This document shows, piece after piece, positions 1 to 64,000 of a stretch of 64,000 nt of DNA; position 1 is the first letter of the stretch, and each line of letters starts with the position of its first letter. A program made the position numbers and the translations under genes. The notes below the pieces were generated by a model that was not told the origin of the DNA, did no database searches, and saw only the letters and a list, made by a program, of their open reading frames with translations. This stretch comes from Aestuariispira ectoiniformans (GTDB lineage Bacteria; Pseudomonadota; Alphaproteobacteria; UBA8366; Aestuariispiraceae), in NCBI RefSeq assembly GCF_025136295.1, contig NZ_CP062788.1, forward strand, positions 310,001-374,000, read 5' to 3'.

Positions 1-127
1 TTCCCTTACCCTTAAGACAAAGGCATTGAAATCCGTCGAAACAGATATCTCCATCCCTTTTTCCGATAACATCTCAATGGTATTCGAAATAGACTTGAAC
101 GTGTTCAAAATTTCATCTTGTACCAGC

Positions 128-994
128 ATGGATAAGTCCTCCAAAATGAATGACAACGACCCCTCCCCAACCGACAGTTGGAAACCCACGGATCGAAATC
201 ACTACTCTGACAACACTGTACGAACACTCTATAGATTAGCGTGGGGTCCAAGTATCCACTTCGGCCTGTATCCAGACGGCACCGAAACGATCGAAGCCGC
301 AGCCATCAAGACCAAGGTAGCCATCGCCTTAGCCCTTAAGCTGACCGCTGCCGACGATGTATTGGAGGTTGGAGCCGGTGAAGGGGAAACAGCGCGCTGG
401 CTGGCCCGAGAGGTCGGGTGCCATGTTACTGCCAGCAATTTCACCCAGGAGCAGATCGACAGTGGCCGTCAGAAAACTACTCAGGACGATCTGTCTGATC
501 TTGTTTCACACTCCTGGGCCGATTTTCAGGACCTCCCCTTTGGCGACAGCCAATTCACGGCTCACCTCAGCCAAGAGGCATTTGTCCACTGCAAGGACAA
601 AAACCGTTATTTCAGTGAGGCCTACCGCGTCCTGAAACCGAGTGGGCAACTAGCCGTAAGCGACCAGACAACAGATCGTCGCCTTTGCAGTGAGAAGCTC
701 AGGAGAATCATCACTGAACGCCACGGGTCTCCCGACATGTGGGATACAGACGAAATGATAAACGGGGCGCGTCAAGCCGGTTTTCTGGACATCGAGACTA
801 CTGATTGGTCCCCACATATGGCGCGACATTTTGCCAATCTGGTGAATCGGATTGAGGCGAACTACAACGCCTTTGCCGAGCACGTTGATAAAGGCGTTCT
901 CGACAACAATCTCGAACTTTGGCGACTTGCGGTTGAAACAACGGAGGCAGGCAAAATCGGCTGGTGCCTGCTGACGGCGCGCAAGCCGGAATAA
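128..994 (+). CDS. SAM-dependent class I methyltransferase, sarcosine/dimethylglycine methyltransferase-like
   Basis: This is a Rossmann-fold methyltransferase. The SAM-binding glycine motif VLEVGAGEGETARWL lies about 80 residues from the chosen start, and the post-motif HLSQEAFVHCKDK and RVLKPSGQLAVSD segments are typical of the family. The segment HYSDNTVRTLYRLAWG followed by IHFGLY resembles small-molecule N-methyltransferases such as sarcosine/dimethylglycine methyltransferases, so an amine or lipid substrate is likely but not shown. The frame is open back to the window edge (a TTG lies at 26), but residues before the ATG at 128 look non-coding; ATG 146 is equally possible. No clear ribosome binding site precedes either ATG. 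Codon use is less GC-biased than in the neighbours, which hints at transfer. It converges on pheT. Confidence 0.75.
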   Translation: MDKSSKMNDNDPSPTDSWKPTDRNHYSDNTVRTLYRLAWGPSIHFGLYPDGTETIEAAAIKTKVAIALALKLTAADDVLEVGAGEGETARWLAREVGCHVTASNFTQEQIDSGRQKTTQDDLSDLVSHSWADFQDLPFGDSQFTAHLSQEAFVHCKDKNRYFSEAYRVLKPSGQLAVSDQTTDRRLCSEKLRRIITERHGSPDMWDTDEMINGARQAGFLDIETTDWSPHMARHFANLVNRIEANYNAFAEHVDKGVLDNNLELWRLAVETTEAGKIGWCLLTARKPE

Positions 995-1002
995 GGTACG
1001 GA

Positions 1003-1035
1003 AAAAGGCGGCCTCCGGAGAGACCGCCTTTTCTT
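1003..1035. terminator. Bidirectional terminator between the methyltransferase gene and pheT
   Basis: AAAAGGCGG (1003-1011) pairs perfectly with CCGCCTTTT (1024-1032). The hairpin has A-tract and T-tract flanks, so it can stop transcription from both converging genes. Confidence 0.85.
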
Positions 1036-1061
1036 TAGATCAATCTTTTAAGACCGTTCGA

Positions 1062-3464
1062 TCAGCCGCGAAGCGTCCCGCCGGTCGCCTTGGCGACATT
1101 GGCGATAACCTTTTCCGCAACGGCCTCGATTTCCTCATCCGTCAGCGTGCGGTCCTTCGGCTGCAACGTCACGGCGATGGCGAGGCTCTTCTTGCCTTCT
1201 TCCATGCCTTCGCCGGTATAGACGTCAAAGACCTGAACGCCGGAGATCAGCTTCTTGTCGGCACCGGTTGCCGCCTTGACCAGCTTGTCGCTGGGCACGT
1301 CATCGTTGACGACGAAGGCAAAGTCACGGCTGACAGCCTGCAGGTTGCTGGCGTCCAGCTTGCCACGGGCCTTGCCCTTCTTCTTGCCCTTCGGCATCGG
1401 AATGTTGCCGAGGAAGATTTCAAAGGCAACCGCCCGGCCTTTCAGGCCCATGGCCTTCATCACTTTCGGATGAACCTCACCGAAATAGGCAATCACATTC
1501 GGGCCGAGACGAAGGGTGCCGGAACGGCCCGGATGATACCAGGCCGGTGCATCGGTCGTGACCTGCAGGTTCGCCACCGGCGCGCCGCAAACTTCCAGTG
1601 CACCCATGGCATCGGCCTTGGCGTCAAAGGCATCGACCGCACGCGGACTCTGGTCCCAATGGCGCGGGCCGGTCCTGCCAACACGAATACCGGCAGCAAC
1701 CGTATCCTGGCCCTTCGGACTTGCGTCACGGTAGGCCGGGCCCACCTCGAACAATGCCGCATCCGCATAGCCACGGCCCGCATTACGAGCCGCCGCAGAC
1801 AGCAGATTACCGAGAATGCTGGGACGCATCACGTCCAGATCGGCGGAAATCGGATTGGCAAGCTTCAGGGAAGCATCCACGCCGCCAAACAGTTTGGCAT
1901 CCTTTTCGGACATGAAGGAGAAGGTTACAGCCTCCATCATGCCACGGATTGCCAGGGCCTTCTTGGCAAGTGCCACGCGGCGCTGTCCCTGCGTGATCGC
2001 CAGCGGCGGCAGGTCGCCATCCCGTTCCAGGGAAACGGCGGCAACATTGTCCAGCCCGTGGATACGCAGAACCTCTTCCACCAGGCAGTGTTCACCTTCC
2101 ACGTCCGGACGCCAGCTCGGCACATCCGCCGTGATGACATTGCCGTCGCGTTTGGTGGCAAAGCCCAGACGCTGCAGGATGGCTTCGGCCTCGGCGGCTT
2201 CCATATCCACACCGCCACGGGTGCGGATACGATCCGCATCCAGGGTTACCTGGCGCTGCCATTTCGGTTCCTCACCGGCACCGACCACATGGGACGGCTC
2301 ACCACCGCAAAGCTCCAGGATCAGGCGTGTACCGACATTGACGCCCCAATCGGCGCCGGTCGCATCCACGCCGCGCTCAAAACGATAGCGCGCGTCAGAG
2401 GTCACCCCCAGCTTGCGGCCCGTTTCGGCGATATTGATCGGATGCCAGAGAGCGGCTTCCAGGAAAACATTGACCGTTTCCCCGGTGCAGCCGGACAGTT
2501 CACCGCCCATGACACCGGCAATGCTTTCCGGCCCTTCCTCGTCACGGATCACGACCATGCCTTCGGAGAATTCATATTCCTTGCCGTCCAGCGCCAGCAG
2601 CTTTTCACCCGGCTCGGCGAAAGAGATGCGAAGCTTGTCGCCCTTCACCTTGTCGGCATCGAAGACGTGCAGCGGACGGTTCAGATCATAGGTGACATAG
2701 TTGGTGATATCGACCAGTGCGGAGATCGGACGCAGGCCGATCGCCTTCAGGCGGTCCTGCATCCATTTCGGGCTGGAGCCGTTTTTCACACCACGGATAT
2801 AGCACCCTTTGGCCTGCGGGCACTTATCACCGATACCGTCGGCAATCTCCCAGGTCAGCGGGCTGTCAAAACCGCCCGCAACCGCAGACAGGTCCGGCTG
2901 TTTCAGCGTGCCCAGACCGGCCGCGGCCAGATCGCGGGCGATGCCGTAGATGCCCAGCGCATCACCCCGGTTCGGGGTAATCGCGATTTCGATGATCGGA
3001 TCGTCCAGACCGGCGATGGTGGCATAGCTTTCGCCCACCGGCGCGTCATCCGCCAGTTCGATAATGCCGTCATGTTCGTCACTGAGGCCCATTTCGCGTT
3101 CGGAACACAGCATACCATTGCTGTCTTCGCCGCGAATATTACCGGCCTTCAGATCAACGCCGGTGCCCGGAATATGGCTGCCGGACGGCGCGAAGACGCC
3201 CTTCATGCCCTGGCGCGCATTGGGTGCACCGCAGACAACCTGGACTTCTTCCGAACCGGTATCGACGATGCAGACCTGCAGACGATCCGCATTGGGATGG
3301 CGTTTCGCCTCTTTCACGTAACCGACGATAAACGGCGCCAGCGCCTTGGAGCGGTCCTCGACCCCTTCCACTTCCAGGCCGATCATGGTCAGCGTATTCA
3401 GAATTTCTTCCAGAGACGCTTCCGTCTCCAAATGGTCTTTCAACCAGCTCAATGTGAATTTCAT
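1062..3464 (-). CDS. pheT: Phenylalanine--tRNA ligase beta subunit
   Basis: Beta subunit of the cytoplasmic alpha2beta2 phenylalanyl-tRNA synthetase, which charges tRNA-Phe. The 800-residue length is usual. The N-terminus [12 protein letters not shown] is followed by an OB-fold tRNA-binding domain (about residues 40-150, with [10 protein letters not shown]), the B3/B4 editing region, the B5 domain, and a C-terminal ferredoxin-fold anticodon-binding domain (about the last 95 residues, with SRDFAFVV). The start at 3464 gives the conserved N-terminus and overlaps the pheS stop as ATGA; a longer in-frame extension to 3527 runs inside pheS and was rejected. It is translationally coupled to pheS. 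Confidence 0.97.
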
Positions 3465-4546
3465 ACTGACAGCCCCCGAATAAGCGATGCGGCTTCCATG
3501 GGCAGGAATCCGTAGTGACGCAGCCAACGCAGGTCGGCATCGAAGAATGTGCGCAGGTCGGGGATGCCATATTTCAGCATCGCGATACGCTCGATCCCCA
3601 TGCCGAAGGCAAAGCCCTGGTATTCATCCGGGTCCAGGCCGCAGGCGCGCAGCACATTGGGGTGCACCATGCCGGAACCCAGGATTTCCATCCAGTCGTC
3701 GCCTTCGCCAACCACCAGCTCGCCATCCCGCCAGCAGCACTGGATATCCACCTCAGCGCTGGGTTCGGTGAAGGGGAAATAGCTGGAGCGGAAGCGCAGC
3801 GGCAGGTTGTCGACCTCGAAATAGGCGCTCAGGAAGTCCTGCAGGCAGCCTTTCAGGTGACCGAAATGGGTCTTCTTGTCGATGACCAGCGCCTCGACCT
3901 GGCTGAACATCGGCGTATGGGTCATATCGCTGTCAGAACGATAGGTCCGGCCCGGCGCGATGATGCGGATCGGCGGTTCCTGGTTCTGCATGGTGTGGAT
4001 CTGCACCGTACTGGTGTGGGTCCGCAGCACCTTTTCATAGTCGATCTGACCGTCTTCACCCTGCAGGTAGAAGGTGTCATGTTCCTGACGCGCGGGATGT
4101 TCCGGCGGAATGTTCAAGGCGGTGAAGTTATGGAAATCGTCTTCGATATCCGGCCCTTCGGCCACTGTGAAGCCCATCTCGCCAAAGATCGCGACGATTT
4201 CGTCCCAGGTCTGGCTGATCGGGTGCAGACGCCCCATTTCCTCCGGACGGACCGGCAGGGAAACGTCAATGCTTTCCGCCTGCAGCCGTTCGTTCAACGC
4301 CGCATCTTCAAGCGCTTCCTTGCGCAGGTTGATGGCAGATGCCACCGCTTCCTTGATTTTGTTCAGCGCCTGACCGCGCTCTTTGCGTTCATCCGGGCTC
4401 AACCCACCGAGATTTTTCATCTCAGCCGTGATCCGGCCCTTCTTGCCCAGCGCTGCCACGCGCACCGTTTCCAATGTGTCGAGGTCACCCGCCCCGTTCA
4501 CATCGCCCAGAAGCGCATCCTGTAGCTGGTCGAGAGTATCGCTCAT
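3461..4546 (-). CDS. pheS: Phenylalanine--tRNA ligase alpha subunit
   Basis: Catalytic alpha subunit of phenylalanyl-tRNA synthetase, class II. An N-terminal coiled-coil tRNA-binding arm (about residues 1-95) precedes the catalytic core. Motif 2 is seen as [16 protein letters not shown] and motif 3 as [16 protein letters not shown] 4546 matches the family N-terminus, and GGGG lies just upstream; an in-frame GTG at 4564 would add six residues. The stop overlaps the pheT start by four bases. The rplT terminator lies upstream, so pheST probably has its own promoter in the short gap before 4546. Confidence 0.96.
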
Positions 4547-4618
4547 CCCCAGTGTCTCACTCACGTTGGAATTAAAGACCCAAAATAATCAACTTCCCGG
4601 TTCTAACCCCGGGACATG

Positions 4619-4656
4619 AAAAAAGCAAAAGCGGGGTCGCTTGCGCGGCCCCGCTC
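4619..4656 (-). terminator. Rho-independent terminator after rplT
   Basis: AGCGGGG and CCCCGCT form a GC-rich stem (4630-4655). On the minus strand it is followed by a T-rich tract (TTTGCTTTTTT). It separates rpmI-rplT from pheST. Confidence 0.85.
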
Positions 4657-4688
4657 TTACCGAAACTCAGAAATGCTGAAAAACCGAG

Positions 4689-5045
4689 TTAGGCCAGAGC
4701 GGCCTGCGCCTGATCTGCCAGCGATTTAAAGGCTTCCGGTTCATGAACTGCGATGTCGGCCAGAACCTTACGGTCCAGCTCGATGCCAGCCTTGTTCAGG
4801 CCGTCCATGAAACGGGAATAGGTCAGGCCGTTGTCGCGTGCCGCAGCGTTGATACGCTGGATCCACAGGGCACGGAAGGTGCGCTTGCGGGCTTTACGGT
4901 CGCGATAGGCGTACTGACCGGCTTTCTCGACCGCCTGCTTGGCGATGCGGATCGTATTTTTACGACGGCCGCGATAGCCTTTGGCTTCTTCGAGAACTTT
5001 TTTGTGACGGGCGTGAGCGGTTACACCGCGTTTTACACGTGCCAT
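4689..5045 (-). CDS. rplT: 50S ribosomal protein L20
   Basis: Large-subunit protein L20, needed early in 50S assembly; it binds 23S rRNA through its basic N-terminal extension. The 118 residues are full length. The start [16 protein letters not shown] and the motif [15 protein letters not shown] are diagnostic. It lies 33 bp after rpmI. Its Shine-Dalgarno AAGGAG is part of a 10-bp palindrome, AGGAGCTCCT (5049-5058). In other bacteria L20 represses its own operon by binding the leader. infC, often the first gene of this operon, is not adjacent here. Confidence 0.98.
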
Positions 5046-5078
5046 GATAGGAGCTCCTTAATTCAAGCGGGCCGAGGC

Positions 5079-5276
5079 TTAGCCGAACAGCCAATTGGTT
5101 TTGACGACCTTAGCGTCGGAATCGCACATGATCTGGCCGCCACGGTTCTGGCGCTTCATCTGCTGCGGACGCTTGGAGGTGCCGTGACGCAGGCAAGCAC
5201 TGTAGAAACGTACTTTGCCTTTACCGGTCAGCTTGAACCGCTTTTTAGCGGAGCTTTTCGTCTTCATCTTGGGCAT
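5079..5276 (-). CDS. rpmI: 50S ribosomal protein L35
   Basis: Large-subunit protein L35. The 65 residues starting [18 protein letters not shown] are full length, very basic and typical. A longer frame to 5318 is rejected: ATG 5276 has a good AAGGAAG ribosome binding site inside that extension and gives the conserved N-terminus. It is followed by rplT as a two-gene operon closed by the terminator near 4640. Confidence 0.97.
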
Positions 5277-5447
5277 TTTTTCTTCCTTCTTAAGGTCGAG
5301 TTTCATCTTCGGTGGCAAGGCATGCCATTGGACCAGTTTCAGTCCGCCCGGCGCACCGGCATCATGGCCATCCCACGAATGGTACAGCCACAGCGGACGG
5401 GGTTATACGCCCCCCGGCCACGAAAGACAAGCGCATATCCGCAGAAA

Positions 5448-5476
5448 TTCACGTTTGTTTGTGGACCGGGTATACT
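5448..5476 (+). promoter_or_regulatory. Candidate sigma-70 promoter for the MAPEG gene
   Basis: TTCACG (5448-5453), a 17-nt spacer and TATACT (5471-5476) lie about 45 bp before the ATG at 5520. The match is moderate and inferred only from the sequence. Confidence 0.35.
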
Positions 5477-5519
5477 CGTTGCCACCGTCACAACAATCGA
5501 CTGCGGGGAGTAGACAACA

Positions 5520-5921
5520 ATGGCACTCGAAATGACTACCGACCTTCGGATGCTGATCTGGGTCAGCCTGTTAACCCTGTTTCTGTGGCTGCCTTATGTA
5601 TTGGCGCGCCTCGTAAGATACGGCCTCATCGAAACAATCTCATACAGGAAAGACGGCGAACCGGTCGCCGCCTGGGCAACCAGGGCAAAAAAGGCGCATT
5701 ACAATGCGATAGAGAATCTGGTTCCCTTTGCCATAGCGGTCCTGGTCGCACATATCACCAACGCCGCCAATGACATGACGGCCCTGGCATCAATCGTCTA
5801 TTTCTGGGCGCGTCTTGCGCATTATCCGCTGCAGATAAGCAATCTGCCCATAGGGCGGACCGTCGCCTTCGCAGTCGGCTGGGTCGCCATTCTGATCATC
5901 GTGCTGCAGATCATCAAATAG
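5520..5921 (+). CDS. MAPEG family membrane protein
   Basis: Small integral membrane protein of 133 residues with about four hydrophobic helices. The segment AKKAHYNAIENLVPFAIAVL corresponds to the conserved MAPEG core (R/K-A-H-N-E). Eukaryotic relatives are glutathione transferases or leukotriene synthases; many bacterial members have no known substrate, and none can be assigned here. GGGGAG stands about 10 nt before the ATG. The gene is transcribed alone and converges on uspA, with a hairpin between them. Confidence 0.85.
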   Translation: MALEMTTDLRMLIWVSLLTLFLWLPYVLARLVRYGLIETISYRKDGEPVAAWATRAKKAHYNAIENLVPFAIAVLVAHITNAANDMTALASIVYFWARLAHYPLQISNLPIGRTVAFAVGWVAILIIVLQIIK

Positions 5922-5944
5922 GCAAAACCCAAGACAGCATTCCA

Positions 5945-5967
5945 GACCGGCCCATTGAGGGCCGGTC
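5945..5967. terminator. Perfect hairpin between converging MAPEG and uspA genes
   Basis: GACCGGCCC (5945-5953) and GGGCCGGTC (5959-5967) enclose a 5-nt loop. There is no T-tract on either side, so it may act as an mRNA 3'-end stabiliser or a weak terminator. Confidence 0.6.
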
Positions 5968-5987
5968 CATATGCCCGGCAACCGAAA

Positions 5988-6401
5988 TCAACGAACCACG
6001 AAAACCGAAATATCGCTGTGGGAAGCCAGATAACCGGCGTTAGAGCTGAAGACATGCTCGTAGATGCCCGGCATATGGGTTCCCATGACAACAAGGTCCG
6101 CCCCCAGTTCATGCGCGGCCTTGTCCAGCGCATCATCAAGGTCACGCGCCGGGTCCGCGGATGTCACCGCCTTGGTCTGCACCGGCACGCCCAGGACGCC
6201 CGCCTGCCGCTCGCCAAAGTCTTTCAGCTTTTGCGCGAATTCCTCCGGCGTATGGGCGACAGCCGTCGGCACGGTCGGCGTCACACCGACAAGGGTGAGG
6301 TCCGCCTTAAATTCCTTCGCAAAAAGACCCGCCGTCGTCAGCGCCTTTCCGAGCTTATCCTGATGCTCCAAATCCACTGGCACCATTATCGACTTATACA
6401 T
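5988..6401 (-). CDS. Universal stress protein, UspA family
   Basis: Single-domain universal stress protein of 137 residues. It starts MYKSIMVPVDLEH, has the alternating alpha/beta pattern, and ends GADLVVMGTHMPGIYEH...SDISVFVV. Such proteins usually form dimers in the cytoplasm and help survival under stress. The ATP-loop of UspA/MJ0577 relatives (G-x2-G-x9-G-S/T) is not cleanly present: the segment reads GTHMPG and later NAGY, so nucleotide binding is uncertain. It diverges from the EAL gene across an AT-rich 267-bp gap. Confidence 0.9.
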   Translation of the reverse strand: MYKSIMVPVDLEHQDKLGKALTTAGLFAKEFKADLTLVGVTPTVPTAVAHTPEEFAQKLKDFGERQAGVLGVPVQTKAVTSADPARDLDDALDKAAHELGADLVVMGTHMPGIYEHVFSSNAGYLASHSDISVFVVR

Positions 6402-6668
6402 ATCAGGACTCCGTTAAGTTATTGGCCTGGATACAATATAACCATAGCATATACCCCCTCCCCCAGGTCCAGCTTTGCGCTACCTCAATGCAAAGCGCCT
6501 ATGCCGGGTATTCCCGCCGATCAGCCGAAAGGAGAATGTTTTGCCCGCATAATCGCGCAATGCGCGATATTTTCAAAATATTAACCCATTTGATTTTAAA
6601 CTATTGTTTTCATCTTATCATTTTCTAATGAAGGCTGTATTCTGCGGAAAAAGATAGGGGGCTAAGAG

Positions 6669-7934
6669 ATGGAATACAGGACAGGTTCAACCGTAAGCAG
6701 CCAGGAAATGGCGCTGTTTGATCTGGCAAAGCGCCTGGAACGTTATCGCGAGGGACGCCATGCGGTGCATGTTCATCTCTCCCGGCTGAAATCCGTCAAT
6801 CGGCGCAACCATCACCTGCGCGTAGCCTTGTCCACGGTCTCCAGCAATTTTGCCGGTAGCGACTGTCAGGCATTTCTTCTGGCAAACAATGATCTGGTTT
6901 TCGTCAGCAAGGATGTCGACCTGAAGAAACTGGACGATATCATCATGCAGCTTCGCAGCCTGTTCAGCGACGACCCCCTGGTCATTGCCGCCGGAGACCA
7001 TGAAAGCGGCCATGGACAATTCGCCACCATCTACAATCTGGAAAAGCAATATCCGGCCTTCATGGATTTCTGCAAGGAGATCGCCGCCAAGGATCAGGAC
7101 CGTAAACGGCGTCTTTCGGAAATGGCGGTCCAGACCGCGGCAGATGTCGCCGACAGCCGCCATCCCCTGACCACGGCGCAACTGGCACGTCTTGAGGAGT
7201 ATCTGGAAAGAACGGAGATCACCAACGTCATGAAGCGCCAGCCGGTCTGCGTCATTACCGGCAAGGAGCCTCCCAAACCGATCTTCAAGGAACTTTACGT
7301 CTCCATCATGGAACTGGCGACATCCATGCTGCCCGATGTCAATCTGGCGTCCAACCGCTGGCTGTTCCAGCATCTGACGCAAATCCTCGACAAGCGTATG
7401 TTGAGCCGCCTGTCCAAGGCGCGCGACAGCGCCCTGCAGACCCATTTTTCCGTCAACCTGAACGTCAACACGCTGCTGGAGCCGGAATTCCTCGCCTTTG
7501 ACAACAGCCTGCATGCCGGATCACGCGAGACAATCATCATTGAACTGCACCTCATCGACATTTTGGCTGACATGTCGATGTATCAGTTCGCCCGCGACTT
7601 TGTGAAGGAACGCGGATATCGGATTTGCGTAGACGGGATTTCCGCAGATGCCCTGCCCTTCGTGGACCGAAAGCTTCTGGGTGCGGATATGGTGAAGGTC
7701 TTTGCAGACGACACCTTCTCCCCCAACGCCTCGACAGAGCGCAAGGAAGCCATGGCAAAAGAAATAAACCGTCAGGGCAAGGGCCGCATTATACTTGCAC
7801 GCTGCGACAGCCGGGCTATCATCACCGCCGGCCAGGAAATGGGGATCACTGTCTTTCAGGGACACTATATTGATATGGCGCTGCAACAGCTCTCAAAGCT
7901 GTCGTCGGCTGCCAAATCTCAAAAGCAGGCCTGA
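6669..7934 (+). CDS. Degenerate EAL-domain protein, probably catalytically inactive
   Basis: The C-terminal half (about residues 210-415) follows the EAL phosphodiesterase fold: FSVNLNVNTLLEPEF (core asparagines), IIIELHLIDI, GYRICVDGI, GADMVKV, and the end motif GITVFQGHYID. The residues expected to bind metal and cyclic-di-GMP are largely missing: no EAL tripeptide is found, and the DDFG-type motif reads VDGIS. It is therefore more likely a c-di-GMP sensor or protein-binding module than an enzyme. The N-terminal 200 residues match no domain I recognise. AGGGGG lies about 8-14 nt before the ATG. It ends 51 bp before cobD. Confidence 0.75.
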   Translation: MEYRTGSTVSSQEMALFDLAKRLERYREGRHAVHVHLSRLKSVNRRNHHLRVALSTVSSNFAGSDCQAFLLANNDLVFVSKDVDLKKLDDIIMQLRSLFSDDPLVIAAGDHESGHGQFATIYNLEKQYPAFMDFCKEIAAKDQDRKRRLSEMAVQTAADVADSRHPLTTAQLARLEEYLERTEITNVMKRQPVCVITGKEPPKPIFKELYVSIMELATSMLPDVNLASNRWLFQHLTQILDKRMLSRLSKARDSALQTHFSVNLNVNTLLEPEFLAFDNSLHAGSRETIIIELHLIDILADMSMYQFARDFVKERGYRICVDGISADALPFVDRKLLGADMVKVFADDTFSPNASTERKEAMAKEINRQGKGRIILARCDSRAIITAGQEMGITVFQGHYIDMALQQLSKLSSAAKSQKQA

Positions 7935-7985
7935 CAGACACCCCGGACAGCAGGCCAACCGTAACCCTCTGTCGATCGCGTCATC

Positions 7986-9002
7986 ATGAATTCAATTGAC
8001 CTTGCCGTTCCGGCCTTCGGCCTGTCCACCGCAATGATCCTTGCCCTGGCCCTCGTTCTGGATTGGGCCTTGGGCGATATGCGCTGGTTCTACCGCTTTG
8101 TCCCCCATCCCGTCGTCCTGATCGGGCGGCTGATCGGTATTCTGGACAAGCGCCTCAACCGGGAAAGCCGCAGCAGCCGCAACCGCATGATCCGGGGCGC
8201 AATGGTCACGGCCTTCGTCGTTCTCCTCTGCGCCCTGATCGGATGGGGTCTGGACCGGGGCCTGCGACAGGTTCCCTACGGCTGGGGCATCGAGGTCTTT
8301 CTGGTTTCCATCCTGCTGGCCGCACGCAGCCTGTTTACCCATGTGGGCAATGTGGCCAAGGCGCTGAAGGCCGACGGCCTCGAAGGTGGACGCAAGGCCG
8401 TTGCCCATATCGTCGGGCGCGATCCAAGCCAGTTGGACAGTCATGGTGTCGCACGGGCAGCCGTGGAATCGCTTGCGGAAAACTTCGCCGACGGCGTCAT
8501 TGCCCCGGCCTTCTGGTATCTGATCTTCGGCCTGCCCGGCATTCTCGCCTATAAGGCGATCAACACGCTGGATTCCATGATCGGCTACCGGAATGCGCGC
8601 TATAAGGATTTCGGCATGGCGGCGGCGCGGTTCGATGATCTCGCCAACTGGATTCCGGCACGCCTGACCGGCGTCCTTGTCTGCCTCGCGGCAGCCCTGT
8701 CACCGAAATCCGCCCCCGTGCAGGCCGCGCGCAGCATGATCCGATTTGCCGGAAAGCACGCCTCGCCCAACGCCGGCTGGCCGGAAGGAGCCATGGCTGG
8801 GGCGCTCGATCTGGCATTGGGCGGGCCAAGACGCTATCCGGGCGGCATCAGCGAGGCAGCCTGGATCGGCGATGGCCGGGCACGCCTGACCGCTGGCGAC
8901 ATCCGCGCCGCGCAATATGTCTACGCAGTCGCCAATGGTCTGGTCCTTGCCGGGACCCTGACCTTCGCGCTGGTCTTTATTGATTTCCAGGGTCTGATCT
9001 AG
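7986..9002 (+). CDS. cobD: Adenosylcobinamide-phosphate synthase CobD/CbiB
   Basis: Integral membrane enzyme of cobalamin synthesis that joins the aminopropanol (or its phosphate) arm to adenosylcobyric acid. Conserved segments include ALVLDWALGDMRWF, PHPVVLIGRLIG, SLAENFADGVIAPAFW and AYKAINTLDSMIGY. The length (338) is typical, with several hydrophobic helices. cobQ, facing it with a 3-bp gap, makes the cobyric acid substrate of the same pathway. Confidence 0.95.
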   Translation: MNSIDLAVPAFGLSTAMILALALVLDWALGDMRWFYRFVPHPVVLIGRLIGILDKRLNRESRSSRNRMIRGAMVTAFVVLLCALIGWGLDRGLRQVPYGWGIEVFLVSILLAARSLFTHVGNVAKALKADGLEGGRKAVAHIVGRDPSQLDSHGVARAAVESLAENFADGVIAPAFWYLIFGLPGILAYKAINTLDSMIGYRNARYKDFGMAAARFDDLANWIPARLTGVLVCLAAALSPKSAPVQAARSMIRFAGKHASPNAGWPEGAMAGALDLALGGPRRYPGGISEAAWIGDGRARLTAGDIRAAQYVYAVANGLVLAGTLTFALVFIDFQGLI

Positions 9003-9005
9003 GGA

Positions 9006-10481
9006 TCAACCGGCTTTCGCAGTTGCCAGCAACGCGTCCAGATCCAGATGCGCCTCCAGATGATCCGCCAGATTATCGAGTGTCTGTTCGACCATCGCGT
9101 CATAGCGGGTTTCCGCCTGACGTCCTTCCCGGAAGCGCGACAGGAAGGCGGCACGGAAATCATCATCGGCAAACAACCCGTGCAGGTAACAGCCCATCAC
9201 GCGTCCGTCTTGGGAAATCGCCCCGTCCGGCCCGCTGCCCAATTGCAGCATCGGCCGTTGCAGGCCCGGCCCACGGGTGCGGCCCATATGCATTTCATAC
9301 CCATGAACACTGGCGCCGGTGGAGAGGTCAACGCCCTGCTCTTCGTAAAGCGCCTTGTCGCCGGTCAGTGCCGTTTCCGTGTCCAGCAGCCCCAGCCCGT
9401 CCACCGAACCGGCGGGTCCTTCAATTCCATCCGGGTCCGAAATGACCTTACCCAACATCTGATATCCGGCACAGAGCCCGACCACCATGCCGCCACGGCG
9501 CAGATAGGCCTTCAGGTCGATCTCCCAACCTTCCGCCCGAAAGGCCTGCAAGTCGGCGATGGTTGTCTTCGATCCCGGCAGCAGGACAAGGTCCGCATCC
9601 ATGGGCAGGGGCGTGCCCGGCGAAATGAAGGTCACCGACACATCCGGTTCCGCAGACAGCGGATCGAGGTCATCGAAATTGGCAATCCGGTCGAGCCGGG
9701 GCACCACCACCTTGATCCCCTTGCCACAATCGTCGGCGGGACGTTCCAGCGCCACCGCATCCTCCGCAGGCAGCCTGGCCGCCGCCGCGAACCACGGCAG
9801 CACGCCAAAGCTTGGCATGCCGGTATGATCGCCGATGATCTCCAGACCGCTGTCGAACAGGGTCGGGTCACCCCGGAACTTGTTAACGATATAGCCCTTC
9901 AACCGGTCGCGTTCGCTGTCTTCCAGCACCTGCCAGGTTCCGACCAGACTTGCGATCACACCGCCCCGGGCGATATCGGCGACCAGGACGACCGGGATAT
10001 CGGCGGCCTCCGCAAAGCCCATATTCGCAATATCGCCATTACGCAGGTTTACTTCCGCCGGGCTGCCCGCACCTTCGACCAGCAGCAAGTCTGCCTCGCC
10101 ACCGAGTTGGTCAAAACTTTCCAGCACCTTCGGCAGCAGTTCGGACTTCAGCTTGTAATAGTCACGGGCCTTTGCGGTTGCATAGACCTTGCCCTGCACC
10201 ACGACCTGAGACCCCATATCCGTCTGGGGTTTCAGCAGAACCGGGTTCATATGAACGCTGGGCGGGACACCACAGGCGCGCGCCTGCAGGGCCTGGGCCC
10301 GGCCGATCTCACCACCGTCTGCCGTGACGGCGGCATTATTGGACATATTCTGTGGCTTGAAAGGACGCACGGTCAGGCCACGCCGCGTATAGGCGCGGGC
10401 AAGCCCTGCAACCAGCAGGGACTTGCCCACATCCGATCCGGTTCCCTGGAACATCAGTGCCGGGGGGCGCGTGGCCGTCAT
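9006..10481 (-). CDS. cobQ: Cobyric acid synthase
   Basis: Glutamine- and ATP-dependent amidation of adenosylcobyrinic a,c-diamide to adenosylcobyric acid. The N-terminal BioD-like ATPase domain begins [14 protein letters not shown] and contains FKPQNMSNN and [15 protein letters not shown]. The C-terminal class I glutamine amidotransferase domain carries the nucleophile in [11 protein letters not shown] and the catalytic histidine in GCYLHGLF. The 491-residue length is normal. It lies 23 bp after the SYLF gene in an apparent cobO-SYLF-cobQ operon. Confidence 0.97.
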
Positions 10482-10504
10482 GTGTCGATTACCGTTTCAA
10501 CTGA

Positions 10505-11197
10505 TCAGTTATGGGGAAAACTGGCGAGCAGTTCGCGCAGCTTGTCCGCATGGGCATTGGCGTATTTGCCATTCAGGACGATATCCTTGGGCGTGGCGCT
10601 GGTATTGTCGTAATAGCCCATGTTGTCCTCATGATCCGCCCAGATGACCGCGCCATCGACAGAGGCACCGATGAAGGCCCCCTTGCTGGTGGAATAGGCA
10701 ATCACATCCGCACCGAGGTTGGTGGTGGTGGAGGCTTCCAGGCCCTCACCGACCGGCCCGACGGCCGCGCTGATGTCGCCACCCAGTTTCACCTTGTTGT
10801 TCAGAATCGCGGACAGGCCCTTGCCGGTCATGACAATCAGCATCAGTTCGGACGATTGCGCACCGATCTGAAGACCGATACTGCCGGACCCCATGTCGAA
10901 AAAGGCCGGATAACTCCATTCGCCATTGTCGGCCCGCGCCAGGAGAACGCCACTGCCGCCTTCACCGCCGACCAGGAATGCGCCTTTCAGCAATTCCGGC
11001 ACGACAAAGACCGCCTTGGCGTCCTTCATGTAATGTTTGACCTTTTCACCATGGCGTTCATGGTTGCTCATCTTCTTGACGGTGTACAACGCCTCATCGA
11101 CGAGTTCCTGGGCGTCCTCCTTGGGGCTGGCATAGGCCGCCGTTGCCACGGACAGGCCCAGACCCACCGCAAGAAGGGCAGAGATCCATTTGTTCAT
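10505..11197 (-). CDS. Secreted SYLF-domain (Ysc84-like) lipid-binding protein
   Basis: A Sec signal peptide (MNKWISALLAVGLG... cut near AYAS-PKED) is followed by a SYLF/Ysc84 domain, seen in AVFVVPELLKGAFLVGGEGGSG, FFDMGSGSIGLQIGAQSSEL and GADVIAYSTSKGAFIGASVDG. SYLF domains bind phosphoinositide-type lipids in eukaryotes; bacterial members are periplasmic with unclear roles. ATG 11197 with GGAG upstream is preferred over a 17-residue extension. It sits between cobO and cobQ although no role in cobalamin synthesis is known. Confidence 0.88.
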   Translation of the reverse strand: MNKWISALLAVGLGLSVATAAYASPKEDAQELVDEALYTVKKMSNHERHGEKVKHYMKDAKAVFVVPELLKGAFLVGGEGGSGVLLARADNGEWSYPAFFDMGSGSIGLQIGAQSSELMLIVMTGKGLSAILNNKVKLGGDISAAVGPVGEGLEASTTTNLGADVIAYSTSKGAFIGASVDGAVIWADHEDNMGYYDNTSATPKDIVLNGKYANAHADKLRELLASFPHN

Positions 11198-11262
11198 ATC
11201 GACACTCCGTTTCCTTATTGTCCGGGCCCCGCTGCGTCCCACCGTCAAGCAGAGCGTCCGGT

Positions 11263-11886
11263 TTAAAATTCGATTGCGATCTGCGCCTTGTAACCGGCCC
11301 GGAAGTGATGTTTCACCTGGGTCATTTCGGTCACGAGGTCCGCAATCTCGATCAGTTCTTCCTTCGCATTGCGGCCGGTCACGACCACATGCAGATCGTC
11401 ACGCTTGTTCTTCAGCGTTTCGATAATGTCATTCAGGTCCAGATAGTCATAGCGCATGACAATATTCAACTCGTCCAGGATCACCATATCGAAGGACGGG
11501 TCCGCCATGACCTCCTTGGCATAGGCCCAGGCAGCCTGGGCTGCGGCGATATCGCGTTCGCGGTCCTGGGTGTCCCAGGTGAACCCTTCGCCCATGGCCT
11601 TCATAACGCAAAGTTCCGGGAATTTTTCCAGGACAACCCGCTCGCCCGTGTTCCACACGCCTTTGACAAACTGGACAATGCAGACACGTTTGCCGTTGCC
11701 GACCGCACGCGCAGCCAGGCCCATGGCAGCCGTGGTCTTGCCCTTGCCCTTGCCGGTATGAACCATCAGCAGACCGCCTTCCTTGTCCTTGGTCGCGATC
11801 ATCTTGTCCCGCGCAGCCTTTTTCTTGGCCATTTTTTCCGCGTGGCGCTGATTGATTTCTTCTTCGGTCATACCTTCGGTCTTCAT
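11263..11886 (-). CDS. cobO: Cob(I)yrinic acid a,c-diamide adenosyltransferase
   Basis: Transfers the 5'-deoxyadenosyl group from ATP to the corrinoid cobalt (CobO/BtuR/CobA family). The P-loop is unmistakable in MVHTGKGKGKTTAAMG, followed by VCIVQFVKGVWNTGE, the Walker B-like MVILDELNIVM and VVVTGRNAKEELIEIADLVTEM. The 207-residue form from ATG 11886, with AAGGG nearby, is normal; an in-frame extension to 12006 has no family similarity. It is probably the first gene of the cobO-SYLF-cobQ operon. No cobalamin riboswitch was recognised upstream. Confidence 0.96.
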   Translation of the reverse strand: MKTEGMTEEEINQRHAEKMAKKKAARDKMIATKDKEGGLLMVHTGKGKGKTTAAMGLAARAVGNGKRVCIVQFVKGVWNTGERVVLEKFPELCVMKAMGEGFTWDTQDRERDIAAAQAAWAYAKEVMADPSFDMVILDELNIVMRYDYLDLNDIIETLKNKRDDLHVVVTGRNAKEELIEIADLVTEMTQVKHHFRAGYKAQIAIEF

Positions 11887-12107
11887 GGAATCCACCCTTC
11901 TCAGACATGATTTGGCTCTGCCGCGACTATAGCCTGATTCGACCGAATTCTGGCAATCCCAAAGGAGACACAGCCCCGTCAGAATACGACCTTCACCGGT
12001 CTGCATCCGTGTCTATAGGCGGTGAATTTGGCTACAACATGGCATGCGTCTGATTTAAATTGACGCAGCCCCGCCACCCGGCCAGTTATGGAATATCGGG
12101 AGGGGCC

Positions 12108-13484
12108 ATGGATATCAACGAAACCATCATCGAACGGGCGCCGGGCCGCATCAAGCGGCATCTGAATGAATTCCTGCGTCTGGCAACGCCGGTGATCGCC
12201 AGCCGTGCGGGGCTGCTGCTGCTCACCGCCGTGGATACCGCCATGCTGGGCCATATGGCGCCGGAGGAAGTGGCCGGATATACGCTGGGCACATCGCCCT
12301 TTATCGTCCTGATGGTATTCGGCGTCGGCCTGATGATGGGCACCCTTATCGCCACCGCCCATTCCGACAGCAGTGACAATGCCGCAGAGGTCGGGCGGGT
12401 CTGGAAACAGTCCATCCCCTATGCCGCCCTGGTCGGTCTGGCGCTGGGCGGCCTGTCTTTCTTTGGCGAGGCCTATTTCTCCTGGACCCGGCCAGCAGCC
12501 GAACTGGTGCAAACCTGCATCAATGTCTTCCTGCTGCAGGGACTGGGCCTGCTGCCTGCGATGCTGTTCACCACAACGACCTTTTTCCTGGAGGGCCTGC
12601 GACGCCCCTATCCCGTGCTGTTCGCCATCGCCCTTGGCAACCTTGCCAATATCATCATCAATCCGTTGTTCATCTATGGCCTTTGGGGCCTGCCCGAAAT
12701 GGGCGCGGAAGGGGCGGCCCTTGCCACGGCAATCGCACGCTGGACCATGGCAATCGGGATTATTGCCTATGTCTGGTGGCTGAAGGATCACCATGCCTTG
12801 GGCATTCGCCAGAAGCTGCCCAAGGGCTGGTGGCAGCAAAGCCGCCAGCAACGCCGCTACGGCTATGCCGCCGGGCTTTCCTATGGTTTCGAGACATTTG
12901 CCTTCGGTGTGATGGCGATCTATGCGGGTTGGCTGGGGACCGAGGCCTCCGCCATCTATGGCGTCTGCATGAATATGCTGGCCATGATCTTCATGAGTGC
13001 ATTGGGGTTTGCCACCGCCACATCGGTGCGGGTCGGCATCGCCCATGGCCGCCGCGACTGGCCGGACCGCGCGCTTGCCGGGTGGACCGGGCTGGCCGCG
13101 ACATGGGCCATCATGGGCCTATGCGCCATGGCCCTTTGGACGGTGCCGGAAACCGTCATCGGCATTTACCTGACCGACGAACATCTGATCACGCTGGCCC
13201 TGCCATCCATCGCACTAATCGGCTTTATCATGTTCGGCGACGGCGGCCAGATCGTCATGGCCCAGGCCCTGCGCGGCGCGGCAGACACCTGGATTCCGAC
13301 AGCCATGAATTTCGTGTCCTATATGATGGTGATGATCCCCTGCGGCTATCTTTTCACGCAGGTTCTGGATCACGGCGTTTTCGGCCTGTTCGAGGCCATC
13401 GCCGTCGGCAGTGCCGTCTCGGTCACCGTGGTGACCAGCCGCTGGACCTGGCTTTGTATCAAGCCAAAACGCTCGCTTCCTTGA
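12108..13484 (+). CDS. MATE family efflux transporter (DinF/NorM type)
   Basis: Membrane antiporter of 458 residues with about 12 hydrophobic helices. The N-terminal signature is LATPVIASRAGLLLLTAVDTAML and the domain recurs as two six-helix halves (second half from about KLPKGWWQQSRQQRRYGYAAG). MATE proteins use Na+ or H+ gradients to export cationic compounds; the substrate is unknown. ATG 12108 follows GGGAGGGG. Its last 26 bp overlap the opposite-strand unknown gene, so the two transcripts are antisense at their 3' ends. Confidence 0.92.
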   Translation: MDINETIIERAPGRIKRHLNEFLRLATPVIASRAGLLLLTAVDTAMLGHMAPEEVAGYTLGTSPFIVLMVFGVGLMMGTLIATAHSDSSDNAAEVGRVWKQSIPYAALVGLALGGLSFFGEAYFSWTRPAAELVQTCINVFLLQGLGLLPAMLFTTTTFFLEGLRRPYPVLFAIALGNLANIIINPLFIYGLWGLPEMGAEGAALATAIARWTMAIGIIAYVWWLKDHHALGIRQKLPKGWWQQSRQQRRYGYAAGLSYGFETFAFGVMAIYAGWLGTEASAIYGVCMNMLAMIFMSALGFATATSVRVGIAHGRRDWPDRALAGWTGLAATWAIMGLCAMALWTVPETVIGIYLTDEHLITLALPSIALIGFIMFGDGGQIVMAQALRGAADTWIPTAMNFVSYMMVMIPCGYLFTQVLDHGVFGLFEAIAVGSAVSVTVVTSRWTWLCIKPKRSLP

Positions 13485-14358
13485 TCCGCGAGACCAGTTC
13501 CGGCAACAGGGACAGCCGGGATGTGGAGACCCGCGCGGTCTTGTAAAAATCGCGCGGGAAATCAAACACCGCATAGGGATCATCGACCGCCCAGATCAGG
13601 ATTTCCAGCCATCGCCCGTCAAAGACCACGGTCATCGGGCCATAGATATTGGCGATTTGGCGGAACAGGGCCTGCATCCCCGCCTGCCAGAAGAGATGGC
13701 TTTCATCCTTGTCTGCGGCCAGGACCGTAAGGTTGGGCACCAGACTTCCCATATCCGCCTCTCCCTGCCATGCGAAAGCCGTGCGGTCAAAATTCTCATC
13801 GTTGAGCAAGCGCATATCGCTGCTTGCCACCAGATACCGGCCTTCCAGATTCTCAGGCAGCAGACAGCGCAGAACCACGCCGCCCTGATCCAGATCCGTA
13901 TCCGAAAATCCGAAACCGGTGGTCATATGAAGGCGTATCCGCCACCCGACCGGATCGTGTAAATAGCTATAAATACGTTCAGCCCGCCATTGCAGCTTGC
14001 CGTAATAACAACTGAAGGCTTCGAAATGCAGGTCCCGGTGACGCACCAGACGAAAGATACCATCCGGCTTCAACAGCCCGTCGAATCCCGGCAGCGCCTT
14101 TGTCAGTGCATGCAGTTCAAGCGGCTTGGGTGACGACGTCTCCGGGGCCGACGCCAGATTGAGATAACGGACCGCCTCATCAAAGATAACGTCCTGCGCC
14201 TCCGGATAGGCTTCCACCTGTCCATCAACCAGGGACTTGAGTTTCTTGCTTAACTTCTCACGCCGCCGCAATCCCTTGAGGCATGGACGCAGGAGTTGTT
14301 GGTAGTAATCCTCAAACCCGTCCATGAAGCGGGTCGGAATTTCCTGCTGACGGATCAT
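13459..14358 (-). CDS. Conserved-looking protein of unknown function, coupled to the MoeB-like gene
   Basis: I do not recognise this 299-residue protein. It is soluble, with no signal peptide. The N-terminus is basic and helical (LRRREKLSKKLKSLVDG) and the rest is mixed alpha/beta with tryptophan- and aromatic-rich stretches (FEAFSCYYGKLQWRAERIYSYLHDPVGWRIRLHM is split by few charged residues). Its start overlaps the stop of the upstream MoeB-like gene by ATGA, so they are translated together. Codon use matches the neighbours, supporting a real gene. A partner or substrate of the ThiF-family enzyme is one possibility, by context only. Confidence 0.7.
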   Translation of the reverse strand: MIRQQEIPTRFMDGFEDYYQQLLRPCLKGLRRREKLSKKLKSLVDGQVEAYPEAQDVIFDEAVRYLNLASAPETSSPKPLELHALTKALPGFDGLLKPDGIFRLVRHRDLHFEAFSCYYGKLQWRAERIYSYLHDPVGWRIRLHMTTGFGFSDTDLDQGGVVLRCLLPENLEGRYLVASSDMRLLNDENFDRTAFAWQGEADMGSLVPNLTVLAADKDESHLFWQAGMQALFRQIANIYGPMTVVFDGRWLEILIWAVDDPYAVFDFPRDFYKTARVSTSRLSLLPELVSRIKEASVLA

Positions 14359-15140
14359 CCAAGCGCCGTAATCGTCGGATTATCCCCGCAAAGCGCGCAA
14401 TTGGGATCGCGCTTGGTTTTGATTTTCCGGGTGTTCATGTCCAGCGCATCGAATAGCAGAAGCTGACCGACCAGACCGGTGCCAATCCCCAGAATTTCCT
14501 TCAGGACTTCCGTGGCCTGGATACAGCCGACCACGCCGGCAATCGAACCCAGAATGCCCACCGTATCGCAACGGGGGACCAGATCCGGGTCGGGGGCCTG
14601 CGGGAAGAGACAGCGATAACACGGCCCGCCGTCCTGGGTTTTGTAGACAGAGACCTGGCCCTCAAAGCGAACCAGGGCCGCGCTGACCAAAGTCTTTTTT
14701 GCGAAATAGCAGGCGTCGTTCAGCAGGTAACGCGCGGCGAAATTATCGCTGCCATCCACCACAAGGTCATAGCCGTCGATCAGGCCCATGGCATTGGCCG
14801 CGTTCAGGCGCTGGCGATGTTCATGGACGGTGATATCGGGATTGAGCGCCTCGATCCGCTCCGCCGCGCTGGCAACTTTGGCGTCGCCCACATCGTCGGT
14901 GGAATGAATGACCTGACGCTGCAGGTTGGTGGTATCGACCACGTCATGATCGACAATGCCCAAGGTGCCGACCCCGGCCGCCGCCAGATAGAGCAGCACC
15001 GGCGAGCCAAGGCCGCCTGCGCCGACCACCAGCACTTTGGATTGCAAAAGCTTTAACTGGCCGTCTTCCCCCACCTCATCCAGGATGACATGGCGGGCAT
15101 AGCGTTCCAGTTCGGCGTCAGTCAGGTCGGTACGGGTCAT
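14355..15140 (-). CDS. moeB: ThiF/MoeB-family adenylyltransferase (HesA/MoeB/ThiF)
   Basis: E1-like enzyme that adenylates the C-terminal Gly-Gly of a sulfur carrier (MoaD or ThiS). Features: LERYARHVILDEVG, nucleotide loop VLVVGAGGLGSPVLLYLAAAGVG is seen with DxxxxxNLQRQ (DTTNLQRQ), the conserved aspartate in VDGSDNFAARYLLND, and zinc cysteines CYRCLF and CALCG. Start 15140 matches the family; the in-frame ATG at 15182 lies inside the cysK terminator. Length 261 fits MoeB without a rhodanese domain. Whether it serves molybdopterin or thiamine synthesis cannot be told from the window. Confidence 0.9.
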   Translation of the reverse strand: MTRTDLTDAELERYARHVILDEVGEDGQLKLLQSKVLVVGAGGLGSPVLLYLAAAGVGTLGIVDHDVVDTTNLQRQVIHSTDDVGDAKVASAAERIEALNPDITVHEHRQRLNAANAMGLIDGYDLVVDGSDNFAARYLLNDACYFAKKTLVSAALVRFEGQVSVYKTQDGGPCYRCLFPQAPDPDLVPRCDTVGILGSIAGVVGCIQATEVLKEILGIGTGLVGQLLLFDALDMNTRKIKTKRDPNCALCGDNPTITALG

Positions 15141-15165
15141 CGGCACATATTCCGGAAAGAGAAGA

Positions 15166-15194
15166 CGCCCCTCCCTTAGCATCAGGAAGGGGCG
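15166..15194 (-). terminator. Rho-independent terminator after cysK
   Basis: On the minus strand CGCCCCTTCCT pairs with AAGGGAGGGGCG, followed by TCTTCTCTTT. It separates cysK from moeB and argues against the longer moeB start. Confidence 0.7.
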
Positions 15195-15212
15195 CGTCGA
15201 CAGTGTTAATTC

Positions 15213-16169
15213 TTACAGTCCGTCAAACAGGCTCGTGGACAGATAGCGTTCTGCACAGCTTGCCAGAATGACCACGATCCGCTTGCCTTTCATTTCCGGG
15301 CGCTTGCCCACCTCGACGGCTGCGGCCAAGGCGGCGCCGGAGGAAATGCCGACCGGCAGGCCTTCCAGTTTCGCCACATTGCGCGACGTGCTGAAGGCGG
15401 TTTCATTGGCAATGCGAACGACTTCGTCGATCAGCTCCGTATTCAGGACGTCCGGGACGAAGCCTGCGCCAATCCCCTGAATTTTATGCGGGCCCGGCTG
15501 GCCGCCGGACAGAACCGGGCTGTCTTCCGGTTCGACTGCCACAACATGGAAGTTCGGGTTGCGCTGTTTGATGACTTCACCAACGCCGGTCAGCGTGCCG
15601 CCGGTACCAACGCCGGAAATCAGGACATCCACATTGCCGCCGCTGTCTTTCCAGATTTCTTCCGCCGTGCCCTTGCGATGGGCTTCCGGGTTGGCCTTGT
15701 TGTGGAATTGCTGTGGCATGGCGGCATCCGGCAGTTCCTTCAACAGCTCACCGGCGCGGTCGATCGCGCCCTTCATGCCTTTTGCCGCCGGGGTCAGTTC
15801 CAGTTCCGCGCCCAAAAGCTTCAGCATCTTGCGGCGTTCAATAGACATGCTTTCCGGCATGGTCAGGATCAGGCGATAGCCCTTGGCCGCCGCCACGAAG
15901 GCCAGCGCGATCCCGGTATTGCCCGAGGTCGGCTCCACCAGGACGGTCTTGCCCGGCGTGATGACGCCCTCGGCTTCCATGGCGTCGATCATGCCACGGC
16001 CGATCCGGTCCTTCACGCTGCTCAGAGGATTGAAGAATTCAAGCTTGGCGAGGATTTCCGCCTCAACCCCGTTTTCTTCGGCAAAGCGGCTCAGACGGAC
16101 CAAAGGCGTTGCGCCGATGGTATCCACCAGATTGTCGTAAATACGTCCGCGAAATTCACCTTCAGCCAT
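15213..16169 (-). CDS. cysK: Cysteine synthase A (O-acetylserine sulfhydrylase)
   Basis: PLP enzyme making L-cysteine from O-acetylserine and sulfide in the cytoplasm. The PLP lysine is in [12 protein letters not shown], the substrate loop is [12 protein letters not shown], and the phosphate-binding loop is [14 protein letters not shown]. The end [15 protein letters not shown]...[14 protein letters not shown] is typical of CysK. The 318-residue length is normal. It lies 66 bp downstream of an Rrf2-type regulator, the usual partner of cysK in many bacteria. Confidence 0.96.
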
Positions 16170-16235
16170 CTCTATAAACCTCTCTGTAAATTGTCTCTGT
16201 TATGTTGTGACCCGACGGTCCGGCCGCAACCGGCG

Positions 16236-16688
16236 TCAGATCATGAAATCGAATGTGCTCTGGCTCTGGCTTTCGATACCCGCTTCCTGGGCATTGCGGC
16301 ACAGGTCCTCGATGCTGGTCTTTTCCAGACGGACCATGGCCTGATCTTCCAGCTCCTGCCAAAGCGGACGCAGCACCGCATGGCCCAGTTCGGAGCCCGC
16401 CGGGTCGGTCAGCGGATCCATCGCGCCGTCCATTTCCTGAACCACGCGCACAATATCGGCGACCGAGATGTTGCGGCGTTCGCGCGCCAGACGATAGCCA
16501 CCACGCGGCCCGCGCACACCGCGCAGGATGTCGGCGCGCACAAGATTCTGCAGGACCTGCTCCAGATATCGGCGGGGAATGCCCTGACGTTCTGCGATCT
16601 CCTTGCTTTGCACCGGCAGATCGGCGGCATGGTAGGCAATATCCAGCACCGCCTCGATTGCGAACATCAGTTTCTTCGTCAAACGCAT
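16236..16688 (-). CDS. Rrf2 family transcriptional regulator lacking the Fe-S cysteines
   Basis: Winged-helix Rrf2 regulator of 150 residues: MRLTKKLMFAIEAVLDIA, the recognition region RQGIPRRYLEQVLQNLVRA and the wing VRGPRGGYRLAR. IscR, NsrR and RirA use three cysteines for an iron-sulfur cluster; here Cys130 is the only cysteine, so it is a cluster-free, CymR-like member. CymR-type proteins repress cysteine-synthesis genes together with CysK. The adjacent cysK downstream strongly suggests control of cysteine synthesis, by inference. Confidence 0.9.
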   Translation of the reverse strand: MRLTKKLMFAIEAVLDIAYHAADLPVQSKEIAERQGIPRRYLEQVLQNLVRADILRGVRGPRGGYRLARERRNISVADIVRVVQEMDGAMDPLTDPAGSELGHAVLRPLWQELEDQAMVRLEKTSIEDLCRNAQEAGIESQSQSTFDFMI

Positions 16689-16731
16689 AACTTCAGACCT
16701 CTAGCAATTCTTGACCGACATGGGGGCAGGT

Positions 16732-17199
16732 TCACTCACCCTTGCCGTGGGTTCCGGTCGACCCGAAGCCCCCTTCGCCGCGCGCGGTTTCATCCAGGCT
16801 GCCGCTTTCCTGCCACTGCACCCGGCTGTAGGGCGCGACCACCATCTGGGCGATCCGCATGCCGCGGGTCACCACGAAGTCCTCTTCGCCGTGGTTGATC
16901 AGGATGACGCCGACCTCGCCGCGATAGTCCGCGTCAATGGTGCCCGGCGCATTCAGGCAGGTAACACCTTCGCGCAACGCCAGTCCGGAACGGGGGCGGA
17001 CCTGCGCCTCGAAACCGTCCGGCAGGGCGATCTTGATACCCGCCGGGATCAGGGCACGCTTGCCCGGATGAATGACATGGCTTTCCGGGATCGCCGCCAG
17101 AAGGTCCATGCCCGCGCTGTGTTCGGTTGCATAGGCCGGCAGGTCCAACCCTTCGCCATGCGCCGTGCGGGTGATTTTAACGCTGACTTCTTTGCTCAT
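16732..17199 (-). CDS. dut: dUTP diphosphatase (dUTPase)
   Basis: Trimeric dUTPase that hydrolyses dUTP to dUMP and pyrophosphate. All five motifs are visible: [35 protein letters not shown] and [15 protein letters not shown] (the glycine-rich C-terminal arm). The ATG at 17199 gives 155 residues and the usual N-terminus; a TTG at 17211 would add four. It follows coaBC by 57 bp on the same strand, a pairing common in Proteobacteria. Confidence 0.96.
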
Positions 17200-17256
17200 T
17201 ATGTGCCCCAAAATTTTCTCATTACTACATATAGAGTTTTCGAAAGCTGCCGAAGA

Positions 17257-18504
17257 TCACTCCGCGGCATCCTTCGATGATGTTTTTTCCCGACCGGAAA
17301 AATGATCGACAATGCGGTCGGCCAATCGTTCCGCTACCGCTTGCTTTGTCATTTTCGGCCAGTCCTCGACGCCGTCGTCATGGATGAAATGGATCAGGTT
17401 TTCCGCCCCGCCAAAGGTTCCCGTCTCCGGGGAGACGTCATTTGCCAAAATCCAGTCACAACTTTTACGTGCACGCTTGTGAACCGCGTTTTCAACCACA
17501 TTTTCTGTTTCGGCTGCGAAACCAACAACCAGTTCCGGACGCTCTTTCCCGGCCTGGGACAGTGTCGCCAGGATGTCCGGGTTTTCCGTCAGCGTCAGTT
17601 CGGGCAGCAACCCGTTCTGCTTTTTGATTTTCTGGTTTCCGGCGTGATCGACTCGCCAGTCGGCGACCGCAGCGGCACAAATCGCAACATCGACGTTCAG
17701 GTGACTTTTGCAGGCGTCCAACATCTCCTGGGCGGTCTCTACATGGATCGTGGCGACACCTTCCGGGTCCGGCAGGTCGGTCGGCCCAGAGACAAGCGTC
17801 GTCTCAATGCCACGCGCCGCCAATGCGGCTGCAATCGCATGCCCCTGACGGCCGGAAGACCGATTTGCGATATAGCGAACGGGGTCGATCGGCTCATGAG
17901 TCGGCCCGGAGGTTACCAGCGCCGAAAGCCTGCTACCATTCACCTGTTTCGATATCGTATCGTTTTTAAAGTGATCCTGGATCGCGGTTACGATGTCCGC
18001 AGGCTCGCTCATGCGCCCCAGACCGAACTCACCGCAGGCCATCGCGCCTTCGGTCGGCCCGACCTGGATGACACCGCGTGATTTCAGGGTGGAGATATTA
18101 GCCTGAGTGGCGGGATGTTCCCACATCCGCACATTCATCGCCGGGACCACCATCACGGGCTTGTCGGTCGCCAGCAAGGCGGTCGATGCAAGATCGTTAC
18201 ACATTCCGTTCGCCATCTTGGCGATCAGGTCGGCGGAGGCCGGTGCGACCACCACAAGGTCGGCTTCACGGGACAGCCGGATGTGCCCCATTTCGGATTC
18301 ATCGGTAAGCGAGAAGAGGTCCGTATAGACCTTGTCCTCCGTCAGCGCCGCCACAGACAAGGGCGTGATAAATTCAGCCCCGCCTTTGGTCAGAATCGCC
18401 CGGACGGAAAATCCCTTTTCCCGCATACGGCGAATAAGGTCCAGTGACTTGTACGCAGCGATCCCACCGGAAATAACCAACAGGATGCGTTTATTTTGGT
18501 TCAT
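17257..18504 (-). CDS. coaBC: Bifunctional phosphopantothenoylcysteine decarboxylase / phosphopantothenate--cysteine ligase
   Basis: Two consecutive steps of coenzyme A synthesis. The N-terminal flavin-dependent CoaC domain (about residues 1-180) has ISGGIAAYKSLDLIRR, the histidine in MGHIRLSREADLVVVAPASA, PAMNVRMW and the cysteine loop MACGEFGLGRM. The C-terminal CoaB ligase domain has VTSGPTHEPIDPVRYIANRSSG and NPDILATL. Length 415 is typical. The long AT-rich gap upstream (18505-18848) probably holds its promoter. Confidence 0.96.
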   Translation of the reverse strand: MNQNKRILLVISGGIAAYKSLDLIRRMREKGFSVRAILTKGGAEFITPLSVAALTEDKVYTDLFSLTDESEMGHIRLSREADLVVVAPASADLIAKMANGMCNDLASTALLATDKPVMVVPAMNVRMWEHPATQANISTLKSRGVIQVGPTEGAMACGEFGLGRMSEPADIVTAIQDHFKNDTISKQVNGSRLSALVTSGPTHEPIDPVRYIANRSSGRQGHAIAAALAARGIETTLVSGPTDLPDPEGVATIHVETAQEMLDACKSHLNVDVAICAAAVADWRVDHAGNQKIKKQNGLLPELTLTENPDILATLSQAGKERPELVVGFAAETENVVENAVHKRARKSCDWILANDVSPETGTFGGAENLIHFIHDDGVEDWPKMTKQAVAERLADRIVDHFSGREKTSSKDAAE

Positions 18505-18848
18505 CGCCCGACGTCCCGGTAAATATCTTTAATCACATAAGCTGATTGTAGATTTGCTGATTTGACCGGAAAAGGCAAACAGCTTTTCAGGAAAAGGATT
18601 CAATTTTAATTAAATCTGTTTGATACCGGATTGTTTAACCAATGATTAACTTTTTCTGTAGTTAGGACCTCATAGAAACCTACTATATATAGTAATATCC
18701 GGCATTTTAAAAACTTCTTTTGCAGTTTTAGTCCCAGACATACCCACAGCACATCTGCATTACCTTATTGATTTAAAATGATTATGACGTGAAATAGGAC
18801 AGTGTTGCGGCCCTAACCACATGTGCAGTCAGGAAGGTTGCTGCTTTT
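18505..18848. other. AT-rich intergenic region with a 14-bp perfect palindrome
   Basis: This 344-bp stretch has no credible gene. It separates the coaBC start from the ubiB stop (both minus strand). It is far richer in A and T than its surroundings and contains the perfect palindrome TACTATATATAGTA at 18681-18694. It probably holds the coaBC promoter; no RNA gene was recognised. Confidence 0.6.
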
Positions 18849-20417
18849 TTAACCCGCCAGCACCAGCGTCAGGGCTGCAGTGGCAAAAACCAGCGCCAGA
18901 ACACTAACCACCATGCCCGCCGTTGCCCGTTTGGTGCCAGAGGAAGGCCGTGTGGAAACGGCCAGCCCCTTGCCATAGGGTCGCTTGCGGGTCTCGTCGG
19001 TATGGTCTGCCTCCAGGCGGTCAAGCGCCCGGTCCGCCTTTTCCAGCACCGCAGGCAGGCGGCGCATCCAGGTGGCCGCATCGCCGGCGAATTCACGCAG
19101 GCGCGCTTCCGGCCCCCGGTTGGCCATCATCCAGTCCTCGATCAGGGGCTGTGCCAGCACCCACATATTGACCTTCGGGTTCAGGATACGCCCGACCCCT
19201 TCGGCCACCAGCATGGTCTTCTGCAACAGGAGCAGGTCCGGCTGGGTTTCCATGTCGAAGTCTTCGGTGGTCTGGAACAGATGGGCCAGCAGGCGGCCCA
19301 GCGAAATCTCGTTCAGCGGCTTGCCCAGAAGCGGCTCGCCAATGGCGCGCAGCGCCTGTGTGAAATGATCCCGTGACTTATAGGGCGGCACGACCCCCAT
19401 ATCGAAATGCACATCCGACACCCGGCGGTAATCCTGCTGCAGGAAGCCCACCAGCATATCCGCCAGGAAGATACGCAGACGCCAATCCACGCGCCCCATG
19501 ATGCCGAAATCCACCGGCACCAGGGTGCCGTCTTCGGTCACGAACATATTGCCGGGGTGAATATCGGCATGGAAAAAGCCATCACGGAAAACCTGCAGGA
19601 AGAAGACGCGGGCAGAGTTTTCCAGAATCTTGGTCGTGTCGTGACCGGCCTTTTCCAGACCTTCCGCATCGTCGATGCGAAGCCCGTTGATCCATTCGAT
19701 GGTCAACACCCGCTTGGCCGTACGCTGCCAGTCCACCGACGGCACGCGGAAGCCTTCCTCATCGGAACAGTTTTCCGCCAGCTCAGACGCCGCCGCGGCC
19801 TCAAGCCGCAGATCCATTTCAAGCGACACCCACTCGCGGAAGGTCTCCACCACGTCGATCAGGCGCAGGCGGCGCATCTTGGGGTAATGCCGCTCCGTCA
19901 GCCGCGCCAGCCAGACGAAGAGCGTCAGGTCGCGTTCAAAGTTCTGCTCCACGCCGGGACGCAGGATTTTAACAGCCACTTCCTCGCCTTCGGTCGTGCG
20001 GGCGCGATGCACCTGTGCAATCGACGCGGCGGCCACGGGCTGTTCTGAAAATTCACTGTAGACGTCGGACAGGGGAACACCCAACTCGCGTTCCACCGTG
20101 GCCTTGGCCCGCTCATATGGGAAAGGTGGCAACTGGTCCTGCAACCGCGTCAGATCTTCGGCGATCTGTTCGCCGACCAGATCGGATCGCACTGACAGGG
20201 CCTGCCCCAGTTTGATGAAAGTCGGACCCAGGTCGGTCAGGGCATCCGCCAACCGTTCGCCGGGACGGCCCGTTTTGCGTCGCCCCCAGATCAGCCGGGG
20301 CAGAAAAAGGGCGGCCTTGGACACCCCGGCCTGTTCAAACGGCCAGAGCGCATCATGCTTCGCCAATGTCCGGGCAATGCCCAACAGCCGAAGACTATTT
20401 ACAACTGCTTTCACCAT
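18849..20417 (-). CDS. ubiB: UbiB family atypical kinase/ATPase for ubiquinone synthesis
   Basis: Membrane-anchored protein-kinase-like ATPase required for ubiquinone synthesis. It carries the family KxGQ motif in FIKLGQALSVRSDL, the ATP-lysine region EVAVKILRPGVE, the catalytic loop FHADIHPGNMFV and the DFG equivalent PVDFGIMGRVDW. A C-terminal hydrophobic helix (about the last 25 residues) would anchor it. ATG 20417 gives 522 residues; a TTG two codons earlier is possible. It follows ubiE by 86 bp in the usual ubiE-ubiB order. Confidence 0.95.
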   Translation of the reverse strand: MVKAVVNSLRLLGIARTLAKHDALWPFEQAGVSKAALFLPRLIWGRRKTGRPGERLADALTDLGPTFIKLGQALSVRSDLVGEQIAEDLTRLQDQLPPFPYERAKATVERELGVPLSDVYSEFSEQPVAAASIAQVHRARTTEGEEVAVKILRPGVEQNFERDLTLFVWLARLTERHYPKMRRLRLIDVVETFREWVSLEMDLRLEAAAASELAENCSDEEGFRVPSVDWQRTAKRVLTIEWINGLRIDDAEGLEKAGHDTTKILENSARVFFLQVFRDGFFHADIHPGNMFVTEDGTLVPVDFGIMGRVDWRLRIFLADMLVGFLQQDYRRVSDVHFDMGVVPPYKSRDHFTQALRAIGEPLLGKPLNEISLGRLLAHLFQTTEDFDMETQPDLLLLQKTMLVAEGVGRILNPKVNMWVLAQPLIEDWMMANRGPEARLREFAGDAATWMRRLPAVLEKADRALDRLEADHTDETRKRPYGKGLAVSTRPSSGTKRATAGMVVSVLALVFATAALTLVLAG

Positions 20418-20503
20418 AGCCAAGGCATTTATCAGGTCATCTCACAAAAAGCACGCGGACTTTACCACGCGCAAACCAGAAAGAAATTATCCGGGGACTT
20501 GCC

Positions 20504-21280
20504 TTAAATCCGCCAGCCGCTGTGAATGGCGGCGATCCCCCCGGACAGGTTGCGGAACTTCGCCTGATTGAAACCGACGTCGCGCATCATCCCGGCCAGC
20601 ACTTCCTGTTTCGGGAACCGCCGGATGCTTTCCACCAGATATTCGTAGGAATCGCGATCCTTGGCGACCACCTGCCCCAGCCAGGGCAGCAGACGGAAAG
20701 AATATTCGTCATAGACCCGGTCCAGAACCGGCAGCACCACATGACTGAATTCCAGGCAGAAGAATTTGCCGCCCGGCTTGAGCACACGATGCGCCTCTTT
20801 CAGGGCCAGTTCCGGATGGGTGACATTGCGCAGCCCGAAAGCGATCGTATAGACATCCACCGACCGGTCCGGCAGGGGCAGATGCTGTGCATCGCCCACA
20901 GTCCAGTCCACGCCCGACAGGATACCCTGGTCGATAGCGCGGTCGCGGCCCACGCGCACCATGCCTTCGGTCAGGTCGCAGACGGTGACATGCCCGCCGC
21001 CGCGTTCCAGGAAACGAAACGCGATATCGCCGGTGCCACCTGCCACGTCCAGCAAATGCATATCCGACCGGGGCTTGATCATATCGATCAGGGTTGTCTT
21101 CCAGAACCGGTGAATGCCCATGGACATGAGGTCATTCATCAGGTCGTAGTTACCCGCAACGGATTCGAAGACCCCTTGCACAAGCCCGGCTTTTTTCGAC
21201 GCATCGACCTCCTGGAAACCGAAGGAAACGGTCTCGGCGGCACGGTCGTTTTCAGTGGCGAATGTCTGCTTTTCTGTCAT
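20504..21280 (-). CDS. ubiE: Ubiquinone/menaquinone C-methyltransferase
   Basis: SAM-dependent C-methyltransferase of the quinone pathway. Conserved segments are VFESVAGNYDLMNDLMSMG, the SAM motif LLDVAGGTGDIAFRFL, GDAQHLPLPDRSVD, FGLRNVTHPELALKEAHRV and the C-terminal GGIAAIHSGWRI. The 258 residues are full length. It forms a likely operon with ubiB. Confidence 0.97.
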   Translation of the reverse strand: MTEKQTFATENDRAAETVSFGFQEVDASKKAGLVQGVFESVAGNYDLMNDLMSMGIHRFWKTTLIDMIKPRSDMHLLDVAGGTGDIAFRFLERGGGHVTVCDLTEGMVRVGRDRAIDQGILSGVDWTVGDAQHLPLPDRSVDVYTIAFGLRNVTHPELALKEAHRVLKPGGKFFCLEFSHVVLPVLDRVYDEYSFRLLPWLGQVVAKDRDSYEYLVESIRRFPKQEVLAGMMRDVGFNQAKFRNLSGGIAAIHSGWRI

Positions 21281-21470
21281 GAGCGGGACTTTACTCTAGC
21301 CGCATCCGGAAAACCAGCCCGATCAGATGCGTCAAATAGGCCTTTTTGACACCGCAATACCAACTGCCCGGAGACGGGCCAGAAATCTCCCTCGTTTTTC
21401 CATAGTTCACTGAAAAGACAGGGCATTAGCACATTCTTCAGGAATTTATCCTAAAGTGCCGTCCAAACAG

Positions 21471-22319
21471 ATGCAGGTAGAGAAATTGCGTTTCAGCCAA
21501 GCCACCACCACCCGGTTACCGACAAACAAAATCCGCAAGGGGGTGGCTGCCGCCATCGCCCTCGCGGTCCTGCTTCTTGGTGGCATTGCCCCACTGCACC
21601 CGGCCCAAAGTGAAACCCTGCGCCTTGTCACGGGCACGGACTATGCCCCCTACACAAGCCCCACCCTGCCAAAAGGCGGCGTTATCACGGAAACCGTCCA
21701 GGCCGTATTGCATGAGGCAGGCTATGACACGACCCTGCATTATTATCCCTGGAAACGGGGGTTCCAGCGTGTCGTCACCGGTTCGAGCGACGTTACCTTC
21801 CCTTATGCAAAGAATGATGAACGGGACAAATTCGTGCTTTTTTCCCGCCCCATCAACAATATTACCGTCCATGTATTCTATAACAGGGGAAACCCGGTCA
21901 GCTTTACCCGGCCGGAAGACCTGTCCGGTCTGACCTATTGCGAGCCGCTCGGCTACCAGACCGAACCCACGTTGCGCGCGTTGATCCGCACGGGTGACGT
22001 CTTCCGCGCCGAGGCCCAGACAATGGACAATTGCTTCCAGCTTCTGGCCCAAGGCCATGTGGACTTCGTCGTCACCAATGATCTTGTGGCAGGGGCCACA
22101 GGCCGCCGGGTACTGGGGGCGCACGCCAGCGAAACAATCGGGCGCATTGAAAAACCGATCAACGAAAGCCGCGAATATCTGATTGTATCGCGCAAGAACC
22201 CCCATGCCGAAGAGATCATCCGGCGGTTTAACGAAAGCTACCGCCGCCTTTACGAGCGGGGCGTAATCCAGGCAATCTGGCGGCGCCACCTGGGCGATGT
22301 GATCGCACCGCCGTCCTGA
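21471..22319 (+). CDS. Orphan periplasmic solute-binding protein (SBP_bac_3-like)
   Basis: An N-terminal signal (hydrophobic AAAIALAVLLLGGIAPL, cut near AQSE) precedes a two-lobe amino-acid-type binding fold: LRLVTGTDYAPYTSPTLPKGG, YYPWKRGFQRVVTGSSDVTFPYAKNDER and HVDFVVTNDLVAG. No permease or ATPase is nearby, so it may serve a distant transporter or act as a sensor. The YPWKRG motif is common in stand-alone members found in Proteobacteria. The start is unsure: GTG 21456 has AGGA upstream, ATG 21471 has none. Confidence 0.75.
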   Translation: MQVEKLRFSQATTTRLPTNKIRKGVAAAIALAVLLLGGIAPLHPAQSETLRLVTGTDYAPYTSPTLPKGGVITETVQAVLHEAGYDTTLHYYPWKRGFQRVVTGSSDVTFPYAKNDERDKFVLFSRPINNITVHVFYNRGNPVSFTRPEDLSGLTYCEPLGYQTEPTLRALIRTGDVFRAEAQTMDNCFQLLAQGHVDFVVTNDLVAGATGRRVLGAHASETIGRIEKPINESREYLIVSRKNPHAEEIIRRFNESYRRLYERGVIQAIWRRHLGDVIAPPS

Positions 22320-22407
22320 CGTCCCGGGCCACCTCCAAGGCCTTTGACTTCCCCGGCATCCCGACCGATTATGCGCAAATCGTCCATTTTAAACGACAGT
22401 CATTCTC

Positions 22408-23277
22408 ATGCCGGAACTGCCAGAAGTCGAAACCGTCTGCCGGGGGTTGGCCCCGCATATGGAAGGCCGCCTCATCAATCACGTGGACCAGCGCCGGGCC
22501 GACCTGCGCTTTCCCTTCCCAAAGGACTTTGCCCTGCGCCTGCAGGGACGTGAGATCCTCGCCATTGACCGGCGCGCAAAATACATTCTGGTCCGGCTCG
22601 ACGACGAGACGACCTGGATGATCCATCTGGGCATGTCCGGCCGGTTCACCGTCAACCAGGCCCCCTCCCACGCCAGCAGCGGGCAGGCCGGCCATAACAG
22701 CGGTTGGGCAATCGCGGAAAAACATGACCATGTGATCGTCACCCTGTCGGACGGTGGGCGCGTGGTCTTCAACGATCCACGCCGCTTCGGCTTCATGGAC
22801 CTGATCCCAGCCGGAGAGGAAGACCGGCATCCCTCCCTGAAGGAACTGGGCCCCGAGCCATTGAGCGACGCGTTTAACGCCGACTATTTCACCGAGCGTC
22901 TGCGCAACCGAAACAGCAACATAAAGGCCACCCTGCTGGACCAGAAGATCGTGGCGGGCCTGGGCAACATCTATGTCTGCGAGGCCCTGTGGCGCGCGGG
23001 TATTTCACCCAAACGCAAGGCCGCATCGGTCGCCGGGAAACGGGCGGAACGGCTGGTGCCGATCATCAAGGGTGTCTTGCAGGATGCGATTGCCGCCGGG
23101 GGGTCCTCCCTGCGCAACTTCCGCCAGGCAGACGGGGAACTGGGCTATTTCCAGCATCAGTGGGATGTCTATGGCCGCGAAGGCGAGGCCTGCGGCTATC
23201 CCGACTGTGGTGGTACCGTAAACCGCTTGGTGCAAAGCAGCCGTTCTACTTTCTATTGCCCCAAGCACCAAAGATAG
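22408..23277 (+). CDS. mutM: Formamidopyrimidine-DNA glycosylase
   Basis: Base-excision repair enzyme removing 8-oxoguanine and formamidopyrimidines, with AP-lyase activity. The N-terminus [14 protein letters not shown] supplies the catalytic Pro2 and Glu3, Lys58 lies in RRAKYILV, and the H2TH region is [20 protein letters not shown]. The C-terminal zinc finger has Cys262, Cys267 and Cys284, but the fourth ligand is His287 (CPKH) instead of the usual cysteine. Length 289 is normal. Confidence 0.97.
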
Positions 23278-23291
23278 TCCATGGTGGCGCC

Positions 23292-23663
23292 ATGATGGAT
23301 CTGCTGACATATGTTTTGCGGCAAAGTGCCACGGCTATGGTGCTTGCCCTTTTCGTTATCACCGGCGCGCTGGCCCAGGATTTCGTACCGGGGTCGGAAG
23401 ACCTGCCGCTGATGGATGCATTATCCATCCAGGATAAGGACGCCGTCGTCTTCGACGACCCGGAAGGGCGCATTGTCGAGGCCTTTGCGACCGGCACGGT
23501 CAGCGAAGACGAGGTCCTGGCCTTTTACCGGAACACCCTTCCGGAACTGGGCTGGCAACAGCTTTCAGCGACCAGTTTCTCCCGCGAGGACGAGACACTG
23601 ACACTGGAATTTTCTGAACAGGATGACCTTCTGGTGGTGCGGTTCACTCTTGCACCGCAATAA
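23292..23663 (+). CDS. Small secreted or membrane-anchored protein of unknown function
   Basis: A 123-residue protein with an N-terminal signal (MMDLLTYVLRQSATAMVLAL..., possible cut after ALAQ). The mature part is acidic with alternating hydrophobic strands (VVFDDPEGRIVEAFATG, EVLAFYRNTLPELGW, LTLEFSEQDDLLVVRFTL). I do not recognise the family; the shape suggests a small alpha/beta domain. It starts 14 bp after mutM and ends 58 bp before the enoyl-CoA hydratase gene, so co-transcription is likely. A reading frame extending back into mutM was rejected. Confidence 0.75.
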   Translation: MMDLLTYVLRQSATAMVLALFVITGALAQDFVPGSEDLPLMDALSIQDKDAVVFDDPEGRIVEAFATGTVSEDEVLAFYRNTLPELGWQQLSATSFSREDETLTLEFSEQDDLLVVRFTLAPQ

Positions 23664-23721
23664 GAGCTGGGTTTAAATCCGCCGCAATAAATACAGAGAG
23701 GTCTTGAGGAGCATAACAATC

Positions 23722-24498
23722 ATGGCATACGAGCACATTCTGGTCGAAACACGGGGACCGGTCGGCCTGATCACCCTGAACCGGCCGAAGGCATTGAACG
23801 CACTGTGCACGCCGCTGATCCAGGAGCTGGGCCAGGCCCTGGACGACATGGAAGCCAATGAAGAGATCGGCGCGGTCGTCCTGACCGGCTCGGAAAAGGC
23901 ATTTGCCGCCGGCGCCGACATCAAGGAAATGGCCGAGAAGTCCTATATGGACGTCTATATGGAAGATTTCATCACCAACGGCTGGGAACGCATCACGACC
24001 TGCCGCAAGCCGGTTATCGCGGCCGTGGCCGGATATGCCCTGGGCGGTGGTTGCGAAGTCGCCATGATGTGCGATTTCATCCTGGCTGCCGATACGGCAA
24101 AATTCGGCCAGCCCGAAATCACCATCGGCACGATCCCGGGTGCGGGCGGCACCCAACGCCTGACCCGCTTTGTCGGCAAGTCCAAAGCCATGGAAATGTG
24201 CCTGACCGGCCGTATCATGGATGTGGAGGAAGCCGAGCGCGCCGGTCTTGTCAGCCGGATTATCCCGGCGGCGGAACTGGTCGACGAGGCAGTGCGGACC
24301 GCAGAGAAGATCGCAGCCCTGTCCCGTCCGGTGGTCATGATGGCCAAGGAATGCGTGAACCGCTCCTACGAGACGACCCTGAACGAAGGCCTGCGTTTTG
24401 AACGCCGTGTTTTCCACTCCACCTTCGCCACCGAAGACCAGAAGGAAGGCATGCAGGCCTTCACGGAAAAACGCACGCCGAAGTTCATTAACAAGTAA
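23722..24498 (+). CDS. Enoyl-CoA hydratase (crotonase, ECHS1-like)
   Basis: Short-chain enoyl-CoA hydratase of beta-oxidation. The oxyanion-hole motif [16 protein letters not shown] and the second catalytic glutamate in [20 protein letters not shown] are both present and very close to mitochondrial ECHS1. Length 258 is normal. ATG 23722 follows GAGGAG. The gene always looks housekeeping in this neighbourhood (next to rpsT-dnaA), and the exact acyl-chain range cannot be read from sequence. Confidence 0.95.
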
Positions 24499-24501
24499 CC
24501 C

Positions 24502-24535
24502 ACGCAAAAAGAATCCGCGGATACTGCGTTTTTTT
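24502..24535 (+). terminator. Rho-independent terminator after enoyl-CoA hydratase
   Basis: ACGCA (24502-24506) pairs with TGCGT (24525-24529) around an inner ATCCGCGGAT palindrome; a run of Ts follows. Confidence 0.75.
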
Positions 24536-24617
24536 GCATGTCCAGGGTTGACGGAAGCAGGGCAAGGCCGTATAAGCCCGCCTGCTCCAGCGTACAGCTA
24601 GAAACGGAATTTATATC

Positions 24618-24878
24618 ATGGCTAACGTACAATCGGCCAAGAAGCGCATTCGTCAGATCAAGACGCGCACGGCCCGTAACCGCGACCGCATCAGCCGCAT
24701 CCGCACCTATGTGCGCAAGGTTGAAAGCGCGATTGAATCCGGCGACAAGGGTGCTGCCGAAACTGCATTCCGCGTTGCAATGCCGGAACTGCACCGTGGC
24801 GTAAGCAAAGGCGTTCTGCACAAGAACACCGTTGCCCGCAAGGTCAGCCGCATGTCCGCTCGTATTCGCGCACTCTAA
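24618..24878 (+). CDS. rpsT: 30S ribosomal protein S20
   Basis: Small-subunit protein S20, which binds 16S rRNA near helix 44. The 86 residues are basic and typical: [21 protein letters not shown] at the start and [20 protein letters not shown] at the end. It is transcribed alone and closed by a hairpin terminator; upstream of dnaA is its usual place in many alphaproteobacteria. Confidence 0.98.
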
Positions 24879-24924
24879 TCCGGTAATTATCCGGAAGAGA
24901 GCTGCCCGGTAACGGGATGTATTG

Positions 24925-24953
24925 GGCCGCGCCCTCACGGGCCGCGGCCTTTT
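24925..24953 (+). terminator. Rho-independent terminator after rpsT
   Basis: GGCCGCG (24925-24931) pairs with CGCGGCC (24943-24949) and is followed by TTTT. Confidence 0.8.
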
Positions 24954-25004
24954 GCGTGCCCGAAATCCGTGCATTGACGAAAATGACTTCGCGCACCCCA
25001 GGCC

Positions 25005-25013
25005 TGTGGAAAA
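25005..25013 (-). promoter_or_regulatory. Near-consensus DnaA box
   Basis: TGTGGAAAA, the reverse complement of TTTTCCACA, has one mismatch to TTATCCACA. It stands 31 bp from the perfect box in the same orientation. Confidence 0.5.
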
Positions 25014-25035
25014 CTTGCAAAGGCGAATCCCGTCC

Positions 25036-25044
25036 TGTGGATAA
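25036..25044 (-). promoter_or_regulatory. Perfect DnaA box
   Basis: TGTGGATAA is the exact reverse complement of the consensus TTATCCACA. It lies 456 bp before dnaA, next to an AT-rich stretch. Confidence 0.7.
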
Positions 25045-25105
25045 ATGTCAACGAATTTATTTACCCGATTCGCAATTTTGTCGTCTTGCCTCCGCAAGCG
25101 CCTCT

Positions 25106-25119
25106 CTGTAAATTTACAG
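25106..25119. repeat. 14-bp perfect palindrome in the dnaA upstream region
   Basis: CTGTAAATTTACAG reads the same on both strands, as expected for a homodimer binding site. No regulator could be assigned. Confidence 0.5.
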
Positions 25120-25281
25120 TCGCTCGGGTCGATGGGGAACCATGAGCGCAGTAGTCAAACAGCATTATCGACTGACTGATAATGCATCCCAACAAGATGA
25201 AGAAGTAAAACGCACTAAAATTAAATAAAACTTTCTGCTTTTTTACTTCTGCTGTCTACGGAGTTCAAACCTGTAGTATTA

Positions 25282-25342
25282 CGCATCTTTCGCAACTAGC
25301 GACTTGGGTTTCTTTTGTCTGGAGAAACAAAGTAAAGATGCG
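25282..25342. repeat. Nested inverted repeat upstream of dnaA
   Basis: CGCATCTTT (25282-25290) and AAAGATGCG (25334-25342) are perfectly complementary, with an inner CTTTTGT/ACAAAG pairing. It could form a stem in the dnaA leader RNA or a cruciform in DNA. Confidence 0.5.
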
Positions 25343-25499
25343 CTATTCGGTTTCTTCACGGGTAACTACGCGCAACGTCTCCCAGAACCCAGCTCTCTTA
25401 TAAGAGGGTTGGAGCGATAGGTGTTTGTGAAACCGGTCCTGTTGCTGGACAGGAATACGGTGGGGCGACTTTTGGGGACTGGCCAATTGGGGGCAGCGG

Positions 25500-26891
25500 A
25501 TGTCGGTTGTTTTGAATAGACAAGAAGATATGAACGACAAATTGGCGACGCAATGGGCCCGGATAAGAGCGCGGTTACGTTCGGAATATGGGGAAACTGC
25601 CTATAAAAGCTGGCTGAAGCCGCTGACCCTCGACGGGGCTGCAGACGGCACGGTCCGCCTGCGGGTACCCACGCGCTTCATGCGCAACTGGATTGAATCC
25701 CAATACGCCAACCGCCTGTCCACCCTCTGGGCATCGGAAAATCCGTCCATCACGACCGTTGAGATCGACCATGTCGGCAACCGCCCGGCGAACGCCCAGG
25801 ACATGGCTGTCGAGGTCGCCGACCTTGCGCCTGCAAACATTCAGGAAGAAGGCTCGCTGAGCCTGGATATCTCCGCACCGCTGGACGATCGTTTCACCTT
25901 TGAGCGTTTCGTCGTCGGCAAGCCGAACGAACTGGCCTTTGCCGCCGCCCGCCGTGTCGCAGAAGCCGAGGCTGTGCCGTTCAACCCGCTGTTCCTTTAT
26001 GGTGGCGTCGGTCTTGGTAAAACCCATCTGATGCATGCAATTGCCTGGCATATCAGCCAGAACCACCCGCAGAAAAAGATTATCTACCTCAGCGCCGAAA
26101 AATTCATGTACCAGTTCATCCGGGCGCTGCGATACAAAGACACGATGGCCTTCAAGGAGCAGTTCCGCTCCGTCGACATTCTGATGATTGACGACGTGCA
26201 ATTCATTGCCGGTAAGGACAACACCCAGGAAGAATTTTTCCACACCTTCAACGCGCTGGTCGACCAGAACCGCCAGGTGATCATTTCCGCCGATAAATCT
26301 CCCGCCGAACTGGACGGTATCGAAGATCGCATGAAGTCCCGGCTGGGCTGGGGTCTGGTTGCGGAAATCCATTCCACAACCTACGAATTGCGCCTCGGCA
26401 TCCTGCAGTCCAAGGCCGAGCAGATGGGCACGGAAATCCCGTCCAAGGTTCTGGAATTCCTCGCCCATAAAATCACCTCCAACGTCCGTGAACTGGAAGG
26501 CGCGCTGAACCGCCTTGTGGCCTATGCCAGCCTTGTGGGGCGCGACATCACGCTGGAGACCGCGCAGGACGTGCTGCATGACCTGCTGCGCGCCAACGAC
26601 CGCCGCATCACGATTGAGGAAATCCAGAAGCGCGTCGCGGAACATTACAATATCAAGCTGTCGGAAATGCATTCCGCGCGCCGCAGCCGGGCTATCGCAC
26701 GGCCGCGTCAGGTCGCGATGTATCTGGCCAAGCAGCTCACCACCCGCTCGCTGCCGGAAATCGGCCGCAAGTTCGGGGGCCGCGACCATACCACCGTCAT
26801 GCATGCCGTGCGCAAGATCGACGAACTGCGCTCCACCGACGCCGGTTTTGCCGAAGATGTGGAACTGCTGCGCCGTATGCTGGAAGGCTGA
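25500..26891 (+). CDS. dnaA: Chromosomal replication initiator protein DnaA
   Basis: AAA+ ATPase that binds DnaA boxes and melts the origin. Domain I is at residues about 1-95, followed by a short variable linker. Domain III has Walker A GGVGLGKT (168-175), Walker B in [14 protein letters not shown] and the sensor region. Domain IV has the DNA-binding signature [15 protein letters not shown]. The 463 residues are normal. ATG 25530 ([16 protein letters not shown]) is an alternative start, ten residues shorter, with AAGAAG upstream. dnaN, recF and gyrB follow in order. Confidence 0.98.
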
Positions 26892-27367
26892 TCCCGGCGC
26901 CGCTTTCAGCCCCCCTGTTTCACGGTCCGATTCGGTGGTTTCCAGGCCACCCTCCGGCCCGATATCCCGGCAAACCGGCCGCAAGGCCCGCCGGGAACAG
27001 GGGCCGTTCGCACAGCCCTCCAAAACGGCTGTGATTTTACCTTAGCAATCAGGCACTTACGCAGCCGCCTTTTGCCCCCTCGAAAACTTGCGAAACTATT
27101 GAGTTTCTTCATATTTTTCGCTTCGCTTTTCGGGGTGGCATGCTATACTCCGCGCCCGTTCGCCGGTTTAAGGATTTTTTACATCCCGAGATTGGCAAAC
27201 GGGGCGTGAAACGGTCTGTTTCGCCCTGGGTTTCCAAGACATCCCTTCTGGGCGCACAGCCTGTTTTTCGCATCCGTGACATCCGCCTGCCCGGCCGGTA
27301 ATCCGGTTTGGCCGTCTGTGTCACGGCGAGACGCAAACAGGGGTAAAAAAAGAGATTTTTTGGAACC
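26892..27367. other. dnaA-dnaN intergenic region with structured dnaN leader
   Basis: This 476-bp gap holds no credible gene. After dnaA, CACAGCC (27011-27017) and GGCTGTG (27027-27033) plus ATTTT form a weak terminator. A possible -10 element TATACT lies at 27144-27149. Two strong hairpins follow before dnaN: GGGCG-T-GAAAC/GTTTCGCCC around 27202-27230, and the long stem at 27260-27341. A ribosome binding site is not obvious; the ATG follows GATTTTTTGGAACC. Confidence 0.55.
27260..27341 (+). repeat. 82-nt hairpin in the dnaN leader
   Basis: CCTGTTT (27260-27266) pairs with AAACAGG (27335-27341), and CCGTGACA (27274-27281) pairs with TGTCACGG (27319-27326). An inner GGCC-rich stem fills the loop. 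It ends 26 bp before the dnaN start. Confidence 0.6.
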
Positions 27368-28483
27368 ATGAAGCTGACCATCGAACGCGCCGCGCTTTTA
27401 AAAGCCCTTAACCACGTGCAAAGCGTCGTGGAACGCCGCAACACCATCCCGATCCTGTCCAACGTCCTGCTGCAGGCTGCCGACGGCACGCTCAGCCTGA
27501 CGGCCACGGACATGGATATCGCCGTGGTGGAAAAAGTCGAGGCAACCATCGACGTCAGCGGGGCAATCACCGCACCGGCACACACTCTTTACGACATCGT
27601 GCGTAAACTGCCGGATGGTTCCCAGGTCAGCCTGGACGCCAGCGGCGACGCAAACCAGCTCATCCTGCAGGCCGGACGGTCGCGCTTTACGCTGCAGACC
27701 CTGCCGACGGATGAATTCCCGGCCATGAGCGACGGCGACATGCCGCATCACTTCGTCCTCACCAATTCCGAGGCGAAGCTGCTGATCGACCGGACGCGGT
27801 TCGCCATCTCCACCGAGGAGACGCGCTATTACCTGAACGGGATTTACGTCCATGCCACCGGCGACGACAGCCCGGTCCTGCGCGGCGTTGCCACCGACGG
27901 CCACCGTCTGGCAAAGGTTGAATTCGAGGCACCGGAAGGCTCCAAGGGCATGCCGGGCGTCATCATCCCGCGCAAGACGGTGCAGGAATTGCGCAAGCTG
28001 ATCGAGGAAACCGACAGCGAGATCAACGTATCGCTGTCCGATACCAAGATCCGTTTCGCTTTCGGCACCGCGATCCTCACCTCCAAGCTGATCGACGGCA
28101 CCTTCCCGGATTACGACCGGGTCATCCCGTCCGGCAATGACAAGAACATGGTGGTCGACACCCGCTCCTTCGCGGAGGCGGTCGACCGTGTTTCCACCAT
28201 TGCCACGGAAAAGATGCGGGCGGTTAAGATCGCGGTCAACGACGGGACGATGACCTTGTCGGCATCCAGCCAGGACCAGGGCACCGCCGTGGAAGAGATC
28301 GCCGTGGACTATGCCTTCGACCCGATCGAAATCGGCTTCAACTCCCGCTATCTGCTGGATATCGCCAGTCAGATCGAAAGCGGCAGCGCCACCTTCTCCA
28401 TGGCGGACCCGGCCTCGCCGACCGTCGTGCGCGATACCGAGGACGACAGTGCGCTTTATGTGCTGATGCCGATGCGGGTCTGA
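27368..28483 (+). CDS. dnaN: DNA polymerase III beta subunit (sliding clamp)
   Basis: Ring-shaped clamp that tethers DNA polymerase III to DNA. It starts MKLTIERAALLKALNHVQSV, contains RRNTIPILSNVLLQA, GVATDGHRLA and VIIPRKTVQEL, and ends ALYVLMPMRV, the conserved clamp C-terminus. Three clamp domains of about 120 residues each make up the 371-residue length. recF follows closely, so dnaN-recF-gyrB are probably co-transcribed. Confidence 0.98.
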   Translation: MKLTIERAALLKALNHVQSVVERRNTIPILSNVLLQAADGTLSLTATDMDIAVVEKVEATIDVSGAITAPAHTLYDIVRKLPDGSQVSLDASGDANQLILQAGRSRFTLQTLPTDEFPAMSDGDMPHHFVLTNSEAKLLIDRTRFAISTEETRYYLNGIYVHATGDDSPVLRGVATDGHRLAKVEFEAPEGSKGMPGVIIPRKTVQELRKLIEETDSEINVSLSDTKIRFAFGTAILTSKLIDGTFPDYDRVIPSGNDKNMVVDTRSFAEAVDRVSTIATEKMRAVKIAVNDGTMTLSASSQDQGTAVEEIAVDYAFDPIEIGFNSRYLLDIASQIESGSATFSMADPASPTVVRDTEDDSALYVLMPMRV

Positions 28484-28527
28484 TCTTGAACCACCCCGCC
28501 CGTCAAACGGAGTATCAAGCAGGCCCC

Positions 28528-29655
28528 ATGGTAGCCAATCTGGCCGTACGTAAACTGATGGTTTCCAACTTCCGGAACTATGTCAGCGCGCGTATGGAGA
28601 TCGCTACCGGGCCTGTTGTGCTGACCGGGGACAACGGGGCGGGCAAGACCAACCTGCTGGAGGCCGTGTCCATGCTGGCCCCGGGCCGGGGCCTCAGGCG
28701 GGCAAAAACCTCGGATCTGGACCGTCTCGATGGCGGTCAGCCCTGGGCAGTGGCCGCCACTGTCGACAGTCTTTACGGCGAGGTCGACCTGGGCACGGGC
28801 CGCGACCGGGACAGCGAAAGACGGCTGGTAAAGATCAACGGGGCATCCGCCCGCAGCCAGGCCGCCCTTGCGGAATATGTCAACATCGTCTGGCTGACGC
28901 CGCAGATGGACGGGCTGTTCCTCGAAGGCTCCGGCGCACGCCGCCGGTTCCTCGACCGCCTGATCTACGGTTTTGACGCCGCCCACGCGGGACGGCTGAA
29001 CGCCTATGAAAAGGCCCTGCGCGACCGGGCGCGGCTGTTGAAGACCGGTCAGGGGGATGACGCCTGGCTGGGCGCTCTGGAAACCCAGATGGTGGAACGC
29101 GGCATCGCGATTGCCGCCGCGCGCCGGGACATGGTGGCGCGGCTGGATCTGGCCTGCAAGGCGGCGGCGGGGCCCTTTCCGGGGGCCTCTGTTGCGGTTG
29201 AGGGCCAGGTGGAAGACTGGCTGGGCACCCTGCCCGCGGTGGAGGCGGAAGACCGTTTCGCCACCACGCTCATATCCGGGCGCAGCAAGGACCGCGACCA
29301 CGGCGGGGCCTCCGTCGGGCCGCATAAGTCCGACATGGCGGTGACCCATCTGGGCAAGAGCATGCCCGCGCATCTTTGTTCCACCGGGGAGCAGAAAGCG
29401 GTGCTGATCGCCATCGTTCTGGCCCATGCCAAACTTCAGGCGGCGGAAAAAGGCGCACCGCCGATCCTGCTTCTGGATGAGGTTGCGGCCCATCTGGACC
29501 CGGAACGGCGGGAAGCCCTCTATGGCACGCTTCTGGGCCTGAACAGCCAGAGCTGGCTGACAGGCACGGATGTGGAAATATTCGACGGGCTTTCCGGCAA
29601 AGCCCGGTTTTTCAAGGTCAAAGAGGCGGATGTCCGCCCGATGGCCGACAGTTAA
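28528..29655 (+). CDS. recF: DNA replication and repair protein RecF
   Basis: ABC/SMC-like ATPase that loads RecA at gaps with RecO and RecR. It begins LAVRKLMVSNFRNYVSARME, with Walker A GDNGAGKTNLLEA, the signature CSTGEQKAVLIAIVLAHA and Walker B PILLLDEVAAHLD. ATG 28528 gives 375 residues and the family N-terminus; a TTG at 28486, just after dnaN, would add 14 unusual residues. gyrB follows 37 bp later. Confidence 0.96.
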   Translation: MVANLAVRKLMVSNFRNYVSARMEIATGPVVLTGDNGAGKTNLLEAVSMLAPGRGLRRAKTSDLDRLDGGQPWAVAATVDSLYGEVDLGTGRDRDSERRLVKINGASARSQAALAEYVNIVWLTPQMDGLFLEGSGARRRFLDRLIYGFDAAHAGRLNAYEKALRDRARLLKTGQGDDAWLGALETQMVERGIAIAAARRDMVARLDLACKAAAGPFPGASVAVEGQVEDWLGTLPAVEAEDRFATTLISGRSKDRDHGGASVGPHKSDMAVTHLGKSMPAHLCSTGEQKAVLIAIVLAHAKLQAAEKGAPPILLLDEVAAHLDPERREALYGTLLGLNSQSWLTGTDVEIFDGLSGKARFFKVKEADVRPMADS

Positions 29656-29689
29656 AAGTAATACGTAGCGGTAACACAAGCGAGCGTAG

Positions 29690-32128
<2,439 letters not shown>

Positions 32129-32164
32129 ACAGCGGTCCTGTTGTGAACGGACGCATAAAATGAG

Positions 32165-32196
32165 AACGGGCCCGCACATGCGGGCCCGTTTTTTTT
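32165..32196 (+). terminator. Rho-independent terminator after gyrB
   Basis: AACGGGCCCGC (32165-32175) and GCGGGCCCGTT (32180-32190) form a perfect 11-bp stem with a 4-nt loop and eight Ts. It also closes the operon arriving on the minus strand only weakly, as no T-run lies on that side. Confidence 0.93.
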
Positions 32197-32220
32197 ACAA
32201 TCTTGCGGACGCGGGCCGGG

Positions 32221-32670
32221 TTAAAATTCTCCCGGGGCGCATTGCAGGCAACAGAGGCCCATTTCGCGCCAGCGGTCGACGACGGCCTTGCGGTCGTCGA
32301 TGACCAGCCAGGGATTGTGGCCGTGTTCGCGGATCCGGGCGAGCAGCTTTTCCTTCACGTCCTCATCCGCCACTTCGTCATCCTCCGGTGCGCGCAGATA
32401 AACACCATCGTAGGGAATCTGGTGCTTTTCAAGCCAGGCGACCGTTGCCTCGCGATGGGCTTCCGGACGGCCGGAACAGACCAGAATGCGATAGCCCGCC
32501 CGTTTCAGCGCCAGGACCACCCGATGGATTTCCGGGATCACCTCCGCATCCGCCATATGCCGGAAGAAGGCATCCCAGTCCTTGACCGCCGTCAGCACCC
32601 ATTCCCGAACCGCCTCCGGGTCGAATTCCGCCAGCGTTCCATCCACATCCACAATTACAGCATCAGACAT
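32221..32670 (-). CDS. Small HAD-superfamily phosphatase, polynucleotide kinase 3'-phosphatase-like
   Basis: A 149-residue HAD phosphatase without a cap. Motif I is VDVDGTLAEF (nucleophile Asp8, acid Asp10), motif II is CSGRPEAHREAT, and the acidic motif is WLVIDDRKAVVDRWREMGL. The CSGR and IDDR forms are those of the T4 polynucleotide kinase phosphatase family. ATG 32670 has AAGGAAG upstream; a longer frame was rejected. It is the last gene of a six-gene operon (37982 to 32221), 14 bp after the histidine phosphatase. A free phosphate released from a sugar or nucleotide is the likely outcome; the substrate is unknown. Confidence 0.82.
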   Translation of the reverse strand: MSDAVIVDVDGTLAEFDPEAVREWVLTAVKDWDAFFRHMADAEVIPEIHRVVLALKRAGYRILVCSGRPEAHREATVAWLEKHQIPYDGVYLRAPEDDEVADEDVKEKLLARIREHGHNPWLVIDDRKAVVDRWREMGLCCLQCAPGEF

Positions 32671-32684
32671 TCCAGATTTCTTCC

Positions 32685-33245
32685 TTACAGTTTGTTCATC
32701 GACCAGGCCGCGCCATCCGTGGCAGGGGCCTGAATATAGACAGGTTCGGCATTTCCAATTCTGGGCCCATGGGGCGTTCCCGTTATCTCCGAACGGATCA
32801 CACGGAAAACACCGGAATGGGCGACCACCACCGGGCAGGGATAAAGACCCGTCAGCCAGTTCAACCCGCCGATCACACGGCATCGGAAAGCCTCCCATGT
32901 CTCGCCATCCGGCGGCGTTTCCTCATAGGGCACAAGCCAGCCCAGCGGTTGCCCCTCCAGGGCGCCCCAGTCCCGCTCACGCAGACTGTCCAGATGGATA
33001 AGCGGCTGTCCCGGCAGGGCAATCCCGGCGGTTTCCAGCGCACGCTTTTGCGGGCTTGAGGCAACACAGTCACAGGCGAAACCGGCCAGCCGTTGTGCCG
33101 CAAGGCCTGCTTGTTGACGGCCCAGATCGGTCAGCATCGCCTCTGTGCGTCCGGCGATAATTCCCTCGCGGTTCGCGTCTGTCTCACCATGACGGAGGAA
33201 GACAAAACTGCGCCGGTTAAGCGTTATGTCAGAGGTCATTATCAT
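32685..33245 (-). CDS. Histidine phosphatase (phosphoglycerate mutase-like) family protein
   Basis: A 186-residue member of the RHG phosphatase branch. The phosphorylated histidine is in FVFLRHGETDANREGI, a conserved acidic segment reads RERDWGALEG, and the second histidine is in VVVAHSGVFRVIRSE. It resembles CobC/alpha-ribazole phosphatases and small phosphoglycerate-mutase-like phosphatases, but the operon context points to the imported phosphorylated compound. It starts inside the end of the MBL gene with an ATGA overlap, so the two are translated together. Confidence 0.85.
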   Translation of the reverse strand: MIMTSDITLNRRSFVFLRHGETDANREGIIAGRTEAMLTDLGRQQAGLAAQRLAGFACDCVASSPQKRALETAGIALPGQPLIHLDSLRERDWGALEGQPLGWLVPYEETPPDGETWEAFRCRVIGGLNWLTGLYPCPVVVAHSGVFRVIRSEITGTPHGPRIGNAEPVYIQAPATDGAAWSMNKL

Positions 33246-34285
33246 GCAATCTCCACCTGCGGCTCCACAACAAGTTGCGCCGGATCGACAAGACCCTGCC
33301 AGGCGTCGCGCTCCCCCAGCCCGGTGAAAAGCGGAACAAAGCGGCGCGCGGCTGTCTTTACCGCCAGCCAGCGCAGGTCCCGCATACGCGGATGGACATT
33401 CCAGCGCAGCGCCGCCCCCTGCCCGGCCTTCAACAGGGCCTTCCCTTTCGGCGGCACATGGCCGGTGAAAAGAAAGCGGCGGCCTTCATAAGGGTCAATC
33501 TCGCCATCCAGGTCCGGGTCGGACATAAGAAGAATGCGTGGTGCATCGGGATTAATGCCATCGAGCAGGTCGCAGGCCTTCGAAATTTCCGGCTCCATTG
33601 CGGGCGGGATATGGCCTTTGCAGTCTTTGGCAAAGGTGAAAAACGCCTCCCTCAGGGCGTCATCCGGCCCCCAGTCCTCAAGCCCCAACGCCATCAGCCA
33701 GAGGATCATCTCAATCCCCCGGCCGGATGTCGGCACCGGCAGAACGACCCGATCCGACACGGCCAGACAATCAAGCAACTGGCGCTGCCCGGACCGAAGG
33801 TCGTCGTCATACAGCCCATAGGAGGCATCCGCCAGGACCAGGTCGGCCGCAGGTGGCTCATCAAAGGCAAAAAGCCTGGATTCACGGGAAAAATCACCGG
33901 TGTAGAGCAGGCCTGCACCGACGCCGAAATGCAGCCAGACACCGCCAAAGGCATGCCCGGCCCGACCGGTCGTCACCGTGATCCCGTCCACATCGATTGC
34001 ACCGTTGAGCGGCAGTTCCCTGACGTCATGGCGACCGGGCAACCGGCGCGCCGTGGCCGCCGTTGCGTAAACCGCCGCATCGCCCCCATAGGCCGCCATC
34101 GCGCCGATATGGTCACTGTGGTCATGCGTGATAAAGATCGCATCCGGTCGAAGCGCATTGATATCAAAGGGGCAATCGACCCCCAGCCCCGCACCGGCGT
34201 CCAGCAGGTAACGCCGTCCGCCCCGGTGCAACAGAATACCGGCAGGCTCTTTCCGGCCCAACCCACCCAGAATTTCCACGGACAT
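33242..34285 (-). CDS. MBL-fold metallohydrolase, probable phosphodiesterase
   Basis: A 347-residue metallo-beta-lactamase-fold protein. The metal motif is FITHDHSDHIGAM, with further ligands suggested in AGHAFGGVW and LLYTGDFSRESR. The second half (PVPTSGRGIEMIL, LMSDPDLDGEIDP, RRFLFTGHVPPKGKALL) resembles the beta-CASP-like part of RNA/DNA nucleases such as RNase J relatives, but the order is not convincing enough to name it. It directly abuts the ATPase gene (TGAATG) and overlaps the phosphatase, so it probably hydrolyses something the transporter brings in. Confidence 0.8.
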   Translation of the reverse strand: MSVEILGGLGRKEPAGILLHRGGRRYLLDAGAGLGVDCPFDINALRPDAIFITHDHSDHIGAMAAYGGDAAVYATAATARRLPGRHDVRELPLNGAIDVDGITVTTGRAGHAFGGVWLHFGVGAGLLYTGDFSRESRLFAFDEPPAADLVLADASYGLYDDDLRSGQRQLLDCLAVSDRVVLPVPTSGRGIEMILWLMALGLEDWGPDDALREAFFTFAKDCKGHIPPAMEPEISKACDLLDGINPDAPRILLMSDPDLDGEIDPYEGRRFLFTGHVPPKGKALLKAGQGAALRWNVHPRMRDLRWLAVKTAARRFVPLFTGLGERDAWQGLVDPAQLVVEPQVEIA

Positions 34286-35314
34286 TCAGCCAACCTCCAG
34301 GGCCCAGGCCCTGTCGATCCGGACCCGGGTAACAGCCCCGACCGCAAGGCTGTCGCCCGCATAGCAGCCCAATGCGGTGCCATCGCCCAGTTCCAGGGAA
34401 AGGCTGTAGCGTTCCCCCTTGAAGACGCAGTCACGGATACGCGCCTCAAGCGGGCCTTCGCCGATCCGCACATCCTCAGGCCGCACAAGCAGCTTCTGCG
34501 GCCCGCCCGATGCCGTGCCCAGCGCCTTCATGACGACCTCGCCATCCACCATCGTGGCGGGATGCGCCTCGTTGATCGCAACGATGCTGCCATTGCCGAT
34601 CAACCGGGCAACCATTTCATTGGCGGGTGTGCGATAGAGATCCTGCGGCGTTGAATATTGCACGAGACGCCCCCGGTCCATCACGGCCACCCGATCCGCC
34701 AGGGCCATGGCCTCGCCCTGGTCATGGGTCACATAGATCATGGTTGCCCCGGTCCGGCGGTGAAAGGCCCGGAAGGTTTCTTCCATGGAAGCGCGCAAAT
34801 GCCGGTCCAGATTGGCGAGCGGTTCGTCAAACAGGATGACCTCCGGCTCACCCACCAGACAACGCGCCAGCGCCACGCGCTGACGCTGGCCGCCGGACAG
34901 GTCGCGCGGCACACGGTCCGCATAGTCGGTCAACTGCACCACATCGAGTGCCTCACCGACCCGGCGTCGATAGTCGCGCCCTTTCACGCCCCGCACTTTC
35001 AATGGATAGCCGACATTATCCGCCACCGTCATATGCGGCCACAGTGCATAGCTCTGAAACACCATGCCCATGCCGCGCTTTTCCGGGGCCACCTGCCGTC
35101 CGGCCTCGGACAACAGTTGATCACCATGATAGATCTGCCCAGCGCTGACCTGTTCGAAACCGGCAATCATACGCAGAATCGTCGTCTTGCCACAGCCACT
35201 GGGTCCCAACAGGGCAACAAACTGACCCGGTTCGATGGTCAGGGAAAAATCGCTGACCGCAGGCGGATTGTCGCCATAGCATTTTCGGATATCGGTCAGG
35301 GTCAACTGTGCCAT
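34286..35314 (-). CDS. ABC transporter ATP-binding protein (iron/phosphonate importer type)
   Basis: Importer ATPase of 342 residues. Walker A is LLGPSGCGKTTILRM, the signature is LSGGQRQRVALARC, Walker B is VILFDEPLANLD, and the H-loop is IYVTHDQGEAMALADR. A C-terminal TOBE-type regulatory domain follows. This is the Fbp/Pot/PhnT class, so iron, spermidine-like or 2-aminoethylphosphonate-type substrates are all possible. It overlaps the upstream permease by 13 bp. Confidence 0.92.
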   Translation of the reverse strand: MAQLTLTDIRKCYGDNPPAVSDFSLTIEPGQFVALLGPSGCGKTTILRMIAGFEQVSAGQIYHGDQLLSEAGRQVAPEKRGMGMVFQSYALWPHMTVADNVGYPLKVRGVKGRDYRRRVGEALDVVQLTDYADRVPRDLSGGQRQRVALARCLVGEPEVILFDEPLANLDRHLRASMEETFRAFHRRTGATMIYVTHDQGEAMALADRVAVMDRGRLVQYSTPQDLYRTPANEMVARLIGNGSIVAINEAHPATMVDGEVVMKALGTASGGPQKLLVRPEDVRIGEGPLEARIRDCVFKGERYSLSLELGDGTALGCYAGDSLAVGAVTRVRIDRAWALEVG

Positions 35315-37005
35315 GGGATTACACCTTTCGGGAGTTTACGGGACGCTGCCTCCAGCAACGCCATCAGGACCAGCACCATCAGCACCACCACCACGGAAAG
35401 GGCGGAGGCCAGAACGGTGTCACCACTGTCATCCAGATTGAAGATCAGGACGCCGATGGTCTCGTTACCGGCAGACCACAACAGGGCCGATACGGTCAGT
35501 TCGTTCACCGCAATCAGGAAAACCAGCAGCGCCCCGGCAAAGGCAGACGGCGCCACCAGTGGCATCAGGACGGTCCGCATGCGCCGGGCGAAACCGGCAC
35601 CGGCAAGCTGTGCGGCCTCTTCCAGGGCCGGGTCCATCTGTTTGAAGCTGCTCTGGATCGGTTTGATGCTGACCACCATAAAGCGCGCCAGATAGGCAAA
35701 GAGAATGATGCCCAGGCTGCCATAGAGCGAATAATCCGTGAACGGCAGCGGTTTGACGAAAAGCAGGATACAGGCAATCGCAAGCACGACGCCCGGCAGG
35801 GCGTAAGGCACCTCGATACAGGCGGTGACAACCTTCAACAGGCGGGAAGGCGCGCGTTCGGACAGATAGGCCAGCGGCAGCGCAAAGACGAGCAGCGCCA
35901 GCGCGGCGACGGTCGCCAGAAAGATGCTGTTCCCGATGGCGCGCGTGGTCACACCCTGCGCCAGAAGCATTTCCCTATAGGCGGCAAAACTCGCATTGTC
36001 AAAAGTCAGGTCCACGCCATAGGCCGGCACCAGAGAATTGGCCACCAGCGCCAGAAGCGGGGCAATCAGGATCACCGACAGAACGGCCCAAAGCAGCAGT
36101 TCCACCGGCAGTCGCCACCGGCGCAGCGAAAAGTCCAGGGTCTTCCCGGACAGGCCCACCAGACGGTAATCACGCTTGCGCGAAATCCAGTATTGAAGCC
36201 CCACGCCCGCCACCGCGATCACGGCAACCAGCAGGGACAGCAAGGCGACCTCGGCGATGACATTGGCCCCGAAGTCCGCCATTTTCTGGTAAATGAGGGT
36301 CGGCAGAACATAATAGGAGACCGGGATGCCCAACAGGGCCGGGATGCCGAAATTCCCCACGGCGGAGACAAAGGCCATGGCGGCACCGGCGATCAGGCCG
36401 GGGCTGGACAGGGGCAGGATGATATCCTTCCAGACGGCAAACTGCGATGCCCCGGAAAGGCGGGCTGCCTCGATCATATCGCCTGGAATGGACCGCAGGC
36501 TGACACGAAGCGCCAGGAAAACGATAGCCGCATGTTGAACCCCCAGCAAAAGCGCGATGCCCTCGGCGGAATAAAACGGCTGCGGCGAGCCCAGCGGCGG
36601 CGCCAGCCCCAGGATGTTCAGAATAGTGCTCGACGGTCCGCTGAGCTGTACCCAGCTTAACGCCGTCACCTGCGGCGGGATCATCATCGGCAGCATGAAA
36701 CAGAAAACCAGCGCCCCCTTGCCGCGGATGTCACTCAACGCCACGGGAAAGGCAAAACCCGCCCCGAGCAGGACGGAAATCAGCATGCTCAACCCGGCGG
36801 TATAGATGGTATGACCCGCCGCATTCCATGTCGCGGCATCGCTGAAGACATGGAAGAGGTGGGAATCTGTACTGACCACAACGCCGGAAAAACCTTCAGA
36901 CAGAAGGCGCAGCATCGGCAGCAGGCAGATGCCGGAGACCAGCACTACCAAAAAGGGGAGCAGCCAGCGGGGCTGGCTGCTCGACTGTAGGGAAACGACG
37001 CTCAT
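35302..37005 (-). CDS. ABC transporter permease, two fused membrane domains (FbpB-type)
   Basis: A 567-residue permease with about 12 hydrophobic helices in two binding-protein-dependent transport domains. The EAA-like loops are seen at SIPGDMIEAARLSGASQF and ...MDPALEEAAQLAGAGFARRMRTV. Such fused permeases are typical of ferric-iron, thiamine and 2-aminoethylphosphonate importers. It overlaps the binding-protein gene by ATGA and the ATPase gene by 13 bp. Confidence 0.92.
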   Translation of the reverse strand: MSVVSLQSSSQPRWLLPFLVVLVSGICLLPMLRLLSEGFSGVVVSTDSHLFHVFSDAATWNAAGHTIYTAGLSMLISVLLGAGFAFPVALSDIRGKGALVFCFMLPMMIPPQVTALSWVQLSGPSSTILNILGLAPPLGSPQPFYSAEGIALLLGVQHAAIVFLALRVSLRSIPGDMIEAARLSGASQFAVWKDIILPLSSPGLIAGAAMAFVSAVGNFGIPALLGIPVSYYVLPTLIYQKMADFGANVIAEVALLSLLVAVIAVAGVGLQYWISRKRDYRLVGLSGKTLDFSLRRWRLPVELLLWAVLSVILIAPLLALVANSLVPAYGVDLTFDNASFAAYREMLLAQGVTTRAIGNSIFLATVAALALLVFALPLAYLSERAPSRLLKVVTACIEVPYALPGVVLAIACILLFVKPLPFTDYSLYGSLGIILFAYLARFMVVSIKPIQSSFKQMDPALEEAAQLAGAGFARRMRTVLMPLVAPSAFAGALLVFLIAVNELTVSALLWSAGNETIGVLIFNLDDSGDTVLASALSVVVVLMVLVLMALLEAASRKLPKGVIPWHS

Positions 37006-37982
37006 TTTGCGCCAAACAGATCAGAAAAACGCTTTTTGTTTTCGTCTGCCTTATCCAGGGCGACCGCCGGGTCAAACGACATCAGCTTGATCTCGTCGCG
37101 CGCCGGGAAGCCTGCGGGAACCGGCATATCCGCACGGGCCGGGATATATCCCTGGTCCAGAACCAGTTTCTGACCGGCATTGGACAGCAGGAAGTCAACA
37201 AACCGTTTGGCCGGTTCGACATTCCTGGCGGTCTTCATGATCGCAACCGGTTCGGTCACCATGCTGACACCCTGGGGCGGGAAAACGAAATCGACGTTTG
37301 CACCCTTGGCCTTGCCACGGATCGCCAGGAAATCGACCACGACGCCATAGAGTTTTTCGCCGGAGGCAACGGCCTTGTAGACGCCGCCGTTACCGCCCTG
37401 CGGGTTAACGCCGTTGGACTGCAACGCCTTGTAATAGTCCCAGCCAAGCTGATCATTTTCCGTCAGCGTCGACAGATGGATCAGGGCCGCGCCGGAATAA
37501 AGGGGGCTTGGCATGGCAACCAGGTTCTTGGCCTTGGCTTCCGCCAGGTCCTGCCAACCGGAAGGCTTTTTCGCGCCCTTGGTATTGTAGATGATGCCGG
37601 AGGTAATCAGCTTCGTGGAATAGTAATAGCCGTCCTGATCATAAAGCGCGGCGTCATAGGCCTTGCGTTCTGGCGACTTGTAAGGCTGCAGATTGCCGTC
37701 GCGTTTCATACCTTCCAGCGTGACCATATCCGCGATCAGCAGGACGTCCGGCTTGGGCTGGCCCGCCGCGATTTCCGCACGCAGCTTGGTCATCAGCTTG
37801 GTGGTGCCGTCGCGCACCCATTTCACGTCGATATCCGGGTTTGCCTTGGTGAAGGCATCCACGGTCTGCTGGGCATCCTTGTTCGGCTGGCTGGTATACA
37901 GAACAAGTTCATCGTTGGCATGGGCCGCCGTCACCCCGAAGGCCAGGGCGACTGCTGCCGCCGTCTGAAGAAAGGTTTTCAT
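37002..37982 (-). CDS. Periplasmic solute-binding protein of the iron/phosphonate ABC importer class
   Basis: A 326-residue binding protein with a Sec signal (MKTFLQTAAAVALAFGVTAAHA, cut before NDELVLY). The fold signature ELVLYTSQPNKDAQQTVDAF and PDVLLIADMVTLEGM is that of FbpA/PotF-type class C proteins. The tyrosine pair that binds ferric iron in FbpA could not be placed confidently, so the substrate may instead be an organophosphate, given the phosphohydrolases at the end of the operon. It is the first gene of the operon, under the tandem repeats upstream. Confidence 0.9.
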   Translation of the reverse strand: MKTFLQTAAAVALAFGVTAAHANDELVLYTSQPNKDAQQTVDAFTKANPDIDVKWVRDGTTKLMTKLRAEIAAGQPKPDVLLIADMVTLEGMKRDGNLQPYKSPERKAYDAALYDQDGYYYSTKLITSGIIYNTKGAKKPSGWQDLAEAKAKNLVAMPSPLYSGAALIHLSTLTENDQLGWDYYKALQSNGVNPQGGNGGVYKAVASGEKLYGVVVDFLAIRGKAKGANVDFVFPPQGVSMVTEPVAIMKTARNVEPAKRFVDFLLSNAGQKLVLDQGYIPARADMPVPAGFPARDEIKLMSFDPAVALDKADENKKRFSDLFGAK

Positions 37983-37991
37983 TCCGGTCTC

Positions 37992-38030
37992 TTTCGATTG
38001 ACAGTAAATCTCTATGAAAACGAAAGTACC
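37992..38030. promoter_or_regulatory. Operator-like repeat, copy 1, upstream of the ABC importer operon
   Basis: This 39-bp unit begins TTTCGATTGACAGTAA and ends CGAAAGTA. A second copy lies at 38066. The TTTCG...CGAAA arms are an inverted repeat typical of dimeric repressor sites. Inference: a DeoR-type operator. Confidence 0.6.
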
Positions 38031-38065
38031 TTCCGCATGTTTCAGGATGATTACAGTAACATTTT

Positions 38066-38104
38066 TTTCGTTTGACAGTTATTGATCTATCATTCGAAAG
38101 TATC
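38066..38104. promoter_or_regulatory. Operator-like repeat, copy 2, upstream of the DeoR-type gene
   Basis: It begins TTTCGTTTGACAGTTA and ends CGAAAGTA, aligned without gaps to copy 1. The 74-bp start-to-start distance is close to seven helical turns, so a looped repressor could bind both and control the two divergent genes. Confidence 0.6.
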
Positions 38105-38129
38105 GGAAATGAAGCAGGGAGACATGCGA

Positions 38130-38888
38130 ATGACACCTCAGGACCGGCGGGATGCGATCGTCAAATATGTTACGGAAAACGGCGCCACGGCCCTGTCCTT
38201 TCTGGCGGATCACTTCGCCGTTTCCGTGCAGAGCATCCGCAACGACGTGCGCCAGTTGACCGAGGAGGGATTGCTGTTCAGGCGGCATGGGGATGTGGCC
38301 CCGCCGCCCTTCCGGGACAATATCGGCTATGACCAGCGCGGGATCTGGAATCTTTCGGGCAAGATACATATCGCGGAACTGGCCGCCGGTCTCCTGCCCG
38401 ACAACTGCAGCATTTCGCTTGGAACGGGAACCACCGTCGAACAGGTGGCCCTGCACCTCAGGAACCATCAGAACCTCGATATCCTGACCAACAACCTGCA
38501 TATCGTCGTGCCGCTCTGTTCCTGGGACAACTGCAACCTGCTGCTGGCCGGCGGTCACGTCCGCAAACGCGACCAGGACATCATCGGGGCCGACGCCCTG
38601 GATTTCTTCAGCCGCTATCGGTGCGATTTCAGCATCGTCAGCGTCGGCGGCCTGGGTGAGGACGGTGCGCTTTATGATTTTAACGATGATGAGGTTCATT
38701 CCCGCCGGGGGCAGTTCGACCATTCCAACACCAGAATCCTTGTCGTCGACAGCCGCAAATTCGACCGCCGCGCCCTATGCCAGAACGGCACAGTGGCCGA
38801 TTTCGACTATCTGATCTGCGATCGCAAACCGCCGCAGGCCGTGCTGGACTGTGCCGCCAAAGGGGGAACAATCACGCTCTTTCCCTGA
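38130..38888 (+). CDS. DeoR-family transcriptional regulator
   Basis: An N-terminal helix-turn-helix (RRDAIVKYVTENGATALSFLADHFAVSVQSIRNDVRQL is the DeoR winged helix, residues about 4-57) is followed by the DeoR sensor domain: ISLGTGTTVEQVA, LTNNLHIV, LLAGGHVRKRDQDIIG, SVGGLGEDGALYDF and LVVDSRKFDR. Members of this family respond to sugar phosphates. It diverges from the ABC/phosphohydrolase operon. ATG 38130 has AGGGAG eight bases upstream; longer in-frame starts are less likely. Confidence 0.88.
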   Translation: MTPQDRRDAIVKYVTENGATALSFLADHFAVSVQSIRNDVRQLTEEGLLFRRHGDVAPPPFRDNIGYDQRGIWNLSGKIHIAELAAGLLPDNCSISLGTGTTVEQVALHLRNHQNLDILTNNLHIVVPLCSWDNCNLLLAGGHVRKRDQDIIGADALDFFSRYRCDFSIVSVGGLGEDGALYDFNDDEVHSRRGQFDHSNTRILVVDSRKFDRRALCQNGTVADFDYLICDRKPPQAVLDCAAKGGTITLFP

Positions 38889-39002
38889 TCGGAAGACCTG
38901 GACCGACGCGATGCAACCGGCAGTGTCGACAATCTTTACAATCAAGGTAAATAGATACCTTAATAATTATATTAAGCCCTTGAAATAACAATATTTCTTA
39001 AA

Positions 39003-39019
39003 CTGGCCTGCATATTGCT
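39003..39019 (+). promoter_or_regulatory. Sigma-54 (-24/-12) promoter for the PEP-CTERM-like gene
   Basis: CTGGCCTGCATATTGCT matches the RpoN consensus: TGGC, seven bases, TTGC, with the key GG (39005-39006) and GC (39017-39018) exactly ten bases apart. The predicted RNA start is about 30 bp before the ATG at 39060. No enhancer-binding protein is in the window. Confidence 0.7.
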
Positions 39020-39059
39020 AAAAGTGCACGAGATTTAATTTCGAAAGTTGGGGGGTCAT

Positions 39060-39794
39060 ATGACCATGTTGAAGAAGCACCTGTCCGGAATTGTTGCAGC
39101 AGCCGTTGTCAGCTTTGCAGCCCTGGGTTCCGCGCAGGCCGCGCCAGTAACCTATTTCGGTGAAGACCTGAACCCGGCCTATGGTATCCCGGCCGGCGGC
39201 AATGCACAGACCGCGCATGACAATTTCCATTCCGCGCTGACCGCAGGCGTGCAGACCGAGAACTTCGAAGGCTTTAACGACGGCGACAGCTCCCCGCTGG
39301 GTCTGAGCTTCACCGGTTCCGGTTCCACGATCAACGGCAGCCTTAAAGGCAACGGCGAAATTGACGGCAGCGGCAGCGGCCGTTTCCCGACCTCCGGCAG
39401 CAAGCTCTGGGAAGCCTCCGGCTCCTTCTCCGTTGAGTTCGACTCCCCGGTTGCCGCTTTCGGTTTTTACGGCACTGACATTGGCGACTTCGACGGCCAG
39501 ATCACCCTGGCGCTCGAAGACATCACCGGTACGATCACCAATCTGGTGATCAACAACACGATCAACGGCCCGAACGCGGCCCTGCTGTTCTTCGGTATCA
39601 TCGACGTTGCCAACCCATTCGTCAAAGTCACCTTCGGCAACACCTCTGCCGGCACCGACTACTTCGGTTTCGATGACCTGACCGTTGGCGATGTCGCACA
39701 GGTGAAACAGGTTCCGGCACCGTCCGCCCTGGGCCTGCTGGGTCTTGGTCTGCTGGGCATGGGCTTTGCCGCCCGTCGCCGCCGCAAGGCCTGA
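39060..39794 (+). CDS. PEP-CTERM-like secreted surface protein
   Basis: A 244-residue protein with a Sec signal (MLKKHLSGIVAAAVVSFAALGSAQA, cut near AQA-AP). The mature part is acidic, rich in Gly, Ser, Asp and Asn, and contains repeat-like NTINGPNAALLFF and GSGSTINGSLKGNGEIDG stretches. It ends with a VPAP motif, a hydrophobic LGLLGLGLLGMGFAA helix and a basic tail RRRRKA: the PEP-CTERM sorting arrangement recognised by exosortase (VPAP replacing VPEP). No exosortase gene is in the window. GGGGG precedes ATG 39060. It has its own promoter and terminator. Confidence 0.82.
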   Translation: MTMLKKHLSGIVAAAVVSFAALGSAQAAPVTYFGEDLNPAYGIPAGGNAQTAHDNFHSALTAGVQTENFEGFNDGDSSPLGLSFTGSGSTINGSLKGNGEIDGSGSGRFPTSGSKLWEASGSFSVEFDSPVAAFGFYGTDIGDFDGQITLALEDITGTITNLVINNTINGPNAALLFFGIIDVANPFVKVTFGNTSAGTDYFGFDDLTVGDVAQVKQVPAPSALGLLGLGLLGMGFAARRRRKA

Positions 39795-39817
39795 TCGCAC
39801 ACGCGACAATCTGAATG

Positions 39818-39851
39818 CAAAAGGCGGTGCCGCTTCGGCACCGCCTTTTTT
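39818..39851. terminator. Bidirectional terminator after the PEP-CTERM gene
   Basis: AAAGGCGGTGCC pairs with GGCACCGCCTTT around GCTTC; A- and T-tracts on both sides serve the converging racemase-like gene too. Confidence 0.88.
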
Positions 39852-39852
39852 G

Positions 39853-40614
39853 TCAATTTTGCGCGAACAACCGGCCAAAACCGGGAGCATCCACCGTAAC
39901 GCCCAGCAGGCGCATGGCATGCCAGGCCAGGACCTGATTGCTGGACAGGACCGGCTTGCCCAATTCGTCCTCCAGCCTTGCGACAACGCGGGCACCGCGC
40001 AGGGCCGTACAGGACAGGAAAACCGCATCCGCGTCCGGATCACAGGCAGCTTTCGCCCCTGCGATGATCCGCTCCAGCGGCACGCCCGCCACGTCGATAT
40101 CATCCTCCATTCCAAAGCCCGTAATGTTGATCACTTCGGCCCCGTCGGCCTCGATCGCGGGCACCAGGGTATGGTTCAACGCATCGCTATAAGGTGTCAG
40201 GATTGAAATCCTTTCCGCGCCCAATGCCTTGAGCGCCGCGCGGGTTGCAACCACGGGATTGGTCACCGTCACGCCGGGGCAGACCTCCTGCAGGATCGCC
40301 TCGATCCTGTCGCTACCAATGGCGGCACTGCCTGCGGTGCAGGCATAGATCATCACATCCACACCCAGCCCCGGCAGGATATCCGCCGCCGCCCTGCCCA
40401 GCCCCTTTTCCATGGCGCGCAGATTTTCCAATGTCAGCGGATTGGCATTCCGCACCCGGTTCACATAAAGACCGATTGTCTCCGGCAGCATCAACCGGAT
40501 TTCCTGTTCAATTGTGAAATCCGTCGCAAGGGAAATCAGGCCGATCCGCCCGTCCGGCGCGATCTTGTCCAATGTGAAATCATGCCCCAGGCAGGTAAAA
40601 CAGGTATCCTTCAT
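39853..40614 (-). CDS. Asp/Glu racemase superfamily protein (maleate isomerase / EutA-like)
   Basis: A 253-residue member of the maleate isomerase/arylmalonate decarboxylase group. The catalytic cysteines are in VMIYACTAGSAAIG and AVFLSCTALRGA. EutA, a member linked to ectoine utilisation, has this form, but racemase, decarboxylase and isomerase activities cannot be told apart here. It is the last gene of a four-gene operon starting with the M20 gene, 18 bp after the M24 gene. Confidence 0.82.
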   Translation of the reverse strand: MKDTCFTCLGHDFTLDKIAPDGRIGLISLATDFTIEQEIRLMLPETIGLYVNRVRNANPLTLENLRAMEKGLGRAAADILPGLGVDVMIYACTAGSAAIGSDRIEAILQEVCPGVTVTNPVVATRAALKALGAERISILTPYSDALNHTLVPAIEADGAEVINITGFGMEDDIDVAGVPLERIIAGAKAACDPDADAVFLSCTALRGARVVARLEDELGKPVLSSNQVLAWHAMRLLGVTVDAPGFGRLFAQN

Positions 40615-40632
40615 GTCCTTAGCCTCCCTTCG

Positions 40633-41802
40633 TCAGGCAATGACAGGCAATTCCGCTGACGCCCGACGGCTCAGCCATTCCGCCCCGGTTTCGGTAATCA
40701 CGATATTTTCCTCATGCACCATCTGGCGGCCCGGTGCGAAAGCCATGCCCGGTTCCAGCGTAATGACCGCCCCGGGCAGCAATTCCGTTTCATCGTCAGG
40801 CGTCACCGACGGCCCTTCGGTCAGTTGCATGCCAAGGCCATGGCCCATACGGCCAACCGAATTGCCCAATGCACCACCGGCCTCCAGAATAGTCCACATG
40901 GCCTGCCAGACATCGCACATCCGCGCCCCCGGACGGGCCGCATCGAACCCCGCCCCCGTCGCCGCAAAGACCGTGTCATAGGCGCGGCGGGTCAGGTCGT
41001 CTGCATGGCCGAAGGCAAAATTGCGGTCGAAGTCACAGAAGTAACCGTCATAGACCGTGCCCGTATCAATGATCAGCAGATCACCTTCTGACAGAACGCG
41101 GTCGGTCGGCCCCATGATGATGCTGTCGTAACCGCCCGGCCCGGAGCCACTGATGATATAAGGTGAATGATCCGCCCCACGGCGCAGAAGGTCGATCCTG
41201 AAATCGCGGCAGATTTCCCGCTCGCTCTGCCCGGCCTTCATAACTCCGGGCAAGGCCTCGAAGGCATCGGAAGTGAGCTGGCAGGCATAGCGGATTTTCT
41301 CAACTTCCGCTGCCGATTTTACGAAACGCAGCCCTCGCAACAGCGGAGCCGCGTCGACAAAAGGCACCGGCCTCAACCGGTTCTGCACATCCAGAAAGTC
41401 CCGCAGCGGCATACGCAGATGACTTTCATGGCCCATGGGCGTGCCAATTGCCCCATAGCGCCGGGGCAGCGCCGCCAGACTGTCGGCCAGCAGGGAGACG
41501 CCGTCGTCTTCCGGCACGGGGGCAGGCCAGGTCCGGATATCCTCTACCCAGGTGCTGCCCATGCCTTCCGCGCCGATTTCCGGGATCACGGCAATCGGCT
41601 TGCCGGTCAGCGGCAGGATCAGGAACCAGGGCCGGGTCGGGCTTTCCCAGAATTGGGTCTGAAAGCCGGAAAAATACCGGACCTCCGCCTCTGTCGTCAG
41701 CAAAAGCGCATCCAGACCCGCCGCATGCATGGCGCGTTGGGCGCGCTGCAGGCGGACCTCGAACTCCCGCAGGGGAAATCCCCGTTCCGGTGCCTGTGTC
41801 AT
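40633..41802 (-). CDS. M24-family metallopeptidase-like hydrolase (Xaa-Pro dipeptidase / DoeA-EutD class)
   Basis: A 389-residue pita-bread-fold hydrolase with an N-terminal creatinase-like domain. All five metal ligands are present: the aspartates in IIDTGTVYDGYFCDFDRN, the histidine in GHGLGMQLTEGPS, and the glutamates in TLEPGMAF and HEENIVI. The family includes proline dipeptidases, creatinase and the ectoine hydrolase DoeA/EutD. ATG 41802 has GAGGGTGAG upstream. Its place in the cassette suggests hydrolysis of a cyclic or acylated diamino acid, by inference. Confidence 0.83.
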   Translation of the reverse strand: MTQAPERGFPLREFEVRLQRAQRAMHAAGLDALLLTTEAEVRYFSGFQTQFWESPTRPWFLILPLTGKPIAVIPEIGAEGMGSTWVEDIRTWPAPVPEDDGVSLLADSLAALPRRYGAIGTPMGHESHLRMPLRDFLDVQNRLRPVPFVDAAPLLRGLRFVKSAAEVEKIRYACQLTSDAFEALPGVMKAGQSEREICRDFRIDLLRRGADHSPYIISGSGPGGYDSIIMGPTDRVLSEGDLLIIDTGTVYDGYFCDFDRNFAFGHADDLTRRAYDTVFAATGAGFDAARPGARMCDVWQAMWTILEAGGALGNSVGRMGHGLGMQLTEGPSVTPDDETELLPGAVITLEPGMAFAPGRQMVHEENIVITETGAEWLSRRASAELPVIA

Positions 41803-41828
41803 TGGCTCACCCTCTTCCAACCGGGGGA

Positions 41829-43052
41829 TCAGGCGGCAATGCTGTCAGGGTCTTGCCCCACCAGCGCCTTGTAGATCGCCGGGTCGGTCGCCCCTTCCGT
41901 GCCGATCACCAGAATACGCGAAGTCCCGTCCAGCCCCAAGGCGGAAGCGAGTGCCTGCTGTCCGGCCGCCGCAATCAAGCCCGCCAGGCCCGCCACGGCG
42001 GATTCACCCGCCACCACCGGTTCCCCGGCCCCGCCGGAGGCAAGCAACCGCATTGCCGGTGCAACCAGATCATCCTCGATGGTCATGAAATCGTCTGCGC
42101 CATCGCTTAAAATCTGCCAGGCCAATTGGGAGACCTCACCACAGGACAGGCCCGCCATCACCGTTTCCTCGGTGATATGGACGGCGGTCGGCACACCGCT
42201 GACCGCACTTTGATACAGGCAATCGGCGCGCGTCGGCTCCACGATGACAAGGCGCGGGCGCGCCGTCCCGAACGCCTGCCAGAGATGTGCCGCGACCGCC
42301 GCCGCCAGACCGCCAACACCGCCCTGCAGGAAAACATGGGTCGGCACTTGGCCGCCCGGAAGCTGGGACAGGATTTCCTGCGTCATGACCGTATAGCCCG
42401 CCATCACCTGACGCGGCAGTTCCATATAACCCTCATAGGATGTGTCGGAGACAATGAACCAGCCGTTGTCGGCTGCATCCTGTGCCGCTCGGCGGACGGA
42501 TTCATCGTAATTGCCATTCACGCGCACCACTTCCGCGCCATAGTCCTCCACCGCGCGCGCCCGTTCCTCGCTGACCCCGGCGTGCATGTAGATCTTGCAG
42601 CCACAGCCAAATTGCCGTGCACCCCAGGCGACAGAGCGGCCGTGGTTGCCATCGGTCGCCGTCGCCACGGTGATCTGCGAGACCAAGTCTTCATGCAGGC
42701 GGTCGGCGATTTCCCGGTCGTGAACCGGCTTGCCGGTCCGCTGTTCCACTTCCCGCACTAACAGGCGCAACACCGCATAGGCCCCGCCCAATGCCTTGAA
42801 GCTGCCCAGGCCGAAACGGGAGCCTTCGTCCTTGTACAAAACCTCGGCCACGCCAAGGTCTGCCGCCAGACCGGACAGGCGGCGCAGCGGCGTCGGCTCA
42901 TAGCCCGGCCATTGCCGGATCGCTTCATAGGCCTGATGGCACTGCTGACGGCTCAGGCTGTTGTCCAGTGCCGGGGGATAGGGCACACCCGTCTTGCTGT
43001 GGTCGTTATGGTACAGTTGAACGCGGGCGGCTTCAAAGTCGGACAGGGTCAT
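41829..43052 (-). CDS. Diaminopropionate ammonia-lyase (YgeX-like PLP enzyme)
   Basis: Fold-type II PLP enzyme that would split 2,3-diaminopropionate into pyruvate and ammonia. The family N-terminus YHNDHSKTGVPYP, the PLP-lysine region DEGSRFGLGSFKALGGAYA, ATATDGNHGRSVAWGARQFG and FLQGGVGGLAAAVAAHLWQ are all seen. The 407 residues are normal. It follows the M20 gene with a one-base overlap (TGATG) and precedes the M24 gene, so all are coupled. E. coli pairs ygeX with the M20-type ygeY. Confidence 0.88.
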   Translation of the reverse strand: MTLSDFEAARVQLYHNDHSKTGVPYPPALDNSLSRQQCHQAYEAIRQWPGYEPTPLRRLSGLAADLGVAEVLYKDEGSRFGLGSFKALGGAYAVLRLLVREVEQRTGKPVHDREIADRLHEDLVSQITVATATDGNHGRSVAWGARQFGCGCKIYMHAGVSEERARAVEDYGAEVVRVNGNYDESVRRAAQDAADNGWFIVSDTSYEGYMELPRQVMAGYTVMTQEILSQLPGGQVPTHVFLQGGVGGLAAAVAAHLWQAFGTARPRLVIVEPTRADCLYQSAVSGVPTAVHITEETVMAGLSCGEVSQLAWQILSDGADDFMTIEDDLVAPAMRLLASGGAGEPVVAGESAVAGLAGLIAAAGQQALASALGLDGTSRILVIGTEGATDPAIYKALVGQDPDSIAA

Positions 43053-44239
43053 CAGACAGTCTCCTTGTTTGCAGGCATTTCTTCCTGAACAAGACGCGCC
43101 CAGAAACGCGCGCCGGTCAGTAAAATCTCGTCGTTGAAATCGTAATGGGGACTGTGCAGGCCACAGCCGCCCGGCCCCTCGCCGCCATTCCCCAACAGCA
43201 GATAACAGCCCGGTTTCTGTTGCAGCATCGCGCCGAAATCCTCCGAGGCCAGGAGGGGCGCACAGGCCCCATCAACCTTGTCGTCACCGACCAGCGCCCT
43301 TGCCACGGCAACCGCCTTTTCGGTTTCCGCCGCGCTATTGATCGTCGGGGCGAAGACGCGGTCGTAGACCAGATCGCATTTCGCGCCATGGGCGGAACAG
43401 ATACCGGAAACGATCCGATGGATGGTACCCTCGATCTGCTCCTGCACTGCCGGGATAAAGCTGCGGGTATCGCCGCTCAACACCACCTTGTCGGCGATCA
43501 CATTGACGGTGCCGTCGGTCTTGAAATCGGTCACCGAAAGAACTGCATTCTGCGCCGGATCGAGGGTGCGTGAAATAAGTGTCTGCAAGGCCAGGACCAC
43601 TTCGGCCCCGACCACGATGGGATCGACCGTCAGGTGAGGCAGGGCGGCATGTCCGCCCTTGCCGTGGATGGTGATTTCGAAATTATCCTCCGCCGCCATG
43701 ATCGGACCGGGACGGACGGCAAAATGCCCGGCAGGCAGGGACGGCATATTGTGCAGGGCGTAGACGGCCTGAACCGGGAACCGTTCAAACAGCCCGTCTT
43801 CGATCATCGCAATCGCACCACGCCCATGTTCTTCCGCAGGCTGGAAGATGAAGACCACTGTCCCGTCGAATTCAACCGTCCCGGCCAGCAACTCTGCCGC
43901 CCCCAACAGCATCGCCGTATGCCCGTCATGCCCGCAGGCATGCATGCGGCCCTTGTGACGGGAGCAGTGATCGAAGTCGTTTTGTTCCTGGATCGCCAGC
44001 GCATCCATATCGGCCCGCAGCCCGATGGCCCGGTCAGAGCCGCCCTTGCGCAGAACTGCAACCACACCGGTGCCGCCGACGCCTTCATGCACTTCCAGGC
44101 CAAGGTCGCGCAATTTGCGGGACACAAGCGCGGCAGTGCGCGTTTCCTCGAAACCCAACTCCGGATATCGGTGCAGATCGTGCCGCCATTCTTCCATCCG
44201 GTCGCGTAAATCCGTATCGGAAACTATTTCATCCCACAT
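43052..44239 (-). CDS. M20-family amidohydrolase (hippurate hydrolase / N-acyl-amino acid deacylase type)
   Basis: A 395-residue zinc amidohydrolase of the AbgB/hippurate hydrolase type. The segments are HRYPELGFEETRTAA, GLRADMDALAIQE, HACGHDGHTAMLLGAA, FQPAEEHGRGA (with the catalytic glutamate), HGKGGHAALPHLTVDPI and PLLASEDFGAMLQ. The start at 44239 has a GAGGGCAGG ribosome binding site; the frame runs 25 codons further. It is the first gene of the operon and diverges from the AsnC regulator; it may remove an acyl group from a diamino acid. Confidence 0.88.
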   Translation of the reverse strand: MWDEIVSDTDLRDRMEEWRHDLHRYPELGFEETRTAALVSRKLRDLGLEVHEGVGGTGVVAVLRKGGSDRAIGLRADMDALAIQEQNDFDHCSRHKGRMHACGHDGHTAMLLGAAELLAGTVEFDGTVVFIFQPAEEHGRGAIAMIEDGLFERFPVQAVYALHNMPSLPAGHFAVRPGPIMAAEDNFEITIHGKGGHAALPHLTVDPIVVGAEVVLALQTLISRTLDPAQNAVLSVTDFKTDGTVNVIADKVVLSGDTRSFIPAVQEQIEGTIHRIVSGICSAHGAKCDLVYDRVFAPTINSAAETEKAVAVARALVGDDKVDGACAPLLASEDFGAMLQQKPGCYLLLGNGGEGPGGCGLHSPHYDFNDEILLTGARFWARLVQEEMPANKETV

Positions 44240-44375
44240 CCGCCTGCCCTCGTGATTGCCATTCGGTGAAAGCAGAATAGCCCGCCAGATGATATTATTT
44301 TGATTGCATTTCACCGGCTCCGGGATGATTTTCGGAAAAGATTACGTATTTGACGATTATATTCGGATCGATGAG

Positions 44376-44849
44376 ATGGATGATTTTGACCGGAAAATCC
44401 TGACCCTGTTACAGGAAAACAATCGCCGCACCGCCGAACAGTTGAGCGATCAGGTCGGCCTGTCGCCCGCAGCCTGCCAGAAACGGATCAAACGCCTGCG
44501 GGACAAGGGCGTCATCTCGCGGGAGATCGCCGTCCTGTCACCGGCTGCCGTCGGGCGTCGTCTGACGCTGATCGTGGAAATCACGCTGGAACGGGAACGG
44601 CCGGAGATGCTGGACGCATTCAAGCGCAAGATGATGAATACGCCGGAAGTCATGCAATGCTATTACGTGACCGGCAACGCGGATTTCATCATTATCGTAA
44701 CGGCCCGGGACATGAAGGATTACGAAGACTTCACCCGGCGCTTTTTCTTCCAGAATTCAAACGTGCGCCGCTTTCACACCAATGTGGTGATGGACTGTGT
44801 GAAGGTGGGGCTGGCCGTGCCGGTAGAGACCGGCTCCGGGGAAGAATAG
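44376..44849 (+). CDS. Lrp/AsnC-family transcriptional regulator
   Basis: A helix-turn-helix (DDFDRKILTLLQENNRRT..., recognition VGLSPAACQKRIKRLRDKGVI) and an AsnC/RAM ligand domain (VEITLERERPEML, CYYVTGNADFIIIVTARDMKDYEDF) make a normal 157-residue Lrp-type regulator. It diverges from the M20 gene with a 136-bp gap, and probably senses an amino acid from the cassette. The ectoine gene doeX is of the same family. Start 44376 gives the usual N-terminus; the frame is open 24 codons upstream. Confidence 0.88.
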   Translation: MDDFDRKILTLLQENNRRTAEQLSDQVGLSPAACQKRIKRLRDKGVISREIAVLSPAAVGRRLTLIVEITLERERPEMLDAFKRKMMNTPEVMQCYYVTGNADFIIIVTARDMKDYEDFTRRFFFQNSNVRRFHTNVVMDCVKVGLAVPVETGSGEE

Positions 44850-44892
44850 GAAAAGCGCCTGTTTGGCCCGTACCAACCAGCCCGGCGGCTGA

Positions 44893-45807
44893 TCAATGCA
44901 GACGGCCCATCTCTATCAATTGCTGTCGCAGCCAGTTATGCGCCGGATCGGCCTGGCTGCGCGGATGCCAGGCGGCATAAATGGAATAGCCCTTTGCGAT
45001 GAAGGGCAGCTCAAAACTGTCGAGGCGCGCGGCGCGGCAGCGCACCAGCCGTTCGGGCAGGGTCGAGACATAGTCGGTCCGCTCCACGACGATGGGCGCC
45101 AGCACGAATTGATGCACCGACAGGACCACATTACGTTTCCGTCCAAACGCCTCCAGTTGTTCGTCGATCGTGCCCCGGAAACTGCCGCCGCTGGTCGACA
45201 CCAGAACATGGTCCAGCGCGCAATAGCTGTCCAGGTCCAGTGCCCCGGTTCCCCGGGGATGCCCCTTGCGTTGAACCATCACGTAGTTCTCGTCAAAAAG
45301 CTTACGCGCCTTCATCGTCGGCGGGACCATGTGCCGCGACCCGATCAGGATATCGACATCTCCGCGTTCAAGCTGTGCAGCGACCAGGTCAGCACGCGCC
45401 GTCTGAAAGGCGATGCGAATACCGGGACCGGCAATGTCGCGCAGCCGCTCCACCAGGAAAACGCCCAAGGTGATGGTCGAGTTATCGCTGGCCGCAATAT
45501 TGAACACACGATCATCGGTCATGGGATCGAAACCGGGCGGTCGGCGCACCACCGTTTCAATATCCTTGAGCGCCGCATGAAGCGGATCGCGCAGGTCCAG
45601 CGCCCGGGTCGTCGGCAGCATCCCGCGCCCTGTTTCCGACGGCACCAGCAACGGATCGCCGAATAGATCGCGCAGCCGCGCCAGTTGCGAGGACAGGGCG
45701 GGCTGGCTGATCCCCAGGCGGGCGGCGGCCCGCGTCACATTCGCCTCTTCGATCAATACATCCAGCGAAACCAGCAGGTTCAGGTCAATGCCTTTGATAT
45801 CCATCAT
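44893..45807 (-). CDS. LysR-family transcriptional regulator
   Basis: A 304-residue LysR protein. The helix-turn-helix is NVTRAAARLGISQPALSSQLARLRDLFGDPLLV (residues about 22-55), followed by a substrate-binding domain with VFNIAASDNSTITLGVF and GRGMLPTTRAL. Start 45807 is the first of two ATG codons; a longer frame to 46296 runs inside the MFS gene and was rejected. It diverges from the MFS gene, which it probably controls. Confidence 0.9.
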   Translation of the reverse strand: MMDIKGIDLNLLVSLDVLIEEANVTRAAARLGISQPALSSQLARLRDLFGDPLLVPSETGRGMLPTTRALDLRDPLHAALKDIETVVRRPPGFDPMTDDRVFNIAASDNSTITLGVFLVERLRDIAGPGIRIAFQTARADLVAAQLERGDVDILIGSRHMVPPTMKARKLFDENYVMVQRKGHPRGTGALDLDSYCALDHVLVSTSGGSFRGTIDEQLEAFGRKRNVVLSVHQFVLAPIVVERTDYVSTLPERLVRCRAARLDSFELPFIAKGYSIYAAWHPRSQADPAHNWLRQQLIEMGRLH

Positions 45808-45820
45808 CGTTATACGTCCA

Positions 45821-45844
45821 ATATCGACAATCGATTTCAGATAT
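45821..45844. promoter_or_regulatory. Inverted repeat between lysR and MFS genes, candidate LysR site
   Basis: ATCGA-CAA-TCGAT (45823-45835) is a perfect inverted repeat, and ATATC/GATAT (45821-45825, 45840-45844) flanks it. It lies in the 93-bp divergent gap and has the general T-N11-A shape. Inference only. Confidence 0.4.
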
Positions 45845-45900
45845 ACCACAGGCAGCCTTAAATAACAGCGGTTCCCCATCGCTGTCAGCAGGAGGCCGCC

Positions 45901-47163
45901 GTGCCCGGAAAATCCGTAAAACTGTCCCTCAACCTCTTCAGTCTTGCCTATTTTTCCCTGGGCGTCGGCTCGCTTTCGATCATCGGTACCCTGCCGCAGA
46001 TCGCCACGTCCATCGGCCACGGCAAGGAAGATATCGCCTTCCTGGTCTCCGTCTTCTCGATCACCTTCGCCATTACCGCCCCGCTGTTGCAGATCGCTTT
46101 CGGTCATCTGCCGCCCAAACGTGTCCTTGTGGCCGGGCTTGTGCTGATGGCGGCAGGCGCTTTCGATTCCGCCCTGGCACCCGACTATGGTCTTCTCTTC
46201 GCGGCCCGCATTCTGGCCGCCGTCGGGGGGGCCGCCATCGGGCCGGTCGTATCCGCCCTTGGCGCCAGTCTGGTGCCTGACGAACAGCGCGGCCACGCCC
46301 TGGCCGTGGTCTTCGGCGGCATGACCATCGCCCTGGTTCTGGGCGTGCCCCTGTCAAGTTGGCTGGGCGCCACAATCGGCTGGCGTGCGACCCTGGGCCT
46401 GATCGGGATCATCACCCTGACGGTCGCCGTCCTGGTGGCCTTCTTCGCCGCCGCAGGCAGCGCCGGGCCACGTATCCGCCTTGCCCATCTGTTTGAAGTA
46501 ATGACCCGCCCGACCGTTGCCACCGGGATCGCCGTCATGGTGCTGCAGATGGCAGGCATATGCGCCACCTACACAATGATCTCCCCGGTCCTGCGGGAAC
46601 AGTTCGGCGCAGGCGACAACCTGATTTCCATCCTGTTGTTGGTCTATGGGGTGGCGGGCATTTCCGGCAATGTCATGGCGCGGCGTATTGCGCGGATCTG
46701 GTCGGCGGACCGGGCAATCGCCACAGCCCTCATCGGCCTGATCGTAGTCTTCGCCGCCTTGTATCTGACACCGGGATGGGTCCTGAGCGCCGCCGCCATC
46801 CTCTGCCTCTGGGCGGTCAGCAACGACCTGTTCATGCCGTCCCAGCAACGCCGGATGGTGGAATTGGCGCCCGAGGTCCGGGGCCTCGTCCTGGCGCTCA
46901 ATTCCTCTGCCATCTATGCAGGGATCGCGGCAGGGTCCTTCACATCGGGCGCGCTTTTCCCAATCACCGGGTTATCGGGCCTGCCGCTGGCATCCATTGT
47001 CTTCCTCGCCCTCAGCCTCGGCGCCTTGTGGCTGTCACGCCGCAGCGCCCGGGCGACGTCCGGCGAAACGGTGACGGGATATGCCGTCCACCAATCGCAA
47101 CAGGAAGGGCCGTCAGGCCTCTGCTGCGCAAAGGGAGCGGCGGCGCCGGAACCGGTAGAATAG
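45901..47163 (+). CDS. Major facilitator superfamily transporter (DHA1-like)
   Basis: A 420-residue transporter with about 12 helices. Conserved loops read FGHLPPKRVLVAGLVLMAAGAF and LGASLVPDEQRGHALAVVFGGMTIALVLGVPLSSWLG, typical of AraJ/CmlA-type efflux permeases. Start is GTG 45901 with a perfect AGGAGG six bases upstream. Substrate unknown; the divergent LysR gene is the likely regulator. Its 3' end overlaps the opposing HPP gene by 51 bp. Confidence 0.9.
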   Translation: MPGKSVKLSLNLFSLAYFSLGVGSLSIIGTLPQIATSIGHGKEDIAFLVSVFSITFAITAPLLQIAFGHLPPKRVLVAGLVLMAAGAFDSALAPDYGLLFAARILAAVGGAAIGPVVSALGASLVPDEQRGHALAVVFGGMTIALVLGVPLSSWLGATIGWRATLGLIGIITLTVAVLVAFFAAAGSAGPRIRLAHLFEVMTRPTVATGIAVMVLQMAGICATYTMISPVLREQFGAGDNLISILLLVYGVAGISGNVMARRIARIWSADRAIATALIGLIVVFAALYLTPGWVLSAAAILCLWAVSNDLFMPSQQRRMVELAPEVRGLVLALNSSAIYAGIAAGSFTSGALFPITGLSGLPLASIVFLALSLGALWLSRRSARATSGETVTGYAVHQSQQEGPSGLCCAKGAAAPEPVE

Positions 47164-47622
47164 CTGAGAGACAGAGCCCAGGAATATGGTACCGCAGAGC
47201 ACGGGACCCAGGACAAACCCGGGTTCCACTTTGCCCAGGATCATGACCAGCGGCACCGCGCCCGCCGGGGGATGTTCCACGCCGAAAATCATCATCAGCA
47301 TGACCGTAACCGCCACCGCCGCACCGGCCACCCAGATGCCTTCCACCGGCAGCAGGATCGCAGCAAGGCCGATCATCGCGGCAATCATATGACCACCCAC
47401 CTGATTGCGCGGACGTGCCAATGGCGACGTCGGCGCGGCAATCAGAAGAACCGCACTGGCCCCCAGCGGGGCCATCAAAAGCGGCGTTCCTGAAAACTCG
47501 CCAATCAAACCCAGACCGCCAATCGTGACCAACGCCACAACGCCGCAAAAGGCGATCTCTATCGCGTTGCGGCTGGATTTTCGTCCCTCGGATATCCGGC
47601 GCGTCTGGCGGTCGGTAGACAT
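47113..47622 (-). CDS. HPP family integral membrane protein
   Basis: A 169-residue membrane protein with about four helices and the family motif GVEHPPAGAVPLVMILG. HPP proteins of cyanobacteria and plastids have been linked to nitrite transport; the role here is unknown. The 51 bp overlapping the MFS gene encode its C-terminal basic tail (FYRFRRRRSLCAAEA). Confidence 0.85.
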   Translation of the reverse strand: MSTDRQTRRISEGRKSSRNAIEIAFCGVVALVTIGGLGLIGEFSGTPLLMAPLGASAVLLIAAPTSPLARPRNQVGGHMIAAMIGLAAILLPVEGIWVAGAAVAVTVMLMMIFGVEHPPAGAVPLVMILGKVEPGFVLGPVLCGTIFLGSVSQLFYRFRRRRSLCAAEA

Positions 47623-47700
47623 CTATATTACCGTCAACATATGTGGAATAAATTTAATACGCGTCAATTAGCGTGAAATCTATTTCCCGTCCATATTTTT

Positions 47701-49131
47701 TTATTGGCTTTGCGCTTTTGCCAGTTCGCCAAGGGTCTCGACGGCCCCGGCAATGGTCTCGTTCCAGATATGGCCGCAACTGAGCCGCAGGTGATTGGTA
47801 TAGCGGTCGCTGGCGGTGAAGCAATCTCCCGGTGCGAAACATATGCCATGGTCAAGGGCGGCCGCGAACAGGGCGCGGGTGTCGAACCCCGCCGGCATTT
47901 CCACCCAGAGAACGAAACCGCCAGCGGGCCTGGACACCCGTGTGCCGTCGGGGAAATGCGCCTCTACCGCTTGGCGCATCTGGTCCAGACTGTCTGCGAA
48001 AATACGCCGGACCCGGCGCAAATGGCTGTCAAAACCGCCGGAGGCCAGATAGTCCGCCACCGCCGCCTGCGGCAGGGCCGGGCCGCTTAACGTCACGGCC
48101 AGTTTGCTATCAACGATGCGGCGCATATACCGGGCAGAGGCTACCCAGCCGATCCGATAACCGGGCGACAGGGTCTTGGAAAAAGACCCGCAATAAAGAA
48201 CATCCGCCGCAGAGGAAAAACTGCTGAACGGGCGGGGCCGGTTTCCCGCAAAATAGACATCCCCATAGACGTCATCTTCCACCAGGGGCACATTATGGCG
48301 CGCCAGAAGGTCGAGCACCGCCCGCTTGTTTTCCTCCGGCATACAGCAGCCCAAAGGGTTATTGAAACCGGATGAAAACAGGCAGGCCTTCACCGGTTGA
48401 ACGGACAGAGCCTCCGCCAAGGCAGCAACATCCAGCCCCGTGCGCGCATCGGTTGGCAGTTCCAATGCCTTCAGCCCCAATTGCTGCAGGACCTGCAACA
48501 TCCCGAAATAGGTCGGCGATTCGATGGCAACGAGATCGCCCGGCTGTGTCACGGCCTTCAACGCCAGGAACAACGCCTCCGTACAGCCGCAGGTAACCGC
48601 CAGGTCCTCCGGCGCAAGCACCTGTCCCCACCGGGCCGCACGGCGGCAGATTTCGCGGCGCAGGGCCAGGTCACCCCGAGGCTCCGTATAGACATTGTAA
48701 TTCACACTTTTGGTGCGGGCCGCACGGGCCAGAAACCGGTCGAGACGCCCCGACGCCAGAACCGCCGCACTGGGCACCGCACAGCCCAGCGGGGCCAGCT
48801 TGGTATTCGCCGCATGGGCCAACAGATGATGGATTGAACTCGCCTTGGTCACATCCACACCCTGCCGGGGCGGTCTGGAACAGGCGGGCAGGTCCATCCC
48901 GCCGTCACCACCGCGGGCGACGTAAAAGCCGGATTGGGGCCGCGCCTCCAGCACGCCGCGGTCCTCCAACTGGCGATAGGCCTGCAGGGCGGTCGTGACA
49001 CTGGTCCGGGTCTGGCGGGCGACAGCGCGCAGCGACGGGGCCTTCATGCCCAGCCGCAGGGTCCCGCTTTCCACCAGCCCCGTGATGAAATCGGCTACCT
49101 CTTCGTATTTGAAGGCGTCATTGTCGCGCAT
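47701..49131 (-). CDS. MocR/PdxR-family regulator (GntR helix-turn-helix fused to aminotransferase domain)
   Basis: A 476-residue fusion. The N-terminal GntR winged helix (about 1-70) has MKAPSLRAVARQTRTSVTTALQAYRQLEDRGVLEA; the aminotransferase-like domain follows with GGDGG..., FGMLQVLQQLGL, LVEDDVYGDVYFAG and the PLP lysine in CGSFSKTLSPGYRIGW. Such proteins sense PLP or an amino acid-PLP adduct. The divergent cupin gene and two direct repeats in the gap suggest control of the cupin and its own gene. Confidence 0.9.
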   Translation of the reverse strand: MRDNDAFKYEEVADFITGLVESGTLRLGMKAPSLRAVARQTRTSVTTALQAYRQLEDRGVLEARPQSGFYVARGGDGGMDLPACSRPPRQGVDVTKASSIHHLLAHAANTKLAPLGCAVPSAAVLASGRLDRFLARAARTKSVNYNVYTEPRGDLALRREICRRAARWGQVLAPEDLAVTCGCTEALFLALKAVTQPGDLVAIESPTYFGMLQVLQQLGLKALELPTDARTGLDVAALAEALSVQPVKACLFSSGFNNPLGCCMPEENKRAVLDLLARHNVPLVEDDVYGDVYFAGNRPRPFSSFSSAADVLYCGSFSKTLSPGYRIGWVASARYMRRIVDSKLAVTLSGPALPQAAVADYLASGGFDSHLRRVRRIFADSLDQMRQAVEAHFPDGTRVSRPAGGFVLWVEMPAGFDTRALFAAALDHGICFAPGDCFTASDRYTNHLRLSCGHIWNETIAGAVETLGELAKAQSQ

Positions 49132-49152
49132 TCCGTTCCGGCCTTCCGGTCA

Positions 49153-49192
49153 AACTGTTATGATCAATATTGTCAATTTCTGTAACTGTTAT
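49153..49192. promoter_or_regulatory. Direct repeats, candidate MocR/PdxR operator
   Basis: AACTGTTAT occurs at 49153-49161 and again at 49184-49192, a 31-bp period (three helical turns), in the gap between the MocR-type and cupin genes. Tandem direct repeats are the usual MocR binding arrangement. Confidence 0.55.
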
Positions 49193-49244
49193 TGTTTTTT
49201 CAGCAACGCTACAAGGTTTCTGAAACAAATCAGGGACCAAAACC

Positions 49245-49610
49245 ATGACCTATCAAGCCATCAACCTGCAAAACAAGCTCAGCCTGTTCAACAATCACTG
49301 GTCGCCGAAAAACATCGCCGCTATGAACGACTATCTGTTCAAGGTCGTGAAAGTTAAGGGAGATTTCGTCTGGCACGATCACCCGGATACCGACGAGGTG
49401 TTCCTCGTGCTTGAAGGCAGCCTGCGTATCGACTTCCGCGATGGCGCCGTCACTCTCAATGAGGGGGAGATGTTCGTTGTGCCCAAGGGGGTTGAGCACA
49501 AACCCTATGCACAAGATGAGGTCAAGATGCTGCTGATCGAACCGAAAGGCACGGCCAATACCGGCAGCGCCGGGGGTGAGCGCACCGCCCCGGAGGATGA
49601 CTGGGTCTAA
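49245..49610 (+). CDS. Small cupin-domain protein
   Basis: A 121-residue single cupin. The metal-binding pattern is visible: [18 protein letters not shown] (two histidines and a glutamate) and [15 protein letters not shown] (third histidine). The role could be an isomerase, dioxygenase or ligand-binding protein; none can be named. It is divergently transcribed from the MocR-type regulator and followed after 52 bp by a DauR-type regulator on the same strand. Confidence 0.88.
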
Positions 49611-49662
49611 GGCCTCAATTCGATGTAGACAATCAATCCATATATAGACTATATGTCCAAAT

Positions 49663-50268
49663 ATGGAATTTCTGTCGACATATAAAAATCTGGCCGATGC
49701 CCTTGCCGCCCTGCTGCATCCCCACGCGGAAGTGGTGGTCCATGACCTCGCGACACAACAGGTCGCCTATATGGCCAACCCGTTTTCCAATCGCGAGATC
49801 GGTGCGCCGTCGCTGATCGATGATGTGGATTTCACCAGCGGGCAAAGGGTCATCGGCCCTTATCAGAAGCTGAACTGGGACGGGCGGATGCTGAAGTCCA
49901 TCTCGGTCGTGATGCCGGACGCCAAAGGCGCGCCCGAGGCCCTGCTCTGCATCAACCTGGACCAGTCGGAAATGAGCCGCCTGCATCAGTTGCTGGGCAC
50001 AATGCTGGCCCTGCCCGAAACGCCGGACCCGGCGGTCGACGGCCTGTTCCGGGACGACTGGCATGAACGCATCAACCAGTCGATCCAGACATGGTTGCGC
50101 GACGAAGGGCTGACGCTGCAAAGCCTTGGCCGTGAGGACAAGCGCCGCCTCGTCACGCATCTGCAGGGCCAGGGCGCCTTCCAGGGCCAGGGCGCCGCCC
50201 CCTATGTGGCGCAATGTCTGGGGTTGGCCCGGGCGACGATTTACAAATACCTCAAGGAGGGGTCATGA
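49663..50268 (+). CDS. YheO/DauR-like regulator (PAS plus helix-turn-helix)
   Basis: The N-terminal PAS-like YheO domain (about 1-115: LADALAALLHPHAEVVVHDLATQQVAYMANPFSNR) and the C-terminal DauR-type helix-turn-helix (PYVAQCLGLARATIYKYL) make a 201-residue regulator like DauR of D-arginine use. Between them the repeated QGQGAF/QGQGAA is encoded by an in-frame 18-bp duplication. No Shine-Dalgarno precedes the ATG and a TATATAGACTATAT stretch stands immediately upstream, so the mRNA may be leaderless. Its stop overlaps the aminotransferase start as ATGA. Confidence 0.8.
   Translation: MEFLSTYKNLADALAALLHPHAEVVVHDLATQQVAYMANPFSNREIGAPSLIDDVDFTSGQRVIGPYQKLNWDGRMLKSISVVMPDAKGAPEALLCINLDQSEMSRLHQLLGTMLALPETPDPAVDGLFRDDWHERINQSIQTWLRDEGLTLQSLGREDKRRLVTHLQGQGAFQGQGAAPYVAQCLGLARATIYKYLKEGS
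50164..50199 (+). repeat. 18-bp tandem duplication inside the DauR-like gene
   Basis: The 15-base core CAGGGCCAGGGCGCC occurs at 50164-50178 and 50182-50196, an 18-bp period keeping the frame. It inserts six residues just before the DNA-binding helix region. Confidence 0.85.
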
Positions 50269-51395
50269 GAAATTTCGAACTGGAGACCTTCTTTTCCAAA
50301 TGGGAATTCGCCGCACGTTATCACATGACGGCCTCCGATTTCGAAAGCATGAGCATCGCCGAATTGCTGGCGCTGGCCAGCGACGAGGACCGTGAGGCCT
50401 TCGACAGCCTCCGCCTCAGCTATACCGAAACCTATGGCAATCCGGCCCTGCGCACGGAAATCGCCGGAACTTACGACACCGCCAATGCCGACGATATCCT
50501 CTGTTTCGCAGGCGCCGAGGAAGGTATCTATGTGGCGATGAAGGTGCTGCTGGAACCGGGCGATCATGTGATCACCGTCGTGCCCAATTATCAGGCCGCC
50601 GAGACCCTGCCTCTGGCAATCTGTGAGGTGACCGGCGTGCCGCTGGACCCCGACGATAACTGGAGCCTGGATATCGACGCCGTCCGTGCCGCCATCCGCC
50701 CCAATACCAAGCTGATTTCCATCAACTTTCCCAACAACCCGACCGGGGCGGTCTTAAGCCGCGACCGTTTCGATGCCCTGATCGATCTCTGTCGGGAACA
50801 CGGCATCTGGCTGTTCAGCGACGAGGTTTACCGACTGGTGGAACGCAGCGAAGACATCCGCCTGCCACAGGTGGCCGACGTCTACGAACGCGGGCTGTCG
50901 CTTAATGTGATGTCCAAGGCCTATGGCCTGCCGGGGCTGCGCATCGGCTGGATCGCCGCCAAGGACCGTGACCTGCTGCGCCAGATGGAATGCTACAAAC
51001 ATTACCTGTCCATCTGCAACAGCGCACCCAGCGAACATCTTTCCCTGATCGCCCTGCGCGCCCGCGATGTGATCCTGGAAAAGAACCGCAGGCTTGCCAA
51101 GGACAACGCAGACAAGCTGACCGCCTTTTTCAGTGAATTCCCGGAGCTTTTCGACTGGCAACGGCCCGACGGCGGCTGTGTCGGTTTCCCGAAATATATC
51201 GGGCCGGGCAGTACGGATGATTTCTGTGAGGATCTGGTGGAGAAAAGCGGCGTGCTGTTGCTGCCACCCAAAATCTATAAGTCGGACCTGCTGCCGGTCA
51301 CCTGGAACCGGTTCCGGGTCGGCTTCGGGCGCGCCAATATCGACGAGGGTCTCGCCGCCTGGCGCGCCTATCTGAAGTCCAATCAGATCAACTGA
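50265..51395 (+). CDS. Class I/II PLP-dependent aminotransferase
   Basis: A 376-residue fold-type I aminotransferase. The segments [50 protein letters not shown] and the PLP lysine in [17 protein letters not shown] are all present; the substrate is unknown. ATG 50265 follows AAGGAGG and overlaps the DauR-type stop by ATGA, so they are translated together. The last 13 bp overlap the opposing cysteine synthase-like gene. Confidence 0.9.
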
Positions 51396-52486
51396 TCCAA
51401 TTCCAAAGTCCAGGGGGCGAGGTCGAGGCCCTGTTCCCTGATCCAGGCGTCGGAGTAATAGCTGTCGAGGTAGCGTTCGCCGCTGTCGCAGATCATGGTA
51501 ACCACGCTGCCCTGGCGGTCATCGGCCTTCATCTCGCCCATCAGCTTCAGCGCCGCCTGCACATTGGTGCCGGTGGACCCGCCGCATTTGCGGCCCAGAA
51601 CCCGCTCCAGCCAGTGGATGGTGGCGATGCTGGCCGCGTCCGGCACGCGCATCATGCGGTCGATCACATGGGGTTGGAAGCTGGGTTCCACACGGGGTCG
51701 GCCTATCCCTTCGATGCGGGAGCCGGCAGTGGAGCGGATGGTGTCATCGCGGTCCCGGTAATAGTCGAAGAAGACCGAATTTTCCGGGTCCGCCACGCAA
51801 AGCCGGGTCTTGTCCAGCAGGCTCGGGTTATAGCGGATAAACCGCCCGATGGTGGCGGATGTGCCGCCGGTGCCCGCACTCATCACCACCCAGTCGGGGA
51901 TCGGGTTCGGCTCCTGCGCCATCTGGGCGAAGATGCTTTCGGCGATGTTGTTATTACCACGCCAGTCGGTTGCCCGTTCGGCATAGGTGAACTGGTCCAT
52001 GTAATGACCGTTCAGCCGTTCGGCCAGGGCCTCGGCCTCCGCATAGATCTGCGGGGCGGGCACCTTCACGCATTCGCCGCCATAGAATTCGATCTGGTCG
52101 ATTTTGCGCTGGGCGGTGCTTTCCGGCACGACGGAGATGAAGCGCAGGCCCAACAGCTTGGCGAAATAGGCCTCTGAAATGGCGGTACTACCGGAGGAGC
52201 ATTCCACGATCGGGGTTTTCGGCCCGATTTTGCCGTTGCATAGGCCATAGAGGAAAAGCGAGCGCGCCAGACGGTGTTTCAGGCTACCGGAGGGGTGGGT
52301 AGATTCATCCTTGAGGTAAAGCGTGATCCCGTCGAAGGCTGGCAGGTCCAGACGGATCAGATGGGTATCCGCAGAGCGGTTGAAATCCGCCTTGATCCGT
52401 TCAATGGCTTCGCAGACCCAGCCATGGTCGCAAGCCACACGTTCTTCATCCCCCGCCATCGCCGTCAGGCATTTCTTATCCGCCAT
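51383..52486 (-). CDS. PLP-dependent cysteine synthase-family enzyme (Cds1/desulfhydrase-like)
   Basis: A 367-residue fold-type II PLP enzyme. The PLP lysine is in [15 protein letters not shown], the substrate loop reads [20 protein letters not shown], and the phosphate-binding glycines are in [13 protein letters not shown]. It is longer than CysK and has the extra C-terminal portion of the Cds1-type cysteine synthase/desulfhydrase branch. It could make or break cysteine; the aminotransferase facing it makes an amino acid role likely. ATG 52486 has AGGA upstream; a longer frame was rejected. Confidence 0.85.
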
Positions 52487-52563
52487 GAGACATCCTGTTT
52501 TACAGTTAACCTGTGGACTATTTAGCCGGGAGATCACAGACCATCAAGCAGGACATCGTATGC

Positions 52564-52932
52564 TTACAATTCCCCATATCGCTTGATATCGACCAGCTTT
52601 GTGAGCTTTTTCGGCGCGATCAGACCATAGCTGCGCTGTACCACAATCTCTACCTCGCCCCAGTCGGGATCATTATCCAGCCGCATACCGATCCAGCCTT
52701 TCGGCCCCACATAGGGCGGACGGAAAAACCGCTCCGGGTCGCTTCCGACCAGGATTTCCTGCACGCCATGCGGCGCCTTGCACCATAGGGACAGCCGTCC
52801 GTCCCCGCTTTTGATCATGGCGAAAATCTTGCCGCGGACCCGGAAGGTCGGATCGCCCCAGGTTTCCTTTTCCACCGCCTCCGGCAGCGCCAGACAGAGT
52901 GTCCGAAAACGCTCGACAGTTTGATCCGTCAT
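52564..52932 (-). CDS. MmcQ/YjbR-family protein
   Basis: A 122-residue protein of the MmcQ/YjbR (CyaY-like fold) family: ALPEAVEKETWGDPTFRVRGKIFAMI, LSLWCKAPHG and PYVGPKGWIGMRLDN are diagnostic. Some members bind DNA; the cellular role is unknown. It follows the SDR gene by 17 bp on the same strand and is probably co-transcribed. Confidence 0.88.
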   Translation of the reverse strand: MTDQTVERFRTLCLALPEAVEKETWGDPTFRVRGKIFAMIKSGDGRLSLWCKAPHGVQEILVGSDPERFFRPPYVGPKGWIGMRLDNDPDWGEVEIVVQRSYGLIAPKKLTKLVDIKRYGEL

Positions 52933-52949
52933 GTTTCCCCCTAATCCAG

Positions 52950-53648
52950 TTAACGATACGGCGACCGCTGCGGCCGGACCGTCATTTCCGTAACGCAGGC
53001 ATTGCCAGGCAAGGTTACTGCCAGTGCGGCCATATCCGCAATATTATCCACATGGATCATTCTGTCCGGGTCCAGTGTTTCGGTATTGGAAAGCCTGGAA
53101 TAGACAAAGCCCGGGTGTATCAGCGTCACACGCACGCCGTCCTCCCGCACCTCCTCGAACAGACTTTTCGCGAAACCTTCAAGGCCATGCCGTCCGGCGC
53201 AATGGGCCGCCATTTTCGCGATACCCATTTTGGCATACATGCCACAGATATAGAGATAACCGCCCTGCGCCTGGCGAACGAATGGCAGCGTCAGCGCGGT
53301 CAGCCGCATCGGCGCATGCAGGATCGCATTCAAGGTGCGATCCCATTCGTCGAAACTTTCCGCCCCGATCGCCGTGGACCGCCCGCCGCCTGCGGAATAA
53401 ATGACCGCGTCCAGCGGCCCTTTCGAACCGGCCCATTCGGCAAGGTCCGCAACCTGATCCATATCGGTCAGTTCCGCCAGATGATAGTCGCCGTCACCGC
53501 CCTGTTTTCTGACCGTCTCCAGGGTTCGGGTTATTTCCTTTTCGTCCCGGCCGTGGGCCAGGATCGACCAGCCGTCTGCCGCCAGACGCGAGGCAATTGC
53601 ACGCCCGATGCTGCCACTGGCGCCAACCACCAATGCACGCTTTTCCAT
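52950..53648 (-). CDS. Short-chain dehydrogenase/reductase with altered catalytic residues
   Basis: A 232-residue SDR. The cofactor loop is ALVVGASGSIGRAIA and the NAG-like motif is IYSAGGG. At the catalytic position the family YxxxK reads H149-CAG-R153 (AAHCAGRHGLEGF), and the serine is replaced near YICGMY, so all three catalytic residues look changed. It may bind a nucleotide without acting as a classical dehydrogenase. It lies 50 bp after the AraC gene, on the same strand, and precedes yjbR. Confidence 0.85.
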   Translation of the reverse strand: MEKRALVVGASGSIGRAIASRLAADGWSILAHGRDEKEITRTLETVRKQGGDGDYHLAELTDMDQVADLAEWAGSKGPLDAVIYSAGGGRSTAIGAESFDEWDRTLNAILHAPMRLTALTLPFVRQAQGGYLYICGMYAKMGIAKMAAHCAGRHGLEGFAKSLFEEVREDGVRVTLIHPGFVYSRLSNTETLDPDRMIHVDNIADMAALAVTLPGNACVTEMTVRPQRSPYR

Positions 53649-53698
53649 TGGCTTTCTCCCCGGTTTTCATGCGACCCCGAAAGGATAACACAGGATCA

Positions 53699-54562
53699 TC
53701 ACATGCTGGCAGATTCCTGATGCAGCCAGTCACGCGGCGCGGTGCCAAAATGCCGTTCAAACACGCGGGAAAGCGCCGTTGTGCTTTTGTAGCCAACCTG
53801 CGGGGCCACCGCCTTCAGGCGTTCACCCGCCCGCAGCTTCTGTTTTGCAAGGGTCAGCCGGACCGACGTCAGGTAATTGCCCGGCGATACGCCAATCCGC
53901 ATCTTGAAGGCCGCCGCAAAATTTGCACGTGACATCCCTGCCGCATCGGCCAGGTTTTCGATACACCAGTCCGCCGCCGGATCTTCGTGAAGCGCCACCA
54001 GGGCACGGGCCAGTTTGGGGTCCGCGAGCCCGGCCAGCAGCCCACGGTCGGTCCGGTTCGACGCCACGCAATATCGCAATAGATAAAGAAGCAACAACTC
54101 CACCAGCGAATTCAAAACCGTCATACGGCCGAACCGTTCCGAGAAGGCCTCGTCGAACAGGCTTTTGGCCGCAGCATCCAACCCGGGAACATCAGCAAAG
54201 GGCAGGATAAGTTCGTCCGGCAGGCCAAGCAGCCTTGGATGGGCAACCATTGCGTCAAAGGAAAGCCGGGCACAGACCAGTTCCGCCCCCACACCCTCAC
54301 TGCACAAAATCCGGTGGGGGATGGGCTCTGCCAGCATCACCAGGCTGGGCTGGATGATTTCCACGGGGTCTTTGCCCTCTGTTACCAATGTCACCGGGCC
54401 GCGATGAACCAGATGCATATGGCCTTTGTTGTCATCGGCTGGAAAATCCGTGTGACGGCAAACCGATCCCGCAAAGAAAACGCCCGCATTCAACGGGCCG
54501 CGATCCAACAATGCGGAAAGCAGATCGGTTTCAGACGAATGGCGTGTTTCTTCAGACAACAA
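53699..54562 (-). CDS. AraC-family transcriptional regulator
   Basis: A 287-residue AraC protein with an N-terminal cupin-like sensor domain (HLVHRGPVTLVTEGKDPVEIIQPSLVML) and two C-terminal helix-turn-helix motifs (ENLADAAGMSRANFAAAFKMRIG and AVAPQVGYKSTTALSRVFERHFG). It starts at TTG (54562 or the next codon), with AGGGG upstream. It diverges from the YHS gene, 127 bp away, so either that gene, the bufferin operon or the SDR gene may be its target. Confidence 0.88.
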   Translation of the reverse strand: MLSEETRHSSETDLLSALLDRGPLNAGVFFAGSVCRHTDFPADDNKGHMHLVHRGPVTLVTEGKDPVEIIQPSLVMLAEPIPHRILCSEGVGAELVCARLSFDAMVAHPRLLGLPDELILPFADVPGLDAAAKSLFDEAFSERFGRMTVLNSLVELLLLYLLRYCVASNRTDRGLLAGLADPKLARALVALHEDPAADWCIENLADAAGMSRANFAAAFKMRIGVSPGNYLTSVRLTLAKQKLRAGERLKAVAPQVGYKSTTALSRVFERHFGTAPRDWLHQESASM

Positions 54563-54689
54563 ATCACCCCTGCCTTGTCTAACGTGAGTTCATGGGCCGG
54601 TCGCCCTTTGCTGTCGGAATATTTAAGGCGGCGGCGCCGGTCGTGGAAATCAAGGCAGATCAACTGAAGGTGATAAGGAGTATTCCCCC

Positions 54690-55214
54690 ATGTCCATCGC
54701 ATCGAAAATCCTGCGGTCCGCCCTGCTGGCCAGTGCACTCGTCGTCACCGGGGCCGCCAGCCTGCCAACCCTGGCCCAGGCTGCGGAAGAGGTAAACCTC
54801 ACCAACGGGATGGCGGTTCACGGCTATGACGTCGTCGCCTATTTCACCGAAGGCAAGCCGGTTGAAGGCAAAGGCTCCTACACAGCCAGCTACAACGGCG
54901 CGAGCTACCAGTTCTCCAGTGCGAAAAACCGTGACATGTTCATGGCCGACCCGGCCCGATACGCGCCGCAATATGGCGGTTTCTGTGCCTTCGGCACGGC
55001 CATGGGCCGCAAGTTTGACGGCGACCCCCAGGCCTGGACCATCAAGGATGGCAAACTCTATCTGAACCTGAACAAGAAGGTGCAGGCCCGTTGGAGCAAG
55101 GACATCCCCGGCTTTGTCAAAGGGGCTGATCATAACTGGTCGATCATCGAAACCGTCGCCGACGCCAAACTGGAAAACAGCCCGCCGTCGGGCCTGACCC
55201 AGGGCGCACAGTAA
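54690..55214 (+). CDS. Secreted YHS-domain protein
   Basis: A 174-residue protein with a Sec signal (MSIASKILRSALLASALVV..., cut near AQA-AEE). The YHS domain is seen in GMAVHGYDVVAYFTEGKPVEG, YQFSSAKNRDMFMADPARYAPQYGGFCAFG. YHS domains are linked to metal handling, and in some genomes sit with copper or bufferin genes. AAGGAG lies about 10 bases before the ATG. It is 170 bp upstream of the bufferin precursor gene on the same strand. Confidence 0.85.
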   Translation: MSIASKILRSALLASALVVTGAASLPTLAQAAEEVNLTNGMAVHGYDVVAYFTEGKPVEGKGSYTASYNGASYQFSSAKNRDMFMADPARYAPQYGGFCAFGTAMGRKFDGDPQAWTIKDGKLYLNLNKKVQARWSKDIPGFVKGADHNWSIIETVADAKLENSPPSGLTQGAQ

Positions 55215-55232
55215 GCCTCTCATTCCACCTGC

Positions 55233-55264
55233 GTTATGGGGTGTGGGCACTCACGCCCCATAAC
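55233..55264. repeat. Perfect inverted repeat after the YHS gene
   Basis: GTTATGGGG (55233-55241) and CCCCATAAC (55256-55264) are perfectly complementary. There is no T-tract, so it is an mRNA stabiliser or weak terminator rather than a classical one. Confidence 0.6.
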
Positions 55265-55323
55265 ATGTCGGTGAGAACCGCGTCATGTGGGTTACAGGTC
55301 GAAAAACCAGCAATATATGTGAT

Positions 55324-55355
55324 TTGACCGGCCCGGAAAAACAGACGCCGGTCAA
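55324..55355. promoter_or_regulatory. Perfect inverted repeat in the bufA leader
   Basis: TTGACCGGC (55324-55332) and GCCGGTCAA (55347-55355) are perfectly complementary with a 14-nt spacer. It ends 30 bp before the bufA start, so it could be an operator or a hairpin in the leader RNA. Confidence 0.6.
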
Positions 55356-55385
55356 CGTTGAGCAACCAGAAGGACGAGAGTGACC

Positions 55386-55682
55386 ATGAAGACTACAATG
55401 ACCCTGGCCGCCGCCCTCGCCGCGGCTGTTACCGTCGCCGCCACGGATACCGCCGTCGCCGCGGGCAAGGAAAAATGCTATGGCGTTGCCAAGGCCGGCC
55501 AGAATGACTGTGCCGCGGGGCCGGGCACGACCTGTGCCGGTACGTCGGTAATCGACTATCAGGGCAACGCCTGGAAACTGGTTCCGGCGGGCACCTGTGA
55601 AAGCATCACAATGAGTACCGCTGACGGTCGTGACGTCTCCGGCAGCCTGACGCCGCTGAAACGCGACCTGCCGAAATCCTAA
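55386..55682 (+). CDS. bufA: Bufferin precursor peptide (DUF2282, BufA1-like)
   Basis: A 98-residue precursor with a Sec signal ([19 protein letters not shown]..., cut near AVAA). The mature region holds four cysteines at residues 31, 42, 50 and 71 and the DUF2282 signature [26 protein letters not shown]...[15 protein letters not shown]. In the Caulobacter bufferin, central cysteines are reported to be converted to thiooxazoles that bind copper. GTG 55380 would add two residues. It is followed by bufB (63 bp), bufC and bufD. Confidence 0.88.
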
Positions 55683-55745
55683 CGGAAAGTCTCCGACAGG
55701 CCGCCGGAAATCAAACCGACGGCATCCTGTCGGCGCCACTCAATC

Positions 55746-56651
55746 ATGTCCGAAGCCAAACCCCGAACAGCTTCCTTTCCCCCCGCGTCGCCGCGCATGG
55801 TCCCCGCCATGCCGGCACGCAGCGGTGTGGGGTTCAAACCACAACATCTGTCGGCGATCCTGGATGATCCGGGTCGGCTGTCCTGGTTTGAGGTCCATGC
55901 GGAAAACTATATGGTTGAAGGCGGCCCGCGCCTGCGGCAACTGGAACGCCTGCGGGAGAGTTACCCGCTGTCCCTGCATGGGGTCGGGTTATCGCTGGGC
56001 GGTGTGGAGCCGCTGGATACAGACCACCTGACGGCCCTGCGGCAACTGGTTGACCGGTTCGAACCGGCCCTGGTGTCGGAACATGTGGCCTGGTCGTCTC
56101 ACGGCGGCAACTATTTCGCCGACCTGCTGCCCATGCCGATGAACCGCACATCACTGGACCGGCTGATAAACAGCGTGGATCAGGTTCAGGAGGCACTCAA
56201 CCGCCAAATCCTGATCGAAAACCCCAGTTCCTATATGGACCTGCCGGAAAGTAATCTCGTTGAAATCGAGCTTCTGGCCGAAGTCGCAAGGCGAAGCGGC
56301 TGTGGCCTGCTGGTCGATGTGAATAATATCTATGTCAGCGCCCACAACCTGCGGACCAGCACGGAGGCCTATATCGATGCCATTCCTGCGGAGCTGGTGG
56401 GTGAAATCCATCTGGCCGGTCACGACCGCAGCCAGACCAGCGACGGCCCGGTCCTGATCGACAGCCATTCGCGGCCCGTCGATAGTGCCGTCTGGACGCT
56501 TTATGACCGGCTGATCACCCGGATCGGCGCGCGCCCGACCCTGATTGAATGGGACAATGACCTGCCGGACTGGCCCGTGCTTGCCGGTGAGGCCACCCGC
56601 GCGGATGCGCTGTTAAATGCCGTTACAGGCGAGGTGGAGCCGGTCGCATGA
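55746..56651 (+). CDS. bufB: DUF692 / MNIO multinuclear iron enzyme, bufferin maturase
   Basis: A 301-residue TIM-barrel enzyme of the multinuclear non-heme iron oxidative family that modifies cysteines in peptide precursors. The fold and metal residues are seen in SWFEVHAENYMV, LSLHGVGLSLGG, LVSEHVAWSSHGG, ILIENPSSYMDLP, LLVDVNNIYVSAHN, EIHLAGH and LIEWDNDLP. It overlaps bufC as ATGA (56648-56651). Confidence 0.93.
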   Translation: MSEAKPRTASFPPASPRMVPAMPARSGVGFKPQHLSAILDDPGRLSWFEVHAENYMVEGGPRLRQLERLRESYPLSLHGVGLSLGGVEPLDTDHLTALRQLVDRFEPALVSEHVAWSSHGGNYFADLLPMPMNRTSLDRLINSVDQVQEALNRQILIENPSSYMDLPESNLVEIELLAEVARRSGCGLLVDVNNIYVSAHNLRTSTEAYIDAIPAELVGEIHLAGHDRSQTSDGPVLIDSHSRPVDSAVWTLYDRLITRIGARPTLIEWDNDLPDWPVLAGEATRADALLNAVTGEVEPVA

Positions 56652-57400
56652 GCCATGGAACCGACTTCTACGACGATTTTGCCAATGCCCTTCGAAACCG
56701 GGACCCGCAATCCCTTGCCGATTACAATGCGGAACGTTTTTCGATTTACCGCAACAATGTCTATCGCGCCCATATCGACGCCCTGGCCGATGCCTATCCG
56801 GTCATCGCCCGGCTGGTAGGACAGGAATTCTTCGAGGCAATGGCCCGCGAGTACTACCTTGCTGGCCCCAAAGGCGATATATCCCTTGCCTTGTATGGCG
56901 ATGGTCTCGCGGCATTCATCGAGGATTTCGCCCCCGCCCGGGGCCTGCCCTATCTGCCTGATATGGCGCGGCTGGAACGGGCGTGGCTGGAGGCGCTTCA
57001 TGCCGCCGATGCAGACCCGATAAGGCCTGGAAAACTGTCAGCAGGCAGCATCGATCTACCGTCGCTGCGGTTCCGGATGCACCCCACATGCCGCCTTGTG
57101 TCGTCAGCCTATCCGATTGTCTCTCTCTGGCATGCCAACCAACCGGACGCCTCCCCGGCAGGTGACATTCAGGCGGTTGCGGAAACCGCCCTGATCGTCC
57201 GGCCCGGGTGGGAGGTTGCCCTGCACCTTCTCCAGCCACCGGCGGCCATCTTCACCCGTCGCCTGATGGCGGGCAGGAGCGTGGCCAAAGCCTTTGACGC
57301 CGCAACCGGAATTTCCGCCGATTTCGATATCACGCAAACCTTCGGACTGCTTCTCACAGCCGGGGTCTTCACCGCCATCGCAACAGGAGACGAACAGTGA
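56648..57400 (+). CDS. bufC: DUF2063 partner protein of the bufferin maturase
   Basis: A 250-residue protein. The N-terminal DUF2063 domain (about 1-95) reads YNAERFSIYRNNVYRAHIDALADAYPVIARLVGQEFFEAMAREYY. This family is the obligate partner of MNIO enzymes (HvfC/BufC) and is thought to bring the precursor peptide to the enzyme. The C-terminal half ends FGLLLTAGVFTAIA. It overlaps bufB and bufD by four bases each. Confidence 0.9.
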   Translation: MSHGTDFYDDFANALRNRDPQSLADYNAERFSIYRNNVYRAHIDALADAYPVIARLVGQEFFEAMAREYYLAGPKGDISLALYGDGLAAFIEDFAPARGLPYLPDMARLERAWLEALHAADADPIRPGKLSAGSIDLPSLRFRMHPTCRLVSSAYPIVSLWHANQPDASPAGDIQAVAETALIVRPGWEVALHLLQPPAAIFTRRLMAGRSVAKAFDAATGISADFDITQTFGLLLTAGVFTAIATGDEQ

Positions 57401-57984
57401 CAACGGATACCACGACCCAACAGACGGGGCAGACCGTCAAATCCGGCATCATGACACGATATCGCCACCTGGTCCGGACGGTCGAGGCCACCGGGGACGA
57501 CTGGCTGATCGGGTTTGCCGCACGGCTTGGCTTTGCCGCCCTGCTGCTGCCTTACTATTTCAACAGCGCGCTCACCAAATTCGATTCCGGATTTCTCGGG
57601 CTGTTCCCGCCGTCGGCAGGGGCCTTTGCACAGATCCTGCCAAGCATCGCCGAACAATACAGCTATGATGTGGCAGCCATTCCCTTCTTTCCATGGCATC
57701 TTGTCGTCATCGCCGGAAGCCTCACGGAAATCCTGCTCCCCCTTCTGATCGTCGCCGGGCTGTTCTCGCGCCTGTCGGCCCTGGGCATGATCGGTTTCGT
57801 CATCGTGCAGACCATCGTCGATGTGGTCTTCCATGGGGTCGGCCCGGGCGTCCTGTTCAACGGTCTGCCCACGGAACTGATCGACCAGCGCCTGCTTTGG
57901 GTGTTCCTTTTGCTGATAATTGCCACGAAAGGGGCCGGGAGGCTCTCTCTCGATCATATACTGGCGCGCCAGATCAACCTTTGA
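57397..57984 (+). CDS. bufD: DoxX-family membrane protein of the bufferin operon
   Basis: A 195-residue membrane protein with four hydrophobic helices. DoxX features are LIGFAARLGFAALLLPYYFNSALTKF, SLTEILLPLLIVAGLFSRLSALGM and QRLLWVFLLLIIATKGAG. DoxX proteins close most buf/hvf operons; a redox or membrane role has been proposed. Its ATG overlaps the bufC stop. Confidence 0.9.
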   Translation: MTTDTTTQQTGQTVKSGIMTRYRHLVRTVEATGDDWLIGFAARLGFAALLLPYYFNSALTKFDSGFLGLFPPSAGAFAQILPSIAEQYSYDVAAIPFFPWHLVVIAGSLTEILLPLLIVAGLFSRLSALGMIGFVIVQTIVDVVFHGVGPGVLFNGLPTELIDQRLLWVFLLLIIATKGAGRLSLDHILARQINL

Positions 57985-58131
57985 GGGTGTATGTTCTCCC
58001 GATTTCCTGCGGTCTTGGGCGATTTTTTTGAAACATTATGAATTACGGTAACTAGCTACCTCAACAAATGGTTGTTCCTCCCCTATATTGCGCCCCGATC
58101 AAAGATAGGGATTGGGGCTGAGGCCACCACG

Positions 58132-58896
58132 GTGCCATATTTTTCCAAGCCAGCGACACGATTGAAAATATTCCTGCTCTGCACGTTTGCCTTTGCGCAG
58201 GCGGCGGCGGCTTTTGCCATGACCGGCCGCGCCCGGGCCGAGACCTATGTAGTGGGTATCGAGAATATCGAATATATGCCCCATTACAGCGCCGTGGGCG
58301 AAGAGGTCTATGGCTATATCCGGGACCTGCTGGACGCCTTTGCCAAGGATGAAGGCATCAATTTCCGCTATCAGGCCTATCCCATCATCCGGTTGTCCCG
58401 CAATCTTGCCACCGGCATCGTCGATTTCAAATATCCGGCCAATCCCGGCTGGATCGAACATAGCGGGGCGACCCTGATCTACAGCGACCCGGTCGCGGAA
58501 TTCACCGACGGGCTCAGCATCAAACCGGAGAACCGGGGAAAGCCGATCAAAAGCATCGCCCTCGTCCGGGGTTTCACACCGCAGGCCTTCCAGAAGCAGA
58601 TTGAAAACGGTGAAATCCACGTCAGCGAACATGACTCGCTGCGCGATGTGGTCCAGCATGTGCTGCGCGGGCGTTCCGACGCGGTCTATGCGAACAAGAG
58701 TGTCGTCAAATATTTCATGGCGAACTTCCTGCACAAGCCCGATGCCCTGATCTTCGATGATCAGGAGAACGTCACCCGGGACAGCTATCGACTGGGAACG
58801 ATCCAGCACAGGAAGATCATCGAGAAACTCAATCAGTGGCTCGCGAAAAACAGCGGGCGCATCGGCAAGCTCAAGAAAAGCTACGGCCTAGAATAG
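58132..58896 (+). CDS. Orphan periplasmic solute-binding protein (SBP_bac_3-like)
   Basis: A 254-residue secreted protein with a signal peptide (LKIFLLCTFAFAQAAAAFAMTG..., cut near ARA-ETY). The binding fold reads ETYVVGIENIEYMPHYSAVGEEVYGYIRDLLDAF, RYQAYPIIRLSRNLATGIVDFKYPA and DAVYANKSVVKYFMAN. No permease or ATPase is near. The start is unsure: GTG 58132 with GAGG upstream is preferred; a TTG at 58072 lies further up. It overlaps the opposing SGNH gene by 9 bp. Confidence 0.72.
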   Translation: MPYFSKPATRLKIFLLCTFAFAQAAAAFAMTGRARAETYVVGIENIEYMPHYSAVGEEVYGYIRDLLDAFAKDEGINFRYQAYPIIRLSRNLATGIVDFKYPANPGWIEHSGATLIYSDPVAEFTDGLSIKPENRGKPIKSIALVRGFTPQAFQKQIENGEIHVSEHDSLRDVVQHVLRGRSDAVYANKSVVKYFMANFLHKPDALIFDDQENVTRDSYRLGTIQHRKIIEKLNQWLAKNSGRIGKLKKSYGLE

Positions 58897-59523
58897 GTCC
58901 TGCCAGACTTTCCAGTCCGCCACCTTTTCCGCCAGCATTTGATATCCCGTACCGGCGGGGTGCAAACCGTCGTTCGCCCGCAACGACGCCAACCATTCCG
59001 CCCGCCCGGCAAAATCATCCAGAAGGTCCAGATAGGGCACCTGCAACCGGGACGCGATTTCACCATAGGCCTTGTTCAGGCTCTCGATCCGCTCGTTTGT
59101 GAAGCTGAACGCGTGGCCGTTTTCGGACCGGACAGGCATGCGGTCTTCCGCGACCGGCGGCGGGCCCACCCATAACGTCGTCCACAGGGATTTTGCCTCG
59201 CCGACAATCTCTTCCACCTGTGCCAGGGTCCGGTGCAACGGGCGGCGCAACGGGCCGCCGTTCACCTGGGCAATGTCATTGAGGCCGAAAAAGAAGACAA
59301 CCGCGCCCGCGCCATTCACCGGCAGGCGCGCCACGCATTCGGACCGCCAGCGCGCGCCGATCTCAGCCGTGGTCTGACCATGGACCCCCAGATTATAGAC
59401 GGATTTCAGGGCGTTGGCCGCCGGGGGCATGCCGACAAGCCGACCGGGCCAGCCAAGATGGCATTCATCGCCAACACCTTCGGTGGTGCTGGCCCCAACG
59501 AAACAGATATGTGTAACTGTCAT
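58888..59523 (-). CDS. SGNH/GDSL-type hydrolase
   Basis: A 211-residue hydrolase. The nucleophile block is CFVGASTTEGVGD (Ser in place of the GDSL serine), the oxyanion glycine and asparagine are in FFFGLNDIAQ, and the catalytic Asp-His pair is in NDGLHPAGTGYQML. It is an esterase or acyl hydrolase; no signal peptide is seen, so it acts in the cytoplasm. GAGG stands six bases before ATG 59523. Confidence 0.87.
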   Translation of the reverse strand: MTVTHICFVGASTTEGVGDECHLGWPGRLVGMPPAANALKSVYNLGVHGQTTAEIGARWRSECVARLPVNGAGAVVFFFGLNDIAQVNGGPLRRPLHRTLAQVEEIVGEAKSLWTTLWVGPPPVAEDRMPVRSENGHAFSFTNERIESLNKAYGEIASRLQVPYLDLLDDFAGRAEWLASLRANDGLHPAGTGYQMLAEKVADWKVWQDLF

Positions 59524-59561
59524 GGAACCCTCATTCAGACCCGTGCCCAAACAAGCATGCA

Positions 59562-59616
59562 GACCCTTTCAATTCAACCGGTAAAGGGTCAACCGGTTAG
59601 AGAGAATGACCGGTAG
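59562..59616. repeat. Inverted repeat with recurring ACCGGT between two minus-strand genes
   Basis: GACCCTTT (59562-59569) and AAAGGGTC (59583-59590) are perfectly complementary. AACCGGTT is palindromic at 59591-59598, and ACCGGT recurs at about 59577 and 59610. Probably a terminator or operator; no T-tract. Confidence 0.45.
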
Positions 59617-59617
59617 G

Positions 59618-59923
59618 TCAGTCGTCACCAAGCATTTTGGTGCAACCATCGTAGAGATGCTCTTTGTCCTTCAGATGCGGTCGCTGATGGTCCAGCGCCT
59701 CCAGCATCTGCAAGGCAGCAACGACACCCGCCCGCCCATGCGAACGCGGCCGCCATTCCGCCAGGACCGCCCCCGCCGGAACCATCTCTGCCGACAGAAC
59801 CGGATTGGCAACCGGGATCGGCTGTTTATCGGTAAAGGGGTTCTCTTCCGCGGGGGGCCCGTTGTCGAAACCCTCCGTCGGCAACGGATGGGGCTTCATT
59901 TTGGGTCTGGCATGTTCCGACAT
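59618..59923 (-). CDS. Small proline-rich protein of unknown function
   Basis: A 101-residue protein with no signal peptide and no domain I recognise. The first half is rich in Pro, Glu and Asn and looks disordered (PKMKPHPLPTEGFDNGPPAEENPF); the second half is mostly helical (RAGVVAALQMLEALDHQRPHLKDKEHLYDGC). A strong AGGAGAGG ribosome binding site precedes ATG 59923, which supports a real gene. Confidence 0.65.
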   Translation of the reverse strand: MSEHARPKMKPHPLPTEGFDNGPPAEENPFTDKQPIPVANPVLSAEMVPAGAVLAEWRPRSHGRAGVVAALQMLEALDHQRPHLKDKEHLYDGCTKMLGDD

Positions 59924-60134
59924 TGCGCCTCTCCTTTCTGGATTGCTTCAACGTTCGGCATCGGTGAGTCTAGCATGATGAATGTTAAAGTTTTCTTCAC
60001 ATCCCCATGACCGATCCCATCGCCTGCCCCACCACCTGGACGAAGACTTATGAATAACTGGCCCTTGCCAGCCAACTGTTTTTCAACAATAGGTAGGTCT
60101 CAAAAAAGGGAAGTGGGCCAATCTGGGGGAAGGC

Positions 60135-61049
60135 ATGCTGCAGTCATCAGTTATCTCGGAGAGAAATAATCTCCAGGCTATTATCTATCTCGTAGTCGGT
60201 ATTTTTTCGCTCTCCATGATGGATGCCACCGCCAAATGGCTGGTCCACGCCAACTATGAGGTTGTGCAGATCCTGGCCGTTCGCGGCTGGATCGTAACCG
60301 CGATATTGCTGGTCTATGCGGTCTTCAACGGCGGCCTTCGCAAGCAGCTTTATACCAAGCGCCTGCGGGACCACGCTGTCCGGACGGCCTTTGCCTATCT
60401 GGCGCCTTTCTGCTTTTTCACCTCCCTGCAGACCCTGCCGCTGGCCGATGCCACGGTCATCTTCTTCGCCGCCCCCTTCATCATGACGGCGCTGTCCGTG
60501 CCTTTGTTCAAGGAAAAGGTCGGGCTGCATCGCTGGGCCGCCATCGTCATCGGCTTTATCGGCGTGCTGGTCGCCCTGCAGCCGGGCTCCGACGGTTTTC
60601 ATCCCATGGCGCTGGTCGTCGTGGTCGGCTGTGTCTTCTATGCCGTGACCACCCTGGCGGTCCGCTGGCTGGGCAGCACCGAAAGCACCTTCAAGATTGT
60701 CTTCTATTTCAACTTCGGCGTGGCCCTGATCTCCACGATTTTCGCGCCGTTCGTCTGGGTTCCGATGACCTTGCTGGACATCGGCGTGGTGGCGGGAATG
60801 GCCGGGCTGGCGCTGTGCGGCCATGTCTTTGTCTCGCGCGCCTTCAACACCGGGCAGGTGGGCGTGATCGCACCCTTTGAATATTCCGCCCTTTTGTGGA
60901 CGACCATCATCGGCTTCCTGATCTGGGACGACCTGCCGTCCAGCCAGGTCTGGTCCGGTGCGGTCATCATCATCGGCAGCGGTCTCTACATCATCCATCG
61001 CGAACGCCGCCAGAAAAAAGCCGCCACCCCCGCCAAGCGGCCCGCCTGA
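60135..61049 (+). CDS. EamA-family drug/metabolite transporter
   Basis: A 304-residue DMT transporter with ten hydrophobic helices in two EamA repeats: first ...YLVVGIFSLSMMDATAKWLV to ...GFIGVLVALQPG, second from FHPMALVVVVGCVFYAVTTLAVRW to IIIGSGLYIIHRERRQKK. The motif ALPLADATVIFFAAPFIMT-like region (LPLADATVIFFAAPFIM) is the family core. Substrate unknown. GGGGAAGG stands just before the ATG. It lies 161 bp upstream of fabA. Confidence 0.9.
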   Translation: MLQSSVISERNNLQAIIYLVVGIFSLSMMDATAKWLVHANYEVVQILAVRGWIVTAILLVYAVFNGGLRKQLYTKRLRDHAVRTAFAYLAPFCFFTSLQTLPLADATVIFFAAPFIMTALSVPLFKEKVGLHRWAAIVIGFIGVLVALQPGSDGFHPMALVVVVGCVFYAVTTLAVRWLGSTESTFKIVFYFNFGVALISTIFAPFVWVPMTLLDIGVVAGMAGLALCGHVFVSRAFNTGQVGVIAPFEYSALLWTTIIGFLIWDDLPSSQVWSGAVIIIGSGLYIIHRERRQKKAATPAKRPA

Positions 61050-61150
61050 GGTCTGCCGCGCCGAAAGATTTGATTTGGCCGCGTCATAAAGCTGCGGTTC
61101 AATCCATTGTGTTGTGCCGTCACGTGGTATAAAGGTTACGGCTGAGAGGG

Positions 61151-61180
61151 CCGTATCGGCGCAGGGGCATACCGATACGG
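61151..61180 (+). repeat. Perfect 9-bp hairpin in the fabA leader
   Basis: CCGTATCGG (61151-61159) pairs with CCGATACGG (61172-61180) around a 12-nt loop, 31 bp before the fabA start codon. It lacks a T-tract, so it is a leader structure or an operator. Confidence 0.55.
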
Positions 61181-61210
61181 GATAGGTAACAACGTTTTTG
61201 GAGAGCGCCC

Positions 61211-61750
61211 TTGTCAAACGTCGCTGCGGGTGGCCTGACCCATCAAAACAGCTTTTCCTATGAAGAGCTTATCGAATGTGCAAAAGGCAAACTTTTCGGC
61301 CCGGGCAACGCCCAGTTGCCGATGCCGAACATGCTGATGCTCGACCGGATCGTATCCATCACCAAAGATGGCGGTGAGCACGGAAAAGGCCATATCCTTG
61401 CGGAACTGGATATCAAACCGGACCTGTGGTTCTTCGACTGCCATTTCGAAGGCGACCCCGTGATGCCGGGCTGCCTTGGCCTGGACGCCATGTGGCAGCT
61501 TGTCGGCTTCTTCCTCGGCTGGCTTGGTGGCCAGGGCAAGGGCCGCGCCTTGGGCGTTGGTGAGGTGAAGCTGTTCGAACAGGTTCTGCCGACCGCCAAG
61601 AAGGTCACCTACGAGATTAATTTCAAACGTGTCATCATGCGCCGCCTGATCATGGGCATCGCCGACGGGATCATGAAGGTGGACGGCAAGCCCGCCGCCG
61701 AAGTGAAAGACATGAAAGTCGGCCTGTTTGTGCCCGACGACGCGCAGTAA
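61211..61750 (+). CDS. fabA: 3-hydroxydecanoyl-ACP dehydratase/isomerase
   Basis: Bifunctional dehydratase/isomerase that starts unsaturated fatty acid synthesis. The catalytic histidine is in [25 protein letters not shown], and [26 protein letters not shown] and PNMLMLDRI are the family N-terminus. Start is TTG 61211 with GGAG eight bases upstream; no ATG exists before the conserved region. The 179 residues are usual. It leads fabA-fabB-fabI. Confidence 0.95.
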
Positions 61751-61780
61751 TCAAACAGACGAACACCAGGGAGCACGCCA

Positions 61781-63004
61781 ATGCGTCGAGTTGTCGTCAC
61801 CGGGATCGGGATTGTTTCCAGTATCGGGAACAACCAGAACGAAGTCCTGGATTCACTGAAGGCCGGTCGTTCCGGCATCACGTTTAGTGAAGACTATAAG
61901 GAACGCGGGTTCCGCAGCCATGTCCATGGCGATGTGAAGCTGGATGTTGCCGACCATGTCGACAAAAAGCTTCTGCGCTTCATGGGCGACGGCGCGGCCT
62001 ATAACTATATCGCCATGAACCAGGCCATCGAAGATGCCGGCCTGGAGGAAAGCGATGTCAGCAACGAACGCAGCGGCCTGATCATGGGTTCCGGCGGCCC
62101 CAGCACCAAAAACATGCTGTGGGCCTGGGACACGGCGCGGGAGAAATCCGCAAAACGCGTCGGCCCCTTCATGGTGCCGCGGACCATGTCGTCGACCAAT
62201 TCGGCAACCCTGGCGACGCCGTTCCACATCAAGGGCGTGAACTACACCATCAGCTCCGCCTGCTCCACCTCGGCGCATTGCATCGGCAACGGCACCGAGT
62301 TGATCCAATGGGGCAAGCAGGACATCGTCTTCGCCGGTGGCGGCGAGGAACTGGACTGGACCATGACGGTTCTGTTCGACGCCATGGGCGCACTCAGCTC
62401 CAAATACAACGATGACCCGACCAAGGCATCCCGCGCCTATGACGCGGACCGCGACGGTTTTGTCATCGCAGGCGGCGGTGCGGTGGTGGTTCTGGAAGAA
62501 CTGGAACATGCCAAGGCCCGTGGTGCCAAGATTTATGCCGAAATCGTCGGCTATGGCGCAACCTCCGATGGCTATGACATGGTACAGCCCTCCGGCGAAG
62601 GTGCGGTCCGCTGCATGAAGATGGCGCTGGACGGTCTTGACGACCCGGTTGACTATATCAATGCCCATGGCACCTCCACTCCGGTGGGGGACACCAAGGA
62701 ACTGGGCGCGGTTCGTGAAGTCTTCGGCACGCGAAGCAACATGCCCGTAATCGGCTCCACCAAATCACTGACCGGCCACTCCTTAGGCGCAACCGGCGCG
62801 CAGGAAGCCATTTATTCCATGCTGATGATGCAGAACCGCTTTATTGCGGAATCCATCAATATCGAAAACCTCGACCCGGATGCGGACGGTATGAGTATTG
62901 CCACCCAGCGGATCGATGACATCGATATCAATCTTGCCCTGTCCAACAGCTTCGGCTTTGGCGGCACCAACTGCACTTTGGCCATGAAACGCTTCGCGGA
63001 GTAG
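61781..63004 (+). CDS. fabB: 3-oxoacyl-ACP synthase I (KAS I)
   Basis: Condensing enzyme that elongates the unsaturated acyl chain made by FabA. The Cys-His-His triad is in [25 protein letters not shown] and [16 protein letters not shown]; the end motif [17 protein letters not shown] is typical. The 407 residues are normal. It starts 30 bp after fabA and ends 7 bp before fabI. Confidence 0.96.
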
Positions 63005-63011
63005 GACGTCC

Positions 63012-63818
63012 ATGTCTGATCAAGAACAAGAACAAAAAGGGGTTATGGCCGGAAAACGCGGTCTGATCATGGGAGTGGCCAACGACCACTCCATTGCTTG
63101 GGGAATTGCCAAAGCCTGTGCCGCGCAAGGGGCGGAACTGGCCTTTACCTATCAGGGTGAAACGGTGGAACGGCGCGTGCGTCCGCTGGCGGAATCGCTT
63201 GGCTCCAACTTCTGCGTGCCCTGCGATGTCTCCAGCGACGAAGACATCACCCGCGCCTTCAACGATATCGGAGAATATTGGGACAGCCTGGACTTCGTGG
63301 TCCATGCCATCGCCTATTCCGACAAGAACGAGCTGAAAGGCCGTTATGTGGATACCAGCCGGGACAATTTCTCCCGCACGCTGGACATCTCCTGCTACAG
63401 CTTCACCGCCGTTGCCAAGGCGGCGGAACCGATGATGAAGGACGGTGGCAGCCTGATCACGCTGACCTATTCCGGGTCGGAACGTGTCATGCCCTCCTAC
63501 AACGTCATGGGTGTTGCAAAGGCGGCTTTGGAAGCCAGCGTGCGTTACCTTGCCATGGACCTGGGCCGCAACGGCATCCGCGTCAACGCCCTGTCGGCGG
63601 GACCGATGCGCACGCTTGCCGGGTCCGCCATCGGCGGGGCGCGCTTTGTCTATAACTGGCAGGCCGAAAACTCGCCGCTGCGCCGGAATATCAGCCTTGA
63701 AGATATCGGCAGCGCAGGCATGTATTTCGTGTCGGACCTGAGCGCAGGCGTCACCGGGGAAACCCATCATATCGACAGCGGTTACCATGTGATCGGCATG
63801 GCCGTTCCGGAAACGTGA
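63012..63818 (+). CDS. fabI: Enoyl-ACP reductase (NADH) FabI
   Basis: SDR-fold reductase completing the fatty acid cycle; target of triclosan in relatives. The nucleotide loop is LIMGVANDHSIAWGIA, the catalytic tyrosine-lysine pair is in SYNVMGVAKAALEASV, and VNALSAGPMRTLAGSAIGG is diagnostic. The 268 residues are normal. It ends the fabA-fabB-fabI operon. Confidence 0.96.
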   Translation: MSDQEQEQKGVMAGKRGLIMGVANDHSIAWGIAKACAAQGAELAFTYQGETVERRVRPLAESLGSNFCVPCDVSSDEDITRAFNDIGEYWDSLDFVVHAIAYSDKNELKGRYVDTSRDNFSRTLDISCYSFTAVAKAAEPMMKDGGSLITLTYSGSERVMPSYNVMGVAKAALEASVRYLAMDLGRNGIRVNALSAGPMRTLAGSAIGGARFVYNWQAENSPLRRNISLEDIGSAGMYFVSDLSAGVTGETHHIDSGYHVIGMAVPET

Positions 63819-63850
63819 TCCGGGCCTTGACACCGGCCTGATTTTATCTG

Positions 63851-63902
63851 AAAGGTCCGCGCAAAAGTTGGGGCTTCCCCACCACCGCGCGGGCCTTTTT
63901 TG
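63851..63902 (+). terminator. Strong terminator after fabI
   Basis: GG-T-CCGCGC and GCGCGG-G-CC pair around an inner GTTGGGG/CCCCACC stem, followed by a run of six Ts (63896-63901). Confidence 0.88.
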
Positions 63903-63932
63903 TATCGCCCGTCAGTCTTTGGGAGTTTTGCC

Positions 63933-64000
63933 ATGCATCTGCTTGCGGCCACCCCTGGCGCCGTCGACGACGGTTCGGAAGCCATCGACCTGGGACAAAC
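63933..64000 (+). CDS. cobN: Cobaltochelatase subunit CobN, 5' end only
   Basis: The first 22 codons, cut by the window edge, begin MHLLAATPGAVDDGSEAIDL, a characteristic CobN start (large subunit of the cobaltochelatase inserting cobalt into hydrogenobyrinic a,c-diamide). GGAG stands about eight bases before the ATG. It links this end of the window to the cobD-cobQ-cobO genes at 8-12 kb. Confidence 0.7.
   Translation, partial: MHLLAATPGAVDDGSEAIDLGQ

Follow-up and report, generated by a model that had tools for sequence, protein, structure and literature searches.

An exported YHS protein and a divergent AraC-type regulator may belong to a bufferin operon of Aestuariispira ectoiniformans

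Does the bufferin operon of Aestuariispira ectoiniformans begin with its precursor gene, or do the genes in front of it, which code for an exported YHS-domain protein and a divergent AraC-type regulator, belong to the same module? The thiooxazole metallophores, which include the bufferins, form a very large class of RiPPs with more than 20,000 examples, and were named only recently (PMC13097082). In this regard, we analysed a window of 64,000 nucleotides, for which an earlier note had described a complete bufferin operon starting at 55324. The genes bufA to bufD held up, but that start lies too far right to take in yhs or the divergently oriented gene for AraC. Judged by sequence, the bufferin operon itself is an ordinary further member of a known family. 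The upstream pair is the useful part, in that it supplies a candidate partner (the YHS protein with its single conserved cysteine), a candidate thiol-switch regulator and a candidate operator. Our preferred and likely reading is a YHS-led bufferin (captophorin) operon of the Buf1 type, with the divergent RclR-like AraC protein as its probable regulator.

Table 1 Features of the YHS-led bufferin locus (positions in the window).
Feature	Position	Strand	Description
AraC-type regulator gene	53699..54562	-	Cupin_6/AraC, RclR-like; has cysteines C35 and C97; start (TTG) uncertain; proposed to regulate the module
Direct repeat	54533..54559	+	AGACGA-N15-AGACAA with a 21-bp period; candidate operator for AraC; shares bases with the 5' end of the called AraC reading frame
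YHS gene (yhs)	54690..55214	+	Exported protein with a YHS domain (YHS_seleno_dom family); its one cysteine, C99, lies in YGGFCA
Hairpin	55233..55264		In the gap from yhs to bufA; both arms 13 nt long; lacks a T run
bufA	55386..55682	+	Bufferin precursor of the DUF2282 family (98 aa) with cysteines 31/42/50/71
bufB	55746..56651	+	MNIO (DUF692) bufferin maturase
bufC	56648..57400	+	DUF2063 (PME-type 1) partner, 250 residues; C-terminal RRE-like domain
bufD	57397..57984	+	DoxX-family membrane protein, 195 aa; GTG start; no cysteine

The four buf genes lie along 55386-57984 just where they had been placed, in the Buf1 order with DoxX, and the bufferin-operon interpretation is supported at the level of sequence. 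The profile search that the earlier note had proposed returned both matches, DUF2282 and MNIO, whose lack it had named as counter-evidence. BufA matched the DUF2282 profile PF10048 (E 1.6e-25, 89.3 bits, cut-off 22.4), and the Buf2 equivalog model BufA2 (NF050166) gave only 18.4 bits, under its cut-off of 60, which does not place BufA in Buf2. The four cysteines had been located correctly. The suspicion that their spacing might differ was misplaced, since C31-10-C42-7-C50-20-C71 is the majority form, found in 113 of 126 distinct DUF2282 precursors (137 collected rows, less 8 duplicate loci and identical sequences). The BufA N-terminus, judged by eye only, is signal-peptide-like, with MKTT, a hydrophobic stretch and AVAA ahead of GKEKC. 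An alternative GTG start of bufA lies at 55380.

BufB was matched by PF05114 (E 7e-101) and, with 377 bits, by the NCBIfam model NF050167 (MNIO_BufB), above the equivalog cut-off of 310. Its residues H78, H113, E158, N159, D191, N194, H222, D239, H241, E268 and D270 each vary in no more than one of 121 aligned rows, the window included (120/120 at columns where one row is gapped); presumably the iron-binding residues are among these ligand-type positions. BufC matched PF09836 (E 2.4e-20), and its AlphaFold model (pLDDT 91.9) resembled TglI (8hci_A, E 6e-7) and NGO1945 (3dee, E 1.5e-3); these matches came from fold comparison only, a sequence search having found no PDB relative up to E 1. The DoxX assignment of BufD also stood, with a marginal PF07681 score of 25.7 bits against a cut-off of 23.6, and BufD remained under the cut-off of the HvfX model NF050144 (22.4 bits, cut-off 80). 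The ATGA overlap reported for both junctions is present between bufB and bufC; bufC and bufD overlap by GTGA, as bufD starts with GTG.

Upstream of bufA, the YHS protein matched PF04945 (38.8 bits) and the YHS_seleno_dom model NF041384 (162 bits, cut-off 70). Its Cys/Sec site is occupied by cysteine C99, selenocysteine being absent, and its start is signal-peptide-like. YHS domains in general are treated in PMC9312934 and PMC10783030. For this protein, a sequence search found no PDB relative below E 0.06, and a model built from six sequences reached a mean pLDDT of only 50.8.

Comparative genomics supports the association of the YHS gene with the bufferin operon. Among 62 Alphaproteobacteria that carry both families, YHS stands directly upstream of bufA in at least 10, the window included, against 0.017 expected; these adjacencies, spread over six families, were picked out by eye in match lists, nine were confirmed on fetched DNA, and the tenth is the window. 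The same arrangement, on the same strand, occurs in 4 of 80 named relatives. Across a phylum sample of 29 YHS loci other than our own, bufA is the next gene in two (L171, L179) and follows a thioredoxin gene in two more (L165, L168), and AraC, YHS and bufA were found together outside Alphaproteobacteria too. At loci L122 and L185, YHS, bufA and doxX occur together without bufB or bufC beside them. On a BufB tree (119 of 121 rows, after removal of short or extra rows), the YHS-linkage label changes 8 times by parsimony, at least 3 of them forced. A YHS tree put the window protein on a side with 16 bufferin-linked and 4 unlinked rows and 19 unlinked rows on the other, although this split was weakly supported (80/42); 9 duplicate or fragment rows out of 48 were removed, leaving 39, and L064, with YHS downstream, was counted as linked. 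We did not find the association of YHS or AraC with bufferin genes described in the literature searched, but YHS might appear in Table S1 of PMC12452194.

The divergent regulator matched PF12852 (86 bits) and PF12833 (69 bits), and its 87.4 bits against the RclR equivalog NF040475 are far under the cut-off of 400. Its best non-self matches among 16 genomes are at the YHS loci of two of them (G324 and G085). An AraC gene of this type stands divergent to YHS in 8 of 30 YHS loci of the phylum sample, the window included, with a carboxymuconolactone-decarboxylase (CMD) gene between the two in L179. The first cysteine is present in all ten YHS-associated AraC proteins and in none of 12 paralogues; counted among the ten are L122, in which a CMD gene separates AraC from YHS, and L186, in which two genes separate them and AraC sits about 1.5 kb upstream, sharing the YHS strand.

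The idea that the two-cysteine AraC is restricted to YHS loci was dropped, since genomes G163 and G344 carry it with neither YHS nor the repeat alongside on fetched DNA (in G344 the contig begins 376 bases before the AraC reading frame, which truncates the upstream side). By alignment, the two-cysteine AraC was found at 5 of 30 loci in the class, against 3 of 30 by a simple text pattern. YHS is close by in 11 of these 30, and 8 of the 11 have a regulator with the second cysteine only, head-to-tail in 7 of the 8, so the AraC-YHS pairing extends beyond bufferins. Conversely, 13 of 15 YHS-led buf loci have no such AraC in view. The regulator could instead act on the adjoining SDR gene.

A candidate operator for the regulator is the direct repeat of Table 1. 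The 21-bp-spaced repeat recurs in front of YHS at L138, L182 and L185 (strict pattern) and L186 (loose pattern), and in front of a CMD-YHS pair at L122 (strict). Overall, it is present in 5 of 10 AraC-associated regions under the strict pattern and 6 of 10 under the loose one, compared with 0 of 38 other YHS upstream regions (two of them fragment rows of L151). Since the pattern was chosen after inspecting the sequences and chance was estimated from single-base shuffles, the estimate overstates its significance. Moreover, the repeat is not rare genome-wide, with 15 matches against 23 for a reversed control, so it is no stand-alone site predictor. In the rclA-rclR gap of E. coli, the loosened pattern remained unmatched even with one mismatch, and the one-mismatch rcl check gave 8 matches against 8.9 expected, which is chance level.

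It is conceivable, though in our judgement unlikely, that an ordinary bufferin operon starts at bufA from its own promoter and that YHS and AraC form a separate, functionally unconnected stress unit. The gap between yhs and bufA is 171 nt and holds a strong hairpin (the fold of 55205-55300 has -38.1 kcal/mol, z -2.4), and therefore the two genes may not share a transcript; the hairpin is a possible attenuator or processing site. AraC-YHS pairs also occur with no bufferin genes in view (L138, L183, L184, L187, L188), and among the 80 named buf1 loci, some of them cut short, 76 have no YHS in front and 75 none in view. Against such a separation stand the recurrent adjacency in six alphaproteobacterial families and beyond the class, the repeated changes of linkage on the BufB tree, and the loci at which YHS, bufA and doxX persist together without bufB and bufC. 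In addition, no sigma-F-like promoter was found at bufA here.

The same promoter search bears on another explanation, in which the operon responds to copper or some other metal by way of some ECF sigma factor or metal-responsive regulator, in the manner of Caulobacter, with AraC uninvolved. There are precedents for it, since the Caulobacter buf operons (PMC3511200) and a Sinorhizobium DUF692-DUF2063 operon (PMC6180224) are under ECF sigma factors, and a sigma-F-like motif precedes 39 of the 111 bufA genes that have no YHS in front. By contrast, a single one of the 14 YHS-led bufA genes has the motif (Fisher p 0.036, with related rather than independent sequences; duplicates were left out, as were upstream stretches shorter than 150 bases). 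In this genome, neither the NrsF anti-sigma factor nor the GTAAC-N16-19-CGAA motif before bufA or yhs was found, which leaves sigma-F control of bufA unsupported here. NrsF scored above cut-off in 2 of 11 YHS-led genomes (weakly in G009, and beside the buf operon in G361) and in 9 of 23 other buf1 genomes, so the two groups are not clearly separated by it. On balance, we regard control of this kind as improbable at our locus.

Returning to the YHS-led bufferin operon, its peptide chemistry, export and copper binding can be sketched by analogy with published Caulobacter work. BufC would recognise the BufA precursor and present it to the iron enzyme BufB, which would oxidise the central cysteines C42 and C50 to thiooxazoles, at a mass loss of about 4 Da each. 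For bufferins and other thiooxazole peptides, an absorbance close to 305 nm has been reported (PMC12452194, PMC13097082). BufA would be exported by Sec, its outer cysteines C31 and C71 would form a disulphide, and the mature peptide would chelate periplasmic copper, with BufD as an auxiliary membrane protein. That the precursor instead stays unmodified or is otherwise modified at its cysteines, serving as a plain thiol/redox peptide, is very improbable here, with bufB and bufC both intact and side by side, BufB above the bufferin-maturase cut-off and its ligand-type residues retained, even though DUF2282 genes without an adjoining MNIO gene exist (L122, L185) and Antoine et al. allow unmodified uses (PMC12452194).

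As for regulation, the two conserved AraC cysteines could act as a thiol switch working through the 21-bp direct repeat, and we infer that AraC controls bufA, with a thiol oxidant or copper as the signal. More tentatively, and with more doubt than confidence, we propose that YHS-led bufferins are a distinct recurrent type: at such loci, the RclR-like two-cysteine AraC activator would sense a thiol oxidant, be it hypochlorous acid, hypothiocyanous acid or oxidising copper, and turn on both the exported YHS protein and the copper peptide, the YHS protein being a functional partner of BufA in redox or copper hand-over. The partnership is suggested by YHS and DoxX staying with bufA even where bufB and bufC are not beside it. 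If this were true, periplasmic copper would be removed at the very time when it and the oxidant would act in concert. The upstream pair offers a concrete approach to the question of whether these peptides, in buffering copper, are part of the oxidant response, as is suggested by a related Haemophilus doxX operon that is induced by hypochlorite via RpoE2 (PMC7907618) and by RclA of the E. coli RclR regulon, a copper reductase (PMC7527725, PMC7464077). As it appears from sequence, the YHS protein and the AraC regulator may be part of the bufferin operon, perhaps linking it to oxidant stress.

Among known systems, the closest is the bufferin-1 operon bufA1-D1 of Caulobacter vibrioides (CC3254-CC3257, DUF2282-DUF692-DUF2063-DoxX; PMC3511200), and the earlier note had drawn this parallel rightly. 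Both operons have the same four families in identical order, including the MNIO enzyme with its DUF2063 partner and DoxX, and share the four cysteines conserved in the founding bufferin (PMC12452194). Unlike in Caulobacter, an exported YHS protein gene and a divergent AraC gene precede bufA here, and NrsF and the sigma-F-like promoter were not found. The EGKCG captophorins (Haemophilus oxazolin, fontiphorin and gonophorin) likewise use an MNIO enzyme with a PME-type 1 partner, which install 5-thiooxazole, and bind copper (PMC13097082). However, their precursor is of another type, the regulator proposed here is another, and BufC scores under the HvfC cut-off (36 vs 142 bits). E. coli RclR, a sensor of hypochlorite, resembles our regulator in being an AraC protein divergent from its target (rclR/rclA), and of its redox cysteines C21 and C89, the latter aligns with C97 of the window. 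In contrast, C21 falls three alignment columns ahead of C35, a position at which RclR lacks a cysteine, identity is 26%, the RclR equivalog cut-off was missed, and the neighbours here are YHS and bufferin genes rather than rclABC of E. coli or rclX of Pseudomonas. One parallel to these regulons is the CMD gene between AraC and YHS at L122, as Pseudomonas RclX is AhpD-like and was modelled on a member of the carboxymuconolactone-decarboxylase family (PMC7950407). Finally, the window YHS protein is like other YHS_seleno_dom proteins in its NF041384 membership, its signal-peptide-like start and its single cysteine in a YGG-x-CA motif, but differs in falling on the side of the weakly split tree that holds the bufferin-linked rows rather than among the 19 unlinked ones.

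The window carries a bufferin operon that is a further member of an already known family, as the earlier note had correctly read it in describing a complete bufA-B-C-D run. All four genes lie where that note placed them, with DUF2282, MNIO, DUF2063 and DoxX matches in turn, and the four BufA cysteines that it listed (31, 42, 50 and 71) are all present. Its ATGA overlaps hold between bufB and bufC but not between bufC and bufD, where the overlap is GTGA; bufD has a GTG start. BufB scored 377 bits against the NCBI bufferin-maturase equivalog model (cut-off 310), and the genome (4.36 Mb, one contig, alphaproteobacterial to judge from its named relatives) contains a single DUF2282 gene and a single MNIO gene.

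Features of the bufferin locus and its surroundings in the window
Feature	Position	Strand	Match or remark
Class I/II aminotransferase	50214-51395	+	left of module
PALP-family PLP enzyme	51383-52537	-	left of module
YjbR-family protein	52564-52932	-	left of module
Short-chain dehydrogenase	52950-53648	-	50 nt downstream of AraC gene
Cupin_6/AraC regulator	53699-54562	-	family profile matches; divergent from yhs, 127 nt away
AGACGA-N15-AGACAA direct repeat	54533-54559		candidate operator in front of yhs
yhs, YHS-domain protein	54690-55214	+	YHS_seleno_dom family, 162 bits (cut-off 70)
Strong hairpin	55233-55264		between yhs and bufA
bufA	55386-55682	+	DUF2282 (profile search)
bufB	55746-56651		MNIO family
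bufC	56648-57400		DUF2063
bufD	57397-57984		DoxX, marginal (25.7 bits, cut-off 23.6)
Frame of ~261 aa, start uncertain	58111-58896	+	126 nt past bufD

Judged from its sequences, this bufferin core is canonical. The cysteine spacing of the window precursor, C-10-C-7-C-20-C, recurs in 113 of 126 distinct DUF2282 sequences from related loci, the remainder having 10-6-20 (7) or 10-8-20 (6). In BufB, residues H78, H113, E158, N159, D191, N194, H222, D239, H241, E268 and D270, some of which presumably bind iron, each stay unchanged in 120 or more of the 121 aligned rows (the window being one of them), or in all 120 where one row is gapped. A sequence search with BufB recovered the solved MNIO structures 3BWW, TglH and MbnB. 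The predicted BufC model (pLDDT 91.9) best matched the folds of TglI (8hci, E 6e-7) and then NGO1945 (3dee, E 1.5e-3), and on this model BufC is predicted to be a DUF2063 domain with an RRE-type domain, as in MNIO partner proteins. Scored against the 195-aa BufD of the window, most DoxX proteins of buf1 loci L003-L082 either exceed 100 bits or reach about 20-40 bits, which suggests two DoxX types. PMC12452194 describes MNIO partner proteins of this build as PME-type 1; according to the same paper, the central cysteines of Buf1 are modified with the outer two in a disulphide, and the Caulobacter bufferin binds copper.

The YHS-led, AraC-flanked form of this locus is a recurrent variant for which we found no description in the literature. 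Among the matches listed, YHS domains were linked neither with DUF2282, DUF692, DUF2063 or bufferins nor with RclR or hypochlorite; the listed papers on bufferins with hypochlorite or RclR did not report the YHS/AraC arrangement in their available parts, and neither PMC12452194 nor PMC13097082 uses 'YHS' in its main text.

The yhs gene of the window lies 171 nt upstream of bufA on the same strand, and its product, with a single cysteine (C99), is putatively exported, its N-terminus being judged by eye. Among 387 alphaproteobacterial genomes, DUF2282 occurs in 142, YHS in 118 and both families in 62; at least 10 of these 62 (window included) have YHS within 1 kb upstream of DUF2282 on the same strand, where ~0.017 would be expected. 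These genomes span six families, and nine were confirmed on their DNA. Within the window's own family, DUF2282 was found in 3 of 13 other genomes, two of them with YHS in front. Among the 80 best named relatives out of 138 (the upstream side incomplete at some loci), four have yhs as the same-strand gene just upstream (L006, L007, L011, L012) and one has it downstream (L064). In the phylum sample, bufA follows yhs on the same strand at 5 of 30 kept YHS loci, either directly (window, L171, L179) or after a thioredoxin gene (L165, L168); L165, L168 and L171 lie outside the class. The YHS tree splits into a side with 16 bufferin-linked and 4 unlinked rows and a side made up of 19 unlinked rows; the linkage label changes 5 times against ~12.6 in shuffles, although the dividing branch is weak (80/42). 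On the BufB tree, YHS linkage takes 8 parsimony changes against 13.4 in shuffles, at least three of them forced by well-supported branches. Since linkage changes repeatedly on the trees, the YHS-bufA association was gained or lost several times.

By gene content, YHS accompanies BufA rather than the enzymes. Locus L122 (genome G085) has AraC, a CMD/AhpD-like gene, yhs, bufA and doxX, and L185 (G654) has yhs, thioredoxin, bufA and doxX, both without adjoining bufB/bufC; L182 (G431) runs yhs, thioredoxin, bufA, bufB, DUF2063, doxX. A separate contig of G085 carries a DUF2282-MNIO pair, so the L122 bufferin could be modified in trans; it could also be used unmodified. The thioredoxin genes between yhs and bufA (L182:4805-5152 and L185:5019-5360, both outside the class) are a further redox hint.

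When the AraC protein of the window was searched in 16 genomes, its best non-self matches stood at YHS loci (G324, 225 bits; G085, 172 bits), followed by a paralogue in its own genome (129 bits). A divergent AraC of this type stands beside YHS at 8 of the 30 phylum loci (window included), with both cysteines in all eight and a CMD gene between AraC and YHS in L179. All 10 YHS-associated regulators compared have the first cysteine (C35 in the window), which none of 12 further Cupin_6/AraC paralogues has; all 10 regulators and 8 of these 12 paralogues have the second (C97). C89 of E. coli RclR aligns with C97, whereas its C21 falls three columns before C35 (RclR numbering counted by hand). Since the protein reaches 87 bits against the NCBI RclR model (cut-off 400), it is not RclR by that model, and we call it RclR-like.

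A class-wide search with the YHS-associated regulators kept 30 loci, which were then aligned. Both cysteines occur in five: those of the window, G324 and G085, at YHS, and those of G163 (L215/L242) and G344 (L214/L244), which have neither YHS nor the direct repeat alongside, the G344 contig ending upstream of its AraC gene. Two-cysteine AraC genes are thus not confined to YHS. In G163, a buf1 operon lies ~9 kb from this gene. Eight more of the 30 loci have the second cysteine only and YHS close by, seven head-to-tail, so the pairing of AraC with YHS extends beyond the link to bufferins. At L221, L223, L225, L226, L228, L229 and L232 (Alphaproteobacteria), a Cupin_6/AraC gene without the first cysteine is followed head-to-tail by yhs. 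An AraC gene is in view at 2 of 15 YHS-led buf loci (window, L122).

The 21-bp spacing of the candidate operator recurs strictly in L138, L122, L182 and L185 and more loosely in L186, giving 5 or 6 of 10 AraC-associated regions (window included) against 0 of 38 other YHS upstream regions. Since the pattern was picked after inspection of the sequences and is not rare in the window's genome (15 matches, the reversed control giving 23), only its conserved position supports it. Because the called AraC frame shares its first codons with the repeat, its start codon is uncertain. The sigma-F-like motif GTAAC-N16-19-CGAA, modelled on the Caulobacter consensus (PMC3511200), precedes bufA in 39 of 111 cases without YHS in front against 1 of 14 with YHS (Fisher p 0.036, computed on related sequences). 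It is absent upstream of the window's bufA, and NrsF was not found in the window's genome. Given the hairpin between the two genes, one yhs-bufA transcript may or may not run through. By eye, GTGT and then CGTGA[AT]TTG precede yhs in L118, L119, L007 and L012, which are YHS-led buf loci without the AraC gene; perhaps these stretches are another promoter type.

Beyond bufD, the product of the next frame gave no Pfam or NCBIfam match and looks by eye like an exported solute-binding-type protein. The short-chain dehydrogenase gene is a possible second target of the AraC regulator; no relatives of it were seen in L122, L138 or L182-L188.

In the most likely working model, BufBC would modify the BufA precursor and the exported product would chelate copper, with DoxX (BufD) assisting at the membrane and YHS acting as a periplasmic single-cysteine partner. 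The part played by the YHS-led, AraC-flanked form and its regulation by AraC are hypotheses: AraC would switch at least yhs, perhaps the whole run, once its cysteines are oxidised or metal-bound. Two related systems connect copper with oxidants: in Haemophilus, hypochlorite induces the doxX/MNIO operon via RpoE2 (PMC7907618), and the E. coli RclR regulon includes a copper(II) reductase (PMC7464077). By analogy with these two systems, we infer that their link between copper and oxidants may extend to the window locus.
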